DNA of 64,000 bases, from contig NZ_FQYQ01000004.1 in assembly GCF_900141825.1 (NCBI RefSeq), positions 1 to 64,000 of the forward strand, in the 5' to 3' direction. The position numbers and the translations under genes were made by a program. The notes under the pieces are model-generated. The model was not told where the DNA came from. It saw nothing but the letters and a program-made list of their open reading frames with translations, and did no database searches. The stretch comes from Pseudobutyrivibrio xylanivorans DSM 14809 (GTDB lineage: Bacteria > Bacillota > Clostridia > Lachnospirales > Lachnospiraceae). Below are positions 1 through 64,000 of the stretch, piece by piece (within the stretch, counting starts at the first letter, position 1; every line of letters starts with the position of its first letter).

Positions 1-20
1 AAAATTCATATTTTGAATGT

Positions 21-93
21 GGGATCTTAGCTCAGCTGGGAGAGCATCTGCCTTACAAGCAGGGGGTCACAGGTTCGAGCCCTGTAGGTCCCA
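21..93 (+). tRNA. tRNA-Val (anticodon TAC)
   Basis: The sequence folds as a cloverleaf with a 7-bp acceptor stem (GGGATCT with AGGTCCC), an anticodon loop CTTACAA and a T-arm containing GGTTCGAGCC. The 3' CCA is not encoded. It is the first of four closely spaced tRNAs that probably come from one transcript. Confidence 0.95.
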
Positions 94-122
94 TTCAATT
101 GAATATAGTTAGTTAATAATAT

Positions 123-204
123 GGGCGGTTTCCCGAGTGGCCAAAGGGGACAGACTGTAAATCTGCTGCAAATTGCTTCGGTGGTTCGAATCCACCACCG
201 CCCA
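123..204 (+). tRNA. tRNA-Tyr (anticodon GTA)
   Basis: The acceptor stem is GGGCGGT with ACCGCCC and the anticodon loop is CTGTAAA. A long variable arm between the anticodon and T arms marks a type II tRNA. With GTA this fits bacterial tRNA-Tyr. CCA is not encoded. Confidence 0.95.
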
Positions 205-217
205 TCTTTTTTAATAT

Positions 218-291
218 CGCGGGATGGAGCAGTCTGGAAGCTCGCCGGGCTCATAACCCGGAGGTCGGTGGTTCAAATCCATCTCCCGCAA
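218..291 (+). tRNA. initiator tRNA-fMet (anticodon CAT)
   Basis: The anticodon loop is CTCATAA on a stem ending in three consecutive G:C pairs (CCGGG with CCCGG). The first acceptor base is an unpaired C opposite A. Both are hallmarks of bacterial initiator tRNA rather than elongator Met or Ile tRNA. Confidence 0.93.
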
Positions 292-297
292 CTACGT

Positions 298-370
<73 letters not shown>

Positions 371-380
371 CTTTAATTTT

Positions 381-415
381 ACCCTTCAGTAGAAATACTG
401 AAGGGTATTTTTTTA
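381..415 (+). terminator. Rho-independent terminator of the tRNA cluster
   Basis: The hairpin ACCCTTCAGTA / TACTGAAGGGT is followed by a run of T residues, 10 nt after the last tRNA. Confidence 0.9.
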
Positions 416-420
416 TAAAC

Positions 421-453
421 ATATAAAAAAGAAGATGCCTTACGACATCTTCT
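421..453 (-). terminator. Rho-independent terminator of the phospholipase-like gene
   Basis: On the minus strand, AGAAGATG and CATCTTCT form an 8-bp stem with an 8-nt loop, followed by a T-run at 430-424. It lies 15 nt past the stop codon of the minus-strand gene. Confidence 0.85.
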
Positions 454-467
454 AAGTTTAATATATT

Positions 468-1463
468 CTATAAAGGAAGTCCGCTTAGATAGCTTAAATC
501 ACTTAAGCTAACCAATAAAAGGTTTCTATAGCGAAGATAATTATTGGTTTCTTCTGTTGCGTTCATATCCAAACCAGATAAAGTTGCTATACCAACAGCT
601 TTAGAATATAAGTTAATTCTTTCAATATAAGATGGCATAGTCTGATTTATAAGGTCTAAAACACTTTCCGTCCTGGTAATCTGTGGGTTCCACGGATTAT
701 TCCATTCATTATGTTCTAAATTGCATGGATCAGAATACTTAATAATTGTATCACTAGGTATCATAGAAGAAATAAAGGCACACTTAAAAAGTATTTGTTC
801 TATATGTCTTAAATTTCGTTTTTTACGTCCAGTAGGGTCGTGCATAGCATGATTCAAATTAATAAAAGATTTAATAGCATTTTTGATTGTAGCAATGCGT
901 ATGCTGTTATTACCATATGTTTTAGTGATAGCTGCGTATAATAAACGTGCTATTACATCCTGTTCATGGTTAGATGGACGTACTGCAGCTGCATAATCAA
1001 AGCTAGTAGGCTTTAATTTCTTATAATGGTCCAATAATACGTGGTCTATATCTGTTTCTAAAGACACGTGTTTCCCAAAATCATATCTCCCACTAAGTTT
1101 TAAATTATTAAAATGGTCACTTTTATAATAGATGTATGGATGACAAGCTACATCAAGAGAATAATGGCCTATACAGCCTAGAATATAAGCATCGCAAATA
1201 TTTCTATCATGAGTATCTTCAAAACCGTTTCTCGCATCAAAAAGGCTGTCAAAGAACAACATAACTCTTTCTCGATGCATAACATTTCCAATATTATGTT
1301 TATAAAATAAATAGGCTGGAATGTGATAGAAAAAGATGTCTGGCCCCTCTAACCCTAGATTAAAGCAGGTCTGATGGTGGTCGATAATCTTACGAGTTTC
1401 TGCGAATTCGATGAATGATAATGATTGTTCTCCAAAAGATAAATGTGCAATAAAACCAGGCAT
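468..1463 (-). CDS. Zinc-dependent phospholipase C family protein
   Basis: This 331-residue protein resembles the Zn-dependent phospholipase C/S1-P1 nuclease-like fold. Metal-ligand-type motifs are visible: HH at 29-30, GPDIFFY at 40-46, GHYSLDVACHPY at 99-110 and DIDH at 138-141. No signal peptide is visible, so it is probably cytoplasmic or leaves by an unusual route, unlike the secreted clostridial toxin. Uncharacterised homologues of this kind are common in Clostridia. Their substrate is unknown, and the 'phospholipase' name reflects the fold only. The ATG start is backed by a GAGGG ribosome site about 8 nt upstream. The gene is monocistronic, between the tRNA cluster and a divergent ATPase gene, with its own terminator. 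Family assignment is fairly sure; activity is not. Confidence 0.78.
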   Translation of the reverse strand: MPGFIAHLSFGEQSLSFIEFAETRKIIDHHQTCFNLGLEGPDIFFYHIPAYLFYKHNIGNVMHRERVMLFFDSLFDARNGFEDTHDRNICDAYILGCIGHYSLDVACHPYIYYKSDHFNNLKLSGRYDFGKHVSLETDIDHVLLDHYKKLKPTSFDYAAAVRPSNHEQDVIARLLYAAITKTYGNNSIRIATIKNAIKSFINLNHAMHDPTGRKKRNLRHIEQILFKCAFISSMIPSDTIIKYSDPCNLEHNEWNNPWNPQITRTESVLDLINQTMPSYIERINLYSKAVGIATLSGLDMNATEETNNYLRYRNLLLVSLSDLSYLSGLPL

Positions 1464-1784
1464 AGGCTAACCCTCATAATATTATATCTAGTAAATATAG
1501 AAAAATAACCTTCTTATTAATTATAGCATAATGAGATTTTATTACTGAGAAATAACTGTGTATTCAAATTTCTTTAAAATTTCACCCTGAAAGGTAAAAA
1601 AAGGGAAAGAATAGTTGCTAGAAATAAGAGATAATGCTAAAGTAAGAAAAGTAAGTATAGAAATAGTTAAAATACTTTACAATTATTAAAATAAAATAAC
1701 GAAAATCGGTGATATTGCAGTAATAGTTGAAACGTGATACCATAGATTTGCACGTGCCAATGGGCGCTGCAGAGGAGAGGTGTT
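1464..1784. other. AT-rich divergent intergenic region (321 bp)
   Basis: This region separates the divergent phospholipase-like and ATPase genes. It is strongly AT-rich. Two TATAAT-like boxes can be read on the minus strand toward the phospholipase-like gene, but neither has a convincing -35. A plausible plus-strand promoter lies near the ATPase gene and is listed separately. No RNA gene or small ORF was recognised. Confidence 0.5.
1715..1743 (+). promoter_or_regulatory. Putative promoter of the 1785 ATPase gene
   Basis: TTGCAG and TACCAT are separated by 17 bp, about 40 nt upstream of the start codon. The -10 match is only moderate (4 of 6). Confidence 0.4.
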
Positions 1785-3209
1785 ATGTTTAAAGGAAGAA
1801 CGAATGAAATTCAGTTGTTAAATGGTTTTTATGAAGGAGATACCGCTGAAGTTGCAGTAGTATCAGGTTCTATTGGTGTTGGCAAAACAGCGCTTCTACA
1901 GGAGTTTGCAACTGATAAGGAAGCTATTTTCTTTGAAGCTTACGAGACTACAGGAAAGCATCAATTAGAGCGTTTAGCTCAATTGATGGGAGTAGAGTCA
2001 CTTGATGCCGCATCATTCTGCGAAGAGATTGCTAATCGTGCAGCAAGTGCTAAGCAGCTCATTATTATCGATCAATATCCAAACTTTGTTAAGGCCGATC
2101 CTGAGTTTGATAAGGCTCTTCATGAGGCTATTAAGGGTTCATGGAAGGATTTGCCAATCAAATTAATACTTTGTTCGGATGCTTTTGTTTTACTTGATAA
2201 ATATGTAAAGGGCAAGAAAGCAATCTGGAATAAGGATATTTCACTGGATTTACAGGTTAAGCCATTGGGCTTCTATGATTCGTGCCATTTTTTTGGTGAT
2301 GCTAGTCCAAAGGAAGCGGCATATCTTTACGGAATAACTGGTGGAATACCTCACAATCTCTCAAGAGTAGCCGCGCTTCTTGGATTAGAGGGCTTTGATG
2401 GCTTTGGTCTGACTCCTATTAGCGGAGATGACAAATTAAAAGAGATTACTACAAGACTGTTTTTAGATAAAAATATAGCCCTTGGTCTTAATCCTGAAAA
2501 GATTATGGCTACAGAGCTAAGAGAGCTTGCATATTACAACTATATGCTTGCTACTTTGGCAAAGGGTCTCAACCGTGTAAATCAGATTTCTGCGGAGGTT
2601 GAGAAGCCAAAGGACGTGGTTGTTCCATACCTTAATTCCCTGATGGCTATTGGTATCTGCACAAAAGATACGGCTATTACAGAAATAACTAATCGTAAGA
2701 AGACAAGATATTCAATAGTAAATACCAGTACCTTGTTCTGGTACAAGTTTATTGTTCCAAATTATGACGCCTATATATCAGGCGATATAGAAGCTCTTTG
2801 GGGTAAAGTAGAAGCTTCTATGGATGAATATATGGAAACTGTATTCATCAAAATCTGTGGCGAATACCTTGCTGACAGAAGTGATAAAAACATGCTTCCA
2901 TTCACTGTTGAGGAGATTGGAAACTGGTGGGTTAATGATGATGAGGCCGGTACAACAGATGGTTTTGACCTCGTATCACTAGGAAAATGCGAAGGTAAAT
3001 CAGCTACTATATTTGCTCAGTGCTATTACAATCACGAGCCTATTGAAGTAGCGCAGTTGAAGCTTCTTATCGAGAAGACAAAGCAGCTTCATAGACAGGG
3101 GGATGCTTTCTATTTGGTGTTCTCAAATGCAGGTTTCCACGAAAACGCTATCACCATTTCATCAGCTATCAAGAACATCATGCTAATTACACTTGATGAA
3201 ATGAGATAA
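1785..3209 (+). CDS. Arch_ATPase/DUF234-type protein with degenerate catalytic sites
   Basis: This 474-residue protein has the layout of the archaeal-type ATPase plus DUF234 (PD-(D/E)XK-like) family: P-loop GSIGVGKT at 28-35, Walker B strand LIIID at 92-96, family motif TGGIP at 185-189 and a C-terminal nuclease-like fold from about 390. Two active sites look damaged. The acid after the Walker B Asp is Gln (D96-Q97). In the nuclease fold Asp395 is kept, but the usual E-x-K is Q413-C-Y415. The second family member here, at 26867, keeps all of these residues. The protein may therefore bind ATP without normal turnover or cleavage. A GAGGAG ribosome site precedes the ATG. It is a single gene ahead of the transketolase operon, and its role is unknown. 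Confidence 0.75.
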   Translation: MFKGRTNEIQLLNGFYEGDTAEVAVVSGSIGVGKTALLQEFATDKEAIFFEAYETTGKHQLERLAQLMGVESLDAASFCEEIANRAASAKQLIIIDQYPNFVKADPEFDKALHEAIKGSWKDLPIKLILCSDAFVLLDKYVKGKKAIWNKDISLDLQVKPLGFYDSCHFFGDASPKEAAYLYGITGGIPHNLSRVAALLGLEGFDGFGLTPISGDDKLKEITTRLFLDKNIALGLNPEKIMATELRELAYYNYMLATLAKGLNRVNQISAEVEKPKDVVVPYLNSLMAIGICTKDTAITEITNRKKTRYSIVNTSTLFWYKFIVPNYDAYISGDIEALWGKVEASMDEYMETVFIKICGEYLADRSDKNMLPFTVEEIGNWWVNDDEAGTTDGFDLVSLGKCEGKSATIFAQCYYNHEPIEVAQLKLLIEKTKQLHRQGDAFYLVFSNAGFHENAITISSAIKNIMLITLDEMR

Positions 3210-3267
3210 AATAAGATAATTCATAGCCACATCGGCATTGGATATTTAAGTAATTAGGAGGAGAAAA

Positions 3268-4095
3268 ATGACAAATCAAGAGCTTAAGAAAACAGCGATT
3301 GAGGTCCGCAAAGGCATCATCGAAGGTGTTCATGCAGCTAAGGCTGGACATCCAGGTGGATCTTTATCAGCAACAGAGGTATTTACATACCTTTATTTTG
3401 AGGAGATGAATATCGATCCAAAGAATCCTAAGAAGGCAGATAGAGATAGATTCGTGCTTTCAAAGGGTCACACAGCACCAGGTCTTTATTCTACACTTGC
3501 ACAGAGAGGATTCTTCCCAGTTGAGGATTTAAAGACACTCCGTAGCATCGGATCACATCTTCAGGGACATCCATGTGTACAGCATACACCAGGTATTGAT
3601 GCTTCATCTGGATCACTTGGACAGGGTATTTCAGTTGCAGTTGGTATGGCTCTTTCAGCTAAGCTTTCAAACGAGAGCTACAGAGTATATACACTTCTTG
3701 GTGATGGTGAGATTCAGGAAGGTCAGGTATGGGAGGCTGCTATGTTCGCAGCTGCAAAGAAGCTTGATAATCTTTGTGTAATCGTTGATAACAACGGACT
3801 TCAGATTGATGGACGTATCGAGGATGTAAACAGTCCATATCCAATTCCAGATAAGTTTAGAGCATTCAACTTCCATGTAGTAGAGGTTGCAGATGGAAAT
3901 GATTTTGATCAGCTTCGCGCTGCTTTCGTTGAGGCTAAGGCAACAAAGGGTCAGCCTACAGCAATCGTTATGAAGACAGTCAAGGGCAAGGGCATTTCAT
4001 TCATGGAGAATCAGGTAGGATGGCATGGAAAGGCTCCTAACGATGAGGAATATGCAATTGCTATGGAAGAATTAAAGAAAGCAGGTGAAGAGTAA
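3268..4095 (+). CDS. Transketolase, N-terminal subunit
   Basis: This 275-residue subunit carries the thiamine diphosphate-binding half of transketolase. The cofactor motif starts with GDGE at 145-148 and ends with NN at 175-176. The substrate- and cofactor-site histidines lie in GHPGGSLS near 28-35, SKGHTAPG near 66-73 and LQGHP near 98-102. Transketolase moves two-carbon units between sugar phosphates in the non-oxidative pentose phosphate pathway. In many Clostridia and archaea it is split into two proteins, as here. The ATG follows a strong AGGAGGAG site. The stop overlaps the start of the C-terminal subunit in a TAATG arrangement, so the two halves are translationally coupled and presumably assemble together in the cytoplasm. 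Confidence 0.96.
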   Translation: MTNQELKKTAIEVRKGIIEGVHAAKAGHPGGSLSATEVFTYLYFEEMNIDPKNPKKADRDRFVLSKGHTAPGLYSTLAQRGFFPVEDLKTLRSIGSHLQGHPCVQHTPGIDASSGSLGQGISVAVGMALSAKLSNESYRVYTLLGDGEIQEGQVWEAAMFAAAKKLDNLCVIVDNNGLQIDGRIEDVNSPYPIPDKFRAFNFHVVEVADGNDFDQLRAAFVEAKATKGQPTAIVMKTVKGKGISFMENQVGWHGKAPNDEEYAIAMEELKKAGEE

Positions 4096-5033
4096 TGGCA
4101 GACGTTAAGAAAATCGCAACTCGTGAGAGCTACGGTAACGCTCTCGTTGCTTTAGGTGAGAAATATGATAATCTTGTAGTTCTTGATGCAGATTTAGCAG
4201 AGGCTACAAAGACAGGTATCTTTAAGAAGGCGTTCCCAGAGCGTCATATTGACTGTGGTATCGCAGAGTCAAACATGGTAGGTATTGCAGCTGGTATCGC
4301 ATCTACAGGAAAGGTTCCATTCTGCTCTTCATTCGCTATGTTCGCAGCAGGACGTGCATTTGAGCAGGTTCGTAACTCAGTTGGTTACCCACACCTTAAT
4401 GTAAAGATTGGTGCTACTCACGCTGGTATTTCAGTAGGTGAGGATGGTGCTTCACATCAGTGTAACGAGGATATCGCTCTTATGCGTACAATCCCAGGAA
4501 TGACTATCATCAATCCTTCAGATGATGTTGAGGCTAAGGCTGCAGTAGAGGCTGCTTACAAGATGGATGGCCCAGTTTACCTTAGATTTGGTCGTCTTGC
4601 AGTACCTGTAATCAATGATAATGCTGATTACAAGTTTGAGATTGGTAAGGGTGTTGTTCTTAAGGAAGGTAAGGACCTTACAATTTTCGCTACAGGACTT
4701 GAGGTTAACGAGTCTCTTGAGGCTGCTAAGAAGCTTGCTGAGGATGGAATCGATGCTGAGGTTATCAACATCCATACAATCAAGCCTATTGATGCAGACC
4801 TTATCGTAAAGAGCGCATCTAAGACAGGTAAGGTTGTTACTGTTGAAGAGCATTCAGTTATCGGTGGTCTTGGTGGAGCAGTAGCAGAGGTTCTTTCAGA
4901 GAAGTGCCCTACAAAGATGCTTCGCATCGGTGTAAAGGATACTTTTGGAGAGTCAGGCCCAGCTGTTAAGCTTCTTGCTAAGTATGAGCTTGATGCAGAA
5001 GGAATCTACAAGCAGATTAAGGAATTTATTTAA
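4095..5033 (+). CDS. Transketolase, C-terminal subunit
   Basis: This 312-residue partner supplies the pyrimidine-binding and C-terminal domains of the split transketolase. The conserved cofactor-activating glutamate is in IAESNM at 56-61 (Glu58), followed by a Gly/Ala-rich helix typical of the family. Residues from about 190 form the C-terminal transketolase domain. It overlaps the N-terminal subunit by one base and is followed 16 nt later by a strong terminator, so the two genes form a closed operon. Deoxyxylulose-phosphate synthase has the same folds, but here the split and the substrate-site residues in the partner favour transketolase. Confidence 0.96.
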   Translation: MADVKKIATRESYGNALVALGEKYDNLVVLDADLAEATKTGIFKKAFPERHIDCGIAESNMVGIAAGIASTGKVPFCSSFAMFAAGRAFEQVRNSVGYPHLNVKIGATHAGISVGEDGASHQCNEDIALMRTIPGMTIINPSDDVEAKAAVEAAYKMDGPVYLRFGRLAVPVINDNADYKFEIGKGVVLKEGKDLTIFATGLEVNESLEAAKKLAEDGIDAEVINIHTIKPIDADLIVKSASKTGKVVTVEEHSVIGGLGGAVAEVLSEKCPTKMLRIGVKDTFGESGPAVKLLAKYELDAEGIYKQIKEFI

Positions 5034-5049
5034 TCGTAAAGAAAAAGTA

Positions 5050-5083
5050 AGCCAACTCACATTACAGTGGGTTGGCTTTTTTA
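5050..5083 (+). terminator. Terminator of the transketolase operon
   Basis: AGCCAACTCAC and GTGGGTTGGCT form an 11-bp stem (with a G:T pair) around a 6-nt loop, followed by six T residues. On the minus strand the same hairpin is followed by a shorter T-rich stretch. Confidence 0.93.
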
Positions 5084-5085
5084 GT

Positions 5086-5220
5086 AAAAGCAATTGAAAA
5101 AATTGGCAAGCGCGAGCAAGAGGACCCCATGCAAGCTAGGAGGGAGCCCCGAAGGGGAAAGTTGCCTAGCGCAGTATGGGAGATGGCTTGCGGGAGCATG
5201 AAAACCTAAATTTTGCTTTT
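5086..5220. repeat. Nested palindromic intergenic element
   Basis: This whole stretch between the transketolase terminator and the aldose epimerase stop codon folds back on itself. Paired segments are 5086-5093 with 5213-5220, 5106-5111 with 5186-5191, 5126-5130 with 5176-5180 and 5136-5140 with 5165-5169. The tip hairpin is CCCCGAAGGGG at 5147-5157. It is G+C-rich compared with its surroundings. It could be an RNA structure at the 3' end of the minus-strand epimerase transcript or a small repeat element. Confidence 0.7.
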
Positions 5221-6253
5221 ACAGAAACTTATAAATTGTAGTTGAGTGAGCTTTTTCTCCAGCTTTTGCGATTGGCTGTGCAAAGCTTGGTACATTTAAT
5301 GCATTTGGGAAGTACTGAGACTCGAAGCAAACGCCGAAACGCTTGTCATATGGAGCTCCACCCTTTCCAATATGAGAAGAGTCAAGGTAATTACCAGCAT
5401 ATAGCTGCACTCCAGGTAAGTCTGTGTAAACTTCCATCTTTCTGCCGCTCTCAGGATCTTCAAGTGTGCAACTTGGCTTAGAAAGTGATGGGTTATTAAG
5501 GCAATAATTATGGTCAAAACCGCCTGCCCAGTTGAGCTGGTCGTAATCAGCTTCTGTATCCTTGATAAGTGGCTTTGGAGTAGTGAAATCCATTGGAGTG
5601 CCTTTAACTTCGCGACATTCGCCAAGTGGAATAGAAGCCTCATCTGTGTGAGTATATCTGTCAGCATCTATCCAAACGATGTGGTTCATAACTGAACCAG
5701 AGTCGTGACCATTCAAATTGAAGTAGCTGTGGTTTGTTGGGTTGAATACTGTATCAACATCAGAAACACCTGAATAATCAAGTCTTAATGAGTTATCATC
5801 ACCAAGAGTATATGTGATTGTGATATCCATTTCTCCTGGAAAACCGCACTCGCCATCAGCCTTGTGACATGTGAATGTGATGTGCTTCTCATCTACTTCC
5901 TTGATATCCCAGATGCGTTTGTGCATTGGATTGAAGCCTGAGTGAAGGTTGTTCTTCCCGTCATTAACGTCAAGCTTGTATTCCACACCATTGAGTGTAA
6001 ATTTAGCATCTCCGATTCGATTGCCGTTAGGGCAAATGCAGCAGCCAAAGCCAGGACCATTTACAAAGTAATCTTCGATTTTGTCATAGCCAAGTACTAC
6101 GTCTGAAAGGATGCCTTCCTTGTCTGGTACCCAAAGCTCAAGTAAGTTACATCCGTAATTCATGATTTTAGCCTGCATACCGTTCTCGTTTACGAGAGTG
6201 TAGGCAATAATGTCTTCATTATTTTTGGTCTTGCCAAGAATTTCTTTTTCCAC
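5219..6253 (-). CDS. galM: Aldose 1-epimerase (galactose mutarotase)
   Basis: This 344-residue cytoplasmic enzyme interconverts the alpha and beta anomers of glucose or galactose. Family motifs are clear: NGNRIG near 76-81, NNLHSG with His104, NPTNHSYFNL with the catalytic His175, and CFESQ near the C terminus with the catalytic base Glu311. Length is normal for bacterial GalM. The start is a GTG preceded by GGGAGGG about 7 nt upstream. No other galactose genes are adjacent; it is transcribed alone, divergently from the penicillin-binding protein gene. Its 3' end overlaps the palindromic element at 5086-5220, which may serve as its 3' structure because no ordinary minus-strand terminator is evident before it. 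Confidence 0.93.
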   Translation of the reverse strand: MEKEILGKTKNNEDIIAYTLVNENGMQAKIMNYGCNLLELWVPDKEGILSDVVLGYDKIEDYFVNGPGFGCCICPNGNRIGDAKFTLNGVEYKLDVNDGKNNLHSGFNPMHKRIWDIKEVDEKHITFTCHKADGECGFPGEMDITITYTLGDDNSLRLDYSGVSDVDTVFNPTNHSYFNLNGHDSGSVMNHIVWIDADRYTHTDEASIPLGECREVKGTPMDFTTPKPLIKDTEADYDQLNWAGGFDHNYCLNNPSLSKPSCTLEDPESGRKMEVYTDLPGVQLYAGNYLDSSHIGKGGAPYDKRFGVCFESQYFPNALNVPSFAQPIAKAGEKAHSTTIYKFL

Positions 6254-6457
6254 GATAAACCCTCCCTATATATAAGACTATATTTTGCCCCAGAAATCAT
6301 AAAAGTGGGACATTAAACCAAACTATCAATATGATAATGGTCTGTGTTAGTAAATACAAGGGATATGAGACAATTAATCAATCTTTATAATAAAAGAAGT
6401 CAAAGAAGTGACATTTGAATTTTCTGTGAGCAATTAGTGAGAGATTTGTGGGGTGTA

Positions 6458-6486
6458 TTGTACAGAAAATGACAAATGCGTAGAAT
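6458..6486 (+). promoter_or_regulatory. Promoter of the penicillin-binding protein gene, possibly leaderless
   Basis: TTGTAC and TAGAAT are separated by exactly 17 bp. The -10 box ends 6 bp before the ATG at 6493, so transcription should begin at or next to the start codon. No properly spaced ribosome site is present. Confidence 0.55.
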
Positions 6487-6492
6487 AAAGGT

Positions 6493-8706
6493 ATGAGTGG
6501 AACTGCGCAGAAAATAAAGATCGTTGATCGCAAAATCATACGATTGATTAAAGTTCAAATTGTACTACTACTCATATTTATGGCAGGTATAACTTTCTAC
6601 TATGTGAGTGGTTATGCTTCTAAGGTCTCCATGCTCAAAACGGAGGCTTTTACTATCGTGCGGCATTCCAGCCCGTCAACCTTTAGGCAAACTGAAACAA
6701 GTGAAGTTTATGCAGCAAACGGAACTAGGATATCAGTGCTAAAAGGAGAAAAGGACGTCTATTACATAACCTTCGATCAAATCCCAACATACGTTACTCA
6801 GGCTATAATTTCAATAGAGGATAAGAAGTTTTATCAGCATGGGGGAGTGGACTACAAGGCCATTATCAGAGCGCTGATTGCAACAATGCGTGATAAAGAG
6901 ATTACACAGGGCGGTAGTACCATCACACAGCAGTTGGCTAGAACGATTTTCTTAAGCAGCGAAAAAACCTGGCAGAGAAAGGTTGAGGAGATTTATATAG
7001 CCTCTGAAATGGAGAAAAAGTATTCTAAAGATCAGATTTTGGAGTTCTATTTAAATAATGTTTATTTTGCAAATGGATATTACGGAATTCAGGCAGCAGC
7101 CAAGGGGTATTTTAGTAAAGATATAGGGGATTTAACGCTGTCGGAAATCTGCTATCTTTTAGCGATACCAAATAGTCCAACATATTATGACCCCATTGTA
7201 AATCCGGAAAATACAATAACCAGAAGAAACCTTATTTTAAAGGCAATGTATGATGATGGTGTAATTGGGGACAAAACATATCAAGCTGCTCTCGGAGAAG
7301 AGATTATACTTAATAGAACCACAAATACTAAGAATAATTATGTGGAAACATATATATATTATTGTGCGACAAGGGAGCTGATGGCTCTTGATGGTTTTGA
7401 GTTTAATAATGATTTTAGTACTGCAGAGGGAAAGCGAGCCTATGACAAGGCATACGAGGAGTCATATAATCAGTGGAATAAGAGCCTGTTCACTTCTGGG
7501 TATCGTATTTATACAAGTATTGATTTAAATATGCAGACCGAGCTACAGGAGGCTATAGATACAAATCTTGCAGATTTTACTGATGTGAATGAAGAGGGAA
7601 TCTATGCTTTACAGGCGGCTGCAGTCTGTATAGATAACAAAACAGGAATGACAAAGGCGATTGTAGGAGGAAGAAGCCAGGAGGTTAATGGATATACACT
7701 TAATCGTGCTTACCAAAGCTTCAGACAGCCGGGTAGCTCAATAAAGCCATTGATAGTATATACGCCTTCGCTTGAGCGAGAGTATACTCCGGACACTCTT
7801 GTTGTGGATGAGGAAATAGAAGATGGTCCTGAAAATGCAGGAGGAACCTATGCTGGAGAGATGACCTTAAGACAGGCGGTGGCTTTATCAAAGAATACTA
7901 TCGCATGGAAATTATATGAAGAACTGACTCCACAGGTAGGTATTGGATATCTTAAAAAGCTCGGTTTTTCTAAGATAGAAAGGGATGATTACGGTATGGC
8001 TGCATGTCTTGGTGGTCTTACTGTTGGTGTAAGTCCTCTTGAAATGGCAAAGGGATATGAAACGATATATAACGATGGCTACATGAGAAATCCTACATGT
8101 ATTACAAAGATTACCGATTCAAAAGGAAATGTAATATATGAGACAGCCGAGGAAGAAGTTGAAGTTTATAAAGAAAATGCTGCACGAACAATGACAGATA
8201 TGCTACAATCGGTAGTGACTGACGGTACAGCGAAGGGTATTGACCTTGGGGAAATGCCTGTTGCGGGGAAGACAGGTACCACCAATAACAATAGAGATGG
8301 GTGGTTTGTGGGTTACACAGATTACTACACGACCAGCGTATGGGTGGGATATGATATTCCTAAGGAAGTTCCTGGTTTAAAGGGATCTACTTATCCGGCG
8401 AAGATTTGGAATGAATTCATGGCAAAGATTCATGAAGGTCTGACACCAGTGCCTTTCAAGAAACCAGTAGAATATATTGGTAATGAGGAGCAGGAAGCCG
8501 AGGCAGAAGTCCCAGAAGACATGGAAGATATGGAAGGCGAAGAGCCATATGGTGTCTTTGACGAGGAAAATCCCGAGGGAGTGGAGCAGCAGGAAGAACA
8601 GCCGGCATACAGAATCATAACGCAGACATTTGAAGGAACGGAGATTCCAGCGGGCGCAATACCTGAAGATGCTACAGATATTGAGATTACTACGGTAACC
8701 GAATAA
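6493..8706 (+). CDS. Bifunctional penicillin-binding protein 1A-type (glycosyltransferase/transpeptidase)
   Basis: This 737-residue class A PBP polymerises and cross-links peptidoglycan outside the membrane. A short basic N terminus precedes a membrane anchor at about 19-40. The GT51 domain shows EDKKFYQHGG from Glu109 and QGGSTITQQ at 139-147. The transpeptidase domain has the nucleophile motif SSIK at 415-418, SKN in the middle and KTGT at 593-596, so both activities look intact. The C-terminal ~80 residues are highly acidic (Glu/Pro-rich) with no recognised domain. The start codon directly follows a promoter -10 box, suggesting a leaderless message. The glucokinase gene follows after 28 bp and may be cotranscribed. 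Confidence 0.95.
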   Translation: MSGTAQKIKIVDRKIIRLIKVQIVLLLIFMAGITFYYVSGYASKVSMLKTEAFTIVRHSSPSTFRQTETSEVYAANGTRISVLKGEKDVYYITFDQIPTYVTQAIISIEDKKFYQHGGVDYKAIIRALIATMRDKEITQGGSTITQQLARTIFLSSEKTWQRKVEEIYIASEMEKKYSKDQILEFYLNNVYFANGYYGIQAAAKGYFSKDIGDLTLSEICYLLAIPNSPTYYDPIVNPENTITRRNLILKAMYDDGVIGDKTYQAALGEEIILNRTTNTKNNYVETYIYYCATRELMALDGFEFNNDFSTAEGKRAYDKAYEESYNQWNKSLFTSGYRIYTSIDLNMQTELQEAIDTNLADFTDVNEEGIYALQAAAVCIDNKTGMTKAIVGGRSQEVNGYTLNRAYQSFRQPGSSIKPLIVYTPSLEREYTPDTLVVDEEIEDGPENAGGTYAGEMTLRQAVALSKNTIAWKLYEELTPQVGIGYLKKLGFSKIERDDYGMAACLGGLTVGVSPLEMAKGYETIYNDGYMRNPTCITKITDSKGNVIYETAEEEVEVYKENAARTMTDMLQSVVTDGTAKGIDLGEMPVAGKTGTTNNNRDGWFVGYTDYYTTSVWVGYDIPKEVPGLKGSTYPAKIWNEFMAKIHEGLTPVPFKKPVEYIGNEEQEAEAEVPEDMEDMEGEEPYGVFDEENPEGVEQQEEQPAYRIITQTFEGTEIPAGAIPEDATDIEITTVTE

Positions 8707-8734
8707 TATAGTTACGAAAGGGAGAGAAGAAGTA

Positions 8735-9673
8735 ATGGCAAAGTATGGATTTGGCCTTGATTTAGGCGGAACAACATGTAAGTGTGGGTTGTTTACCACA
8801 GAGGGAGAATTAGTTGAAAAATGGGAGGTTCCTACAGATACTACTAATGGTGGTGTTAACATTTTAAAGAATCTTGCACAGGCAGTTATCAAGAAGATGG
8901 AAGAAAAGGGTATTTCTGCTGACGATGTTTCAGGCGTTGGTATTGGTATCCCAGGTCCTATTTCTGATGATGGCGTTGTAAATCGATGCGTTAACCTTGG
9001 ATGGGGCGTATTTAACGTAGAGAAAGAGTTCTCAGAGTGCCTTGGTGGTCTTAAGGTTAAGGCTGGTAACGATGCAAACGTTGCAGCTCTTGGCGAGGCT
9101 TGGATGGGTGCTGCTAAGGATTACTCTAGCTCAGTAATGGTAACACTTGGTACAGGTGTTGGCGGCGGTGTAATTATAAATGATGATATTATTAGCGGTG
9201 CAGCAGGTGCAGCAGGTGAAATCGGACATATTCGTGTAAATTACAACGAGGAGAACGCTTGTGGTTGCGGAAATCACGGATGTCTTGAGCAGTATTGCTC
9301 AGCTACAGGTATCGCTCGTCTTGCTAAGATTCGCCTTGCACAGAATGAGGATGCAAGCTCACTTAGAGAAGTAGAGACTCTTGATGCTAAGGCAGTATTT
9401 GACGAGGCTAAGAAGGGTGATGTTGTTGCTAAGGAAGTTGTTAAGAGAGCATGCGAGTACCTTGCACAGGGATTAGAGGTTATTTCTTGTGTAGTAAACC
9501 CAGAGGCATTCGTTATCGGTGGCGGTGTTTCTAAGGCTGGCCAGTATCTTATTGATGAAGTTGAGTATAGATTCAACGAAATCGCATTCCACGGCTGCAA
9601 GAACACAAAGATCACTCTTGCTACACTTGGAAATGATGCAGGTATCTATGGAGCTATGAAGCTCATTCTTTAA
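8735..9673 (+). CDS. ROK-family glucokinase
   Basis: This 312-residue sugar kinase phosphorylates glucose (or a related hexose) with ATP in the cytoplasm. The ATP phosphate-binding motif DLGGTT is at 9-14. GEIGH at 161-165 and the zinc motif CGCGNHGC at 176-183 define the ROK family, and the length matches Firmicutes GlcK. There is no N-terminal DNA-binding domain, so it is a kinase and not a ROK repressor. GlcK is the best fit; N-acetylmannosamine or fructose kinase activity cannot be excluded from sequence. It lies 28 bp after the PBP gene with a GGGAGAGAAG ribosome site, and is closed by a terminator shared with the convergent TetR gene. Confidence 0.9.
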   Translation: MAKYGFGLDLGGTTCKCGLFTTEGELVEKWEVPTDTTNGGVNILKNLAQAVIKKMEEKGISADDVSGVGIGIPGPISDDGVVNRCVNLGWGVFNVEKEFSECLGGLKVKAGNDANVAALGEAWMGAAKDYSSSVMVTLGTGVGGGVIINDDIISGAAGAAGEIGHIRVNYNEENACGCGNHGCLEQYCSATGIARLAKIRLAQNEDASSLREVETLDAKAVFDEAKKGDVVAKEVVKRACEYLAQGLEVISCVVNPEAFVIGGGVSKAGQYLIDEVEYRFNEIAFHGCKNTKITLATLGNDAGIYGAMKLIL

Positions 9674-9694
9674 TATTAAATTTAGATAAAAAAA

Positions 9695-9722
9695 TGGCCC
9701 GGATTATCCGGGCCACTTTTTT
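9695..9722. terminator. Bidirectional terminator between glucokinase and TetR genes
   Basis: A perfect 9-bp stem, TGGCCCGGA / TCCGGGCCA, has a 3-nt loop. T-tracts flank it on both strands, so it can stop transcription from either side. Confidence 0.93.
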
Positions 9723-9733
9723 GTGTTCTGAAT

Positions 9734-10294
9734 TTATTTCTTTTTAATAATTCCAGCATATCCATTCTCAACAATCTTACTAGCCTGTGCTGTAAGAACA
9801 TCAAATGGAATCTGCTTACCGCTCTTAAGCCAATCTCTATAGATAAATGTGATAGAGATTGTGTATGAACGAACAATTGATGGATACTCTGTACGCTCAA
9901 AGAATCTTGAGAATGGAACGCTACGGAGAACGCCCTCTGTAACAGACTCATAGAAGAATGAGTAATGTTCGTCGCAAAGAAGCTTCTGCTGAACTTCATT
10001 ACAAGACTCAAGATACAGATAGAAGTTTGTGATACATCCAGCTAAGTCAAAAGCTTCAGCATTTGATCCGATATGATCGAGAATGTCAGCCACAATCTCT
10101 TCTTCAATCTCAGCTACAAAATCATCAAGAGATGAAAAATGTAAATAGAATGTCTTTCTGTTAATGCCAGCTCTTTCTGTAAGTTCGGTAATAGAGATTT
10201 CGTTATAGTTCTTCTCTAATACAAGCTCGAAGAACGCACGTCTGATTGAATTGATAGTTCTTCTAACTCTTAAATCCTTACTTCTTTCTCTCAT
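9734..10294 (-). CDS. TetR-family transcriptional regulator
   Basis: The 186-residue protein has an N-terminal TetR helix-turn-helix (about 10-55) with the family-typical pattern ending NRKTFYLHFSS, and a helical C-terminal ligand/dimer domain. Its overall look resembles the DhaS/TetR_C group. The reading frame extends upstream to 10336, but the start at 10294 is preferred because an AAGGAG site lies 8 nt before its ATG and the protein then begins with the usual basic arm. It is divergent from the MarR-ABC exporter operon across 268 bp and convergent with glucokinase. Its target is unknown; the exporter operon or itself are the simplest guesses. Confidence 0.85.
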   Translation of the reverse strand: MRERSKDLRVRRTINSIRRAFFELVLEKNYNEISITELTERAGINRKTFYLHFSSLDDFVAEIEEEIVADILDHIGSNAEAFDLAGCITNFYLYLESCNEVQQKLLCDEHYSFFYESVTEGVLRSVPFSRFFERTEYPSIVRSYTISITFIYRDWLKSGKQIPFDVLTAQASKIVENGYAGIIKKK

Positions 10295-10469
10295 ATTTGT
10301 ACTCCTTATTGTATTATTTATCCCCTCGAAACACATATATATGGAGTAAACACATGATGTCGCCTAAAACCCATAATAACAGAACTATTTCTTTTCTTAG
10401 TTCATTGTCTACTATACCACGTGAAAGGCCTCTCGTGGAATTTTTAATAGATTTTTTATAAATTGTTTG

Positions 10470-10498
10470 TTGAATGAACACATTTTAGAGTGTATAAT
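10470..10498 (+). promoter_or_regulatory. Promoter of the MarR-ABC exporter operon
   Basis: TTGAAT and a perfect TATAAT are separated by 17 bp. The expected transcription start, near 10505, falls on the edge of the palindrome at 10504-10538. Confidence 0.8.
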
Positions 10499-10503
10499 GT
10501 GGA

Positions 10504-10538
10504 TTAGTTCGGAACCGGACAATTCGGAATCGAACTAA
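10504..10538. promoter_or_regulatory. Palindromic operator, probable MarR binding site
   Basis: TTAGTTCG at 10504-10511 and CGAACTAA at 10531-10538 form a perfect inverted repeat. The two inner CGGAA half-motifs are less regular. The palindrome starts 5 bp after the -10 box and ends 24 bp before the MarR start codon, an ideal place for autorepression. Confidence 0.7.
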
Positions 10539-10562
10539 AATATAAGGGAAAGGAGAAGAAAA

Positions 10563-11042
10563 ATGCTGGCAGATTTTGATAGCAGAAGACATTTAGGAAT
10601 TTTACTGTATTGTGTATCTAGAGAAATTAGAAAAGCTGTAAACCGAGGAGTGAGTGAAATAAATGTAGAAAATTGCAACGTCAATCACGGATGGTTGGTA
10701 GGTTTTTTAGAGCGTCAGACAGAGCCAGTCTTCCAAAAAGACTTGGAAAAGATATTCCACTTTCCAAAATCTACTCTTGCCGACATGGTACAAACCTTGG
10801 AGAAGAGTGGGTACATTGCTAAGGCTCCAATAGATGGAGATGGCAGAAAAAAACAAATCATTGTCACTGAGGAGGGCAAGAAGTTCACAAGTCTAGCTGA
10901 AACTCAGATATTGGCAGTTGATGAGTATATTACTAAGGACATAACTCCAGAGCAGATGGATCTTGTTGTGGAGGTCCTTGAAAAAATGAGAAAAAACGCA
11001 GAGGACTACAAAGCCTATGTGGAAATAAAGAAGGAGGATTAA
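10563..11042 (+). CDS. MarR-family transcriptional regulator
   Basis: This 159-residue winged-helix protein contains the MarR recognition region (FQKDLEKIF...KSTLADMVQTLEKSGYI, about 60-97) and a wing with DGDGRKKQI. Proteins of this family bind palindromic operators as dimers and release them on binding small molecules. It is the first gene of an operon with two ABC exporter genes that start 4 bp after its stop, behind a promoter overlapped by a palindrome. The straightforward reading is a repressor of itself and the exporter. The ATG has an AAGGAG site 9 nt upstream. The inducing compound cannot be read from sequence. Confidence 0.9.
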   Translation: MLADFDSRRHLGILLYCVSREIRKAVNRGVSEINVENCNVNHGWLVGFLERQTEPVFQKDLEKIFHFPKSTLADMVQTLEKSGYIAKAPIDGDGRKKQIIVTEEGKKFTSLAETQILAVDEYITKDITPEQMDLVVEVLEKMRKNAEDYKAYVEIKKED

Positions 11043-11045
11043 GTT

Positions 11046-12818
11046 TTGGTCAAGAGAATTTTACAGGAAATAAAAGAATACAAGCTAGCGGCTATAATGA
11101 CTCCTGTATTTATGGTTCTTGAGGTTGCTATGGAAATGCTTATACCACTTCTTATCGCAGATCTTGTAGATAAGGGTGTTGAACAAGGTAACCTTACAGA
11201 AATATACAGCATAGGAGGTCAGATGCTGATATGTGCCTTAATTGGATTGTTCGGTGGTATTATGGGAGCAATCTTAGGAAGTAAGGCATCAGCCGGCTTG
11301 GCAAAGAATCTACGTAAGAAGATGTTTGAGAACATTCAGACCTTCTCATTTGAGAATATCGATAAATTCTCTACAGCAGGTCTTGTAACAAGACTTACAA
11401 CAGACGTAACAAACGTGCAGAATGCGTTTATCATGGTTCTTCGAATGGGATTTAGAGCCCCTGTTACAGTAGCAGTTGCCATGATTCTTTCATTTAAAAT
11501 TAATGTACGTTTAGCTTCTGTATATTTAGTTGCCATGATTGTATTGCTTACAGTTATGGGCTTTGTAATGGCAAAGGCACGTCCATTGTTTGATACATTA
11601 TTTAAGAAGTATGATGCTTTGAATGCTTCAGTACAAGAAAACATCACTGGTATGCGTGTTGTTAAGGCATACGTACGAGAGCAGTTTGAGAAGAAGAAAT
11701 TTACAGATGGAAGCCACGGAATATATAAGGCAGCAACCTCTGCTGAGAAGATGGTAGCTTTCACAATGCCGTTCATGAATGTAGTTGTTTATACATGTAT
11801 TATTCTTATCAGCTGGTTTGGAGCAAAGTTTATTGTATTAGACGGCACACTTACAACTGGTGAGCTTCTTTCTCTTTTCAGCTACTGCATGAACATTCTT
11901 TTCTCACTTATGTTCTTTGCTATGATTTTCATTATGATTACAATGTCAATCGCCAGCATGCAGCGTATATATGAGGTACTTGAAGAGAAGAGCACTATTA
12001 CAAATCCTGAGAATCCTGTTTATGAGGTAAAGGATGGTTCTATCAAGTTCAAGGATGTAGTATTTGGCTACAATAAGACTGCTGACAGACCAGTACTTGA
12101 TCACGTTAACTTAGAGATTAAATCTGGTGAGACAATCGGTGTACTTGGTGGAACGGGTTCAGCAAAATCAACACTGGTTTCCATGATTTCACGTCTTTAT
12201 GACGTAAATGAGGGCGAAGTTATTGTCGGTGGAAGAAACGTAAAAGATTATGACGTGGAGACAATCAGAAATGAGGTTTCTGTGGTGCTTCAGAATAATG
12301 TGCTTTTCTCAGGAACTATCGCAGAAAACCTTCGCTGGGGTGATAAGAATGCCACTGATGAAGAAGTAAAGCATGCAGCTAAGCTCGCATGCGCAGATGA
12401 GTTTATCGAGAAGTTCCCAGATGGTTACAATACCCACATCGAGCAGGGGGGTACAAATGTATCCGGTGGACAGCGTCAGAGACTTTGTATTGCAAGAGCT
12501 CTTCTTAAGAAGCCAAAGATACTTATTCTTGATGATTCAACCTCAGCTGTAGATACAGCTACTGATGCAAAGATTAGAAAGGCTTTCCGTGAGGAGATTC
12601 CAAACACAACAAAGCTTATCATTGCTCAGCGAATTAACTCAGTTATGGATGCAGACAGAATCATTGTTATGGATGATGGTAAGATTGATGATTTTGGTTC
12701 CCATGATGAGTTGTTAGCAAGAAATCAGATTTACCGCGAGATTTTCGAGCAGCAGACAGGTGCTGGAAGCGGTGATTTCGATAAAGTAGATGAGGAAGGA
12801 GGTAAGGACAATGCCTAG
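11046..12818 (+). CDS. ABC exporter half-transporter, degenerate-ATPase subunit
   Basis: This 590-residue protein has a six-helix ABC transmembrane domain (about 15-310) and a nucleotide-binding domain. Walker A is GGTGSAKST at 368-376 and the signature VSGGQRQR is canonical. The Walker B catalytic Glu is replaced by Asp (D496-D497) and the switch His by Gln (Q528). These changes mark the degenerate-site subunit of heterodimeric exporters such as TM287/288 and BmrCD. The next gene encodes the complementary catalytic subunit. It starts with TTG, preceded by GGAGG, 4 bp after the MarR gene. The likely role is efflux of drugs or other hydrophobic compounds; the substrate is unknown. Confidence 0.93.
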   Translation: MVKRILQEIKEYKLAAIMTPVFMVLEVAMEMLIPLLIADLVDKGVEQGNLTEIYSIGGQMLICALIGLFGGIMGAILGSKASAGLAKNLRKKMFENIQTFSFENIDKFSTAGLVTRLTTDVTNVQNAFIMVLRMGFRAPVTVAVAMILSFKINVRLASVYLVAMIVLLTVMGFVMAKARPLFDTLFKKYDALNASVQENITGMRVVKAYVREQFEKKKFTDGSHGIYKAATSAEKMVAFTMPFMNVVVYTCIILISWFGAKFIVLDGTLTTGELLSLFSYCMNILFSLMFFAMIFIMITMSIASMQRIYEVLEEKSTITNPENPVYEVKDGSIKFKDVVFGYNKTADRPVLDHVNLEIKSGETIGVLGGTGSAKSTLVSMISRLYDVNEGEVIVGGRNVKDYDVETIRNEVSVVLQNNVLFSGTIAENLRWGDKNATDEEVKHAAKLACADEFIEKFPDGYNTHIEQGGTNVSGGQRQRLCIARALLKKPKILILDDSTSAVDTATDAKIRKAFREEIPNTTKLIIAQRINSVMDADRIIVMDDGKIDDFGSHDELLARNQIYREIFEQQTGAGSGDFDKVDEEGGKDNA

Positions 12819-14721
12819 AGGACCACAACCAGGATCAGTTCCTAAATTGACAGCAGAGCAGAAGGCAAAGCGACGCGGAGTCCTTGGCCGCCTGTTCAAA
12901 TACATCGGAGCCAATTACTGGCTTCACCTTATAGTAGTAGTTATAGGAATTTTTACTGCAGTTATCTGCAATGCCAAGGGAACTGCTTTCATGCAGACTC
13001 TTATCGATTCCTATATTGTGCCAATGCTTAAGTCAGGAAGCACAGATTTTGGACCACTTGCAGCAGCTATTAGAGAGCTTATTGTTTACTATGCACTTGG
13101 TGCAATTGCTATCTTTGTTTACAACTATACAATGATTTTCGTAGGACAGGGTACACTTCGTTCCCTAAGAGATGACATGTTTGAGAAGATGGAGGATTTA
13201 CCAATTCGCTACTTCGATACACATCCACACGGCGATGTAATGTCAATCTACACTAACGATATCGATACAATGCGTCAGATGATTTCACAGAGTTTTCCAC
13301 AGATTCTCAATAGCGCAATCACAATCGTTACTGTATTTACATACATGGTGCTTACATCATGGCCACTTACAATCGTAACAATCATTATGATTGCCCTTAT
13401 TACTTTTACAACAGCAGCAGTAGCTGGTCGTTCTGGAAGCTATTTCAGAAAGCAGCAGAAGGCTCTTGGTGCAGTAAATGGAAATATCGAAGAGATTATG
13501 AAGGGTCAGAAGGTTGTAAAGGTATTCTGCCATGAAGACGAAGTAATGGAGAAGTTTAATGAGCTTAATGAAGAGCTTTACAACAATGCATACAAGGCTA
13601 ACCGTCTTGCGAACTGCATCGGTCCTGTAAATATGCAGATGGGTAACATCAGTTACCTTGCATGTGCCGTAGTCGGTGGTGTCCTTGCCATAAATGGTTG
13701 GACAGGCCTTACACTTGGTGGTCTTGCAGCATTCCTTCAGTTCAACAGAGCTTTCAATATGCCTGTAAATCAGATTTCACAGCAGTTCCAGTCAATTGTA
13801 CTTGCTATGGCTGGTGCTGAGCGTGTATTTGACCTTATCGATGAGAAGCCAGAGGCAGATGAAGGTTATGTAATGCTTGTAAATGCAAAGGAAGAAAATG
13901 GTGAAATCGTAGAGTGTGAAGAGCGTACAGGTATGTGGGCTTGGAAGCACTATCATAAGGCAGAGGGTACAACAACTTACGTGAAGCTTACTGGTGACAT
14001 AGTATTCGACGATGTTGATTTTAGTTACAACCCAGACAAGCCAGTACTTCATAACATCAAGCTTTTTGCTACTCCAGGACAGAAAATTGCCTTTGTAGGA
14101 GCAACTGGAGCAGGTAAGACTACTATCACAAACCTTATCAACAGATTCTATGATATTGCTGATGGTAAGATTCGTTATGACGGCATCAACATCAACAAGA
14201 TTAAGAAGGCTGATTTACGTAAATCGCTTGGTATCGTTCTTCAGGATACACACCTTTTCACCGGCACTATCGCAGACAATATCCGCTACGGTAAGCTAGA
14301 TGCTACAGATGAAGAGGTTGTTGCAGCAGCTAAGCTTGCCAACGCAGACAGCTTTATCCACAGATTACCACAGGGTTATGACACAGTAATCACAGGAGAT
14401 GGCGGAAACCTTTCACAGGGACAGAGACAGCTTCTTGCAATCGCTCGAGCTGCTATTGCAGATCCGCCAGTACTCATCCTTGATGAGGCTACATCCTCTA
14501 TCGATACACGTACAGAGAAGATTGTTCAGGATGGTATGGATAAGCTGATGCACGGACGTACAACATTCGTTATCGCCCACAGACTTTCTACTATCCGCAA
14601 TTCGGACTGTATCATGGTTCTTGACCAGGGTAGAATCATCGAAAGAGGATCTCATGAAGAACTCATAGGTGAGGGCGGTAAGTATTATCAGTTATATACA
14701 GGAAAGATTCAAAATGCTTAA
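12811..14721 (+). CDS. ABC exporter half-transporter, catalytic subunit
   Basis: This 636-residue partner of the preceding gene has a six-helix membrane domain and a nucleotide-binding domain with intact catalytic residues: Walker A GATGAGKTT from 430, Walker B LILDEATSS with Glu559, and switch His590. Its signature is LSQGQ instead of LSGGQ, the expected counterpart of a partner with a degenerate Walker B. The heterodimer would thus have one working and one non-working ATP site. An insertion of about 40 residues lies between the membrane and ATPase domains. The ATG at 12811 has a GGAGG site and overlaps the upstream gene by 8 bp; the frame also runs further upstream without a better start. 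A terminator follows. Confidence 0.93.
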   Translation: MPRGPQPGSVPKLTAEQKAKRRGVLGRLFKYIGANYWLHLIVVVIGIFTAVICNAKGTAFMQTLIDSYIVPMLKSGSTDFGPLAAAIRELIVYYALGAIAIFVYNYTMIFVGQGTLRSLRDDMFEKMEDLPIRYFDTHPHGDVMSIYTNDIDTMRQMISQSFPQILNSAITIVTVFTYMVLTSWPLTIVTIIMIALITFTTAAVAGRSGSYFRKQQKALGAVNGNIEEIMKGQKVVKVFCHEDEVMEKFNELNEELYNNAYKANRLANCIGPVNMQMGNISYLACAVVGGVLAINGWTGLTLGGLAAFLQFNRAFNMPVNQISQQFQSIVLAMAGAERVFDLIDEKPEADEGYVMLVNAKEENGEIVECEERTGMWAWKHYHKAEGTTTYVKLTGDIVFDDVDFSYNPDKPVLHNIKLFATPGQKIAFVGATGAGKTTITNLINRFYDIADGKIRYDGININKIKKADLRKSLGIVLQDTHLFTGTIADNIRYGKLDATDEEVVAAAKLANADSFIHRLPQGYDTVITGDGGNLSQGQRQLLAIARAAIADPPVLILDEATSSIDTRTEKIVQDGMDKLMHGRTTFVIAHRLSTIRNSDCIMVLDQGRIIERGSHEELIGEGGKYYQLYTGKIQNA

Positions 14722-14727
14722 TTTACA

Positions 14728-14761
14728 GGGTTCTGGCGCTTGTCGTCAGAACCCTTTTTTT
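14728..14761 (+). terminator. Terminator of the MarR-ABC exporter operon
   Basis: GGGTTCTG and CAGAACCC form a stem around an 11-nt loop and are followed by seven T residues, 6 nt after the stop codon. Confidence 0.92.
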
Positions 14762-14771
14762 ATGTTATAAT
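14743..14771 (+). promoter_or_regulatory. Putative promoter of the Fic toxin-antitoxin pair
   Basis: The box TGTTATAAT at 14763-14771 is a perfect -10 with an extended TGn element. A 4-of-6 match to the -35 (TCGTCA) lies 17 bp upstream, inside the previous terminator. Confidence 0.5.
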
Positions 14772-14858
14772 GAATAACAATAGATGATGTTTTTATGTAA
14801 TTACGGGGGAGCAGAGTTCATTATTATGACATTTGAGACGATAACTAAGGAGAGACTA

Positions 14859-15023
14859 ATGTCTACAGACGAGAAGATCGCTAGTGTACAGGCATCCTTT
14901 GCTATGGAGGATATGATTCTCACTGCAGAGGAGATTGAGCGTGGGAGAATGATAATTGAAGATAAGGTAGATGTGGAAGATGTAGTTCGAGAGATTACAT
15001 CCAGATATGTTTCAGTAGGATAA
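14859..15023 (+). CDS. Fic-associated antitoxin (VbhA-like)
   Basis: A 54-residue acidic, helical protein is encoded 4 bp before the Fic gene. Antitoxins of class I Fic systems carry an inhibitory helix with the pattern [S/T]xxxE[G/N], whose Glu blocks ATP binding. Here SFAMED at 13-18 matches except for Asp in the last place, with Glu17 as the likely inhibitor. A longer reading frame begins at 14784, but the ATG at 14859 has AAGGAG 8 nt upstream and gives a size typical of such antitoxins. Function is inferred from gene order, size and this motif. Confidence 0.72.
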   Translation: MSTDEKIASVQASFAMEDMILTAEEIERGRMIIEDKVDVEDVVREITSRYVSVG

Positions 15024-15027
15024 GCCT

Positions 15028-15639
15028 ATGATGGATGAATATTACCGTTATGAGTACGAAGATAACGGCCAGTACTGTTATCCACATACTCACATTCTCA
15101 AGAACAAACTTGATATTCATGACAAGGAGGAGCTTTTCAAGGCTGAGCAGGAGCTAACCTCTGCCAGATACTTTGAGCTTGTGAAGCATCCTATTCCTGG
15201 AGATTTTTCTTTAGACCATCTTTGTGCCATTCACAGGTACTTATTTCAGGATATTTATGATTGGGCGGGAAAGATTCGCACAGTCGATATTTCAAAGGGC
15301 ACGATATTCTGCCTTACTCAGTTTATAGAAATAGAATTTAAAAAGGTTCAGGAATGGCTTATAAACAATAATTACTTACAGGACGTGCACGATAAAGAGG
15401 TTATGGCCAAGCGTCTGGCGTACCTGATTGGTGAGATAAATATGATTCATCCATTCCGAGAGGGCAACGGAAGAGCCCAGCGTGTGTACATCGAGTATGT
15501 TTGCAAGAACAGTAAGACCTTTGATATTGATTTTTCAAAAACTACAAAGAATGACATGATACTTGCCAGCAAGGAATCGGCAGTGCTGAACTACGAGCCC
15601 TTTGAGGAATTGCTGTATATGTGTTTGGTAGAAATGTAA
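15028..15639 (+). CDS. Fic-domain protein (AMP-transferase-type toxin)
   Basis: This 203-residue protein is a nearly bare Fic domain. The full active-site motif HPFREGNGR is at 141-149 with the second conserved Arg at 152, so AMP transfer from ATP to hydroxyl side chains of target proteins is likely. A flap region near 83-95 (VDISKGTIFCL) fits the family. No self-inhibitory alpha helix is apparent at its own N terminus, in keeping with a separate antitoxin encoded 4 bp upstream. Related bacterial Fic toxins modify DNA gyrase and topoisomerase IV; the target here is not known. Translation is probably coupled to the antitoxin. A hairpin terminator follows. Confidence 0.9.
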   Translation: MMDEYYRYEYEDNGQYCYPHTHILKNKLDIHDKEELFKAEQELTSARYFELVKHPIPGDFSLDHLCAIHRYLFQDIYDWAGKIRTVDISKGTIFCLTQFIEIEFKKVQEWLINNNYLQDVHDKEVMAKRLAYLIGEINMIHPFREGNGRAQRVYIEYVCKNSKTFDIDFSKTTKNDMILASKESAVLNYEPFEELLYMCLVEM

Positions 15640-15654
15640 ATAATAGTCTATTAA

Positions 15655-15694
15655 GAGGGAATGGTTGAATTAAAGCCATTCCCTCATACTTTAT
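15655..15694 (+). terminator. Probable terminator of the Fic operon
   Basis: GAGGGAATGG and CCATTCCCTC form a perfect 10-bp stem with an 11-nt loop. The following stretch is T-rich but interrupted (ATACTTTATT), so strength is uncertain. Confidence 0.7.
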
Positions 15695-15704
15695 TCATAG
15701 AAAA

Positions 15705-15734
15705 TTCATAGTTAATACCCCTTAACATTATAAA
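15705..15734 (+). promoter_or_regulatory. Putative promoter of the giant surface protein gene
   Basis: TTCATA and TATAAA are separated by 18 bp. The long leader that follows (about 150 nt to the ATG at 15889) contains no other convincing promoter. Confidence 0.35.
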
Positions 15735-15888
15735 ATTAATAATAATTACAGCCGATATTGAAAATGTAGTAGTATATCTGCGTTTATTTTTGCGTGCAAA
15801 AATATTCACTGGAAGATATGAGAAAAGCTACAAATTTTCAAGAAAGACATGGGAAAATGGGGTTTTTCATGTAAAGGGGAATTGGCCT

Positions 15889-18800
15889 ATGAGAGAGAAC
15901 TTAAACGCAATCAAAAGATTAGTGGCGTTTACGCTCACGGTTCTGTTGCTGGGAACAACCATCTGGAACGATGTGTTCGTAATAGCAACAGAAGAAAATC
16001 ACTGCTCGGAGTATGTGGATGAACAGACATATGCAGCCAACATACTTCAGCCAGTGGGAGAAGGAGACGGATACTGCGATCATTGCGGTCAGGTAGAGCA
16101 GGCTCATGTGCATGTGGAAGAGGAACCTGTAGTCGAAGAAGATGCAGCAGTAGAAGATGCAGCAGTAGAAGAGGTACAGCCAGCTGAAGAGCTTCCAGCA
16201 GAAGAGCCGGTTGAGGATACCTCTGTGCCTGAAGAGCCACAGCCTGAGATTGATAGCACAGAAGAAGCTGTGCCTGTTAATGATGAAGAAATAGTCCCAG
16301 AAGATACCCCTGTAATAGATGAAGAAACCCCAGAAGAGAATATAGAGAACCCAGAGGAAGAGATAGTTGAGGAAGAAGAGTGTGAGCATGAGTGGACTTA
16401 CACCTCTAATGGTGATGGCACTCATGTAAAGAAGTGCTCTAAGTGTGATGAAGAAAGCACAGAGGATTGTGTATTTGGTGAGGACGGAAAGTGCATCCAC
16501 TGTGGTTATGAGAAGGAAGAAGAGTGCGAGCATGAGTGGGAATACATTTCTAATAATGACGGTACTCATATCAAGAGATGTAAGAAGTGCGGTGAAGAGG
16601 TAACTGAGACTTGCCAGCTTGACGAGAACGGTATCTGCCATGACTGTCTGTATGAGGATGAGAGACTGATGTATCAGGAGTTCTCGAAGACAATCCATGG
16701 AGTAAAAGTAACTGTAGCCGGTGATATGCCTAGAGGTGCTAAGGCTACTATATTCTCAAACCCTCTAGATAGAGCAAATAGAATCGTCAATGAAAGTCTT
16801 GAGGAAGGAACATTTACTGCCTTCGAGGTGTTTGATATTGACATTTATAGACGTGGTGGAGAGAAGTATCAACCAGATGAAGATGGAAATACAGTTAATG
16901 TATCTTTTGCTGGTATTTCAGAACTGAGAGATGTAAATCCTGAGGAAGAAATTCAGGTATATAGAATTGAGGATGATAATACTGTCACAGAAATTGAAAA
17001 CGATGTAGTAGGCGAAGAGGTTTATTTCGATGCTGAACATTTCTCACGTTATGTTGCTGGTACATACGAATCACAAAACTGGGTATATCTTGATGAGAGT
17101 TTTGCTACGATTCAGACAGCACGTAATAATATTTATACAAAGGTCCTTAAGGCGAAGTTTGATGTTAATGTAACGGATGCAAGCCAAGATTTAATATTTG
17201 ATGCATATGTTTATAAGAATCTTACAAAAGATAATGATCCAACTTATGGAGGAATTAAGGTTGCAGAGAGTAGAAACGTTACGATAACACCTGATGGTAC
17301 AGGAAAGGGTTATGTTGAGATTGATTTATCCAACACAACAAATGGATATATTGCTGAGGGAGAAAAGTATTCAATAATTGTAGAGTGTCAGAATGATTTA
17401 GTTCAGGTTGGATACGGAAATGTGCATGAACAAACAAATACATACGATGCGCCTACATTCGTTACTAATAGCGATGGTAAATGGGAAGCATCTGATTATG
17501 ATGAGATCTTCTATATTGTACCAGGTGATACAATTCAGCTTACCGATAAGACTGATGATAGTTATGAAATAGATTCGATTACTGCTGCTACGGGAAAGGC
17601 AGATGGCGACGGAGATTTCCATTACAGTAAAGGAGATACAGACAAGCTTACAGCGATAATTAAGGATGCAGCTGGAAATACAGTAGACCGTGCAGTTACT
17701 TGGAGTGTAAGTCCTTCGGATAATTCTATAGTTAAAATAGATGAAAATGGTAATATTGAGGCTATTGCAGCAGGTGAAGCAACTGTAACTGCCACATATA
17801 CGAACAGTACAAAAACCGTTACAAAATCTGTAAAGGTTTTTGTAGTAAGCTTTACTTTAGCTGGTTGGGACCCTGATGCTCCTGTCGATCCACAGACAAA
17901 CGTCAAACCTACATGGACATATAAGGGAAGTGCTATAACGCCTGCAGTATTAGTGTATGAAGCCAGTGGATCTACCATGCCTAGTGACCAGCTAACTACG
18001 GTTTATGCTAATAATGAAGATGCTAGCACATCAACAAATAAAGCCAGTGTTACTATTAGCTTCACAGTAAGTGGTGTAACCTACACCTTTGTAAGAAGCT
18101 TTACTATTGATAAGGCTCCTATTACAGGGGATTATTTTACCTCTGCAACACTTGACCCAGCTACTGGAAAGATAAGTGGAATATCTACTGTAAATGGCTT
18201 AAAGCCAGTTCAAGATAAAGATTTTATGGTAGATGTTTCGAGTCCTACGGCTAGTTCTACGGGTATGACCTATCAGGTAGATATCATAGCCAAGGAAATA
18301 AACTATACCGGAACATATACATGGACAAAGACTATAACTGGAATCGATGTGTCTAAAGTTCTTACAGCAAAGCTTACATCTCAGGGTGTGAACCTTAAGG
18401 AAAAACAATTTGATGGAAAGAAGGTAGACCTTACTACCGATGAAGTAACTGGCGCATGGAAAGAAGTAGCTTTCTATAATAATGATGGCTTGCAAGTTTA
18501 TGACATCATTAAACCAGGTAATGCTACCTATGTGATTACAGATAAAGATGGAACGACGGAGAGTCCTATTTCAGCAGGAAGTAAGACGATAACCTTTACA
18601 ATGGAACCTAACAAAGGTTATGTTGGAAGTATTTCGATTGATTTTACTATCCGTCAACGTAATATGAATAGCACTACTATAAAGTGGAAACATGGCGGTG
18701 TTACAGATAATAGTAGTTTTGACCATACGGGCAGTCCTATTGAAGTAGTACCGGGAACGGATTTTGATGTTTACTATGGAGATATAAGACTTATACCTTA

Positions 18801-21800
18801 TGATGATACAAAGTCTGAAGCAGAAAATAAGGATGCAGATTATAAGATGTCATATGTAGGAGACCGTACTAAGATATCGGATACTCCTATGATTCGTGTG
18901 ACAGCAGTAACAGATGGTAACTATACTTCTTATAATCAGTCTTCATTTGAAATTGTGCCATGCTATGAAAATGATTTGATGGTAATAATTGACGATGGCA
19001 TAGAACATATAGGAACAAAAGCTAATGGTTATGTGACAGGTTATAACGAATATTATAATCCTAACCAAACTAGCAAATATTTCGATCCTTCGGATACACA
19101 ACATTATAGCCCAACAGAGAATAGTCCATATATTAGGGTTGTTCTTGATGGTGTGACGGATTTTACTTTAGGTGAAGATTATAAGATAGAAGTATTTGAT
19201 GATAAAAATTTAAGCATAAAGCTAACGAATTCTGTTGAAAATGGCACCACAAAGTATATCAAGGTGTCTGCTCTTGATGACGGAAAATATGCCGGAAAGA
19301 AACCTGTTGTCGCTACATACATAGTAGATAAGACACCATTATCTACCTTAAATATAACTTATAAGAATAATGTAAGAAGGACATTTACTGGTAAAGATCA
19401 GTTTATTACTTATAATACGTCAGGTGCAGATCTTGTGATTAAACAGGGCACTTATGAGCTAGTAAAGGGCACAGATTATGACATTAATTATAAGAATAAT
19501 ATCAATGCAGGAACGGCTACATTTGAAATTGTAGGAATGAATAACTATACAGGAACTTTAAGTAGTGACAAGTATAAGTTTACAATTGAAAAAGCCAGCC
19601 TGGCAAAAAATAACGCAGATGGTGTGGTAGTGGGTCTTGATGAGACCACCACATATCCTTATAACGGTAAGGTATACAAGCCAAAGGTAAAGGTTTCAAT
19701 AGTTAAAAATAATGTAACTACATTTGAAGAAAAACTAGATCCAAAGAATAATACAAGTCTTACAACAAACAATTATAGCGTTACCTATGAGGAAGATCCG
19801 TCACCGGGCGTAAAGAAAGTGACGTTTACAGCAACATCAAATGGTAATTTTAAAGATGCGATAGTTGCTGAGCTATATACAGTTGGAAATAATACATCAG
19901 GATATAAGATTTATGTAACTGGCGTAAACGGCAGTACTGAGGCTAAAGCTATGCCTTCTGGTCATGAAGTAACAGATGAGAGTTCTGGAGTAATTACAAG
20001 ATATTATTATCTAGATTCGAATTTTATTACTTATTATTCTGGAAGTACTCAAAGCTGTGCTATTAAGGTTATAGATAGTGAAGGTAACGAGCTTACAAAG
20101 AATACACATTACAAGTCATACTATAATCCTACAACATCTGTAAATGCATATACTGGTGATACGACAACTTACAACACAACAGATTCACCATTTATACAGA
20201 TAACAGGACGAGGTAGTTATAGCAAGAATAATGCTGTTGTTTACTTCAATATTCAGCCAGCATCTATAGAGAATGCAAATATTACCTATAAAGATGATTT
20301 AGATTATGATGAATCGGCGACTGACGCTCCAGTGCCTGATTTCACAGTAATGATTGGAACAAAGAAACTTGAAAAGGGCGTTAACTATACAGTAACATCT
20401 AAGAATTATGATGAAACTACAGAAACAGAATCCGCTGGTGACAAATCCGCTGGTAAGAAGCATGCTATTATAACAGGTACAGGTAATTACACTGGTACAG
20501 TTATTAGGGAATACACAGTAGGTTTAAATATTGCGGATGCAACTGTTGAGTTGAAGAATCCATATGACGAAGATGATACTACTTATCTTAAGACATCTGC
20601 AAGTGGAATGTCAGTAAGATGGGAAAACGGGAATGCACCTATAATCTATCTGAAATGGAAAAATGGAGCAGTAGTAGAAACTTATAATGGAAAAACTGAT
20701 ATAGCAAGTGCAGTTAGCAGTTCTAACTCTCTGACTTATACACCAGTAGCAAGTATAACGGCAGACGGAATGGGACTGTATGATGCACGTGCGCCAAAAA
20801 ATAAGGTAGAAGAATATAACGTTATTACCTTATCCATAATGCATAAGGAGGGAACATCAACTCAATTTTATGGCAGCAAGGATGTAGTATATACAATTAA
20901 GGCAGTCAATATCAATCATAATAATTCTGAGCCATACAAAGTAACCTATTCAGGACAAATGTATAAAGACTATACTGGTGCAGATATTGAGGCTGATATT
21001 GGTGGAAAATATAACTACGGCAAACAAGATGGAGACAAGTATGTACTTACTGAAAATGATTTCTATTTGGAACCAGAAGCAATACCATCCACAGTAGGTG
21101 CAAATTCTACTCAAAACCTTAAAGTATATGGTTATGGTAATTTCTACGGAGAAGATGTCGCAACTTACCATATAGATCAAGGTAAAGTAAAGGCATATCG
21201 TATAGTTGGTGCAGACAAGAAGGCATTGGGTATCTCTGATGAAAATGGAGCAACTTATGATTTGACTGATGCAACAAAGGATTATAAGGTTACATACACA
21301 TATACTGGCGAGTCACAATATCCAGAAATAGTTCTTACTGCAGAAAAATCTGAAACTACTGAACTTATTGAAGGTACAGATTATGAAATAAAGTATGAAG
21401 ATGATACAAAACATACAGATGATAGAGTTTCACCTGGACCTAAAACTATAACAGTAACTGTAAAGAATAGTACATCCTCAAATTATAAAGCTCAGGTTAT
21501 AACAATAAAGTATGAGATTGTATCGAAAGAATTAAAGAATTATGATGCGGTATTGTCAGATGTGCCATATAACGCAATATCAGCAGCAGATGGTGGAATT
21601 TCGCCTACATTAATACAAACATATATTGCGAATAAAACTTGTACTCTGAAAGTAAGTTCTTCTACTGAATCATTAGAGTACGGTGAAGACTATGTTATTG
21701 TAACAGATGCGTCAGAATTAGCTGCTATTCAGGCACAAGATAGTACAGAGACATCCATAAAGGGTGAGAATCTTATTCCTAGCTATATGTATCAGGATGA

Positions 21801-24800
21801 TGAGAATGGTGTTAAGAAGGCGGTAAACTGGATTTATATTAAAGGTCGAGAACCGTTTAGCGGATATAAAAAGGTACCATTTACTATTCAGTTGAATCTT
21901 AATTCAAATATGGCATTTGTTTCAATTAAGAAAGCTTCCTATAAGCTTAATGCTGATGGTACACCTAGTGAAGCAATCGAGCCAGTGATCTACTATAGAG
22001 CACCAGGTGGAGCAGATGGTTCATATGATAGAGATAATCCATTGGAAAGCAGCTTCAATTTGAACGGTACTACAGTTTACAACTATACCGTTGAGAGAAG
22101 CAGAGATGGAAAACCTGGTCCTGATGAAAACATTACAATAAAGGGTCAATATGTCTGCAAAAATACTAAAACAAAATGTAAGTATTACACTGATATAACA
22201 AAAACAGGAAGTGTAGTATATTTCTTGGTAGATTTGAAGACTTATACAAAGATTAACATGACCAGCGCAAAGGTTAGAGACTACACTGGACGGGCAATTA
22301 CGGCCACTTTCTCAGGATTAGATGGCGCTACTATGGTTGCAAATAGTGATACATCAACAGACGCCCAGAGTGGAGATTATAGAATAGCATATACAACGGA
22401 TTATGATAGCTATAATACGACAGCTGATGCCATAAATGTAGGTGCATGGTACGCAGTTATTGTACCTACAGAGGGTAGTAAATACTTTGTATATGGCGAG
22501 GATGCAAATCATACATCAGGAAATAGATATAGCTTCACAATTAAATATAACCTGAGTACAGCCAAGATGGTATTTAAAGAAGGAACAAAGGAAATTACAT
22601 CTACAGGTTATACGGGAGCAGAAATAAATGTGCCCGCTGTTATAACAATACCAGGCTCAGGTAATGGCACAGATCCAGATACAGATACTATAATTTATAC
22701 TTATAGTGATTTAAGCAAGCCATATGTAACGCTTAATCCTAATAAGGTGAAAATGATGCAGACATATTCCATTGTTGCAGAAGCTAATAGCGATACCACT
22801 GAGGGACAAAATTATGTTTATGGAAGCATACAACGTAATTTTACTATTACAGGTATATCGTTGAAGAGTGATAATGTTACAGTAACTGCTACTCCTAGTA
22901 GTACTGTATACACAGGAGAGAGGATTACAGCCACAGTTAAGGTAGAGGTTGATGGACTACCTGATTTGAAGGAAGGTACTGATTATACTGTTTCTTATAA
23001 GAATAACATTAACGCCAGCACAGATACACAGAAGATGCAGGTAATTGTGACGGGTATTAATGCTTATTCTGACAGTGTAACCAAGGAGTTTACAATTAGT
23101 CCTAAGCCTATAACAGCAGACATGATTACTGTGGAACCATGTAATTACCTTGGTGAAAACTATGATGATGATGATGGTAGAATTTATCTTTATCCTAAGG
23201 TTACTGTATTAAATGGTACTACAGAGCTTATGGAAGGTGTAGATTATGAGGAATTGGACTCTGGTTCTTATGCAAACAATCAATCTATAGCCACAAGTGT
23301 ATTTAATTCTCAAATACCGAATGAAAGTGACTGGACATATCCTCAGGTTACCGTTACAGCTAAAGAGGGTGGAAATTATACTGGTTCAGCAATAAAGACC
23401 TTTATAATTGATAAATTGGATCTTACAAATATTAATGAGGTAAGTATTTCTCCAAAATCTGTTGAGTATACTGGAGAATTTATAGACCCTTACGAAATTA
23501 TAAAGCTGAAAGTAAAGGCAAATGGTAAGACTGCTACATTAGAGCCGTATGACCAATCTACTCAATTGGGTGATTATACAATAGCAGTACTCAATTCAGC
23601 TGGTAAAGCTACCCAAATTAAGGCCATGGGTACCTATAATGTAGTAATTACTGGAACGAACAGCTGTGATAGCGATAAAGCAGTAACCATAGACTTTACA
23701 GTTAATAAGCGTTCATTGGCGGACAATTACCACTATTATTTCCAGGAGGGTGAAGAGCAAGGTTATTGGCATTATGATAAGAATCTATTTGGTACAGGCA
23801 AACCTGGATTTATAACTAATGGTGGATTAACAGGAGACTCATTAAAGATTAAGATTGCCGATGTAACATCAGTAACTGAGAATGCAGATAATAGACCAGA
23901 TGAAGCGGATATTATTATTGTTGATGAAGAAGTTGATGATCCTGATAATGATGACTCAACTGTGAAATACCAGTTAGTAGAGGGTAAGGATTATAAAATA
24001 TCTGTTACAAATGCGAAAAAGGCAGGTACAGGTGATTGGAACAGAGCTGCTACTGCAGATAAACATGCCAAGGTAGCTGATACATCACCAGCTATAACAA
24101 TCACTGGAATGGGTGATTATACGGATAGTATTACTCTGCCATTTAACATTGGTAAGAATATTAATACTTTAGGATTAACAATTAAATACTATGTTCCAAA
24201 TGCAGATTTGCAGGATTCTAATGATTGGTATACATATCAGGATACAAAAGAAAATGATGTGGCATGGCATTATACATATAATGGTGAACCACAAATTCCT
24301 GATGTTTCAGTATACAATGGAACAAGTCCTATTTCCTTGAAGAATTACACTATTACTTATACTAATGGAAATAGTGAAGAGGACGAATCTATTGATGCAG
24401 GCTACAAGTATGTGGTAATTACCGGAACGGGTGATTATTGTGGAATTATAAAACAAAAGTACGCAATCAATAGAAAAGCATTGTTGGATACAGGAGGTCC
24501 ATATACAAACGAGGACCCTATGGAAACAGCAAAGAAGCAATTATCATTTGAGATAGTAAGTACAGATGTAACGAAGTTGACGGATGCAAACATACAAACC
24601 TACTTAGTTGATGAGGGTATTATCAAGAATTCTAGTGATCCTAAGAAGACTGCGTTCAAGAACATGTACTATGCTATATACAATGGAAATGATATCAAAC
24701 CATCGGTAAGAGTTACAGATCATACTTTAGGAGGAAATGGTAAGACTTCTTATGAAATCAAGGCAAGTGATTTGGATATAGAATATAAAAGATCCAATGA

Positions 24801-26655
24801 AGTCGCTAAATTTAGCTATAATTCTGATGGAATGATAACAAATCCTGAATTCGCTGAAATACATGTGACGTTCAAAACGCCAACTAATTCTACAACGCCA
24901 GAAGAGTCCTTTGGTGAAGGTAATTACTACGTTGGAGCAGGTGGTTCTAATGAGTTTGTAATTCAGTACATGATTATTAAGCATAATATCGTAAATGACT
25001 TTAGTATTCAGGTATTGAACGGATTAAATGATGATCGTACAAGCTTTGATGAAGGAAAACAAAAGATTCTGGATATATTAGTAACTAATGGTAATGGCAT
25101 AGACCTGGTAGAAGGCACAGATTATACTGTTTCCTACAAAGACGACGATGGAAAACTGACTAACGTCTTACCAGGAAAAGCTACATTACGAGTTAAAGGT
25201 ATAGGAAATTATACAGGCGAGAAGACAAAGGATTTCTATATTGATGCTGATTTGTCACTTACAACACCTTATTATGATAATGGTTCAGGTGTGCTTGTGC
25301 CGGGAATACCTTTACAGACAGAGCCGGGAGCTCCAATTACACGTGGTAATCCTGAAATAAAACTTGTTTTAACTCGTAGGGGCTATATGACAGAAGACTT
25401 AGTACTGACTTATGGAAATCAGTACAACATTGTAGATACCCCTGAGACTGATGATGATTTTACAACAAATGGAAAGGTTACTTATTCAGGAATACAAAGC
25501 AAGTATTGGACTGGCAAGAAAGAAATAGAATATAGCATTAAATTCACACCGTCTGCAGTTAAGATAATGAACTTACAGTCTTCTTACGAATATACGGGCT
25601 ATCCAATTATTCCTAAGTTAGAGTTAACGGTATCAACCGCAGATTTCGATGAGAGTGACGCTAAATTCTATCGTGATGATGATAAGACTAAAGAAACAAC
25701 TGATTTCACAACACCAGGTAAGATAACTATCGACTTACCATATTCTATAGGTGGTCGTAGTTACACATTATCTGAAAGCTATGAAATCATAAAACGAAGT
25801 CTTACAAGCTGTAAGGTAGTTGTATCTCAAGAACAGCGCTACACAGGTAGAGTTGTAAAGCCAGCATTCACGATTTATGTTGATTCAAAGAATCTGGAGA
25901 CTGGAAAATCACAAATCTATACTATACCAAAGTCTGAATACACTCCTGACTATGGTGAGTATAAGACGGGAACGGCATGTAAGCTAAAGATTGATGCAAA
26001 TTCTAATTCTGAATTCTTTAGGAATACTACTTATGCTACTTATAATATAGTATTAAGTGAAGTTGCTAATTTGAGAGTAGATAAGAAAACAGGTACAGAA
26101 CTAACAGTAGAATGGGATAATGATTTATATGCTGATGGTGCTGAGCTCAAGTTGGAAAAACTTGATTCTACAGGAAAATATGTAGAGATTGAATTAAGTG
26201 CAGCAGGAAATCAGTATTATCCATATGTCAGAGTACCAAAGAGTACAGGTAGCAGCTATGTATTAGCAGGACTTGATAGTAGTACTCAGTATAGGGTAAG
26301 CGCAAGATCATACTCATCAGCTTTGGCTTCAAGCAACTGGCAAACAATTATTACCAATACACAGGTTAAGGCTGAATCTATAAATGTTGAATGCTATTCA
26401 CCAGGTACGGCTACAATTGAGTTCTCAGATCCTGGCTCAGTAACTCTTTACTACATTTATAGATGTAACACTAATGCATCTATTGACGATGATCCAGGCA
26501 AACTAGTAGCTATAATCCCTGCAAGCACAGGTAGATATACTAACTCAGGATTATCAAGCGGAACATATTACTATTATGTAATTGGTAAGTATCTGCATAA
26601 TGCAACACTTACAGAGGTCGGAAGATCATCTAAGGAAAAGGTAGTAGTAGAGTAG
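15889..26655 (+). CDS. Giant secreted Ig-like repeat protein (3588 residues)
   Basis: A signal peptide (about 1-33, ending near VFVIA) is followed by a very acidic Glu/Pro-rich stretch (about 75-163). Next come two Cys/His repeats at about 165-206 and 213-254, each beginning CEHEW and ending with a C-x-x-C. A Big_2-type Ig-like domain follows (roughly 565-660). About two dozen divergent MBG/Ig-like repeats then occupy most of the chain, recognised by a recurring YTG, then GTDYxVxYxN, then GxxNYTG. The C terminus has a fibronectin III-like domain (about 3395-3495) and one more beta-sandwich. There is no LPXTG-type signal, C-terminal membrane segment or SLH/CWB domain, so its attachment is unclear. 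Probable roles are adhesion or surface-layer formation. The ATG at 15889 with AAGGGGA is preferred over an upstream TTG at 15790, which would put 33 non-signal residues in front. Confidence 0.88.
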   Translation: MRENLNAIKRLVAFTLTVLLLGTTIWNDVFVIATEENHCSEYVDEQTYAANILQPVGEGDGYCDHCGQVEQAHVHVEEEPVVEEDAAVEDAAVEEVQPAEELPAEEPVEDTSVPEEPQPEIDSTEEAVPVNDEEIVPEDTPVIDEETPEENIENPEEEIVEEEECEHEWTYTSNGDGTHVKKCSKCDEESTEDCVFGEDGKCIHCGYEKEEECEHEWEYISNNDGTHIKRCKKCGEEVTETCQLDENGICHDCLYEDERLMYQEFSKTIHGVKVTVAGDMPRGAKATIFSNPLDRANRIVNESLEEGTFTAFEVFDIDIYRRGGEKYQPDEDGNTVNVSFAGISELRDVNPEEEIQVYRIEDDNTVTEIENDVVGEEVYFDAEHFSRYVAGTYESQNWVYLDESFATIQTARNNIYTKVLKAKFDVNVTDASQDLIFDAYVYKNLTKDNDPTYGGIKVAESRNVTITPDGTGKGYVEIDLSNTTNGYIAEGEKYSIIVECQNDLVQVGYGNVHEQTNTYDAPTFVTNSDGKWEASDYDEIFYIVPGDTIQLTDKTDDSYEIDSITAATGKADGDGDFHYSKGDTDKLTAIIKDAAGNTVDRAVTWSVSPSDNSIVKIDENGNIEAIAAGEATVTATYTNSTKTVTKSVKVFVVSFTLAGWDPDAPVDPQTNVKPTWTYKGSAITPAVLVYEASGSTMPSDQLTTVYANNEDASTSTNKASVTISFTVSGVTYTFVRSFTIDKAPITGDYFTSATLDPATGKISGISTVNGLKPVQDKDFMVDVSSPTASSTGMTYQVDIIAKEINYTGTYTWTKTITGIDVSKVLTAKLTSQGVNLKEKQFDGKKVDLTTDEVTGAWKEVAFYNNDGLQVYDIIKPGNATYVITDKDGTTESPISAGSKTITFTMEPNKGYVGSISIDFTIRQRNMNSTTIKWKHGGVTDNSSFDHTGSPIEVVPGTDFDVYYGDIRLIPYDDTKSEAENKDADYKMSYVGDRTKISDTPMIRVTAVTDGNYTSYNQSSFEIVPCYENDLMVIIDDGIEHIGTKANGYVTGYNEYYNPNQTSKYFDPSDTQHYSPTENSPYIRVVLDGVTDFTLGEDYKIEVFDDKNLSIKLTNSVENGTTKYIKVSALDDGKYAGKKPVVATYIVDKTPLSTLNITYKNNVRRTFTGKDQFITYNTSGADLVIKQGTYELVKGTDYDINYKNNINAGTATFEIVGMNNYTGTLSSDKYKFTIEKASLAKNNADGVVVGLDETTTYPYNGKVYKPKVKVSIVKNNVTTFEEKLDPKNNTSLTTNNYSVTYEEDPSPGVKKVTFTATSNGNFKDAIVAELYTVGNNTSGYKIYVTGVNGSTEAKAMPSGHEVTDESSGVITRYYYLDSNFITYYSGSTQSCAIKVIDSEGNELTKNTHYKSYYNPTTSVNAYTGDTTTYNTTDSPFIQITGRGSYSKNNAVVYFNIQPASIENANITYKDDLDYDESATDAPVPDFTVMIGTKKLEKGVNYTVTSKNYDETTETESAGDKSAGKKHAIITGTGNYTGTVIREYTVGLNIADATVELKNPYDEDDTTYLKTSASGMSVRWENGNAPIIYLKWKNGAVVETYNGKTDIASAVSSSNSLTYTPVASITADGMGLYDARAPKNKVEEYNVITLSIMHKEGTSTQFYGSKDVVYTIKAVNINHNNSEPYKVTYSGQMYKDYTGADIEADIGGKYNYGKQDGDKYVLTENDFYLEPEAIPSTVGANSTQNLKVYGYGNFYGEDVATYHIDQGKVKAYRIVGADKKALGISDENGATYDLTDATKDYKVTYTYTGESQYPEIVLTAEKSETTELIEGTDYEIKYEDDTKHTDDRVSPGPKTITVTVKNSTSSNYKAQVITIKYEIVSKELKNYDAVLSDVPYNAISAADGGISPTLIQTYIANKTCTLKVSSSTESLEYGEDYVIVTDASELAAIQAQDSTETSIKGENLIPSYMYQDDENGVKKAVNWIYIKGREPFSGYKKVPFTIQLNLNSNMAFVSIKKASYKLNADGTPSEAIEPVIYYRAPGGADGSYDRDNPLESSFNLNGTTVYNYTVERSRDGKPGPDENITIKGQYVCKNTKTKCKYYTDITKTGSVVYFLVDLKTYTKINMTSAKVRDYTGRAITATFSGLDGATMVANSDTSTDAQSGDYRIAYTTDYDSYNTTADAINVGAWYAVIVPTEGSKYFVYGEDANHTSGNRYSFTIKYNLSTAKMVFKEGTKEITSTGYTGAEINVPAVITIPGSGNGTDPDTDTIIYTYSDLSKPYVTLNPNKVKMMQTYSIVAEANSDTTEGQNYVYGSIQRNFTITGISLKSDNVTVTATPSSTVYTGERITATVKVEVDGLPDLKEGTDYTVSYKNNINASTDTQKMQVIVTGINAYSDSVTKEFTISPKPITADMITVEPCNYLGENYDDDDGRIYLYPKVTVLNGTTELMEGVDYEELDSGSYANNQSIATSVFNSQIPNESDWTYPQVTVTAKEGGNYTGSAIKTFIIDKLDLTNINEVSISPKSVEYTGEFIDPYEIIKLKVKANGKTATLEPYDQSTQLGDYTIAVLNSAGKATQIKAMGTYNVVITGTNSCDSDKAVTIDFTVNKRSLADNYHYYFQEGEEQGYWHYDKNLFGTGKPGFITNGGLTGDSLKIKIADVTSVTENADNRPDEADIIIVDEEVDDPDNDDSTVKYQLVEGKDYKISVTNAKKAGTGDWNRAATADKHAKVADTSPAITITGMGDYTDSITLPFNIGKNINTLGLTIKYYVPNADLQDSNDWYTYQDTKENDVAWHYTYNGEPQIPDVSVYNGTSPISLKNYTITYTNGNSEEDESIDAGYKYVVITGTGDYCGIIKQKYAINRKALLDTGGPYTNEDPMETAKKQLSFEIVSTDVTKLTDANIQTYLVDEGIIKNSSDPKKTAFKNMYYAIYNGNDIKPSVRVTDHTLGGNGKTSYEIKASDLDIEYKRSNEVAKFSYNSDGMITNPEFAEIHVTFKTPTNSTTPEESFGEGNYYVGAGGSNEFVIQYMIIKHNIVNDFSIQVLNGLNDDRTSFDEGKQKILDILVTNGNGIDLVEGTDYTVSYKDDDGKLTNVLPGKATLRVKGIGNYTGEKTKDFYIDADLSLTTPYYDNGSGVLVPGIPLQTEPGAPITRGNPEIKLVLTRRGYMTEDLVLTYGNQYNIVDTPETDDDFTTNGKVTYSGIQSKYWTGKKEIEYSIKFTPSAVKIMNLQSSYEYTGYPIIPKLELTVSTADFDESDAKFYRDDDKTKETTDFTTPGKITIDLPYSIGGRSYTLSESYEIIKRSLTSCKVVVSQEQRYTGRVVKPAFTIYVDSKNLETGKSQIYTIPKSEYTPDYGEYKTGTACKLKIDANSNSEFFRNTTYATYNIVLSEVANLRVDKKTGTELTVEWDNDLYADGAELKLEKLDSTGKYVEIELSAAGNQYYPYVRVPKSTGSSYVLAGLDSSTQYRVSARSYSSALASSNWQTIITNTQVKAESINVECYSPGTATIEFSDPGSVTLYYIYRCNTNASIDDDPGKLVAIIPASTGRYTNSGLSSGTYYYYVIGKYLHNATLTEVGRSSKEKVVVE

Positions 26656-26672
26656 AATAGTTAGTGTGGTAG

Positions 26673-26706
26673 ACCAAGGGCAGTAAAACTTGCCCTTGGT
26701 TTTTTT
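26673..26706 (+). terminator. Terminator of the giant surface protein gene
   Basis: ACCAAGGGCA and TGCCCTTGGT form a perfect 10-bp stem with an 8-nt loop, followed by a T-run, 17 nt after the stop codon. Confidence 0.93.
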
Positions 26707-26730
26707 AGGATATGAATACTTGAGAATAGT

Positions 26731-26779
26731 TTCAACCCCACTTAATCTATCGTAAAAACAAAGATTTAGTGGGGTTGAA
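26731..26779. repeat. Inverted repeat upstream of the ATPase/nuclease gene
   Basis: The 18-nt unit TTCAACCCCACTTAATCT at 26731-26748 is followed after 13 nt by its near-perfect inverse at 26762-26779. The same unit recurs three more times around the gene: at 26845-26862, 28294-28311 and 28324-28341. Confidence 0.85.
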
Positions 26780-26844
26780 TTGCGTTAAAGGTTGAAAATG
26801 GAAAATAATTGAGTTAGACTTTACTTAAAGTAATAATAAAATGA

Positions 26845-26862
26845 AGATTAAGTGGAGTTGAA
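26845..26862 (+). promoter_or_regulatory. Repeat copy overlapping the ribosome binding site
   Basis: AGATTAAGTGGAGTTGAA is another inverse-oriented copy of the 18-nt unit. Its GGAG (26854-26857) is the only ribosome site for the ATG at 26867. It is complementary, with few mismatches, to the unit at 26731-26748, so the mRNA could hide its ribosome site by pairing there. The hairpin at 26731-26779 would compete with this. Confidence 0.6.
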
Positions 26863-26866
26863 TCAT

Positions 26867-28288
26867 ATGATTATTGGAAGAGAAAAAGAAATAAATGTTT
26901 TCCATAAGGCTATGAGTGATGATAAACCGCATTTTATTGCTGTATATGGTCGAAGAAGAATAGGAAAAACCTTTTTGATAAGAGAAGCTTTCAATTACAG
27001 ATTTACATTTCAGCATGCGGGATTATCTAAGGGAACCTTAGGTGATCAAATTTTTGCGTTTCAAGCATCAATAAAAGATGCAGGTGGCAAACCTAATGAA
27101 AAATGCAAAAATTGGCTTGAGGCTTTTGAGGATTTAAAAGATTTAATAAGAGCTTCTCAAGAGAAGAAAAAGATTATTTTTATAGATGAGCTTTCTTGGA
27201 TGGATACGCAGAATAGTGATTTGCTTGTTGCGTTGGAGCATTTTTGGAATGGTTGGGCTTCAGCGAGAAATGACATAATCCTAATAGTGTGTGCGTCAGC
27301 GACCTCTTGGATGCTTTCAAACATAATACATAACAAAGGTGGGCTGTATCATCGATTAACTGAAGAAATCTCATTACCTTCGTTTTCTCTTTCTGAATGT
27401 GAGCTGTTTATAAAAGAAAAAGGCCTTGCACTTACAAGAAATCAAATTCTCCAATATTATATGATTTTTGGGGGAGTGCCATTTTATTGGACTTTCTTGG
27501 AGAAAGGATTGAGTTTATCGCAAAATATTGACAATATCTTATTCGCAGAAAACGCTCCTTTAAGAGATGAGTTCGAATATCTATATGCATCAATTTTTAG
27601 ACACCCTGAGATGTATATTAAGATAGTAGAAGCTCTCGGTAAAAAGAAGGTTGGTATGACACGCGAAGAGATTATAAAGGCAGCCAAGTTAAGGAATTCT
27701 GGGGAGTTAACAAAGAAGCTTGAAGAATTAGAGAGTTGTGGGTTTATAAGAAAATACTATGCATTTGGTATGAAAAAGAAAAATGCTGTGTATCAGCTTA
27801 TAGATAATTTTACGCTTTTCTATTACCAATTTATGGAGTTAGAGCCAACAGATGAACATTTTTGGTCACATCAAATAAATACACCTTCTATAAATACCTG
27901 GCTTGGCTTGGCATTTGAGAGAGTATGTTTGGAGCATATAAATCAAATTAAGCAAAAATTAGGAATAAGTGGTGTAAAAACAGATATTAATTCTTGGTAC
28001 ACAAAGGAAGATAAGGAACTAGGAATTAACGGATCACAAATTGATTTACTTATTGTCCGAAATGATCAAGTAATAAATCTTTGTGAGATGAAATATTCTA
28101 ATACTGAATATACGATTATTGAAAAGGATGATAAGAGTATTAAAAATAAGATATCTGATTTGGTAATTGGTACAAAAACCAAGTTCGCAATTTATCCTAC
28201 TATTATTACTACATATGGTTTAGTAAACAATAGTTATGCAGGAGAGATACAATCCGTGGTAACTATGGATGATATGTTTGCTAATTAA
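26867..28288 (+). CDS. Arch_ATPase/DUF234 protein: AAA-type ATPase with PD-(D/E)XK nuclease-like domain
   Basis: This 473-residue protein has P-loop GRRRIGKT at 28-35, Walker B IIFIDELSW with Asp107-Glu108, a winged-helix region near 255-325 and a C-terminal nuclease-like fold with Asp393, Glu407 and Lys409 (LCEMK). All catalytic positions are present, unlike its distant paralogue at 1785. The family is common in archaea and Clostridia, and its function is poorly known. The gene stands alone between 18-nt inverted repeats on both sides, inside an otherwise surface-protein region, as if inserted there as a unit. The ATG at 26867 is chosen over a GTG at 26852 because the protein then starts at the family-typical MIIGREKE and GGAG is properly spaced. 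That ribosome site lies inside a repeat arm. Confidence 0.85.
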   Translation: MIIGREKEINVFHKAMSDDKPHFIAVYGRRRIGKTFLIREAFNYRFTFQHAGLSKGTLGDQIFAFQASIKDAGGKPNEKCKNWLEAFEDLKDLIRASQEKKKIIFIDELSWMDTQNSDLLVALEHFWNGWASARNDIILIVCASATSWMLSNIIHNKGGLYHRLTEEISLPSFSLSECELFIKEKGLALTRNQILQYYMIFGGVPFYWTFLEKGLSLSQNIDNILFAENAPLRDEFEYLYASIFRHPEMYIKIVEALGKKKVGMTREEIIKAAKLRNSGELTKKLEELESCGFIRKYYAFGMKKKNAVYQLIDNFTLFYYQFMELEPTDEHFWSHQINTPSINTWLGLAFERVCLEHINQIKQKLGISGVKTDINSWYTKEDKELGINGSQIDLLIVRNDQVINLCEMKYSNTEYTIIEKDDKSIKNKISDLVIGTKTKFAIYPTIITTYGLVNNSYAGEIQSVVTMDDMFAN

Positions 28289-28293
28289 TAGCT

Positions 28294-28341
28294 TTCAACT
28301 CCGCTTAATCTATTAAAATAACAAGGATTAAGCGGAGTTGA
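28294..28341. repeat. Inverted repeat downstream of the ATPase/nuclease gene
   Basis: TTCAACTCCGCTTAATCT at 28294-28311 and its inverse at 28324-28341 form a hairpin 5 nt after the stop codon. It is the same unit as upstream, with compensating C:G changes in both arms (CTCCGC with GCGGAG). There is no T-run, so a terminator role is doubtful. Confidence 0.85.
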
Positions 28342-28439
28342 GTTGTATTATATGGTAAAAACGAAAAATATGTGGAATAAATGCATTTATAAGTAATAAC
28401 TGCTAAAATAGAAAAAAAATATATGGGGCGTATTAATGT

Positions 28440-29618
28440 ATGGCGGAGAACAAAAGGTTCATCATAGGTGGCTTCGAGTTTGAGACCTACTATGAGTACA
28501 GAGCAGCACAGGAAGATGTAAAGAAAATAGAGTGCATCAATGCGGAGCTTGATATCCAAGATCCTGAGGTTGCTTTGCGCCTTTATAACGACATTCGTGA
28601 TGGTATTATTACGTTCAATAGCCCTATAGGAAAGCAGTATGTAGACCACGTAGCAGATATCGTTGCAAATAAGTCTGCAGGTATGCTTGATGACAGGGAA
28701 ATCATAGAGGAAGCAGCAGGAAAGGCTAAGAGTTCTAGGCTCTTTGGCCTTATTTTTGTGGGTATTGCAGCAGTATTGATAGTTATCTTTGCTGGAATTG
28801 AAATTAAGGAGATAGCTGAGACCAGAAAAATCGCTAAGTTACAGGAAAGTGTCCAAAAAGCATCGAACACTAATAATTCACAAAATAACGTTAAAATTGA
28901 TAATGAAATTGACGATATAGGTACTGTAGAGGATTCAAATGCGGGTCAGAGTGAGGAAAATAACTCACCTGCCAAAGTCATTGAGGATGATTTGATCAAC
29001 AGTCCTTGGGATACTCATTATACCGAGGGCGAGCGAGAGATTCTTCCAGAGCTTACAGAACTATATTCGGTAAATCATGATTTGGTAGGAGTTTTAGAGG
29101 TGGTAGATACTGATATCAACTATCCAGTTGTCCAGACACCTAATGACCCAGAATATTATCTTCGCAGGGATTTTTATGGTAATGATAGCACAGGCGGCAC
29201 TTTATTTGTGGACTATCGTTGCGACATATTAAACCCAACCACCAATACAATAATTTACGGACACAATATGCGTAAAGGTACAATGTTTGGTGGCTTAAAG
29301 CGATACCTGAATCATGATTATTATCAGGCGCATAAGAAGATAATATTTAAGACTCTTTATGAAGAGCAGGAATATGAAGTTGTAGGAGTAGGATTATCTG
29401 AAGTCGGTTATGATGATGACGATACCTACAAATACTACGATTTTATTGATGCCATTACAGGCGCTGAGCTTCAGGAGTTTTTAGATAACATCCAAAGTTT
29501 ATCTGCATTTGATGAGACTATCGATATTTCAAGTACTGATAAAATATTGACTCTCAGCACGTGTAATACTTATAAGGAAGACGGTAGAATGTTCATCGTA
29601 GCAAAGAGAGTCAAGTAG
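28440..29618 (+). CDS. Class B-like sortase
   Basis: This 392-residue transpeptidase anchors proteins to the cell wall. An N-terminal cytoplasmic part of about 100 residues, larger than usual, precedes a membrane segment (about 102-122) and the extracellular sortase domain. Catalytic residues are His275 in IIYGHNMR, Cys375 in LSTC and Arg383 near the end. The order of motifs and the C-terminal position of Cys fit class B. The next gene encodes a secreted protein with a C-terminal sorting-like signal, its probable substrate. The ribosome site is weak: GGGG about 12 nt before the ATG. No related iron-uptake genes are present, so this is not an isd-type locus. Confidence 0.9.
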   Translation: MAENKRFIIGGFEFETYYEYRAAQEDVKKIECINAELDIQDPEVALRLYNDIRDGIITFNSPIGKQYVDHVADIVANKSAGMLDDREIIEEAAGKAKSSRLFGLIFVGIAAVLIVIFAGIEIKEIAETRKIAKLQESVQKASNTNNSQNNVKIDNEIDDIGTVEDSNAGQSEENNSPAKVIEDDLINSPWDTHYTEGEREILPELTELYSVNHDLVGVLEVVDTDINYPVVQTPNDPEYYLRRDFYGNDSTGGTLFVDYRCDILNPTTNTIIYGHNMRKGTMFGGLKRYLNHDYYQAHKKIIFKTLYEEQEYEVVGVGLSEVGYDDDDTYKYYDFIDAITGAELQEFLDNIQSLSAFDETIDISSTDKILTLSTCNTYKEDGRMFIVAKRVK

Positions 29619-29661
29619 TTGACACTTAAGTTTTTGCCTTGATATTTTGGGTGGGGATGCT

Positions 29662-31350
29662 ATGGTGAAAAAAGGATTTTTTAAAAAGACAGGATGTATT
29701 CTAATTAGCGTATCTATTATTCTTGCGGGCTTCACGTTCTTTGGAAGCACAACCTCAGATGCTGGATATGATTCAGGTGCATTTACAGATGATACGGGTA
29801 ATGCAAGCATTTCAAATGATGAATATGATGATTATATTGATGATTTCAATCTCGTAACCGCTTCAGGAGATTTAAGAGTAGATGATTTTGGCTTGGATGG
29901 GTATCATGCTTTAAGCACCGTAATAGTCACAGGAAATCTTAGCGTTGGTAAGTATGCATTTACAGGAGATTATTCATTAAGTGGAATAAATTGTGGTTCT
30001 ATGAGTAATGCAACTGGAATGGCTTTTGATGGTTGTAGAAATATTTCGTTCTCAATAGGAGATATTTCCGGTGGTTGTTATACAGATGGCGCTGGTGCGT
30101 TGTACAATGGCACAACTCTAGTGTGTGTCCCTAGAAGTGTTGGTACCAGTTATACTATAAAATCCGGTACAACTAAAATAGATGAAGGGGCATTTAACAA
30201 TTGTCTAGTCTCAGAAATAAATTTTGAAGATAATGCAGGTGCAAATCTAATATCTAGTATTGGAGAACAGACAGGATGGCCAAGTGGAGACTTGGTAGTT
30301 CATGCGTATGGTTCAAATAAAGACGACGCGAAGACAGTTCATGATTATTTTACTGCATTGAATGGTGTGGCAGGAGAAGTAACAATATTATATGAAACAG
30401 GTGGAGGAACAACACCAACTACAGCGCCAACACCTACTAGTGACCCAGGTGTATCACCAACACCTACAGTATCACCTTCAGGAGATCCAGGCGTTACTCC
30501 AACACCAACGGTAACACCTACACCAACAGTAACTCCAACACCTACACCACCACCTTCAAATGGTAAGATGTACACAGTTACTGTAGTGGACGAGTTCTAC
30601 AAGTCTAATATGTCTACCATAACAAAGACTATTACCCGTTCAACAAACAAGTATGTTGACGGATCTTCATATTCATTTAGCCCTGTAAGCTATACTGGTT
30701 ATTCACATTGGGGCGGAAGAAATGAGTCAGGTGTAGTACACGGTGATATAAAAGTTTACTTCTTTTACAAGCCTTCTGATGGTAAATCAGATGTTGCTAC
30801 AACAGGAACAAATGGAACTGTTAATAAGACCGGAGAAGGAATTACAGCGAGTGCAGTAGCACAGCAGACTAATAAGTATTTAATCACCAAGGGCGGTGGA
30901 CAGGTAGTAGCTCAGAGTGGCGGCCCTGTAACAATCGTATGTAACGGTGAATTAAATAAATTGTTATACATTCTTGTGGATGGAAACGTATTAGATAAGG
31001 CCAATTATACAGTGGCATCAGGTTCCACAATCCTGACTCTTACAAAGGAATATATTGCAAGTCTCAATCCTGGAGACCACGTAGTACAGTTCCAGTATGA
31101 TGATGGTTATGCCATGACAGGTCTTAAGATTACAGCTTCTAAGACAACCACAACTGTATCTTATAAAGTTAGCTCAGATGGTTCAATTTCATCTGGTCAC
31201 ACCAAGGATACAACCCCAAAGACAGCGGATGGATTTGATGCCAGATATCTGCTTTGCCTGGCAATCTTCCTTCTTGGAGCGGGTTCGATCCTTATGGGTA
31301 GACAGAGAAAGCTGGAAATGATTTTGGCTGAACAGCGAGATGATTATTAA
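29662..31350 (+). CDS. BspA-like cell-wall-anchored surface protein
   Basis: This 562-residue protein begins with a signal peptide (about 1-32). It has a BspA/LRR_5-like region (about 60-235; GAFNNC motif), a Thr/Pro-rich linker at about 249-300, a MucBP-like beta domain (about 302-370) and a second Ig/X2-like domain (about 410-500). The C terminus carries a sorting signal: TPKTADG at 518-524, a hydrophobic helix and a basic RQRK tail. TPKTA departs from LPXTG but resembles (S/N)PXT motifs of class B sortases; the sortase is encoded just upstream. The ATG at 29662 has GGGG 7 nt before it; a TTG 15 nt upstream is less likely. It is probably an adhesin or host/particle-contact protein. Confidence 0.85.
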   Translation: MVKKGFFKKTGCILISVSIILAGFTFFGSTTSDAGYDSGAFTDDTGNASISNDEYDDYIDDFNLVTASGDLRVDDFGLDGYHALSTVIVTGNLSVGKYAFTGDYSLSGINCGSMSNATGMAFDGCRNISFSIGDISGGCYTDGAGALYNGTTLVCVPRSVGTSYTIKSGTTKIDEGAFNNCLVSEINFEDNAGANLISSIGEQTGWPSGDLVVHAYGSNKDDAKTVHDYFTALNGVAGEVTILYETGGGTTPTTAPTPTSDPGVSPTPTVSPSGDPGVTPTPTVTPTPTVTPTPTPPPSNGKMYTVTVVDEFYKSNMSTITKTITRSTNKYVDGSSYSFSPVSYTGYSHWGGRNESGVVHGDIKVYFFYKPSDGKSDVATTGTNGTVNKTGEGITASAVAQQTNKYLITKGGGQVVAQSGGPVTIVCNGELNKLLYILVDGNVLDKANYTVASGSTILTLTKEYIASLNPGDHVVQFQYDDGYAMTGLKITASKTTTTVSYKVSSDGSISSGHTKDTTPKTADGFDARYLLCLAIFLLGAGSILMGRQRKLEMILAEQRDDY

Positions 31351-31361
31351 GGTGGAGAAAA

Positions 31362-32009
31362 ATGATTATTGAGACTATTATTTACGTGGCACTGTTAATT
31401 GCATTATTTTCAGTATGTGATAATAGCTTATCTAGGAGGTACTATGTCCCTTTAAAGGTGGTATGTAGTGCCTCCTTTTTAGTGATTCTTTGGATTAATC
31501 AATGCTTTTCTAATAAGCTTTGGTTGTTGTTCTGGCCGCTTTTAGCATGTTTTGTTGGAGATCTTTTGCTGGGTCTGTTTAATACATACATGCGAAAGCA
31601 GTTTATGGTTCTTGGAATCATTGCATTTATGTTAGGTCATGTTGGTCTCCTTAATTACATGTGTCGAATCACAGATGATACCAGCTGGCTCGTATATATA
31701 TTGCCGATTGCTGTTTGCCTGTTTATGGTATGGATGAAAAAAGCATGGCATCTGCATATGGGTAGATTATTTGTACCTTGTCTTATTTATTGTTACTTTG
31801 TGACGACCATGACATTCAAGGCAATAGAATGTGGAATGAGTGGAATGGGCGAGATTGCCTGTGCTGGAGTACTTTTTTTACTCAGTGATTTCACAATTCT
31901 CTTTTTGTACTTTTTCCACTTTCCGGACAAAAAAAATAAGAGACTTGTCCACTTCGTAAATCTTGCGACCTACTACATGGCAATTCTCTTATTTATATTT
32001 AGCCTATAG
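31362..32009 (+). CDS. YhhN-family integral membrane protein
   Basis: This 215-residue protein has about seven to eight transmembrane helices. The YhhN/TMEM86-family pattern is visible: a Gly-Asp motif in FVGDLLLG near 64-71 and GIIAFMLGHVG near 85-95. Members include lysoplasmalogenases that cleave the vinyl-ether bond of lysoplasmalogens. That is plausible here because many anaerobic Clostridia make plasmalogen lipids. The gene starts 11 bp after the BspA-like gene with a GGTGGAG site and may be cotranscribed. It is convergent with the minus-strand gene, with 1 bp between their stop codons. Enzyme activity is inferred from family only. Confidence 0.75.
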   Translation: MIIETIIYVALLIALFSVCDNSLSRRYYVPLKVVCSASFLVILWINQCFSNKLWLLFWPLLACFVGDLLLGLFNTYMRKQFMVLGIIAFMLGHVGLLNYMCRITDDTSWLVYILPIAVCLFMVWMKKAWHLHMGRLFVPCLIYCYFVTTMTFKAIECGMSGMGEIACAGVLFLLSDFTILFLYFFHFPDKKNKRLVHFVNLATYYMAILLFIFSL

Positions 32010-32010
32010 G

Positions 32011-34563
32011 CTATTTAATATAGCTTACAAATACATTACCAAATGATGCGAAATAGTCCGTGGCTTCGGTCATGGACATTTTTGCGTTTGCACCCTTGAT
32101 AGGATCAAAGTAAATGATTGAGGTGGAATCATAACCGATTATCAGAACGGCTGTATCTTCACCTGTGTACGCATAAACTGGTGTGCCATTACTTACGTAA
32201 TAAAGAACCTCGGAAAGAGTGGCACCTGTTAAGTCTAAAATGCTGTAATCCTTAAGTGTTTTTGAAAGGATGGAAATAGGTGTCTCACCGTTTTCTAATA
32301 GTGTATGTACCTGTACGTTTTCACCTTCATGCACAAGCATTGCTGAAAGTGCTCTTGCTGAACCGCTGGCTTCAAAATCGCTGGAACCAATAGTGATAGG
32401 ACTAATGGAGGTCTGGTATGCCTTACGGCCACGCTTCCATATATATTTAGGCTCGTTATCGAGGACGATACCCATTTCCTCATCTGCCATGGCGATTGCA
32501 TCGATAAGGTTATCTGTAGCAAGCTTAACCTTGCTGCCGGCATATACAAAGTACTGAGTTGAGCTGGTAGCAGAGGCAACAGAAATACTGTGGTTTTCAT
32601 CAGCAAGAACTAAATCAGTAACCTCGTATTTAATCTTGCCCAGCTTTTCACCCTCCTCAAGTGGAGTCATATTTAAAATGACAACCTGCTGTTTTACATC
32701 ATCTATATCAGTGGTGATAGGAACGGCCTTGTTCTGCTCACCGGCACTGTTTTTGATATTACCCTGGTCAGCCTGAAGGATATTTCCATCAGCATCAAAC
32801 TGGATGCGGTCGAGATATATAGAATATGATTGAATAGAAACATCAGTAATATAATATCCATTCTTGCTATAGGTCTTTCTAGGACGCTCTGTACCGCTTG
32901 TAATATCAGAAATAGTAAGAGAATACATTGGGTAAATTGTGGCTCCTGCACCGTCGGTAGTAATGTCCTTTTCGTAGAGAGTGCCATAGATTAAATCTTC
33001 GTCCATAAATGCCAAAGGTCTAAGTAATTGGCCAGATTCAGCTGTAATATCGAAGTTGTTGCCTGTCTCCAAATCCATTACATGAATCTGCTCGGAGATA
33101 GTGGCTTTATCCATCCATGCAAGATAACGACGAGAGCCAGATGATGCATATTGGCGGTCATCAAGTCCGGTAAGGAGCTCCTTTGTAGTTAAATCATTAA
33201 GATTCATATAAAGAAGAGTTCCGTTTACCATGATATAGAATTCATTGTCCGCTGTCTCATACAAAAGGTCTGAGAAGTTGGCGTTCAATATCTGGAATGA
33301 GCTTGTAGATGGAATAAATATCTGCTCAGTAGAGATATTGTTGATTGCATCGTAATGGTAAAGATTGATACCGCAGAAGCCCTCGTGAGGACCTGCATTC
33401 ATATATCCGTAAACAACGTAATCCATGGTACCAGACTCATCGATATTAAGGATGAGAACCTGGTGCTGATTGTAAGTGGATCTGATATCAGCAGGATTAT
33501 CAACAAAGCTGAAGATTTCCTTTACCTGACGGTCATTCTGATTATATTGATAAAGGCTGCCGTTCTGAACGAAGGAAACAATAGTACCAGTTTCGTTTGA
33601 TAGATACTGAACATCAGCATCTGTTATACCAATATTAACCAGATTATCCTTGATAGAGATGGAATTCTCATCAAGAATCTGATTCATGGTACGGTCGTAG
33701 GAAAGTAGATAGATGCGGTCTGCAGTGTAGCGGATACGATAATCCTCAGAGCAGGTGTAGTATTCGTTCTTTCCATTATTATCTAAGTTAAGTGTGTAGT
33801 CTAAAGTAAGGCTGATATAGTTTGTGCTTATATCAGTGATAGATACATTAGTGTCGCCTGCCTGAGTAGCCTTAAATGTACCATAGGAAACCTGAGAAAG
33901 ATTTGAGTTTATAGTAACGTGACTCAAATCCTGGTTGGCCATGGAAGGCTTAGGCTCGATATATGTGGCCAAATCAGCGGCATCCTCAGAAAGAGCTGTA
34001 TTATGGAAGTACTGGGCAAAATCCAGAATCTCTTCCTCATTACAACCTTCTGGCTGCATAATACGGGTATAGTAATAAATCTTATTAGATTTGCTAGTGA
34101 CGGTAATTACGAGCAGGTATTCTTCATTGGCGTCGATAAGGTTCTCAGCCTGGAAGCTGGCTGTAAGAGTGCCTTTCTTATTTTTATACTTAAGGGCGTT
34201 CTTAGAGATATTTCTCTGAGTATCAAGAGACCGTATCTCATATGAAAGACCATCAACAGGATAATCACCCACGTCTATAGATAAGGAAATATTACGTTCT
34301 GAATCAAGTGGGATAATAGCATCACGCATGTATGCTGGATCCATCTCAGAGACATAACCGTGCAGCTCAGTGGAAGCATCATTAAGATAATTCACTCTCA
34401 CAATAGGAAGAGTAGGAGATGCCTGACTAGAGACTTCAACCACTTCAGATACGTTTGTTATTATTTCAAAAAAGATAAGGGATGCCACAAAAACGACGAA
34501 TAAAATGGCTATTCGCTTAATTATTTTGGTAGGAATCCCCTTTTTGTAGAATTGTAGTTTCAT
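32011..34563 (-). CDS. Membrane-anchored extracellular protein with degenerate C39-like C-terminal domain
   Basis: This 850-residue protein has a basic N terminus and a single membrane anchor (about 18-38). The remainder is probably extracellular. The middle (about 200-640) consists of repeated beta-rich stretches that look propeller-like. The last ~70 residues resemble the peptidase C39-like domain: VYAYTGEDTAVLIIGYD followed by IIYFDPIKG. The position normally held by catalytic His (as in HAVVV) is Thr here, and no catalytic Cys is apparent, so it is probably not a protease. No function is recognised for the whole protein. It is divergent from LTA synthase across 137 bp and has an ATG start. 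A role in cell-envelope sensing or assembly would suit its neighbours but is only a guess. Confidence 0.7.
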   Translation of the reverse strand: MKLQFYKKGIPTKIIKRIAILFVVFVASLIFFEIITNVSEVVEVSSQASPTLPIVRVNYLNDASTELHGYVSEMDPAYMRDAIIPLDSERNISLSIDVGDYPVDGLSYEIRSLDTQRNISKNALKYKNKKGTLTASFQAENLIDANEEYLLVITVTSKSNKIYYYTRIMQPEGCNEEEILDFAQYFHNTALSEDAADLATYIEPKPSMANQDLSHVTINSNLSQVSYGTFKATQAGDTNVSITDISTNYISLTLDYTLNLDNNGKNEYYTCSEDYRIRYTADRIYLLSYDRTMNQILDENSISIKDNLVNIGITDADVQYLSNETGTIVSFVQNGSLYQYNQNDRQVKEIFSFVDNPADIRSTYNQHQVLILNIDESGTMDYVVYGYMNAGPHEGFCGINLYHYDAINNISTEQIFIPSTSSFQILNANFSDLLYETADNEFYIMVNGTLLYMNLNDLTTKELLTGLDDRQYASSGSRRYLAWMDKATISEQIHVMDLETGNNFDITAESGQLLRPLAFMDEDLIYGTLYEKDITTDGAGATIYPMYSLTISDITSGTERPRKTYSKNGYYITDVSIQSYSIYLDRIQFDADGNILQADQGNIKNSAGEQNKAVPITTDIDDVKQQVVILNMTPLEEGEKLGKIKYEVTDLVLADENHSISVASATSSTQYFVYAGSKVKLATDNLIDAIAMADEEMGIVLDNEPKYIWKRGRKAYQTSISPITIGSSDFEASGSARALSAMLVHEGENVQVHTLLENGETPISILSKTLKDYSILDLTGATLSEVLYYVSNGTPVYAYTGEDTAVLIIGYDSTSIIYFDPIKGANAKMSMTEATDYFASFGNVFVSYIK

Positions 34564-34700
34564 TAAGGACTCGCTTTCTTGCTTAATAAAAAATAAAGTG
34601 ATATAATCCGTGAGATTAAAACACGTATTAATAATATCATTCTTTTATAGTACTGTCTTGTTAAATTAAGATAGATGAGGTATTTAATATCGGAGGATTC

Positions 34701-36887
34701 ATGAAGAAAGTACTTAAGAAAATAAAAGCCGGGTTTAGTTGGCTTGGAAATAATATAAAGAAGCCTTTCATAAAGCTCGCAAATTCAAAGGCTGTTCAAG
34801 GCTATCTCAGCTCTAAGTTCCATAGAACATGGATGATGCTTTGGGATAAATATTCATTTTGGATGCACATTCCACTTTCGCTAATAATAATATTCCTTAT
34901 GGAGTGGATGTCCCGTCATTCGTTTACAGCTGCATGCACATTCGTTTCAGACCATACAGGTCCTTACCTATTTAATTCTTATTGTGTATTTGTAGCATTA
35001 TCTATAGTATTTCTTAGCAAGAGAAGAGGCTGGTGGCGAGTATTTATCAGTATGATATTTATAATTCTTGGAATTATAAACTGTGTCATTCTGTTGAATC
35101 GAGTATCACCATTTGGATATACAGATTTATATATGATTAGCGACCTGCTTACTATGCAGGATTCTAATTACTTCTCACCTCAGCAGGCTATGCTGGCCAT
35201 CATTGCATTGATTGTCTACATTATACTAATGATTATCTATGCAGCGCGTGGTCCTAAGAAGCAGGATGGAAAGCCATTCTGGCAGAGATTGATACTTGTT
35301 GTTGCTTTATTCGTATCACTTTATCCATCCACTATCCTTCTTAGAAATTCCGGAATCATGACATCATACTTCGGAAACCTTGCACAGGGATACCTTGATT
35401 ACGGTTATTTATACGGTTTTTCTACTTCAGTTTTAGACAGAGGTATGAATAGACCCTTCGGATATTCAGAAGCTAAAATCGACACTATTCTGGAGAACGA
35501 TGGAGCATACATCCAGACACTCCAGACAGCAGATGGAACAAGACCTAATATAGTAGTAATCCTCTTGGAGTCATTCTATGATGTATCAGAATGCAAGTTC
35601 CTTGAGACAAGCGAGGATCCAATCCCATTTATTCACTCATTGGAGCAGAACTACTCTACTGGACACTGTATCGTGCCTGTAGTTGGTGCTGGTACATGTA
35701 ACTCAGAGTTCGAAGTTCTTACAGGCCTCAGCTGTAACTTCTTTGGACCAGGTGAGTACCCACAGAAGACTATCCTTAAGGAAGTAGATGTAGAAAGTTA
35801 TGCCGATGTTCTTAATGAGATTGGTTACACTTCTCATGTAGTTCACAACAATGGTGGTAATTTCTATTCTAGAAAGAACGCATTCTCCCAAATGGGATTT
35901 GATACCTTCACATCGAAGGAACTTTTAGATATCACAGAGTACACACCACTCGGCAACTGGCCTACAGATGATATTCTTCTTCAGGCTACACTTGATGCTA
36001 TGGATACTACAGAGGGTAGTGATTTCATTTACACTATCACAGTAGAGGGACATGGCTCTTATCCAGAGTACGAGGTGGAGAAGGACCCTGAAATCAAGGT
36101 TAAAGCCAATGGAAAGACAGAAGGACAGAATTATGCTTGGGAATACTATGTAAACCGTATTCACAACGTAGATGACTTTATTAAGCAGTACATCCAGGCC
36201 TTTGATGAGCGTGGTGAGGACACCATCGTAATCATGTTTGGTGACCACCTTCCAACAATGGGTCTTACAAATGACGAAGTAAAAACTGGTGATTTATACA
36301 AGACAAAATATTTCACATGGAATAACTTTGGAATGGAAAAGAATGATATGGATCTTACTTCATATCAGCTTGTATCAGAGTATTTAAACAGACTTGGTAT
36401 CCACAACGGAAATATCAATGGATATCACCAGACAGCAATGGCTGCAGGTAAGAAATACGGCACAGGCGAGTACATGAATGACCTTAGAATGCTTCAGTAT
36501 GACATCATGTACGGTGACCGCTATACATATAAGGCCGGTAAAGAATACAAGGCTTCTGACATCATTATGGGTGTTAACGAGGTAAACGTAGACAGAGCTT
36601 ATTTCTTCAATGGAAGGCTTCATATCTACGGTGATGAATTTACTAAATGGTCTAAAGTATTCGTAAATGATGAGCAGGTATCTACAAAGTATGAGTCTGG
36701 TCAGGTTATTACGATAAATGCCAAAGATGTTAAGAATGGCGATAAAATTAAAGTGTGCCAGGTAGGTAGTTCAAATACAATCTTCCGTGAATCCAACGAG
36801 TACGTGGTCTACGATCCACACTACGTAGAGGAGACTGAGGAAGAGGCAATTGAAGATGGAGAAGCCGAAGCTGATTCAGCTGACTAA
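34701..36887 (+). CDS. LTA synthase family protein (sulfatase-type phosphoglycerol transferase)
   Basis: This 728-residue membrane enzyme has five or so N-terminal transmembrane helices (about 50-230) and an extracellular sulfatase-fold domain (about 280-600). The catalytic Thr lies in GAGTCNSEF (Thr332), as in lipoteichoic acid synthases, and the metal-site FGDHLPT motif is near 513-519. It should transfer glycerol-phosphate from phosphatidylglycerol to a growing polymer or other acceptor. The region after about 610 forms a small beta domain and ends with a strongly acidic tail. ATG follows CGGAGG by 6 nt. The gene ends at a terminator that is itself part of the large inverted repeat downstream. 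Confidence 0.9.
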   Translation: MKKVLKKIKAGFSWLGNNIKKPFIKLANSKAVQGYLSSKFHRTWMMLWDKYSFWMHIPLSLIIIFLMEWMSRHSFTAACTFVSDHTGPYLFNSYCVFVALSIVFLSKRRGWWRVFISMIFIILGIINCVILLNRVSPFGYTDLYMISDLLTMQDSNYFSPQQAMLAIIALIVYIILMIIYAARGPKKQDGKPFWQRLILVVALFVSLYPSTILLRNSGIMTSYFGNLAQGYLDYGYLYGFSTSVLDRGMNRPFGYSEAKIDTILENDGAYIQTLQTADGTRPNIVVILLESFYDVSECKFLETSEDPIPFIHSLEQNYSTGHCIVPVVGAGTCNSEFEVLTGLSCNFFGPGEYPQKTILKEVDVESYADVLNEIGYTSHVVHNNGGNFYSRKNAFSQMGFDTFTSKELLDITEYTPLGNWPTDDILLQATLDAMDTTEGSDFIYTITVEGHGSYPEYEVEKDPEIKVKANGKTEGQNYAWEYYVNRIHNVDDFIKQYIQAFDERGEDTIVIMFGDHLPTMGLTNDEVKTGDLYKTKYFTWNNFGMEKNDMDLTSYQLVSEYLNRLGIHNGNINGYHQTAMAAGKKYGTGEYMNDLRMLQYDIMYGDRYTYKAGKEYKASDIIMGVNEVNVDRAYFFNGRLHIYGDEFTKWSKVFVNDEQVSTKYESGQVITINAKDVKNGDKIKVCQVGSSNTIFRESNEYVVYDPHYVEETEEEAIEDGEAEADSAD

Positions 36888-36891
36888 GCCC

Positions 36892-36920
36892 AGAGCCCCT
36901 TTTCAAGGGGCTCTTTTTTA
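36892..36920 (+). terminator. Terminator of the LTA synthase gene
   Basis: AGAGCCCC and GGGGCTCT form an 8-bp stem with a 7-nt loop followed by TTTTTT, immediately after the stop codon. Confidence 0.93.
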
Positions 36921-37582
36921 ATGCCGCCCAGTACAGACCTAGCCCACAGGCCCTTTCAAAATTCACATATCCTGCCCTCTCAAGCTGGGCCTACTGCCAC
37001 ACTGCACATATACAATCCCATAATACTGATTTTCTAAAATACTGCGTGTCGCTTTCTTATTGATATGTGTCTTTTCAATTCTTTGCACTCCTATCAAGAA
37101 TGTGTGTCATAGATGGACAATAATAAACTAGAATTTCTTCTTACACTCAAACCCAGTAATAATTGCAATGAATATAGTGAGACTCTAGTAGAGCAAAAAT
37201 GATGTTTGGATTAGCATAGGCACGCTGAGCCATGGACGGCGAAGCGAGCCTGATAGTGAAACGGACTGAACTTGAAGGCGGTGCCTATGCTAACCAAACT
37301 CATTTTGTAGCTCTACTTAGGCGAACGATGTTGATATTGCAATTATACTGGGATTTGAGTGTAAGGAAGAATTGAGAGATAAGAATGTCCATCTCTGACA
37401 CAGCATTCTCTTCGAAGTGCAAAACCAATGAAAAGACACATATAAAAGCTCCACATGCAGTATTAAGAAAATCTAGTATTCTGCTCAAATGTATATGTGC
37501 AGTGTGGCAGCAGGCTCAGCTTGGGGCAGGCATAATAAAGGAGTGAGAGGGCCTGTGGGCAAGAGAACAAGAAGAGGGCATT

Positions 37583-37611
37583 AAAAAAGAGACTCCACAT
37601 TGTGGAGCCTC
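37583..37611 (-). terminator. Terminator of the prs operon
   Basis: On the minus strand GAGGCTCCACA pairs with TGTGGAGTCTC (one G:T pair) and is followed by six T residues. It occupies the same place in the right arm as the LTA synthase terminator does in the left arm, with a different stem sequence. Confidence 0.9.
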
Positions 37612-37619
37612 TGGGCTTT

Positions 37620-38798
37620 TTAGTATTCGCCGTTTTTGTAGCGTGTGATGAGCTTTTCGATACGTCCGTATGGGTTGAGGAGCTCTGAGATTGAGCACTC
37701 GTGATTAAGAGTATCGATGATGTAAGCGATGTACTTAGACATATCACACTTGATGAAGTAGTCTTTGCTCTGAACTTCTTCTGGAAGGTAAGTGAGGTTT
37801 GTAGTAACAACTCTGTAGATGATGCCCTTTTCTACGGCTTCATCGAACTTAGCCATACCATTTGTGAAGAGTCCGAATGTGGCTACTACGAAGATACGCT
37901 TAGCATTACGCTTCTTAAGCTCTGTAGCTACATCTATCATTGACTCGCCTGAAGAAATCATATCATCAACGATGATAACGTCCTTACCGGCAACGTCATT
38001 TCCAAGGAATTCATGAGCGACGATAGGATTACGTCCATCAACGATGCGGCTGTAATCACGACGCTTGTAGAACATACCAACATTTACACCTAAAACAGAT
38101 GCCATGTAAACGGCACGCTTTGTACCACCTTCATCTGGCGAGATAATCATAAGATTATCATTATCAAGCTTTAAGTCCTTGCAGTTCTTAAAGATGCCCT
38201 TAAGGAACTGGTAAGTAGGTGATACTGTCTCAAAGCTGTGAAGTGGAATCGCATTCTGAACACGTGGGTCGTGAGCATCAAATGTGATGATGTTATCAAC
38301 ACCCATGTTAACGAGTTCCTGAAGTGCCATAGCACAATCAAGGGATTCACGAGCACTTCTACGGTGCTGACGTCCTTCATAAAGGAATGGGATAATTACA
38401 GTAATGCGTTTTGCTTTTCCCATAGCTGCTGCGATGATACGCTTTAAGTCACAGAAGATATCATCTGGACTCATGTGGTTCTCATGGCCACAAACAGTGT
38501 AAGTAAGACTGTAATTTGTAACATCAACAAGGATGTATAAATCGAGTCCACGAACAGACTGCTTAATAATACCCTTTGCTTCGCCTGAACCGAAACGTGG
38601 ACAATCAGCATCAACAATGTAGGAATCACTACGGTAACCTGCTAGGGTGATGATAGACTGGTCGCTCTTGCGCTCCTGTCTCCACTGAAGAAGGTAGTCA
38701 TTAACTCGCTCCGCGATGGCTGTACAGCTCTTGTGTGGAATTAATCCAAGCTCAGCCATAGGTGGTGTGTTTTCCAACACGATTTCATTATTTGGCAT
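37620..38798 (-). CDS. prs: Ribose-phosphate pyrophosphokinase (PRPP synthetase)
   Basis: This 392-residue cytoplasmic enzyme makes PRPP from ribose 5-phosphate and ATP, feeding purine, pyrimidine, His, Trp and NAD synthesis. The PRPP-binding loop is in IIVDDMISSGES and the catalytic flexible-loop KRRDYSR is upstream of it. A divalent metal site, FDAHDPRVQN, replaces the more usual DLHAAQIQG. At 392 residues it is about 75 longer than standard class I Prs, mainly through an N-terminal extension and insertions, a form I associate with Lachnospiraceae. The ATG has AAGGAG 8 nt upstream. It is the last gene of a dnaD-dnaC-prs operon, 26 bp after the loader gene, and linking it to replication genes is unusual. 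Confidence 0.92.
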   Translation of the reverse strand: MPNNEIVLENTPPMAELGLIPHKSCTAIAERVNDYLLQWRQERKSDQSIITLAGYRSDSYIVDADCPRFGSGEAKGIIKQSVRGLDLYILVDVTNYSLTYTVCGHENHMSPDDIFCDLKRIIAAAMGKAKRITVIIPFLYEGRQHRRSARESLDCAMALQELVNMGVDNIITFDAHDPRVQNAIPLHSFETVSPTYQFLKGIFKNCKDLKLDNDNLMIISPDEGGTKRAVYMASVLGVNVGMFYKRRDYSRIVDGRNPIVAHEFLGNDVAGKDVIIVDDMISSGESMIDVATELKKRNAKRIFVVATFGLFTNGMAKFDEAVEKGIIYRVVTTNLTYLPEEVQSKDYFIKCDMSKYIAYIIDTLNHECSISELLNPYGRIEKLITRYKNGEY

Positions 38799-38824
38799 TG
38801 TTTGCTCCTTGAAAGATATTTTAT

Positions 38825-39817
38825 TTATTTATTCATCATTACTTTCTTAATACGAATATCGTCTCCAATGAGCCTGATGGCATCATAGTATGAAAATACT
38901 CGCGAAGTAATTCTTTCACTGTAAGTATCTCTCAACTCTTCGAGAGAAAGGTTTGTGGAAATAACTGTTGATTTGTTTCTGAGCAATCTTTCATTTAAGC
39001 ACTGAAATAGCTTTGTAATAGTGAAATTATTAGGAAATTCAGTGCCAAGGTCGTCGATGATGAGCAAATCACAATCAAAAATCTGGTCGTGTAAATCCTC
39101 TACATTAACGTTCCTTTTGAAAGTCTGATCCTCAAATACTTTGAATAGCTCAGAGGCTGTAAAGTAAATAACAGATATGCCTTCGTCTAATAGAGCCTTA
39201 GCTATGCAGTTGGATAGAAAGGTTTTTCCGCAACCAGTCTGTCCAAGCAACATTAAATTACCACCTTTTGTCTTGAAATTCTGCACAAAGTTTTGCGCTC
39301 TTTCTAGGGCTATTTGTGCAGTAGCCCTTGCGCTGACGTCGGAATTACCCTCATAGTAATTTTCGTCGTATACATTTAGGTCAAAATAGTCGAAATTCTC
39401 CTTTGAAAGGATGTTGCTGATGTTTGACTGTTTATAAACAAGATTGATGGCAGCCTGAGTGAAACAGTGGCAACGTTTTCCATTGATGTAGCCAGTGTCT
39501 TTGCAATCAGGGCAATCGTATGGTGGTTCGAGGTAATCAGCTGGGAAACCTGCTGATTCCATAAGATTAATGCGGCGTAACTTTAATTCAGAGAGCTTGC
39601 GTCTAGACTCTGCAGCCGCTGTTTGTAAATCGCTGCCATTGAAAATAGCAGTGATAGAAGATACGGAAATCTTTGAAACCTCTTCATCTAACTGTGAAAG
39701 AGCAGGAATAGCTGCGTATACTTCGTCAGTACGGTAAGCAACGATTTGATTGTTACGAGCCTGCTTATGGTTGTACTGACGCATAAGAGCATCATACTGT
39801 TCGTTAGTTAATGCCAT
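38825..39817 (-). CDS. DnaC/DnaI-type replicative helicase loader
   Basis: This 330-residue AAA+ protein has an N-terminal helical region and a zinc motif with Cys102, Cys105, Cys116 and Cys118. The ATPase domain follows, with Walker A GQTGCGKT at 192-199, Walker B LLIIDDLG including Asp254-Asp255, and an arginine-rich C-terminal region (ERITSRVF). B. subtilis DnaI has a comparable N-terminal zinc domain that binds the DnaB/DnaC helicase, followed by the same ATPase. Stand-alone IstB transposition proteins are similar, but there is no IS21 transposase here and dnaD is adjacent, so a helicase loader is favoured. It lies 12 bp after dnaD in the same operon. Confidence 0.88.
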   Translation of the reverse strand: MALTNEQYDALMRQYNHKQARNNQIVAYRTDEVYAAIPALSQLDEEVSKISVSSITAIFNGSDLQTAAAESRRKLSELKLRRINLMESAGFPADYLEPPYDCPDCKDTGYINGKRCHCFTQAAINLVYKQSNISNILSKENFDYFDLNVYDENYYEGNSDVSARATAQIALERAQNFVQNFKTKGGNLMLLGQTGCGKTFLSNCIAKALLDEGISVIYFTASELFKVFEDQTFKRNVNVEDLHDQIFDCDLLIIDDLGTEFPNNFTITKLFQCLNERLLRNKSTVISTNLSLEELRDTYSERITSRVFSYYDAIRLIGDDIRIKKVMMNK

Positions 39818-39829
39818 ATGTATTCCCCC

Positions 39830-40957
39830 TTAATTTCCTAAAATTCTTTTCTCTAATTCATCAAAATTATAATCTCTCTGTGAGAAATTATGGAACTTGG
39901 TGTTAGTTCTAGGTTTAGCAGCAGTGTTAGTGTTAGCACTATTATTTCTGGTGCGTGCTGCTGTTGAAATGTTAGCAACGTTTGCCATGCTATGTTCAAG
40001 GTCAAGTCTCTCAACATCTCCCATTGTTCTAACACCTGCTTTGTGCCAGCTTGTAAGAATAGAATCTGCATATGGGAATGATGGCTTGTTAGTCTGCATG
40101 ATAGTACGCTTGCAGGCTTCACATATTAAATCGAGAGCCATTCCGTATGAACCTGACCACTTGTTAACATAGTTGAGCTCGGACTCAACCAAAACTCTTC
40201 CTGAAATACCAAAAGACTTCATAATAGAGTAAACAAGATTGTTACGAGCACTTGATGTGCTGATAGCTTCGTCCACAGTAGTTATACCGTCCTCTGCCCA
40301 GTTGCGGGCTACAGTGTCCATGTAGTGGAAGCTGTTGTGGCCACCGCCGATGCAAGTCTCGACAAGGTACTGGATAAGATCCACTGAGAAGTGGAGACTG
40401 TCATACCAGAATAGAAGGGTGGTAGTATCGCTGATAGACAGTGGACGCTTCAGATAAGTCTGAATAGCGAAAATTAAATCCTCTACCTGCTGGTCTTCGC
40501 TGAAAGCCTTGAGCTGATCAGGGCTGTAGCTAGGCTTAGTATCAACGGTGGTGTAAACAGGAGCTATATTGTTATTTGCAGTAGATGTGCAGTGAGTAAC
40601 CTTGTTCATGGATGTAATGTTGGATATGACAGGGCTTTCAGTCTTGCCATATCCATTACCATTCACATCTACTAAGTAGATTCCAGAAAGCTCATTATCT
40701 GAAGAATACTCAAGGCGAAGAATGCCCACTTTCTCCCAATAAGTAAAGGCACGCATTACGTCTTTTTCTGTGTGGTCTAAACAGTCCGCCAACTGCGAGA
40801 TGGAAAATTCGAACCCATCCCTAGTAAGACAACGAAGCAGATAAAGGTAAACCTTTACATATTCTCCATTAGCGTCTTTCATGAAATCGTCTATGAAAGA
40901 ATTTGAAACACAGGTAAAGCCTGTGCCCCCAGTTGTGTGCAACATGATGTCAGCCAT
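39830..40957 (-). CDS. DnaD-type replication initiation protein
   Basis: This 375-residue protein has an N-terminal winged-helix domain (about 15-95; FEFSISQLADCLDHTEKDVM-type region) and two DnaD/DnaB_2 modules at about 170-235 and 240-305, each ending near a W-x-x-x-G motif such as NWAEDGI and SWHKAGV. DnaD works with DnaB and DnaI in Firmicutes to open origin DNA and load the helicase. The C terminus (about 310-360) is rich in Asn/Thr and ends with a short conserved helix. The start codon has GGGAG about 12 nt upstream. The gene heads an operon with the helicase loader and prs, and three DnaA boxes lie in its upstream region. Confidence 0.88.
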   Translation of the reverse strand: MADIMLHTTGGTGFTCVSNSFIDDFMKDANGEYVKVYLYLLRCLTRDGFEFSISQLADCLDHTEKDVMRAFTYWEKVGILRLEYSSDNELSGIYLVDVNGNGYGKTESPVISNITSMNKVTHCTSTANNNIAPVYTTVDTKPSYSPDQLKAFSEDQQVEDLIFAIQTYLKRPLSISDTTTLLFWYDSLHFSVDLIQYLVETCIGGGHNSFHYMDTVARNWAEDGITTVDEAISTSSARNNLVYSIMKSFGISGRVLVESELNYVNKWSGSYGMALDLICEACKRTIMQTNKPSFPYADSILTSWHKAGVRTMGDVERLDLEHSMANVANISTAARTRNNSANTNTAAKPRTNTKFHNFSQRDYNFDELEKRILGN

Positions 40958-40990
40958 AAATTATTCATCTCCCTCTTAACTATGTGGCAA

Positions 40991-40996
40991 ATTATA
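40991..40996 (-). promoter_or_regulatory. Probable -10 box of the dnaD-dnaC-prs operon
   Basis: On the minus strand a perfect TATAAT lies 33 bp upstream of the dnaD ATG. The -35 region (TTTTCT at 17 bp) is poor, which suggests activation or a weak promoter. Confidence 0.5.
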
Positions 40997-41065
40997 GCAA
41001 AGTCACATTGAAAAGAAAAGGGTCTGAAGTCCCGCAAGCCTTGTAAATAAAGGGTTTGTGAGGAT

Positions 41066-41171
41066 TGTGGATAATGTGGAAAAGTGCCCTCGATATAGCA
41101 AAAAAGGGACAAAAAAATCCACATCTTTTTGTGGGGAAAAAACCTCAAAAAAATGTGGATAATGTGGATAA
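41066..41171. promoter_or_regulatory. Cluster of DnaA boxes upstream of dnaD
   Basis: TGTGGATAA, the complement of the consensus DnaA box TTATCCACA, occurs perfectly at 41066-41074, 41154-41162 and 41163-41171. A near match, TGTGGAAAA, is at 41075-41083. All point the same way, and the boxes occur as two direct tandem pairs. A-rich tracts and a small ATCCACA/TTGTGGG hairpin lie between. The cluster ends at the murC stop codon and sits about 70-180 bp upstream of the dnaD -10 box. Confidence 0.8.
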
Positions 41172-42551
41172 CTATTTTTTAAGTAGATTTTCGCCTACTA
41201 AATACACGTCTCCGGCACCCATAGTTATCAACAAGTCATTGTTCAAAACATTTTTTTCTAAAAATTTTTCACAGGCCTCAAAAGTGGCTAAATAATGGGC
41301 TTCTGTTCCGAGCTTTTCCAAACGGTCTGCAATGTCTTTTGAGCTGACACCATAAATGTCTGGCTCACGGGCTGGATAGATGTCTGGAAGGATAACTATA
41401 TCTGCGGTGCTTAATGCATCTGCGAAATCATCTAATAAGCTGAGTGTACGTGTGTAGGTATGAGACTGGAAGCAAACAATTATACGATTGTGTGGGTAGT
41501 TTGCTGCAGCTGCAAGGCTGGCACGAATCTCTGTTGGATGATGAGCGTAATCGTCGATAACAGTAGCACCCTTGTAAGTACCCTTAAGCTCAAAACGACG
41601 GTGAGCACCACCAAATTTAGAAAGTCCAGTCTTGATACATTCGTAATCAACACCCATTTCAATACAAAGAACAATAGCTGAAAGAGCATTGCTGATATTG
41701 TGGTCTCCAGGTACGTGAAGAGTGATACGCTCAAGAGCCTGTCCATTGTAAACAGGAACAAAAGAAGCAAATCCTTTTTCATCGTAAGAAATATCTGTAG
41801 GAACAATATCTGCTTCACCATGAAGAGCATAAGTGATTACCTTGCACTTAAGTCCGTCAGTGAAGTAAGAAACATTTTCAATCTCATTATTAATAATAAG
41901 AGCACCATCATCTGATGTGTTCTCTGCAAACTGTCTGAAGGATGCACGAACGTTATCAAGATTCTTGAAGAAATCAAGATGATCAGCTTCTACATTAAGA
42001 ATAATGTTGTACTTAGGGAAAAAGCTGTGGAAGCTGTTTGTGTACTCGCAAGCTTCTGCAACGAATACATCGCTGTTACCAACGTGAACATTGCTGTGGA
42101 TGGCATCGAGAATGGCACCTACAGTGATTGTTGGCTCAGTTGTTGTCTCAAGAAGAATCTGGCTTACCATAGAAGTGGTAGTAGTCTTTCCGTGAGTACC
42201 TGCAACTGTGATTGAGTTAGCATAGTTCTCCATGATTTCACCAAGGAGCTCGGCACGAGTGAGCATTGGCTTACCAGAGGCCTTTGCTGCCATAAGCTCA
42301 GGATTGTCCTCAGAAATGGCTGCTGTGTAAACAATCAAATCGATATCATTTGTGATGTTCTCAGCTGCCTGTGGGTAATTTATCTTTGCACCCATTGCTT
42401 CAAGATGCTTAGTCAAATCTGAAGAAGATCTGTCTGAACCAGAAATAGTGAAGCCAGCACCAAGAAGAATCTCGGCAAGGCCACTCATGCTGATACCACC
42501 GATTCCGATAAAGTGGACGTGGCACTTGTTATTAAAATCAATTTTATACAT
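41172..42551 (-). CDS. murC: UDP-N-acetylmuramate--L-alanine ligase
   Basis: This 459-residue cytoplasmic ligase adds L-Ala to UDP-MurNAc, the first amino acid of the peptidoglycan stem peptide. The N-terminal Rossmann motif FIGIGGISMSGLA is near 14-26. The ATP-binding P-loop AGTHGKTTT is near 112-120, and the central-domain motif DDYAHHPTEI is typical of MurC. The frame extends upstream to 42629, but the ATG at 42551 is preferred: it has AAGGAAG in front and gives the standard N terminus. It lies upstream of dnaD on the same strand, separated by 214 bp holding the DnaA boxes, and no hairpin terminator was seen between them. Confidence 0.95.
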   Translation of the reverse strand: MYKIDFNNKCHVHFIGIGGISMSGLAEILLGAGFTISGSDRSSSDLTKHLEAMGAKINYPQAAENITNDIDLIVYTAAISEDNPELMAAKASGKPMLTRAELLGEIMENYANSITVAGTHGKTTTTSMVSQILLETTTEPTITVGAILDAIHSNVHVGNSDVFVAEACEYTNSFHSFFPKYNIILNVEADHLDFFKNLDNVRASFRQFAENTSDDGALIINNEIENVSYFTDGLKCKVITYALHGEADIVPTDISYDEKGFASFVPVYNGQALERITLHVPGDHNISNALSAIVLCIEMGVDYECIKTGLSKFGGAHRRFELKGTYKGATVIDDYAHHPTEIRASLAAAANYPHNRIIVCFQSHTYTRTLSLLDDFADALSTADIVILPDIYPAREPDIYGVSSKDIADRLEKLGTEAHYLATFEACEKFLEKNVLNNDLLITMGAGDVYLVGENLLKK

Positions 42552-42861
42552 TGTTTTTTCTTCCTTTTTTCTTATTAAAGAATAACCTCCCCTACAATAC
42601 CCCCAATTGCATCTACTTTCAAGGGTCAACTTAAGGAAAATTATGGATTATTTTGTTTAATATGACGGTGAATTGTCAAATAATTAACGAATTAATCGTA
42701 AAAAATTAGAATAATATTGCGTGTAAATTATCACTTTGTTATACTAAATGCATAAGAGTGTAGAATTCGTTAGATTTTGCAACTCTTAAAGGGGAGTGCT
42801 ATGGGTTCTTTTTAATTGGCACATCCTTGACGGACACCATGAGAAAGGCAGATGAAAAAGG
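42552..42861. other. Divergent intergenic region between murC and glgC (310 bp)
   Basis: The region holds a strong plus-strand promoter for glgC (listed separately) and, after it, a leader of roughly 110 nt. In the leader AAGAGT (near 42751) can pair with ACTCTT (near 42782), and that second segment can alternatively pair with GGAGT just after it, followed by TTCTTTTT. This hints at a regulatory leader, but the pairings are short. No small ORF or known riboswitch was recognised. Confidence 0.4.
42717..42745 (+). promoter_or_regulatory. Promoter of the glgC-glgD operon
   Basis: TTGCGT and TATACT are separated by 17 bp, about 115 bp upstream of the glgC start codon. Confidence 0.7.
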
Positions 42862-44136
42862 ATGATTAGAAAAGAAATGATCGCAATGCTTTTGGCTGGT
42901 GGGCAAGGAAGCCGTTTGGGCGTACTAACGTCAGACGTGGCAAAGCCAGCTGTCTCTTTCGGAGGTAAGTATCGTATTATCGACTTTCCTCTATCAAATT
43001 GTATCAATTCAGGGATTGATACCGTTGGCGTACTAACTCAGTATCAGCCTCTTGTTTTGAACTCTCATATTGGAATAGGTATTCCATGGGATTTGGATCG
43101 AAACAACGGAGGAGTTACTGTTCTCCCTCCTTACGAGAAGAGTGACACTAGTGAGTGGTATTCTGGTACTGCTAACGCAATTTTCCAAAACCTTAAGTAC
43201 ATGGAGAGCTATAACCCAGAGTATGTGCTTATCCTTTCTGGAGATCACATATATAAGATGGATTATGAGGCCATGTTAGATTTTCATAAGGCAAAGGGTG
43301 CTGATGTTACTATCGCAGTAATACCAGTTCCTATTGAGGAAGCATCGCGATTTGGCGTAGTTATTGCTGATGACGATAAGCGAATCAGCGAGTTTGAGGA
43401 GAAGCCACCTCAGCCACGTAGTAATTTGGCTTCAATGGGTATTTACATCTTTAGTTGGAAGGCACTTAAGGAATCACTTTTGGCCCTTAAGGATCAAAGC
43501 AATTGCGATTTTGGTAAGCACGTGCTCCCATACCTTCACGAGAAGGGTTCGCCAATGTATGCTTATGAATTTAACAGCTATTGGAAGGATGTAGGAACAC
43601 TTGGTTCATATTGGGAAGCCAATATGGAGCTTATAGATTTAATTCCAGAGTTTAATCTTTACGAGGAGTTCTGGAAGATTTATACAAATCAGAACATTAT
43701 CGAGCCACAGTTCGTAGCAAATTCCGCAGTAGTGGAAAAGGCGATCGTAGGTGCGGGTGCTCAGATTTATGGAGAAGTATATAACTCAGTACTAGGCGCA
43801 GGCGTGGTTATTGAGGAAGGCACAGTGATTAGAGATTCCATCATCATGGAGGGAGTCAAGATAGGAAAGAACTGTGTAATAGATAAATCGATTGTTGCCG
43901 AAAACACAGTCATTGGCGATAACGCTAAGATTGGTCAGGGCGAGGAAGTAGAAAGCAAGCTGAATGCCAGCGTATATTCATTTGGATTAGCGGTAATTGG
44001 TGAGAATTCTATTATCCCAGCAAATGTAACTATTGGAAAGAATACAGCTATCAAGGGCGAGACAAGCGAGGGAGATTATCCTGACGGACAATTAGCAAGT
44101 GGTGGCTACATTATCAAGGCAGGTGATCGATTATGA
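42862..44136 (+). CDS. glgC: Glucose-1-phosphate adenylyltransferase, catalytic subunit
   Basis: This 424-residue enzyme makes ADP-glucose from glucose 1-phosphate and ATP, the committed step of bacterial glycogen synthesis. The nucleotidyltransferase motif [14 protein letters not shown] is near 10-23. GTANAI, the FEEKP substrate motif and SYWKDVGT follow in the usual order, and a left-handed beta-helix closes the protein. GlgC with a GlgD partner is typical of Firmicutes. The ATG at 42862 gives the family-standard start [14 protein letters not shown], although the AAAAAGG in front sits very close. The stop overlaps the glgD start by 4 bp (ATGA), indicating coupled translation and a GlgC-GlgD hetero-oligomer. 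Confidence 0.95.
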
Positions 44137-45266
44137 AAGCATTAGGAATTATACTAGCAGGTGGAAACAGCAGCAGAATGCAGCAGTTGACGGACAAGCG
44201 TGCCATCGCTGCAATGCCAATAGGCGGAAGCTACAGATGTATTGATTTTGTTCTTTCAAATATGACAAACTCACACATCCAGACAGTAGCAGTACTTTCA
44301 CAGTACAACGCAAGATCTCTAAACGAGCATCTTAATTCATCAAAGTGGTGGAACTTTGGTAGAAAGCAGGGAGGACTTTTCCTTTTTACACCAACAGTAA
44401 CCACAAATAATAGCTGGTGGTACAGAGGTACTGCAGATGCTATTTGGCAGAATATTGATTTCTTAAAGAAAAGACATGAGCCATACGTAATCATTGCAAG
44501 TGGAGATGGCGTTTATAAGCTGGACTTCAACAAGGTTCTCGATTATCATATTGAGAAGCAGGCTGATATCACAGTGGTTTGCGCTAAGCTTCCAGAGGGA
44601 GACGACATCAATAGATACGGTGTGGTTACAATGGATAGAGATGGCAGAATCACTGAGTTCGAAGAAAAGCCTATGGTGGCAAACTCTGATATGGTTTCTG
44701 CTGGTGTCTATATCATTAGAAGAAGAGCTCTTATCGATTTATTGGAGGAGTGCAATCGTGAGGGCAGGTACAACTTTGTTACAGACATTCTCATAAGATA
44801 CAAGAGCATGAAGAAGATTTACGGCTACAGGATGGAAGGCTATTGGTCTAACATTGCAGACGTAGATAGTTACTTCAAGGCAAACATGGATTTCTTACGC
44901 AAGGATGTTAGAGATAATTTCTTCCACACAGAGCCAGGAGTCTTCTCAAAGACTCACGACCTTCCACCTGCAAAATACAACGCAGGCTCAAAGGTTTCAA
45001 ACTCACTTATTGCTGGAGGATGTATCATTAACAGCACTGTAGAGAATTCTGTACTGTTCAAGAAGGCGTTTGTTGGAAACAATTCAGTGGTTAAAAACTG
45101 CGTCATTTTGAATGGAGCATATATAGGAGACAACGTACATGTAGAGAATTGCATCGTAGAAAGCCACGAGACGTTGCTCAGCGGATCAACATATATTGGG
45201 GAAAATGGTATCCGCATCGTTACCGGTAACAAAAACAGATATGATATGCCAGTTGGGGAGGTATAA
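44133..45266 (+). CDS. glgD: Glucose-1-phosphate adenylyltransferase, GlgD subunit
   Basis: This 377-residue GlgC paralogue acts as the regulatory partner in Firmicutes. The N-terminal loop [17 protein letters not shown] departs from the catalytic GGxGxRLxxLT pattern. Residues after about 300 form the beta-helix domain. In characterised systems GlgD alone has little activity but raises or tunes the activity of GlgC. Overlap of 4 bp with glgC supports stoichiometric expression. spoVG starts 5 bp after its stop, so the operon may continue into spoVG and pth. Confidence 0.93.
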
Positions 45267-45271
45267 CACAA

Positions 45272-45532
45272 ATGCAAATTACAGACATCAGAATTCGCAA
45301 GATTGAAAAAGAAGGCAAAATGAAAGCTGTTGTTTCAGTAACAATCGATGAGGAGTTTGTAATCCACGACATCAAGATTATTGAAGGAGATAAGGGACTG
45401 TTTATCGCAATGCCATCAAGACGTGGCTCTGAGGGTGGCTATAAGGATATTGCTCATCCTATCAAGTCTACGACTAGAGAGCAGATGCAGACAATGATTC
45501 TTAATAAGTATAAAGAAGAGTTCCCTGAGTAG
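45272..45532 (+). CDS. spoVG: SpoVG-family regulator
   Basis: This 86-residue protein matches SpoVG along its length: [11 protein letters not shown] at the start, [17 protein letters not shown] and the strongly conserved FIAMPSRR. SpoVG was found as a sporulation-stage gene in Bacillus but is a nucleic-acid-binding regulator in many non-sporulating Firmicutes and spirochaetes, affecting surface factors and cell division. A GGGGAGG site, overlapping the glgD end, lies about 10 nt before the ATG. It is short of the usual 95 or so residues only at the C-terminal tail. Cotranscription with glycogen genes and pth is likely from spacing. Confidence 0.93.
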
Positions 45533-45538
45533 TATTTT

Positions 45539-46108
45539 ATGTATTTAATTGTAGGTCTAGGTAATCCAGAGAGAAAGTATGATGGAACCAGACATAATGT
45601 AGGATTTGAGGCTATCGATGCCATCTCTAAGCAGTTTGGAATCGAGGTGAACCACAAGGAACACAAGGGAATTGTGGGAAAGGGAATCATTAACGGAAAG
45701 AAAGTGATTCTTGTAAAGCCACAAACTTACATGAATCTTAGTGGTGAATGTGTCTTGCCACTTACAGATTATTATGAAATTGATCCATCCACAGAAATGG
45801 TAGTTATTTCAGATGATGTATCTCTTTCTACCGGAAATATCCGAGTGAGAAAGAAAGGCAGCGCAGGTGGGCATAATGGTCTGAAAAATATCATTAATCT
45901 TCTTGGAACCAACGAATTTCCTAGAATTCGTGTAGGCGTTGGAGAGTGCGAGGGCGATATGATTGCTCATGTACTTGGAAGATATGACGCTGAGGACAGG
46001 GAAAGAGTAGACGCTTCCATGGAAAAAGTTATTGGAGCAGTTGAATTGTTCCTGGATGGTGATTTGGACGCTGCAATGAATAAATACAATAAGAAAGAAG
46101 AGAAATAG
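45539..46108 (+). CDS. pth: Peptidyl-tRNA hydrolase
   Basis: This 189-residue enzyme frees tRNA from peptidyl-tRNAs that drop off ribosomes. The N-terminal motif LIVGLGNPERKYDGTRHNVG holds Asn10 and the catalytic His19. The motif region KGSAGGHNGLKNI follows near 100-112, as in bacterial Pth. It starts 6 bp after spoVG with only a poor ribosome site, so coupling to spoVG translation is likely. mfd lies about 8.4 kb further on; the pth-mfd neighbourhood is common in Firmicutes, which suggests that the pilus-like operon and sulP were inserted between them here. Confidence 0.95.
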   Translation: MYLIVGLGNPERKYDGTRHNVGFEAIDAISKQFGIEVNHKEHKGIVGKGIINGKKVILVKPQTYMNLSGECVLPLTDYYEIDPSTEMVVISDDVSLSTGNIRVRKKGSAGGHNGLKNIINLLGTNEFPRIRVGVGECEGDMIAHVLGRYDAEDRERVDASMEKVIGAVELFLDGDLDAAMNKYNKKEEK

Positions 46109-46120
46109 GATAAATCTTAC

Positions 46121-46149
46121 GGGCACACTTAAAAGTGTGCCCATTTTTG
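46121..46149 (+). terminator. Terminator after pth
   Basis: GGGCACACTT and AAGTGTGCCC form a perfect 10-bp stem with a 2-nt nominal loop, followed by ATTTTT. Confidence 0.93.
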
Positions 46150-46160
46150 TAACAATGTTA

Positions 46161-46189
46161 TTTACAATAACGATTAAAAAATCTATACT
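46161..46189 (+). promoter_or_regulatory. Promoter of the pilus-like operon
   Basis: TTTACA (5 of 6) and TATACT (5 of 6) are separated by exactly 17 bp, directly after the pth terminator and about 50 bp before the regulator gene. Confidence 0.8.
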
Positions 46190-46238
46190 TAAGGTTGTAA
46201 CAAGTAGGCAATATCTAGTAGTAGAAAAGGGATGAGTG

Positions 46239-47486
46239 ATGGTTAATCAAACAATTATTATCAAAGCAAGAATGTTGGGAAATGTGGAGGTTTTGTACAA
46301 TGATAAACCTTTCACAATCGAGCGAAATAATACTACAAAGGTAAATCAGCTTTTCCAGATGTTATTGTATTACACAAACGGTTTACCTCGTGAGCAGGTA
46401 ATGTATAACTTGTTCCATAACGAGGATATAGCTGATGAGTCTAACAGTTTAAGAGCGCTTGTATTCAGATTAAGAAAGGCACTTCCAAAGGTAGGCCTTC
46501 CTGATGAGGATTATGTACATGTAAAGCGCGGACAGTATCGCATCAGCCCTAATGTAACTGTAGAATGTGATGCTATAGAATTTGAAAATATTGCTAGACA
46601 GGCTCTTGCTTCAGAGGATATTAAAGAGCAGCAGAAGCTTTTAGAAGAGGCTGTTAAGCTTTACAACGGAGACTTTTTACCAGGTCTCAGTGGTGTAGAA
46701 TGGGTTGTAACTGTTCAGGTTAAGCTCAAGAAACTTTATGACAGATGCTTAAAGCAGCTTATGGAGATGTATATTCTCCAGGAGAAGTTCGATAAGCTTT
46801 ATAAGGTTAGTCATAAGGCTGATGGATTATATCCATACGACAACTGGCAGACATACGAGATGCAGGCTCTTATCGAGCTTGGCAAGGCTAAGGAAGCGCT
46901 CAAGCTTTATGAGGATACAGAAGCCCTCATGTTCCAGGAGCTTGGTGTTTCAGTTTCTCAGAGTATGTCAGCACAGCTTGATAAACTTGGTGAACAGATT
47001 AAGAATAATACAGATGTAATCAGCGAGGTAAAGAAGAACCTCGATACTTCAAAAGAGGATATTGAGGGTGCGTTCTACTGCACATATCCAATCTTCGTTG
47101 AAAGTTATAGATACATTAAGCGTGTAATTCGTCGTTCAGGCCAGTCTGCATGGCTTATGCTTTGCACAATTACTGACGGAAAGGGATTTGCCCTCAATGA
47201 TTCAGATCGATTAAATCTTCTTTCAGACGAGCTTTCTGAGGCTATTAGAACATCAGCCCGTGGAGGCGATATGTATGCAAGATACAGCAACAATCAGTTT
47301 GTTGTACTTCTTCTCGATATCACTCAGGAGGACTGTGTATTGGTTCAGGCTAGAATTAATGAGAACCTCAGCAAGGAATCTAGAAAGAGATATATTAAAT
47401 ATCACCTTGCTCCAGTTAATTTGGCAAGTGCAGGAACTGATAACGATACAGATGAGCTTCAGGATATTGTAAGGGGTGAGGATTAA
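46239..47486 (+). CDS. BTAD-type regulator with degenerate GGDEF-like domain
   Basis: This 415-residue protein combines an N-terminal winged-helix (OmpR/SARP-like, about 8-100), a bacterial transcriptional activation domain with TPR-like helices (about 105-250), and a C-terminal domain (about 275-390) shaped like a GGDEF domain. In the last, the signature position reads YSNNQFVVLLL, so GGDEF is replaced by SNNQF (350-354) and cyclic-di-GMP synthesis is not expected. It might instead sense a nucleotide or bind a partner. It is the first gene after the promoter at 46161 and heads the pilus-like operon, so it may regulate it. The ATG at 46239 with AAGGGATGA is preferred to the GTG just before it. 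Confidence 0.8.
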   Translation: MVNQTIIIKARMLGNVEVLYNDKPFTIERNNTTKVNQLFQMLLYYTNGLPREQVMYNLFHNEDIADESNSLRALVFRLRKALPKVGLPDEDYVHVKRGQYRISPNVTVECDAIEFENIARQALASEDIKEQQKLLEEAVKLYNGDFLPGLSGVEWVVTVQVKLKKLYDRCLKQLMEMYILQEKFDKLYKVSHKADGLYPYDNWQTYEMQALIELGKAKEALKLYEDTEALMFQELGVSVSQSMSAQLDKLGEQIKNNTDVISEVKKNLDTSKEDIEGAFYCTYPIFVESYRYIKRVIRRSGQSAWLMLCTITDGKGFALNDSDRLNLLSDELSEAIRTSARGGDMYARYSNNQFVVLLLDITQEDCVLVQARINENLSKESRKRYIKYHLAPVNLASAGTDNDTDELQDIVRGED

Positions 47487-47908
47487 TGCCAGTATCAGCT
47501 AGAATGAAAAGAACTCCAAATTGTGTTGGAATCTGCATTGAAGAGGCAAAGAAAGGCTTTAAGGGAAGAGTGTATAATTGCTTTTCCAAGGAGCCACAGA
47601 GCTTCAACGATATCAATGAAATGTTTTATATAGTAGAAGGTGTTATGGATGCACTGAATTTCCCAGCAGTCAAAACAAAGAACAGAACCTTTAAGAAGAC
47701 TTCTGTAGACTTTGAAGTAAAACCGCTTGATGTTGAGAATAAGGTTTTGGAAGCTGAGGAATTGATTCCTGCAGATGTTAAGGATGGCTACGTACTTATG
47801 GTTACCAGCCGCGATAACGTTACATGGCAGGGAATGATATATGACAAAAAGAAAGATGTTGAATTTACTTTCAATAGTGAGGTAGAACTTATAAGATTGC
47901 TAAAATAA
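47486..47908 (+). CDS. Hypothetical protein of the pilus-like operon
   Basis: I do not recognise this 140-residue protein. It lacks a signal peptide and membrane segments, so it should be cytoplasmic. It is alpha/beta in character with a conserved-looking middle (FNDINEMFYIVEGVMDALNF) and a basic patch KTKNRTFKK. Its start overlaps the stop of the BTAD regulator by one base (TAATG), so it is cotranslated with the regulator and may work with it. It could be a regulatory or assembly factor for the operon; nothing in the sequence decides this. Confidence 0.7.
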   Translation: MPVSARMKRTPNCVGICIEEAKKGFKGRVYNCFSKEPQSFNDINEMFYIVEGVMDALNFPAVKTKNRTFKKTSVDFEVKPLDVENKVLEAEELIPADVKDGYVLMVTSRDNVTWQGMIYDKKKDVEFTFNSEVELIRLLK

Positions 47909-47931
47909 TGTAGAGCAAGTGGAGGAAGCAA

Positions 47932-48906
47932 GTGGGAAGATTTAAGTATTTGCTTTCACTGATTGTTCTGAGTATTAGCCTTGTGGCATGTGGAACCCTC
48001 GAAGGGACATCCGCTATACAAAGCAGCGGACCAGGAGATACTGTAAGCGTTTCATCGGGAGGCACTCGGGCAAAAGAGTCCAATGGTGTCAGAACCAATG
48101 AGATAGTTGTACTTGAACCTGTGGCAAGCGGTGTTACTGTTTATTCAAACAATGATGCCGCAATTGATGCCAGCAATGCTGCTGATGGATATGTGATGGT
48201 AAAATATACCGGAAGTGCCGCAAAGGTTAGAATGCTAATAGAGACACCAGCAGGGAATACATACAATTATCTGATGGCGCTTGATGGGAATTATGATGTT
48301 TATCCATTGTCTGAAGGTAGCGGAAAATACAAAATCGGTGTCTATGAGAACCTACACGATGACCAGTATGCAGCAGCATTTACTCAGTCAGTGAATGTCA
48401 CTCTAAAAGATGAATTTAGCATGTTCCTGTACCCAAATGCCTATGTGGATTTCAATGCATCCTCAAAGGCAGTATTAAAGGGTGCAGAGCTGGCAACAGG
48501 ATGTAATACCGATCTTGAGGTGGTACAGAATGTATATCATTACATTATTGAAAATATTACCTATGACCATCAAAAGGCGGCTACAGTCCAGTCAGGTTAT
48601 ATTCCAACGGTGGACGAAACTTTGGCCACTGGAACAGGAATATGCTTTGACTATGCCTCTTTGATGGGAGCAATGCTAAGGTCACAGGGTATACCAACCA
48701 GATTAGAGATTGGCTACGCTGGAACGGAGTATCATGCATGGATATCTGTTTATGTTCCAGATGTGGGTTGGATAGACAAGATTATACAATTTGACGGTAA
48801 AAAATGGACATTGATGGATCCAACACTTGGTTCCTATGCAAGTAAAAGTATAGTTAAGAAATATCTAGAAGACGACAGTTACTATCAATTGAAATATAAA
48901 TATTAA
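47932..48906 (+). CDS. Transglutaminase-like lipoprotein
   Basis: This 324-residue protein starts at a GTG with GGAGG in front. Its lipoprotein signal has the lipobox LVAC with Cys20. The C-terminal half is a transglutaminase/protease-like core with an intact triad: Cys238 in GICFDYASLM, His268 in EYHAWI and Asp296 in LMDPTLGS. The middle (about 60-160) is a beta-rich domain. Such proteins act outside the membrane as peptidases or cross-linkers. Placement in the pilus-like operon, 1 bp overlapping the PilC/GspF gene region, suggests processing or cross-linking of surface filaments or wall material; this is an inference. Confidence 0.85.
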   Translation: MGRFKYLLSLIVLSISLVACGTLEGTSAIQSSGPGDTVSVSSGGTRAKESNGVRTNEIVVLEPVASGVTVYSNNDAAIDASNAADGYVMVKYTGSAAKVRMLIETPAGNTYNYLMALDGNYDVYPLSEGSGKYKIGVYENLHDDQYAAAFTQSVNVTLKDEFSMFLYPNAYVDFNASSKAVLKGAELATGCNTDLEVVQNVYHYIIENITYDHQKAATVQSGYIPTVDETLATGTGICFDYASLMGAMLRSQGIPTRLEIGYAGTEYHAWISVYVPDVGWIDKIIQFDGKKWTLMDPTLGSYASKSIVKKYLEDDSYYQLKYKY

Positions 48907-48917
48907 TGGGTGGGGCT

Positions 48918-49970
48918 ATGAGTGAGAAATCTAGAAAGAGATTAACGTCAGAAGAACTATATGCATTCTCAGATGAAATGGGAATGATGATTTCAAGTGG
49001 TGTATCGGCAATTCAGGGACTTGCCATGATGATTGATGAATCAGAGGGTGGTGAGGAAAAAGAGCTTCTTACAGAGATGGAGAAAGTTGTTGGTGAAACA
49101 GGTTCTTTATCCAAGGCTATAGAGGGAGCAGGCGTTTTCCCTGATTATTTCGTAGAGATGGCAAAGATGGGTGAGCAGACCGGTAAAATGGATTCTGTTC
49201 TGGTAAATCTTGCGGCTCATTATTCTAGAGAAATGGCTATAAGTAATGCCATTAGAAGTGCGGTTACTTATCCGCTGATGATGGTTGCTATGATGCTAGT
49301 AATCATCATTGTATTAGTTACAGAAATTATGCCTGTCTTTGACAGGGTCTTTAAGCAGCTGGGTGGCACAATGGATGGCCTTTCAGCAGGCTTTCTTTCA
49401 GTTGGAAAATTCATGAAAAGCAATGGCGTATTATTCTTAATTCTTTTGGCTGCCATTGTGGTATATCTCATTGTTATTAATAAAACTTCATGGGGCAAGG
49501 AGCACAGAAACGGCATCCTATATAAGAGCCCAAGATTTAAGTCTATTCATTCAAAGATTGCTACAAGTAGATTCGCATCGGCTATGGCAATGACTCTTTC
49601 AAGTGGTATGGATGTAATGCAGTCGCTGGATGTCAGTGGACGAATTGTAGATGCTCCAGAATTTGAGCAGAAGGTTGAAAAATGTAAGGATTCCTTTGCG
49701 GATACAATGGATATTGGAAAAGCATTTTCAATGTCAGGAATCTTTGGAGGACTCTATGGAAGAATGGCAATCTTAGGCGCAAAAACAGGTAATATGGAGA
49801 CAGTTTTAGAGAAGGTTGCTACAACATATCAGCAGGAGGCTGACGAGGAAATTAATGACCTTATCGCAGTTGTAGAGCCAACATTGGTTATTATCCTTTC
49901 GGTAATTGTTGGTATTATCCTTCTTTCAGTTATGTTACCACTGTTAAACATTATGTCAGGGATGATTTGA
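48918..49970 (+). CDS. PilC/GspF-type inner-membrane platform protein
   Basis: This 350-residue protein has the two T2SF domains (about 12-135 and 205-335) with three transmembrane segments near 115-145, 170-190 and 320-345. The family pattern TGKMDSVLVNLA and its second-domain counterpart TGNMETVLEKVA are both present. It is the membrane platform on which the ATPase acts in type IV pili and type II secretion. A nearer ATG at 48918 with GGTGGGG in front is chosen over 48906. It is the only recognisable core membrane component in the operon: no PilM/N/O homologue and no prepilin peptidase are encoded nearby. Confidence 0.92.
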   Translation: MSEKSRKRLTSEELYAFSDEMGMMISSGVSAIQGLAMMIDESEGGEEKELLTEMEKVVGETGSLSKAIEGAGVFPDYFVEMAKMGEQTGKMDSVLVNLAAHYSREMAISNAIRSAVTYPLMMVAMMLVIIIVLVTEIMPVFDRVFKQLGGTMDGLSAGFLSVGKFMKSNGVLFLILLAAIVVYLIVINKTSWGKEHRNGILYKSPRFKSIHSKIATSRFASAMAMTLSSGMDVMQSLDVSGRIVDAPEFEQKVEKCKDSFADTMDIGKAFSMSGIFGGLYGRMAILGAKTGNMETVLEKVATTYQQEADEEINDLIAVVEPTLVIILSVIVGIILLSVMLPLLNIMSGMI

Positions 49971-49971
49971 T

Positions 49972-50328
49972 ATGGCTAAAACAAGATTTGGAAGCCTTGA
50001 TGGCATTCATCAAATCAAAAAAAAGAATGTGGCCTCGACAACACTTATATCTGCAGGGCTATTCATTCTCATATTTATAGCGTTCCTGTTTGCTGTATCC
50101 AAGGCATCTGAGGGCTCTGTTGAAGAACAGAAAAACAACTTGTCTAATGCGATAGACAGGGCTGTTATGCAGTGCTACGTCACAGAGGGACGTTATCCAG
50201 AAAGCTTTGAATACCTTAAGGAAAACTATGGAATTATTTATGATGACGAGTTGTTTAGGGTAGATTATGTAATCTTTGGAACTAATATGAAGCCGGATAT
50301 TACAATCATAAATATCGGCGAAAGGTAG
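49972..50328 (+). CDS. Small one-pass pilin-like protein (A)
   Basis: This 118-residue protein has a basic N terminus, one hydrophobic helix at about 23-43 and a short extracytoplasmic domain. The latter includes CYVTEGRYPESFEYLKENYG, a pattern seen in the variable region of pilin-like proteins. There is no classic prepilin peptidase site (G-FTxxE) before the helix. The gene starts 1 bp after the PilC/GspF stop. By position and size it is a probable pseudopilin or pilus-associated subunit; the family could not be named. Confidence 0.7.
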   Translation: MAKTRFGSLDGIHQIKKKNVASTTLISAGLFILIFIAFLFAVSKASEGSVEEQKNNLSNAIDRAVMQCYVTEGRYPESFEYLKENYGIIYDDELFRVDYVIFGTNMKPDITIINIGER

Positions 50329-50346
50329 TTTTGGGAGGAAAAAGCC

Positions 50347-50892
50347 TTGGCAATGAACAAGAATCGATTGAAAAAACATAATATCGATATCATGTTCCTT
50401 ATGATTCTTTTCTTGATATTCACTTTTTCTGCAGTGAGTGTTCTTTTGCTGGCCGTTAATTCTTATAAGGCTGTAGTTGTGTCTAATGAGAAGAATTCAA
50501 ACACAAGAGCAGCAACAGCTTATATTAGAGAGAAGGTGCGTCAGCACGACAAAAGTGGAAGTATAGATATCTCACAAATCGATGGAATCGAAGCTATCAA
50601 AATGGATGAAGGAGAAGGATATTATCTTTATATCTATTACTTGGATGGCTATCTGATGGAGTTAGAGGCTAAGGATGATGCTGGAGTAACTGCTGATTTT
50701 GGAAATCAGCTGATAAAGATAAATAATCTTGAGTTTAGTTGGAAGAACACTCAACTGATTGAGGTGGAGGTAGAAGAGGCTACTGGAGAGAAAAGGGTAG
50801 TAGATATAGGAGTTAAATCAGCATTATATATTGATGATAACACCGCTGATTCTGAGGGATTAACAGAAGAGGAGGTGGCAAATGAGAACTAG
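50347..50892 (+). CDS. Small one-pass pilin-like protein (B), DUF4860-like
   Basis: This 181-residue protein has a Lys-rich N terminus, one long hydrophobic helix at about 16-40 and an acidic beta-rich outer domain ending EGLTEEEVANEN. It resembles DUF4860 proteins, which in Clostridia occur beside PilC/PilT genes. The start is taken as a TTG at 50347 because GGGAGG lies 8 nt upstream; the ATG at 50353 has a less suitable distance. Its end overlaps the next gene by 11 bp. No glutamate at position 5 of a pilin-type helix is seen. Confidence 0.72.
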   Translation: MAMNKNRLKKHNIDIMFLMILFLIFTFSAVSVLLLAVNSYKAVVVSNEKNSNTRAATAYIREKVRQHDKSGSIDISQIDGIEAIKMDEGEGYYLYIYYLDGYLMELEAKDDAGVTADFGNQLIKINNLEFSWKNTQLIEVEVEEATGEKRVVDIGVKSALYIDDNTADSEGLTEEEVANEN

Positions 50893-51262
50893 AAATAATG
50901 GCTCGCGTATTTTTATGACGGAGCTTATGTTTTCAATATTATTCTTCATTATAGTATCTGCAATATGTATACAGTGTTTTGCTACCGCCTATGCAAAGAG
51001 CAGAGATGCAAGTGAAATTACAGGTGCTGTAAATGCAGCAACAAATGCAGCAGAGAGATATCTGGTAGAACCTGATTTTGAGGGATTTACAGAGTATTAC
51101 GATGAAAACTGGCAGATTGTAAGTAATGAAGGAGCATATAAAACAACTGCAATTATAACGGATGCAGAGGATAAAAAGAGCTGTCAGTCGCTACATATAG
51201 TAGTAGCCACTAATGACGATAGGGAAATCTATTCACTGGTTGTGGAAAAAGCTTTGAAATAA
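50882..51262 (+). CDS. Small one-pass pilin-like protein (C) with prepilin-like N terminus
   Basis: This 126-residue protein begins with a short basic leader and continues SRIFMTELMFSILFFIIVSA. This resembles a type IV prepilin start, with Glu in the fifth place of IFMTEL as in FTLIEL, but with Arg instead of Gly before it. The hydrophobic helix (about 13-35) is followed by an extracytoplasmic domain. GGAGG precedes the ATG and the gene overlaps its upstream neighbour by 11 bp. Of the four small proteins it is the best candidate for a true pilin-like subunit. Confidence 0.75.
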   Translation: MRTRNNGSRIFMTELMFSILFFIIVSAICIQCFATAYAKSRDASEITGAVNAATNAAERYLVEPDFEGFTEYYDENWQIVSNEGAYKTTAIITDAEDKKSCQSLHIVVATNDDREIYSLVVEKALK

Positions 51263-51282
51263 GGGTATTGGTGTGGATTAAT

Positions 51283-51651
51283 ATGGAAGAACAGAAGAGT
51301 CAAGCACGTTCAATAATAAATATTGGAACCTCGCTGATGGTTGTGATTCTCATTGGCTTGGCTTTTGCTGTAATTGCAGCTTTGGCTATATCTTCAAGCC
51401 ACAATAATTACAGCTTAAGCGAGAAGCAAAAAGCTCATACAGACGAATACTATGCTGCATCTAATGAGGCGTATGAAAAGATAGCGGCATCAGAATGGGC
51501 TAATCAGGAGTTTTCAGTGAGTATAAATGATACACAGGACTTAAGTGTAAAGGTAAGTGGTGGAGAAATAGTCGTCTGGGAGGTTATCAATAATAGCAGC
51601 TGGGAGGCAGACAGTACTCAGCCAGTAATAACTTTAGATGACTGGAATTAA
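51283..51651 (+). CDS. Small one-pass pilin-like protein (D)
   Basis: This 122-residue protein has a polar N terminus with several charges, one hydrophobic helix at about 18-40 and a soluble outer domain with a helix rich in Lys/Ala/Glu (SEKQKAHTDEYYAASNEAYE). There is no prepilin peptidase motif. The start is uncertain: TTG 51268, GTG 51271 and ATG 51283 share one frame and none has an ideal ribosome site; the ATG is chosen. It sits between the other small proteins and pilT with 9 bp to the latter. Confidence 0.7.
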   Translation: MEEQKSQARSIINIGTSLMVVILIGLAFAVIAALAISSSHNNYSLSEKQKAHTDEYYAASNEAYEKIAASEWANQEFSVSINDTQDLSVKVSGGEIVVWEVINNSSWEADSTQPVITLDDWN

Positions 51652-51660
51652 GGAGGAACT

Positions 51661-52767
51661 ATGGCTGTAGATATCGTAACCTACTTAACTGATGCGGTAA
51701 AAAAGTACAAAGCTTCTGATGTATTTATTATTACAGGACGCGAAATATCATTTAGAGTAAATGATATGGTCCTTACCAGATCCGATCTGGAAAGCAGCAG
51801 TGTTGAGAAGTCTGAGCAGGATGAGGGTCCTGTTATGCCTGCAAAGGCAGAAGAGTTGGTTACTCAGATTTATCAGCTGGCAAAAAGAGATATGGAATCC
51901 TACAAGAAAAATGGAGATGACGATTTTTCTTTCGCAATAAAGGATGTTTCCAGATTTAGAGTAAATGCATTTAAACAAAGAGGTACTTACGCGGCAGTAG
52001 TACGTGTAATTACTTTCTCTTTGCCTGATTATAGGCATTTAGGCGTCCCTGAGTCTGTAATTAATCTGTCAAATGAATCAAAGGGACTGGTGCTTGTAAC
52101 AGGTCCTGCAGGTAGTGGAAAATCAACTACACTTTCTTGTATTGTAGATAAGATAAATAAAAACTATAATAAGCATATTATCACCTTGGAGGATCCGGTT
52201 GAGTACCTCCACAGACATGATAAGTCTATTGTTTCCCAGCGAGAAATACATCTTGATACGGAAAACTATGTTACGGCTCTACGTGCGTCTTTGCGTCAGA
52301 GTCCTGATGTTATTTTGCTTGGAGAGATGCGTGATGCAGAGACTATCTCTGTAGCTATGACTGCTGCTGAAACAGGACATTTGATTTTATCAACCCTTCA
52401 CACAATAGGCGCGGCAAACACTATAGATAGAATTATAGATGTATTCCCATCAGAGCAGCAGCATCAGATTGCGCTTCAGCTTTCGATGGTTATTAAGGCT
52501 GTAGTTTCACAGCAGCTTGTTCCCGCAATTGATGGAACACTAGTGCCAGCATTCGAAGTTATGACTGTTACACCAGCCATTAGAAACATGATTAGGGAGA
52601 ATAAGGTGCCACAGATTGAGGGTGTAATTTACTCAAGTGACACTGATGACATGGTTTCTATGGATTCTAGTCTTTACAAGTTGGTAAAGGATGGTAAAAT
52701 CACTAAGGACACTGCGTTAGAATTTTCAGTTAATGCAGAAATGTTAGGAAGAAGATTAGGAGTGTAA
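51661..52767 (+). CDS. pilT: PilT-type motor ATPase
   Basis: This 368-residue hexameric ATPase belongs to the PilT/GspE superfamily. Walker A is GPAGSGKST at 148-156, the Asp box LEDPVEYLH from 177, Walker B ILLGEMRD ending at 225 and the His box LILSTLHT near 241-248. The C-terminal part has the PilT-like AIRNMIRENK followed by a MVSMDSSLYKLV region. PilT normally powers pilus retraction alongside PilB for extension, but no PilB/GspE is encoded here, so this motor may do both jobs. An insertion near 45-60 (Ser/Glu-rich) is unlike standard PilT. AGGAGG precedes the ATG. It is the last gene before sulP, 7 bp on. Confidence 0.93.
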   Translation: MAVDIVTYLTDAVKKYKASDVFIITGREISFRVNDMVLTRSDLESSSVEKSEQDEGPVMPAKAEELVTQIYQLAKRDMESYKKNGDDDFSFAIKDVSRFRVNAFKQRGTYAAVVRVITFSLPDYRHLGVPESVINLSNESKGLVLVTGPAGSGKSTTLSCIVDKINKNYNKHIITLEDPVEYLHRHDKSIVSQREIHLDTENYVTALRASLRQSPDVILLGEMRDAETISVAMTAAETGHLILSTLHTIGAANTIDRIIDVFPSEQQHQIALQLSMVIKAVVSQQLVPAIDGTLVPAFEVMTVTPAIRNMIRENKVPQIEGVIYSSDTDDMVSMDSSLYKLVKDGKITKDTALEFSVNAEMLGRRLGV

Positions 52768-52774
52768 TTGAAAA

Positions 52775-54424
52775 ATGGAACAATTTAAACCTATGCTGTT
52801 CACCTGTATGAAAAAGTACAGTAAGGAGCAGTTTGTAAAAGATGTAGTTTCTGGAATTATCGTGGCAATCATTGCATTGCCACTTTCTATTGCCTTGGCT
52901 CTTGCCTCTGGCGTAGGCCCAGAGCCAGGTTTGTACACAGCTATCGTAGCAGGATTTTTGATTTCCTTCTTCGGTGGTAGTACAGTTCAGATTGCTGGTC
53001 CAACAGCAGCTTTTGCTACAATTGTAGCAGGTATTATTGCTACTGATGGAATGGATGGTCTTATCATCGCTACTATAATGGCTGGTATTATCCTTATTTT
53101 ACTTGGTGTTTTTAAGGCGGGTGCACTTATTAAGTTCATCCCTTATACAATCACTACAGGATTTACAGCAGGTATCGCTGTAACTATTCTCATTGGTCAG
53201 TTCAAGGATTTCTTCGGTATGGATTTCCATGGCGAGAAGCCAATCGAGACAATGGATAAGCTTAGACTTTTCTTTGTAAATATTGATACTATCAACTGGC
53301 AGGCAGTACTTGTAGGTGTTGTTTGTCTTGCAGTTCTTATTATCTGGCCTAAGTTTTTCCAGAAGGTACCAGCATCTATTATTGCTGTATTCGTTGGAAT
53401 CGCAATGGTTAAGGGTCTTGGAATGAATGTAAACACAATCGGTACTCTTTATCCTGATTTAAAGGCTGGGTTACCTTCTGTTTCAGTGCCTCATTTCTCA
53501 TTTAGCGTGATTATGAATGAGATGCCAAACGCCTTTACAATCGCTATTCTTGCTGCTATTGAGTCACTTCTTTCAGCTGTAGTTGCTGATGGTATGGTAA
53601 ACAGCAAGCATAGAAGTAATCAGGAGCTTATTGGTCAGGGTATTGGAAATATTGGTTCTGTATTATTTGGCGGTATTCCTGCAACAGGCGCTATTGCTCG
53701 TACAGCAGCCAACATCAAGAATGGTGGACGTACACCTATCGCTGGTATGGTTCATTCAATTACTTTACTTATTATTTTGGTAGTGCTTATGCCTTTCGCA
53801 AAGTTCATCCCAATGCCATGTATTGCAGCTATTCTTTTCCAGGTAGCTTATAATATGTGCCAGTGGAGACCTTTCACAAGACTTGTTAAGTATGCGCCTA
53901 AGTCAGATATTATTGTTCTGGTGCTTACATTCGTGCTTACTATCGTATTTGACCTTGTAGTAGCAATCGAATGGGGTATGATTGTAGCTTGTATCCTCTT
54001 TATTAAGAGAATGAGCGAGGAAACACATGTAAGTGGCTGGACATATCAGAGTGATGAAGAAGAGTTCGTAGATGATCTTCGTCCAGTTGCAAAGGAAATT
54101 CGTGTATTTGAAATTACAGGACCACTTTTCTTTGGTGTTTCAGATATGCTAGCTGAGAGCATTAACGTAAAGGATTATACAAAGGTTCTCGTTATGAGAA
54201 TGCGTTCTGTTCCAGCAATCGATATCACAGCTCTTCGTGCTCTTAGAGATTTAGTAGAGCGTGCAGAGAAGAAGGGTGTTACAGTTGTATTCTCACATGT
54301 AAATGAGCAGCCTCGTCAGATGATGGAAAAGGCTGATTTCATTAAGATTGTAGGCGAGGAAAACTTCCAGCCTAACATTGATGCCGCTCTTGATAGAGCA
54401 GAAGCTCTCCTTTGGTTAAAGTAA
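52775..54424 (+). CDS. SulP-family anion transporter with STAS domain
   Basis: This 549-residue membrane protein has about 11-14 transmembrane segments (about 25-425). It carries the SulP signature region SGVGPEPGLYTAIVAGF and AGPTAAF. A cytoplasmic STAS domain follows (about 440-545; VPAIDITALRALRDLV). Relatives move sulfate, bicarbonate or dicarboxylates, often with H+ or Na+; the substrate cannot be told from sequence. It starts 7 bp after pilT without a terminator between them and so may be read through from the pilus-like operon, though no functional link is obvious. mfd follows after 32 bp. Confidence 0.92.
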   Translation: MEQFKPMLFTCMKKYSKEQFVKDVVSGIIVAIIALPLSIALALASGVGPEPGLYTAIVAGFLISFFGGSTVQIAGPTAAFATIVAGIIATDGMDGLIIATIMAGIILILLGVFKAGALIKFIPYTITTGFTAGIAVTILIGQFKDFFGMDFHGEKPIETMDKLRLFFVNIDTINWQAVLVGVVCLAVLIIWPKFFQKVPASIIAVFVGIAMVKGLGMNVNTIGTLYPDLKAGLPSVSVPHFSFSVIMNEMPNAFTIAILAAIESLLSAVVADGMVNSKHRSNQELIGQGIGNIGSVLFGGIPATGAIARTAANIKNGGRTPIAGMVHSITLLIILVVLMPFAKFIPMPCIAAILFQVAYNMCQWRPFTRLVKYAPKSDIIVLVLTFVLTIVFDLVVAIEWGMIVACILFIKRMSEETHVSGWTYQSDEEEFVDDLRPVAKEIRVFEITGPLFFGVSDMLAESINVKDYTKVLVMRMRSVPAIDITALRALRDLVERAEKKGVTVVFSHVNEQPRQMMEKADFIKIVGEENFQPNIDAALDRAEALLWLK

Positions 54425-54456
54425 TTTACTAGATTATTAAATACAGGTTAAACTTT

Positions 54457-57400
54457 ATGAAGGCATTTTTAGAACCATTTGAATCACTTACAGCAGTAGA
54501 GTCTCTTAGAGAGGCTCTACTTAAGTTTGGAAAGATATATGATATTACTGGGTGCGCTGATAAGGCGCACCTTATTTATGGTATAGGACATGATATTAAC
54601 TATAAGCTTATTGTTACAAGCGATGAGCTTAAGGCCAGAGAATTGTATGAGGAATATCGATTCTTCGACAATGATGTTGTGTATTTCCCTGCCAAGGACT
54701 TTCTTTTCTATCAGTCTGATATCAGGGGTAATGCTCTTACAAGAGAGCGTATGCAGGCAATAGAGGCTGTAATCAGCAATAACGCCTGTACTGTTATTAC
54801 TACAATCGACGCCCTTATGAATAAGCTACCAGCTCTTTCATATTTTGAGGAAGGTGTGGTTGCTATTTCTGATACAGATAGTGTAGAGCTGGAGGCGCTG
54901 CGTCGCAAGCTTGTTGCTATGGGCTACGAGAATGTGGGCACCTGTGAGCATCCAGGAGAATTTGCAGTGCGAGGTGGTATTATCGATGTCTATCCACTGA
55001 CAGCGGAATTACCAGTTCGTATTGAATTATGGGGTGACGAAGTAGATAGTATTCGTTCCTATGACCCTACAAATCAGAAATCTATCGAAAATATAAATTC
55101 TGTTTTAATTTTTCCAGCGGTCGAGCTGATACTGGGCGCTAACGAGGTTGAAGCAGGCTTGGCAAAGATTGAAAAAGAACGCGATGAAAGGTATGAAGCA
55201 TACCGTAAAGAGATGAAAACAGAAGAGGCTTTTCATCTGAAAACCTATGCTGACAGAGTAATCGAGGAGACACGAGAGTGGGGACTTAGTCAGGAGCTGG
55301 AGACTCATTTGACTTACTTCTGTGATAAGCTGGGTTCCTTTGTAGATTTTATGCCGAAGGGCACATATGTCTTTATTGATGAGGTTCAGAAGGTAATTAA
55401 CAAAGCTGAGGTTACTGAAACAGAGTTTGCTGATGCGATGACCCGCCGTGTAGAGGCAGGATATATGCTTAAGGGCCAGATGGATATGCTTTACGGCGTG
55501 GCAGAGGTCTTTGGAAAGCTGGAAAGATATCCTATCACTCTTATGTCGGTCCTTGATGCGAAGAACAAGTTGCTTAAATCAGCAGATCACTTTAGCATCG
55601 CTGTACAGGGTGTAAATGCATACAATGGTAGCTTCGAGCTACTTACGAAGGAGCTTTTACAGTATAAGAAGAGAAAATATAAGGTGCTTCTGGTAACAAG
55701 CTCCGCTACCAAGGGGCAGCGTCTTGCAGAAGACCTTTTAGACGAAGGATTGAACTCATATTTCACTACAGATTTGGATCACAGGATAAATCCTGGTGAG
55801 ACAATGATTTGTGTAGGAAATATTAAAAGAGGATTTGATTATCCCGATTCAGCCTTTGTAATGCTGTCAGATGGCGATATCTTCGGACATGTCAGAAAGA
55901 AGAAAAAGAGGGTTAAAAAGTACGAAGGAGAGAGTATTTCTTCATTTTCTGATCTACATGTTGGAGATTATGTGGTCCATGAAAATTATGGTTTGGGTGT
56001 CTATAAAGGTACCGAGCAGATGGAATTGGACCGAGTAATTCGAGACTACATAAAAATCGAGTATGCAAAGGGAAGTAATCTTTATGTACTCACGAATCAA
56101 CTAGACCAGATTCAGAAGTATTCTGGACCAGATGGAAAGAAACCAAAGCTTAATTCCCTTGGTGCGGGAACCCAGGAATGGACTAAAACAAAGCAGAAGG
56201 TACAGTCTGCGGTAGGTGTTGTGGCTAAGGAGCTGGTGGATTTATATGCACTGAGACAAAATACTGACGGCTTTGTATATGGGCCTGATACCGTATGGCA
56301 GAAGGAATTTGAGGAAAGCTTCCCTTACGAGGAAACAGAGGGGCAGCTTACAGCAATAGAGGCAGTCAAATCTGATATGGAGTCCAGAAAGATTATGGAC
56401 CGCCTTATCTGCGGTGATGTAGGCTTTGGAAAGACAGAAGTGGCTATGAGAGCGGCCTTCAAAGCTGTTCAGGAGGGAAAACAGGTTGCTTATCTTGTTC
56501 CGACTACCATCCTCGCACAGCAGCATTACAATAATTTTGTTCAGAGAATGGGCGGTTATCCAGTAAACATGGGACTTCTCTGCCGTTTTAGAACACCGGC
56601 TGAGCAGAAAAAGACAATAGAAGACCTGAAAAAGGGCATGGTAGATATAGTTATAGGTACACATCGCCTTCTGTCAAAGGATGTTGAGTTCAAGGATTTA
56701 GGCCTGCTTATCATCGATGAGGAGCAGCGTTTCGGTGTAAATCACAAGGAACGAATCAAGCAGATGAAAAAGACAGTGGATGTGCTTTCTTTGTCTGCTA
56801 CCCCAATTCCACGTACTCTTCATATGTCCCTTGTTGGAATTCGTGATATGAGTGTTTTGGATGAGGCTCCTATGGAGAGAACTCCTATCCAAACCTTTGT
56901 ATTTGAATATAACGAGGAAATGGTAAGAGAAGCAATCGTGCGTGAAATGGCGCGCGATGGTCAGGTTTATTATGTATTCAATCGAGTTCGTGGAATTCAG
57001 GATATGGCTGCGGAAATAGAAAGGTTGGTTCCAGAGTCAACTGTAGGCTACATTCATGGCCAAATGACAGAGGCTAAAGTCGAGGATGTGATGATGCAGT
57101 TCATTAATCACGAGATTGATGTACTGGTTGCTACCACAATCATCGAAATTGGTCTGGATATTTCCAACGTTAATACAATTATTATTCATGATTCAGATAA
57201 TATGGGCCTTTCGCAGCTTTATCAGCTTAGAGGACGTGTTGGACGAAGTAACAGAACAGCTTATGCATTCCTTATGTACAAGAGGGATAAGATGCTTAAA
57301 GAGGTGGCTGAGAAGCGTTTGGCGGCTATTAAAGAGTTTACGGACCTGGGTTCTGGCTTTAAAATTGCCATGCGAGACCTGGAAATCCGTGGAGCTGGAA

Positions 57401-57984
57401 ATCTCCTTGGAGTGGAGCAGCATGGAAATATGACGGCTGTAGGTTACGACCTTTACTGTAAGATGCTTAATGAGGCGGTTAAGCGTGAAAAGGGCGAGGT
57501 TAAGGAAGACAGCTTTAATACCTCAGTTGATATTAATATCGAGGCTTACCTGCCAGATACCTACGTTTCAAATGAGGAACAGCGAATCGATATATACAAG
57601 CGAATTGCTGCCATTTCTTCAGAGGAAGAAAGAGACGATATGCTGGATGAGCTTGTGGATAGATTTGGAGAGCCTAAGAGGTGCGTTCAGAATCTCCTTT
57701 GGGTGGCTATGCTTCGTGTGAAGGCGCATGATGCTTATGTTACTGCAATTGAGCAAAAGGGAGACATAATTAGGATAGTTATGTATGAGAAAGCAAAGAT
57801 TGATGTGGCTCAGATTCCAGCATTACTTGAGCGAAACAATCCACATATTACATTTGCTGCAGATCCCAAGGCTCCGGCGTTTATTTTCAACACGAAAGCC
57901 AATACGAGAATAAAACCCAATGAAATCTATGATTATCTTCAGGATTTCTTATCTGATTTGAAGTCTCTAAAAGTTGATAATTAG
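54457..57984 (+). CDS. mfd: Transcription-repair coupling factor
   Basis: This 1175-residue ATPase removes RNA polymerase stalled at DNA lesions and recruits UvrA. Domain order is complete: UvrB-like N-terminal region (about 1-330), RNA polymerase-interacting CarD-like domain with [16 protein letters not shown] near 504-519, helicase Walker [10 protein letters not shown] from 653 and DEEQ at 754-757, RecG-like TRG motif region and C-terminal D7 domain (about 1040-1140). Length is normal for the family. The final codons overlap the -35/-10 promoter of the next gene. It is probably cytoplasmic and constitutively expressed with sulP or from an internal promoter. Confidence 0.97.
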
Positions 57985-58002
57985 CCCAAGATTAACTATA
58001 AT
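57974..58002 (+). promoter_or_regulatory. Promoter of the PrsA-like lipoprotein/ABC exporter operon
   Basis: TTGATA and a perfect TATAAT are separated by 17 bp, overlapping the last codons of mfd. The following leader of about 45 nt contains a small GGGTA...TACCC hairpin just ahead of the ribosome site. Confidence 0.82.
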
Positions 58003-58053
58003 CGAAACGTTAGAAAAAATAATGGGTAGGGTTTACCCAGGAAGAAGGAAATA

Positions 58054-59235
58054 ATGAAAAAAACATATGTAAAGTCAGCTTGCATTGCGGCTCTTTCAGC
58101 TGCAGTTTTATTTACAGGCTGCGGAAAACTTGATCCAAACGAAACACTTGTAACTATAAAGAACGGAGATAAGACAGATACCATTTCACTTGGTCTTGGT
58201 AATTTCGCTGCAAGATATCAGCAGTCTATGTACGACCAGTATCTTCTTTCATACTATGGAGAGGGTATGTGGAAGCAGGATATGTCAGGCTCTGGTTCAA
58301 CACTTCAGGATGAGACAAAGGATGGGGTTCTTAACGACCTTGAGGAGCAGTATTTAGCAAAGGCTCACGCTGAGGATTATAGCATTAGTCTTACAGACGA
58401 ACAGAAGAAGGCTATTGAGGAAGCAGCTAAGAAGTTCATTTCTGACAACGATAAGGATTCTTTAGAGCAGATGGGAGCTACAGAGGATACTGTTAAGGAG
58501 TACCTTGAGTATAGAACTTACTACAATCTTGTAGCAGACGCAGCTAAGAAGGAAGCAGATAAAGATATTACAGACGATGACTGCTGGATGCGTACATTCT
58601 CATATGTATTATTTGATACAACAAACAAATCAACAGAGGATGGTAGTGTAGAGCCTCTTACAGATGATGAAATTTTAGAGAAGAAGGCAAATGCAAAGGC
58701 TCTTGCAGAGGCAGAAGATTTTGATGCAGAGGTAGAAGCGCTTGAGGCTACAAAGGAGTCTTATTCATACCATAAGGGTGAGTCAGAGGACAGCTCAATG
58801 GATATGGAAATCATCAAGGCTGCTGAGTCACTTAAGGAAGGCGAGGTTTCAGCTGTAATCGAGGTTAAGGATGCTGGATATTATGTAATCAAGCTTGAGA
58901 AAGATCACGATACAGAGGCTTCAGATAACAAGAGAAGCTCTTTACAGACAGAAGCATTTAACACACTTATGGATTCATGGAAGGAAGCTATCGAGTGGAC
59001 TGTAGATGATAAGGTTTGGGAAAAGGTTCAGTTCACAACTTTATTCAAGGCTCCTGAGAAGGAAGAAAAGTCTACAGAAGAAACAGAAGCAACAACAGAA
59101 GAGTCTACTGAGGAGACAGTAGAAGAGACATCAGATGATACTACAGAAGAAGCTACTGAGGAAACTACTGAGGAAACAACAGAGAACACTACAGAAGATA
59201 ATTCTGAAGAAACTGAGGATTCAGAATCAAATTAA
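58054..59235 (+). CDS. PrsA/SurA-like lipoprotein (peptidyl-prolyl isomerase-type foldase)
   Basis: This 393-residue lipoprotein has a signal ending in the lipobox FTGC (Cys23). Helical chaperone-like N- and C-terminal regions flank a weakly parvulin-like part (about 180-290; SLKEGEVSAVIEVKDAGYYV). PrsA proteins assist folding of secreted proteins at the membrane-wall interface. Isomerase activity is uncertain because the rotamase core is hard to recognise. The last ~60 residues are a Thr/Glu-rich low-complexity tail ending in ETEDSESN. It has its own strong promoter and AGGAAGAAGGAA site, and heads an operon with an ABC exporter pair that starts 3 bp after its stop. Confidence 0.85.
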   Translation: MKKTYVKSACIAALSAAVLFTGCGKLDPNETLVTIKNGDKTDTISLGLGNFAARYQQSMYDQYLLSYYGEGMWKQDMSGSGSTLQDETKDGVLNDLEEQYLAKAHAEDYSISLTDEQKKAIEEAAKKFISDNDKDSLEQMGATEDTVKEYLEYRTYYNLVADAAKKEADKDITDDDCWMRTFSYVLFDTTNKSTEDGSVEPLTDDEILEKKANAKALAEAEDFDAEVEALEATKESYSYHKGESEDSSMDMEIIKAAESLKEGEVSAVIEVKDAGYYVIKLEKDHDTEASDNKRSSLQTEAFNTLMDSWKEAIEWTVDDKVWEKVQFTTLFKAPEKEEKSTEETEATTEESTEETVEETSDDTTEEATEETTEETTENTTEDNSEETEDSESN

Positions 59236-59238
59236 ACT

Positions 59239-60984
59239 ATGAGCTTTGTTATCAGTTATGTAAAAAAATATAAAACAAGAGCAGTTTTAGCCCCACTATT
59301 CAAAATGTTAGAGGCGATATTTGAGCTTTTGGTTCCCCTTGTTATGGCACAGATTATCAACAAGGGAATCGTGGGCTCAGATACCCACTACATCATTAGG
59401 ATGAGTGGGGTTTTGATTTTCCTTGCTGTAGTAGGTCTGATGTTCTCTATTACTGCTCAATATTTTAGTGCTTATGTAGCAGTGTATTCAGCAGCTGAGA
59501 TTAGAAGAGATGTTTTTGCGAAGATTCTCTCTCTATCTCAGGGCACAAAAGAGAAGGTGGGGGACGAGGTGCTGACCACCAGAATTACAAATGATATTAA
59601 TCAGGTTCAAAGCGGAATAAATATGGTTTTGAGGCTGTTTTTAAGATCACCATTTATAGTGGCAGGTGCTACTTTTATGGCGTTTATTGTAAATGTTAAA
59701 TCGGCATTAACTTTCTTGGTTGTGGTGGCTATTTTATCAGTAATAGTATTTTTTATTATGAAAAATACGCTTCCTAGATATAAAGCTATTGCAGCAAAGC
59801 TTGAGAAGGTTCTTCATTTAACATCTGAGAATCTGGAGGGAGCTAGAGTACTTAGGGCTTTTTGTCAGGTAGATCATGAAAATGATGAGTTCCAGAATAG
59901 AACATCAGAGCTTACAGGGATGCAGATTAGCACTGGAAAGATATCTGCACTATTGAATCCTGTGACTTACGTTGTAGTAAATATTGGAATTGTTGGACTG
60001 ATTTATGTGGCTATGAGACAGGTGGACAAAGGCTTTATTTTACAGGGTGATGTGGTGGCACTTGTAAATTATATGGGTCAGATTCTCATAGAGCTTATTA
60101 AGTTAGCTAATCTTATAGTTCTTCTGATGAAGGCTTTTCCATCAGCAGTGCGCGTTCAGGAGCTTATGGAAATGAAGTCAGATGAAAGACATCAGAATAA
60201 GTTTAATTCGAAGAATAATCTTATGGTAGATGCAAAGCAGCCAGGTACTATAAAGATTAACAATGTCAGCTTTAGCTACAATGGTGGCACAGAATATGAT
60301 TTAGAGGACATAAGTCTTGTAATTCCTGGTGGAACAAGTCTTGGAGTCATTGGCGGAACAGGCTCTGGTAAGAGCACATTGGTAAAGCTCATGAATCATA
60401 CATATGATGCTACAGTAGGTGAAATTGAGATTGACGGAGAAAATGTTAAAAGATTAGAGGATTCATTGCTTTCAGAGTACTTTGGTGTGGTTCCACAGCG
60501 CGCATCTCTGTTTCATGGCACAGTCAGAAGCAATCTTACAATGAAGAAAAATAGTGCATCTGATGAGGAAATTAAAACAGCATTAAATATAGCTCGGGCT
60601 TTGGATTTTGTTGAAGCTAAAGATGGTGGAATTGATGCTGAGGTAACAGGTCGAGGAAGTAATTTTTCCGGTGGTCAGCGTCAGCGTCTAACAATAGCAA
60701 GAGCTCTCGTTGGTAAACCTAAAATTTTGGTATTAGATGATTCTTCATCAGCACTTGATCTTGCGACAGAATCCAAGTTGAGAGCGGCTTTGAGGAAGTT
60801 GAGTTGGAAGCCAACTATCGTTATTGTATCCCAGAGAGCATCAGCTGTAAGGGACACAGATCAGATAATTGTACTGGATGATGGTAAATGTGTGGGCCTT
60901 GGAACTCATGATGAGCTCCTTGAAACATGTGAAACATACCAGGAAATCTATTATTGCCAGTTTCCTAGAGAGGAGGCAAAATAG
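59239..60984 (+). CDS. ABC exporter half-transporter, degenerate-ATPase subunit (second pair)
   Basis: This 581-residue protein has a six-helix membrane domain (about 15-300) and nucleotide-binding domain with Walker A GGTGSGKST at 372-380 and signature FSGGQRQR. The catalytic Walker B Glu is Asp (D500-D501) and the switch His is Gln (Q532). It is thus the counterpart of the protein at 11046, and the two pairs are paralogous. It begins 3 bp after the PrsA-like gene with no clear ribosome site, so its translation is probably coupled. No MarR regulator accompanies this pair. The substrate is unknown; export of lipid, peptide or drug-like molecules is typical. Confidence 0.93.
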   Translation: MSFVISYVKKYKTRAVLAPLFKMLEAIFELLVPLVMAQIINKGIVGSDTHYIIRMSGVLIFLAVVGLMFSITAQYFSAYVAVYSAAEIRRDVFAKILSLSQGTKEKVGDEVLTTRITNDINQVQSGINMVLRLFLRSPFIVAGATFMAFIVNVKSALTFLVVVAILSVIVFFIMKNTLPRYKAIAAKLEKVLHLTSENLEGARVLRAFCQVDHENDEFQNRTSELTGMQISTGKISALLNPVTYVVVNIGIVGLIYVAMRQVDKGFILQGDVVALVNYMGQILIELIKLANLIVLLMKAFPSAVRVQELMEMKSDERHQNKFNSKNNLMVDAKQPGTIKINNVSFSYNGGTEYDLEDISLVIPGGTSLGVIGGTGSGKSTLVKLMNHTYDATVGEIEIDGENVKRLEDSLLSEYFGVVPQRASLFHGTVRSNLTMKKNSASDEEIKTALNIARALDFVEAKDGGIDAEVTGRGSNFSGGQRQRLTIARALVGKPKILVLDDSSSALDLATESKLRAALRKLSWKPTIVIVSQRASAVRDTDQIIVLDDGKCVGLGTHDELLETCETYQEIYYCQFPREEAK

Positions 60985-62720
60985 TGGAAAATAAATCTCA
61001 ATCTAAAATATTAAATCGTGTTTTAATAGAATTAAAAGCGTATGATTTACAGATTTTAGTCTCAGTTTTATGTGCTTTAGCAACGGTGGTTCTTCAATTA
61101 AGAATACCAATTCTAACAGGAAGGGCGGTAGATTGTATTATTGGCCCAGCTGAGATTGATTATGATGGACTGATTTTCATATTAAAAGAGATTTCTCTTA
61201 ATGTAGTTGCTACTGGATTTATCCAATGGGTTATGAACAGGGTAAATAATAATATTACCTATACTATTACAAAGAACTTTAGAGACCGTGCATTTGCAAA
61301 GCTTCAGCACATGAAGCTGGCTGAGATTGACAGCCATCCGCATGGTGATTTTGTAAGTAGAATCGTTGCAGATGCAGAAACATTTTCAGATGGTTTGCTA
61401 ATGGGATTTACGCAGCTGTTTACAGGAGTACTAACTATTCTTGGAACAATCTATTTCATGGTCATTATTTCATGGAAGATAGCACTTGTAGTCATTATTG
61501 CAACTCCATTTTCTCTTTTACTAGCCAGATTTATTTCTGAAAGAACATACAAGTATTTTGGGGATCAGGCAAAGCTTAGAGGTGACGAAACTTCTTATAT
61601 TGAAGAGATTATTATCAACAAGAATATAGTTCGAAACATGGACTATGAGGACAGAGCCCTACAGAACTTTGAGGATATGAATAATAAGCTGGCGGATGCG
61701 TCAATGCGAGCAACTTTTTATTCATCTACGGTTAATCCAAGCACACGTCTTATTAATAATTTGATCTATGCGTCCGTTGGAGTATTTGGTGCTTTGATGT
61801 CAATAGGTGGAGGAATCACTGTAGGTGGTCTTACATCTTTCCTATATTATGCCAGCGGATATGGAAAACCATTTAACGAAATCTCAGGCGTAATTACTGA
61901 ATTCCAAAATGCCTTGGCCTGTGCTGAGCGTCTTTTTGTAATGATTGATGCTGAGGTAGAGGTTAATAATGGAAATGCTAATATAGACAGTGCAAAGGGT
62001 GAGATTGAATTTAAGGATGTAAGCTTTTCATATGATAAGAGTAAAAAGCTTATAGAACATCTTAATCTTAAGGTAGAGCCTGGAAAGCGAGTAGCTATTG
62101 TAGGTCCAACTGGTGCAGGAAAAAGTACAATCATTAATCTTTTAATGAGATTTTATGATATTGACGCCGGAGAAATTTTAATAGATGGCACAGATATAAG
62201 AGATATAGATATAGATAATCTTAGAAGAAACTTTGGAATGGTGCTTCAGGAAACATGGTTGAAGAATGCAACTATCAAAGAAAATCTGAAGATGGCAAGT
62301 CCAAATGCCACCGATGATGAGATTATTGAAGCTGCAAAGGCTACACACGCTCATAGCTTCATAAAGAGAATGCCTTATGGCTACGATACAATTCTATCTC
62401 CAGAGAATGGATCTCTTTCTCAGGGACAGATGCAGCTTTTGTGTATTACAAGAGTAATGTTAAATATTCCGCGTATGTTGATTTTGGATGAGGCAACCTC
62501 ATCAATCGATACCAGAACAGAACAAAAGATACAATCAGCATTTAATAAGATGATGAAAGGCCGAACTACCTTTGTTGTAGCTCACAGACTTTCAACAATA
62601 CGTGAGGCTGATGTGATTTTATTCGTCAAGGATGGTCAAATTGTTGAGCAGGGTAATCACACAGAGTTGTTGCAGAAAGACGGATATTATGCTAAATTAT
62701 ATCGGAGTCAAATCGCATAG
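60984..62720 (+). CDS. ABC exporter half-transporter, catalytic subunit (second pair)
   Basis: This 578-residue partner keeps the catalytic residues: Walker A GPTGAGKST at 374-382, Walker B LILDEATSS with Glu503, and His534. Its signature is LSQGQ, which faces the degenerate Walker site of its partner, so the heterodimer has one consensus ATP site. It starts with GTG overlapping the upstream stop by one base, with GGAGG about 8 nt before. Compared with 12811 it lacks the ~40-residue insertion between membrane and ATPase domains. murA follows after 57 bp without an obvious terminator. Confidence 0.93.
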   Translation: MENKSQSKILNRVLIELKAYDLQILVSVLCALATVVLQLRIPILTGRAVDCIIGPAEIDYDGLIFILKEISLNVVATGFIQWVMNRVNNNITYTITKNFRDRAFAKLQHMKLAEIDSHPHGDFVSRIVADAETFSDGLLMGFTQLFTGVLTILGTIYFMVIISWKIALVVIIATPFSLLLARFISERTYKYFGDQAKLRGDETSYIEEIIINKNIVRNMDYEDRALQNFEDMNNKLADASMRATFYSSTVNPSTRLINNLIYASVGVFGALMSIGGGITVGGLTSFLYYASGYGKPFNEISGVITEFQNALACAERLFVMIDAEVEVNNGNANIDSAKGEIEFKDVSFSYDKSKKLIEHLNLKVEPGKRVAIVGPTGAGKSTIINLLMRFYDIDAGEILIDGTDIRDIDIDNLRRNFGMVLQETWLKNATIKENLKMASPNATDDEIIEAAKATHAHSFIKRMPYGYDTILSPENGSLSQGQMQLLCITRVMLNIPRMLILDEATSSIDTRTEQKIQSAFNKMMKGRTTFVVAHRLSTIREADVILFVKDGQIVEQGNHTELLQKDGYYAKLYRSQIA

Positions 62721-62777
62721 GGATAACTATGCCCTTTTTTGGCTTATAGAGATTTTGAGAGAATTGTAGGAGACAAT

Positions 62778-64000
62778 ATGGAACAGTATGTGATAAAAGG
62801 CGGCACACCACTTTCTGGTGAAGTGGAAATCAGTGGCGCTAAGAATGCGGCACTGGGAATTCTTGCAGGTGCCATAATGACAGACGAAACTGTTACAATT
62901 GAAAATCTGCCAAATGTCAAAGATATAAATGTACTTATCGGAGCACTTGAGGATATTGGTGCTTCTATTACTCGCATTGATGAGCACACAGTTAAGATTA
63001 ACGGTTCTAGCATATCAAGACTGTCAGTGGATTATGAATATATTAAGAAGATTCGTGCTTCTTATTATTTAATGGGAGCACTTTTAGGAAAGTATAAGAA
63101 CGCCGAGGTTGCACTTCCAGGTGGATGTCTTATCGGAGCACGTCCTATCGATTTACATGTTAAGGGGCTTAAGGCTCTTGGAGCAAATGTTGACGTATCT
63201 TATGGACTTTGGTCAGCACGTGCTGATAAGCTTGCTGGTAGCCACATTTATCTTGATAAGGTATCTGTTGGTGCTACTATCAATATTATGCTTGCAGCTG
63301 TTCTTGCTGAAGGAAAGACTACTATCGAGAACGCAGCTAAGGAGCCACACGTCGTAGATGTTGCTTCATTCCTTAACAGTATGGGAGCTAACATCCGAGG
63401 CGCAGGTACAGATGTTATTCGTATCGTTGGTGTTCCTGCACTTCACGGTACTACATATGCAGTTATTCCAGATCAGATTGAGGCTGGTACATATATGTGT
63501 GCAGCCGCAGCTACTCATGGAGATATTCTTGTTAAGAATGTTATTCCTAAGCATTTAGAGGCTACTTCTGCTAAGCTTATTGAGGCTGGTTGTGTTATTG
63601 AGGAATATGATGATGCAGTTCGCGTTATCGCAAAGGGACGTAAGCTTACAAAGACTCACGTTACTACGCTTCCTTATCCAGGCTTCCCTACAGATATGCA
63701 GCCTGAGATTACAGCAGTACTTGGTATTGCTGATGGTACAAGTACAGTTACAGAATCGATTTTCGAGAATCGATTCAAGTATGTAGATGAGCTTGCACGC
63801 ATGGGAGCAAATATTAAGGTAGAGAGCACAGTAGCTATTGTTACTGGTGTTGAGAGATATACAGGTGCTCAGGTATGCGCACCAGATCTTCGTGCCGGTG
63901 CTGCACTTATAATTGCAGGTCTTGCTGCAGATGGTATCACTATCATCGATGATATCAAGTATATCCAGCGTGGATATGAAGATATCGTTGGTAAGTTAAA
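62778..64000 (+). CDS. murA: UDP-N-acetylglucosamine 1-carboxyvinyltransferase (partial, 3' end outside window)
   Basis: The reading frame is open from the ATG at 62778 to the window edge (407 codons, nearly the full family length). MurA adds enolpyruvate to UDP-GlcNAc, the first committed step of peptidoglycan synthesis, and is the fosfomycin target. The motif SGAKNAAL is at 19-26, and the catalytic loop LPGGCLIGARPIDLH holds Cys117, the residue that fosfomycin alkylates, so sensitivity is expected. AGGAG lies 6 nt before the ATG. Firmicutes often have two MurA copies; this sequence cannot tell which one this is. Confidence 0.95.
   Translation, partial: MEQYVIKGGTPLSGEVEISGAKNAALGILAGAIMTDETVTIENLPNVKDINVLIGALEDIGASITRIDEHTVKINGSSISRLSVDYEYIKKIRASYYLMGALLGKYKNAEVALPGGCLIGARPIDLHVKGLKALGANVDVSYGLWSARADKLAGSHIYLDKVSVGATINIMLAAVLAEGKTTIENAAKEPHVVDVASFLNSMGANIRGAGTDVIRIVGVPALHGTTYAVIPDQIEAGTYMCAAAATHGDILVKNVIPKHLEATSAKLIEAGCVIEEYDDAVRVIAKGRKLTKTHVTTLPYPGFPTDMQPEITAVLGIADGTSTVTESIFENRFKYVDELARMGANIKVESTVAIVTGVERYTGAQVCAPDLRAGAALIIAGLAADGITIIDDIKYIQRGYEDIVGKL

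Follow-up and report, generated by a model that had tools for sequence, protein, structure and literature searches.

A long palindrome downstream of prs in Pseudobutyrivibrio xylanivorans as a copy of a fold-back, probably mobile element with a TwoAYGGAY tip

Introduction

The window analyzed in this work, a stretch of 64,000 nucleotides of Pseudobutyrivibrio xylanivorans DSM 14809, contains an inverted repeat of 733 bases set between two genes, and this locus raises the question of what kind of element the repeat is and how its arms are kept alike. The initial annotation, made from the letters alone, had described a repeat of about 730 bp running from stop codon to stop codon with two arms of 338 bp around a 57-bp centre, and had offered a large structured RNA, a fold-back mobile element, or a replication or chromosome-structure site as possible explanations. 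Here the palindrome is measured, its relatives are sought in 61 genomes, and the possible explanations are weighed against the way in which the arms change between close relatives.

Results

The palindrome and its parts

Gapped alignment of the arms (locus L003) reproduced the annotated coordinates exactly, with 338 bp in each arm and a spacer of 57 nt (Table 1). The arm identity, estimated by eye at 70-75%, is 71% without gaps (self-match 36911-37591) and 81% over the 322 aligned columns of the gapped alignment. The paired blocks of this copy measure 34 nt (94% identity), 37 nt (73%), 25 nt (84%), 20 nt (90%), and 15 nt (100%). An ungapped scan of the window returned this as the sole palindrome above threshold, while a first-order Markov control (n = 1) returned none; the arm similarity far exceeds chance. 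Folding of both strands, which the annotation had proposed, gave -375.3 kcal/mol against -193.1 +/- 7.5 for 20 shuffles (z -24), and z -28 for the opposite strand (20 shuffles).

The arms extend to the stop codons of both neighbours, the left of which we take to be lipoteichoic acid synthase-like. The terminators of the two genes do lie at corresponding places in the arms with different tips, as had been annotated; the supposed difference in stem sequence does not extend to the stem base and tail, which are identical in both (AGAG..CTCTTTTTTAATGC). A search for promoter-like sites in the palindrome region found none, where 1.6 would be expected.

Table 1. Features of the palindrome locus (positions in the window)
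Feature	Position	Strand	Remarks
Left neighbour	34701..36887	+	728 aa, Pfam Sulfatase domain; stop codon at left end of palindrome
Left palindrome arm	36886..37223	+	338 bp; gapped arm alignment and blocks
Terminator of left gene, within left arm	36892..36914	+	
Outer stem block, left	36939..36958	+	pairs with 37544-37563; roughly at the place of the terminal motif of other copies, motif absent; presumed position, by analogy
Presumed copy-specific stem V, left half	36971..37014	+	holds best-paired block 36981-37014; placed by analogy, as the locating pattern did not match the window copy
TwoAYGGAY (RF01731) match, tip and inner stem	37189..37313	+	44.5 bits
Centre with two small hairpins of Y-shaped tip	37224..37280	+	57 nt
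Right palindrome arm	37281..37618	+	338 bp; gapped arm alignment
Right-arm segment common to other copies of the same genome	37399..37491	+	88% to C28, 84% to C10
Presumed copy-specific stem V, right half	37490..37531	+	placed by analogy with other copies
Outer stem block, right	37544..37563	+	block pairing
Terminator of right gene, within right arm	37588..37612	-	stem base and tail as left, tip differs
Right neighbour prs	37620..38798	-	392 aa, ribose-phosphate pyrophosphokinase domains; stop codon at right end of palindrome

A TwoAYGGAY tip

The annotation, which had found no feature type to explain the locus, needs correction on one point. The centre of the palindrome matches the covariance model of the Rfam family TwoAYGGAY (RF01731) over the full model length, if marginally, with 44.5 bits against a gathering cut-off of 43. 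The loops AUGGAC and ACGGAC of the window copy correspond to the two AYGGAY hairpins of the family, and the tip of the element is a three-way junction which carries these two small hairpins. Five further copies in the same genome score 50-62 bits, and relatives score up to 106.9. A GGA is present in loop 1 of 98 of 99 copies, this loop having been chosen by a script anchored on NGAYG, while by reading many other copies have CGA instead of GGA in loop 2. Across the nine stem pairs of the first tip hairpin the 99 copies show 28 G-U and no A-C mismatches, of which 26 fall on the two pairs that close the loop, in copies related to one another; this lean gives weak support to a role of the tip as RNA.

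According to excerpts of the published work, the discoverers of TwoAYGGAY list it as probably RNA, not cis-regulatory and not a riboswitch (PMC2864571), binding of CsrA by its loops has been proposed (PMC4333381), and additional covarying pairs lengthen its helix, which the authors read as RNA (PMC7657543). A gene for CsrA was present in 28 of the 29 genomes with RF01731 hits and in 23 of the 32 without; CsrA is thus commoner alongside the element, yet it occurs in most genomes that lack it, and co-occurrence by itself was set aside as an argument. In searches of the open-licence literature, none of the listed titles and abstract openings connected TwoAYGGAY to DNA palindromes or reported elements of this kind in Pseudobutyrivibrio.

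Copies, sizes, and anatomy

The arms were searched against their own genome and its relatives, as the annotation had suggested, and matched other loci in both. RF01731 hits were found in 29 of the 61 genomes searched, namely in 27 of the 29 Pseudobutyrivibrio genomes (all except G010 and G026) and in G032 (at least 20 copies) and G036 (at least seven). Genomes of the genus with hits carry 1-38 copies among those listed. At least six are present in the window's own genome (G000), on contigs C10, C28, and C40 (the window) and then C43, C10, and C19; since the genome search gave only three of these and later scans six, all copy numbers are lower bounds. The palindrome spans a median of 648 bp (234-1105) in the 95 copies with usable flanks, and 77 of these reach at least 500 bp. 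Six of the seven copies fetched from G032 span only 234-304 bp and the seventh (L081) has no meaningful palindrome. In Pseudobutyrivibrio, a DNA palindrome of 600-800 bp usually ends in TwoAYGGAY as its Y-shaped tip.

A constant stem surrounds the tip. Its boundary was located with a fixed pattern, which uses asymmetric letters of the arms, in 32 of 79 copies (the window copy not among them), and in these the stem ends at a distance of 226-243 bp on either side of the centre, with the exception of one arm of L100 which carries an insert. By inspection, the constant stem is followed by a segment of about 45-55 bp, here called V, which is unlike between copies and paired within each copy, and beyond V by about 12 bp of mismatched sequence and then a short paired end. 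In many copies this end is a terminal inverted motif, GTTRCYATTCACRG, which is absent from the window copy. Counted genome-wide, near-matches to GTTRCYATTCACRG exceeded a reversed-pattern control in only one of four genomes (41 against 11 in G022; 18 against 15 in G000, 11 against 12 in G025, and 16 against 18 in G003).

Gene context

Among the 95 copies 32 lie between convergent, 56 between tandem, and seven between divergent genes, as compared to 30, 263, and 30, respectively, of 323 neighbouring ORF pairs. The context was taken from long open reading frames without annotation, the background from 400 kb of one genome (contig C10), and four of the 99 copies were dropped for short flanks. The element is enriched between convergent genes and rare between divergent ones. 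Where a palindrome side faces a stop codon, the two are no more than 20 bp apart in 62 of 120 cases (median -1 bp), and extent from stop codon to stop codon is therefore common in the family; for start-facing sides the count is seven of 70 (median 72 bp). Copies between tandem genes are oriented in sense to them in 23 cases and in antisense in 33.

Filled and empty sites

The prs gene was found in all 29 genomes of the genus. The gap downstream of it contains a palindrome in six (G000, G002, G004, G012, G014, and G020), measures 33-211 bp with no palindrome in 21, and is interrupted by a contig end in two. The left gene of the window adjoins prs in 17 of the 29 genomes, two with a palindrome (G000 and G014) and 15 with a short gap without one. 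The latter include G010, G009, G005, and G026, where the left gene is 94-98% identical; the sister genome G010 has 90 bp at the window site. With 15 of 17 occurrences of the gene pair free of a palindrome, the window copy looks recent in this place. The G014 palindrome, between the same two genes, has a different tip with no RF01731 match. Those in G012, G020, G004, and G002 adjoin other left neighbours, which may reflect a hot spot downstream of prs or an older history.

Eight comparisons of filled and empty orthologous sites were made, and two of these were set aside (L109/L272, a core deletion, and L113/L274, a short element). In L107 (G025) against the empty L267 (G015), with flanks 95% and 99.7% identical, 751 bp are added with a 5-bp overlap, and in L108 against the empty L269 736 bp are added with an 8-bp overlap; no target overlap was seen in the other four of the six clean comparisons. 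By reading, L107, L108, and L109 are each inserted at a terminator's T-tail. One orthologue in G006 (L272) is without the core and retains the V hairpin; one V arm is truncated, which makes it look like a core deletion. Homologous copies are thus present at unrelated loci and orthologous sites are found empty, both as expected of a MITE, and the palindrome appears to behave as a non-autonomous fold-back mobile element. Of the guesses made in the annotation this one is the best supported, by the multi-copy family and the filled and empty sites, whereas a structured RNA is supported mainly for the tip, the arms as a whole being without the G-U tolerance expected of it.

No transposase mobilizing the element was found. 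A 1,710-bp stretch in G003, bounded by the terminal motif and encoding a DDE transposase (PF01609), was considered as an autonomous parent and rejected, as the transposase belongs to a nested insertion sequence with ends of its own (CAATGTCATTWAGWTAAG). This insertion sequence, presumably of the IS4 family by its motifs, sits in hairpin loops, i.e., in several terminators and, for two of its copies, inside the first TwoAYGGAY hairpin; its target duplications are about 9-11 bp by reading. It appears to be a parasite that targets the hairpins and not their mover. The duplication length fits the one helix turn given for IS4 elements in an excerpt of the literature (PMC2266710). Small elements of 37 bp and about 192 bp have the GTTACTATTCACAG ends in common.

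Arms change in concert

Arm mismatches were counted on the TwoAYGGAY strand of 79 copies, which, like the orthologue pairs below, are not independent of each other. G-U and A-C mismatches numbered 141 and 142 in the outer arms, 174 and 245 in the mid arms, and 207 and 163 up to 110 bp from the centre; isolated mismatches numbered 10 and 13 (outer) and 41 and 46 (mid). As selection on RNA should favour G-U throughout, the lack of an overall excess in the arms leaves the palindrome unexplained by pairing within a single transcript; such selection was rejected for the mid and outer arms, while the counts near the tip lean towards G-U.

Seven orthologue pairs showed 39 double changes from one paired state to another, 21 of which are transversions and cannot proceed via G-U. 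The same pairs showed 80 single-arm changes and 17 two-sided sites not paired in both, 13 of the latter from L169/L177, where arm segments have been swapped. Single-arm changes that break pairing gave 27 G-U, 17 A-C, and 29 others, a mild lean to G-U. These totals leave out L153/L156, in which one flank matched, and keep L170/L176, although only one flank passed.

In L106/L174, whose flanks are 97% identical, V has been almost wholly replaced in both arms and is still paired. When a donor was sought in four genomes, the V of L106 and that of L174 each matched their own two arms and otherwise gave one 26-base hit (E 0.05); on this basis V taken from a donor copy was rejected, with the reservation that contigs of G019 end at elements. 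Derivation of V from the flanks was also rejected, with no match to V in the empty sites of L107, L108, L109 (L271), and L110. V is nearly unaltered in L095/L173, and in L111/L176/L170, where the core is inverted. The TwoAYGGAY orientation is opposite in eight of the 15 orthologue pairs with both flanks aligned, corresponding to five of ten loci; a flip in place was called at L111, the one locus inspected closely enough for this. The arms thus evolve in concert, with V replaced in both and the core flipped in place. In the 32 copies with a located boundary, the constant stem has kept the differences between its arms, so copying from arm to arm cannot be uniform.

SbcCD

SbcD passed the cut-off in three of the 29 genomes of the genus (G003, G016, and G020), each with a long SbcC match adjoining. 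In G012 both SbcC and SbcD are in short pieces, and the other 25 genomes have weak SbcD matches, mostly to residues 1-94. SbcC was judged by its length and its place next to SbcD, as it exceeded the cut-off in none of the 61 genomes and in one of 14 controls. Five of six sister genera of the family without RF01731 hits pass the SbcD cut-off. Among 24 order-level relatives with no hits, 12 fall below it, as most of the genus does. G032 passes it with a TAG inside the match, and G036 is below it. Loss of SbcCD is not a strict requirement for the element, given that the three genomes with SbcCD carry at least 8-10 copies each and that G010 and G026 have neither a full SbcD nor an RF01731 hit. The lack of full SbcD, a hairpin nuclease, in most of the genus may allow palindromes to be tolerated, on the strength of association only. 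The annotation had put the persistence of the palindrome down to selection, a recent origin, or tolerance; this was apt, with arms that change together and a genus mostly without full SbcD.

Discussion

The window palindrome probably belongs, as one resident copy among many, to a non-autonomous fold-back mobile DNA element whose arms would copy each other and recombine as DNA. From the inside out, such an element is composed of the Y-shaped TwoAYGGAY tip, some 230 bp of constant stem in each arm, V with its 45-55 bp or so, the mismatched 12 bp or so, and often GTTRCYATTCACRG. The intergenic sites that copies enter would lie downstream of genes, and at least three of them fall on a terminator's T-tail. 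Once resident, the arms would recombine by crossover, leaving the core flipped in place, and would copy each other by conversion or by template switching within the hairpin, which would both maintain their likeness and renew V in both arms simultaneously. The palindrome would also spread outward across the neighbouring terminators, as we infer from the bases that the two terminators have in common, until coding sequence halts it, and this would produce the extent from stop codon to stop codon. Such copying and spread would probably be tolerable because most of the genus lacks SbcCD. The case for a DNA element loses slightly by the G-U lean near the tip and gains by the apparent recency of the window copy; on balance our assessment is unchanged by the two.

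A stronger version is possible, and we put it forward tentatively: the palindrome may be self-rewriting, with a defined stem segment of 45-55 bp that is overwritten repeatedly with new sequence, simultaneously in the two arms, through copying of DNA inside the hairpin and with neither a donor nor selection on RNA. If this were true, each copy would gain a private and renewed paired stretch, and the palindrome would grow over its neighbours' terminators, enabled by the loss of SbcCD.

The arms could instead be under selection as a DNA hairpin, e.g., as a single-strand recombination or replication site recognized by shape, in which V drifts while its pairing is kept. This would account for mid and outer mismatches without strand bias, for an architecture conserved around a variable paired segment, and for an insertion sequence that targets the loops of such hairpins; we hold it to be unlikely, as V in L106/L174 would need many paired double mutations while 97% of the flanks remained unchanged. 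It is rather improbable that the element is a long rod-shaped functional RNA, e.g., a CsrA-binding sRNA or a 3'-UTR structure, with the palindrome kept by selection on RNA pairing. The RF01731 match, the GGA loops with their proposed CsrA sites, the distribution of CsrA genes, the lean to G-U near the tip and in the first hairpin, and the published covariation all speak for such an RNA. Against it, the arms away from the tip have no G-U excess, and 21 of the 39 double changes are transversions; moreover, tandem copies lie in both orientations, the orientation flips between orthologues, the window region has no promoter-like site, loop 2 often has CGA for GGA, and the discoverers' table does not class the motif as cis-regulatory.

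Nested insertion, in which the hairpins are older (terminators and small repeats), the elements enter their loops, and the outer palindrome is the old target stem, seems very improbable. The insertion sequence does behave in this manner in terminators and in two TwoAYGGAY tips, and the 37-bp and 192-bp elements have the same ends, but the empty sites compared for V contain no match to it, nor do the 90 bp of G010, and the sole core-less V hairpin appears to have lost its core by deletion. A chance origin or a single local inverted duplication without wider meaning, for which it could be said that the window has no other palindrome above threshold, is refuted by the copy survey, with homologous copies in the same genome, hits in 29 genomes, and the fold z-score, and its probability is negligible.

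Among known systems, the element resembles MITE and fold-back elements in its copy number, inverted ends, filled and empty sites, and the 5- and 8-bp overlaps at two sites, and differs from them in being nearly all inverted repeat over 600-800 bp, with concerted arms and an outer paired segment specific to each copy. On comparative sequence evidence it is best described as a large fold-back, MITE-like, and apparently mobile element with concerted arms. REP/REPIN sequences with RAYT are likewise extragenic multi-copy palindromes, described as mobile in excerpts of the literature (PMC2817692, PMC3116915); REPs are given there as 20-40 bp (PMC3733652), which does not fit the size of the element. 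In E. coli recA mutants, again from an excerpt, SbcCD is lethal when a 246-bp interrupted palindrome is present, and the palindrome rearranges in the absence of SbcCD and RecA (PMC3315005), whereas here natural palindromes of 600-800 bp occur in many copies, mostly in genomes without full SbcD. TwoAYGGAY itself is modelled in Rfam over 168 positions as type Cis-reg, and the palindrome tip matches that model; here it is the end of an apparently mobile DNA palindrome of 600-800 bp in either orientation to genes.

What is new is a physical context for an orphan Rfam family, TwoAYGGAY being the tip of large, apparently mobile palindromes in this genus, and searches for its function should therefore regard it as belonging to a mobile element. 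The data also suggest that short-read assemblies of these rumen bacteria break at the elements. With natural, replicated palindromes of 600-800 bp in a few genomes with and most without full SbcD, arm copying, inversion, and loss can be followed between close species, and the survival and evolution of long palindromes in bacteria would thereby become testable by comparative sequencing.

Insertion sequences and small elements

The first TwoAYGGAY (RF01731) hairpin of two palindromes, both in genome G003, is interrupted by an insertion sequence with ends like CAATGTCATTWAGWTAAG; by reading, terminator-like hairpins also host relatives of the CAATGTCATTWAGWTAAG-ended element in G000 (the genome of the window), G002, G015, and G026. 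The GTTRCTATTCACAG ends found in many palindrome copies also bound small elements of about 192 bp, plus one of 37 bp.

Positions of insertion sequences, small elements, and tRNA genes
Feature	Locus	Position
Insertion sequence in first TwoAYGGAY hairpin	L305	G003:C1:1519800
Insertion sequence in first TwoAYGGAY hairpin	L307	G003:C1:2137716
Small element with GTTRCTATTCACAG ends	L276	G003
Small element with GTTRCTATTCACAG ends	L277	G003
Small element with GTTRCTATTCACAG ends	L278	G000:C19:121469-121660
Small element with GTTRCTATTCACAG ends	L279	G000:C52:6466-6502
Cluster of four tRNA genes (start of window)		window 21-370

Genomic context

In G013 a TwoAYGGAY copy (L179; G013:C23:28800-32000) adjoins a gene related to the left neighbour of the window palindrome, and the prs gene of G013 is about 5 kb away. 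A further palindromic gap flanked by convergent ORFs was seen at G000:C10:205205-205812, where the inner sequence is unlike and the terminator-like hairpins near both ends have the tail TTTTTTTCTTCATC in common; at G000:C10:397646-398130, again between convergent ORFs, 96-bp inverted arms enclose an 80-aa ORF. The hairpin nuclease genes SbcD and SbcC of G012 are each present as short separate frames (G012:C2:97336-101216). Element flanks match close to contig ends in G019 (contigs C2, C21, C50, C85, and C88), and the palindromes therefore seem to interrupt this assembly.

Palindrome arrangement and tips

Two oppositely oriented TwoAYGGAY matches, separated by a few hundred bases, are held within one larger palindrome in G036 (L077, L079). 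The same gene pair as in the window flanks a 602-bp palindrome in G014 (L152), the tip of which differs from that of the window copy; no RF01731 match was found in this palindrome, and thus palindrome tips of types other than TwoAYGGAY exist.
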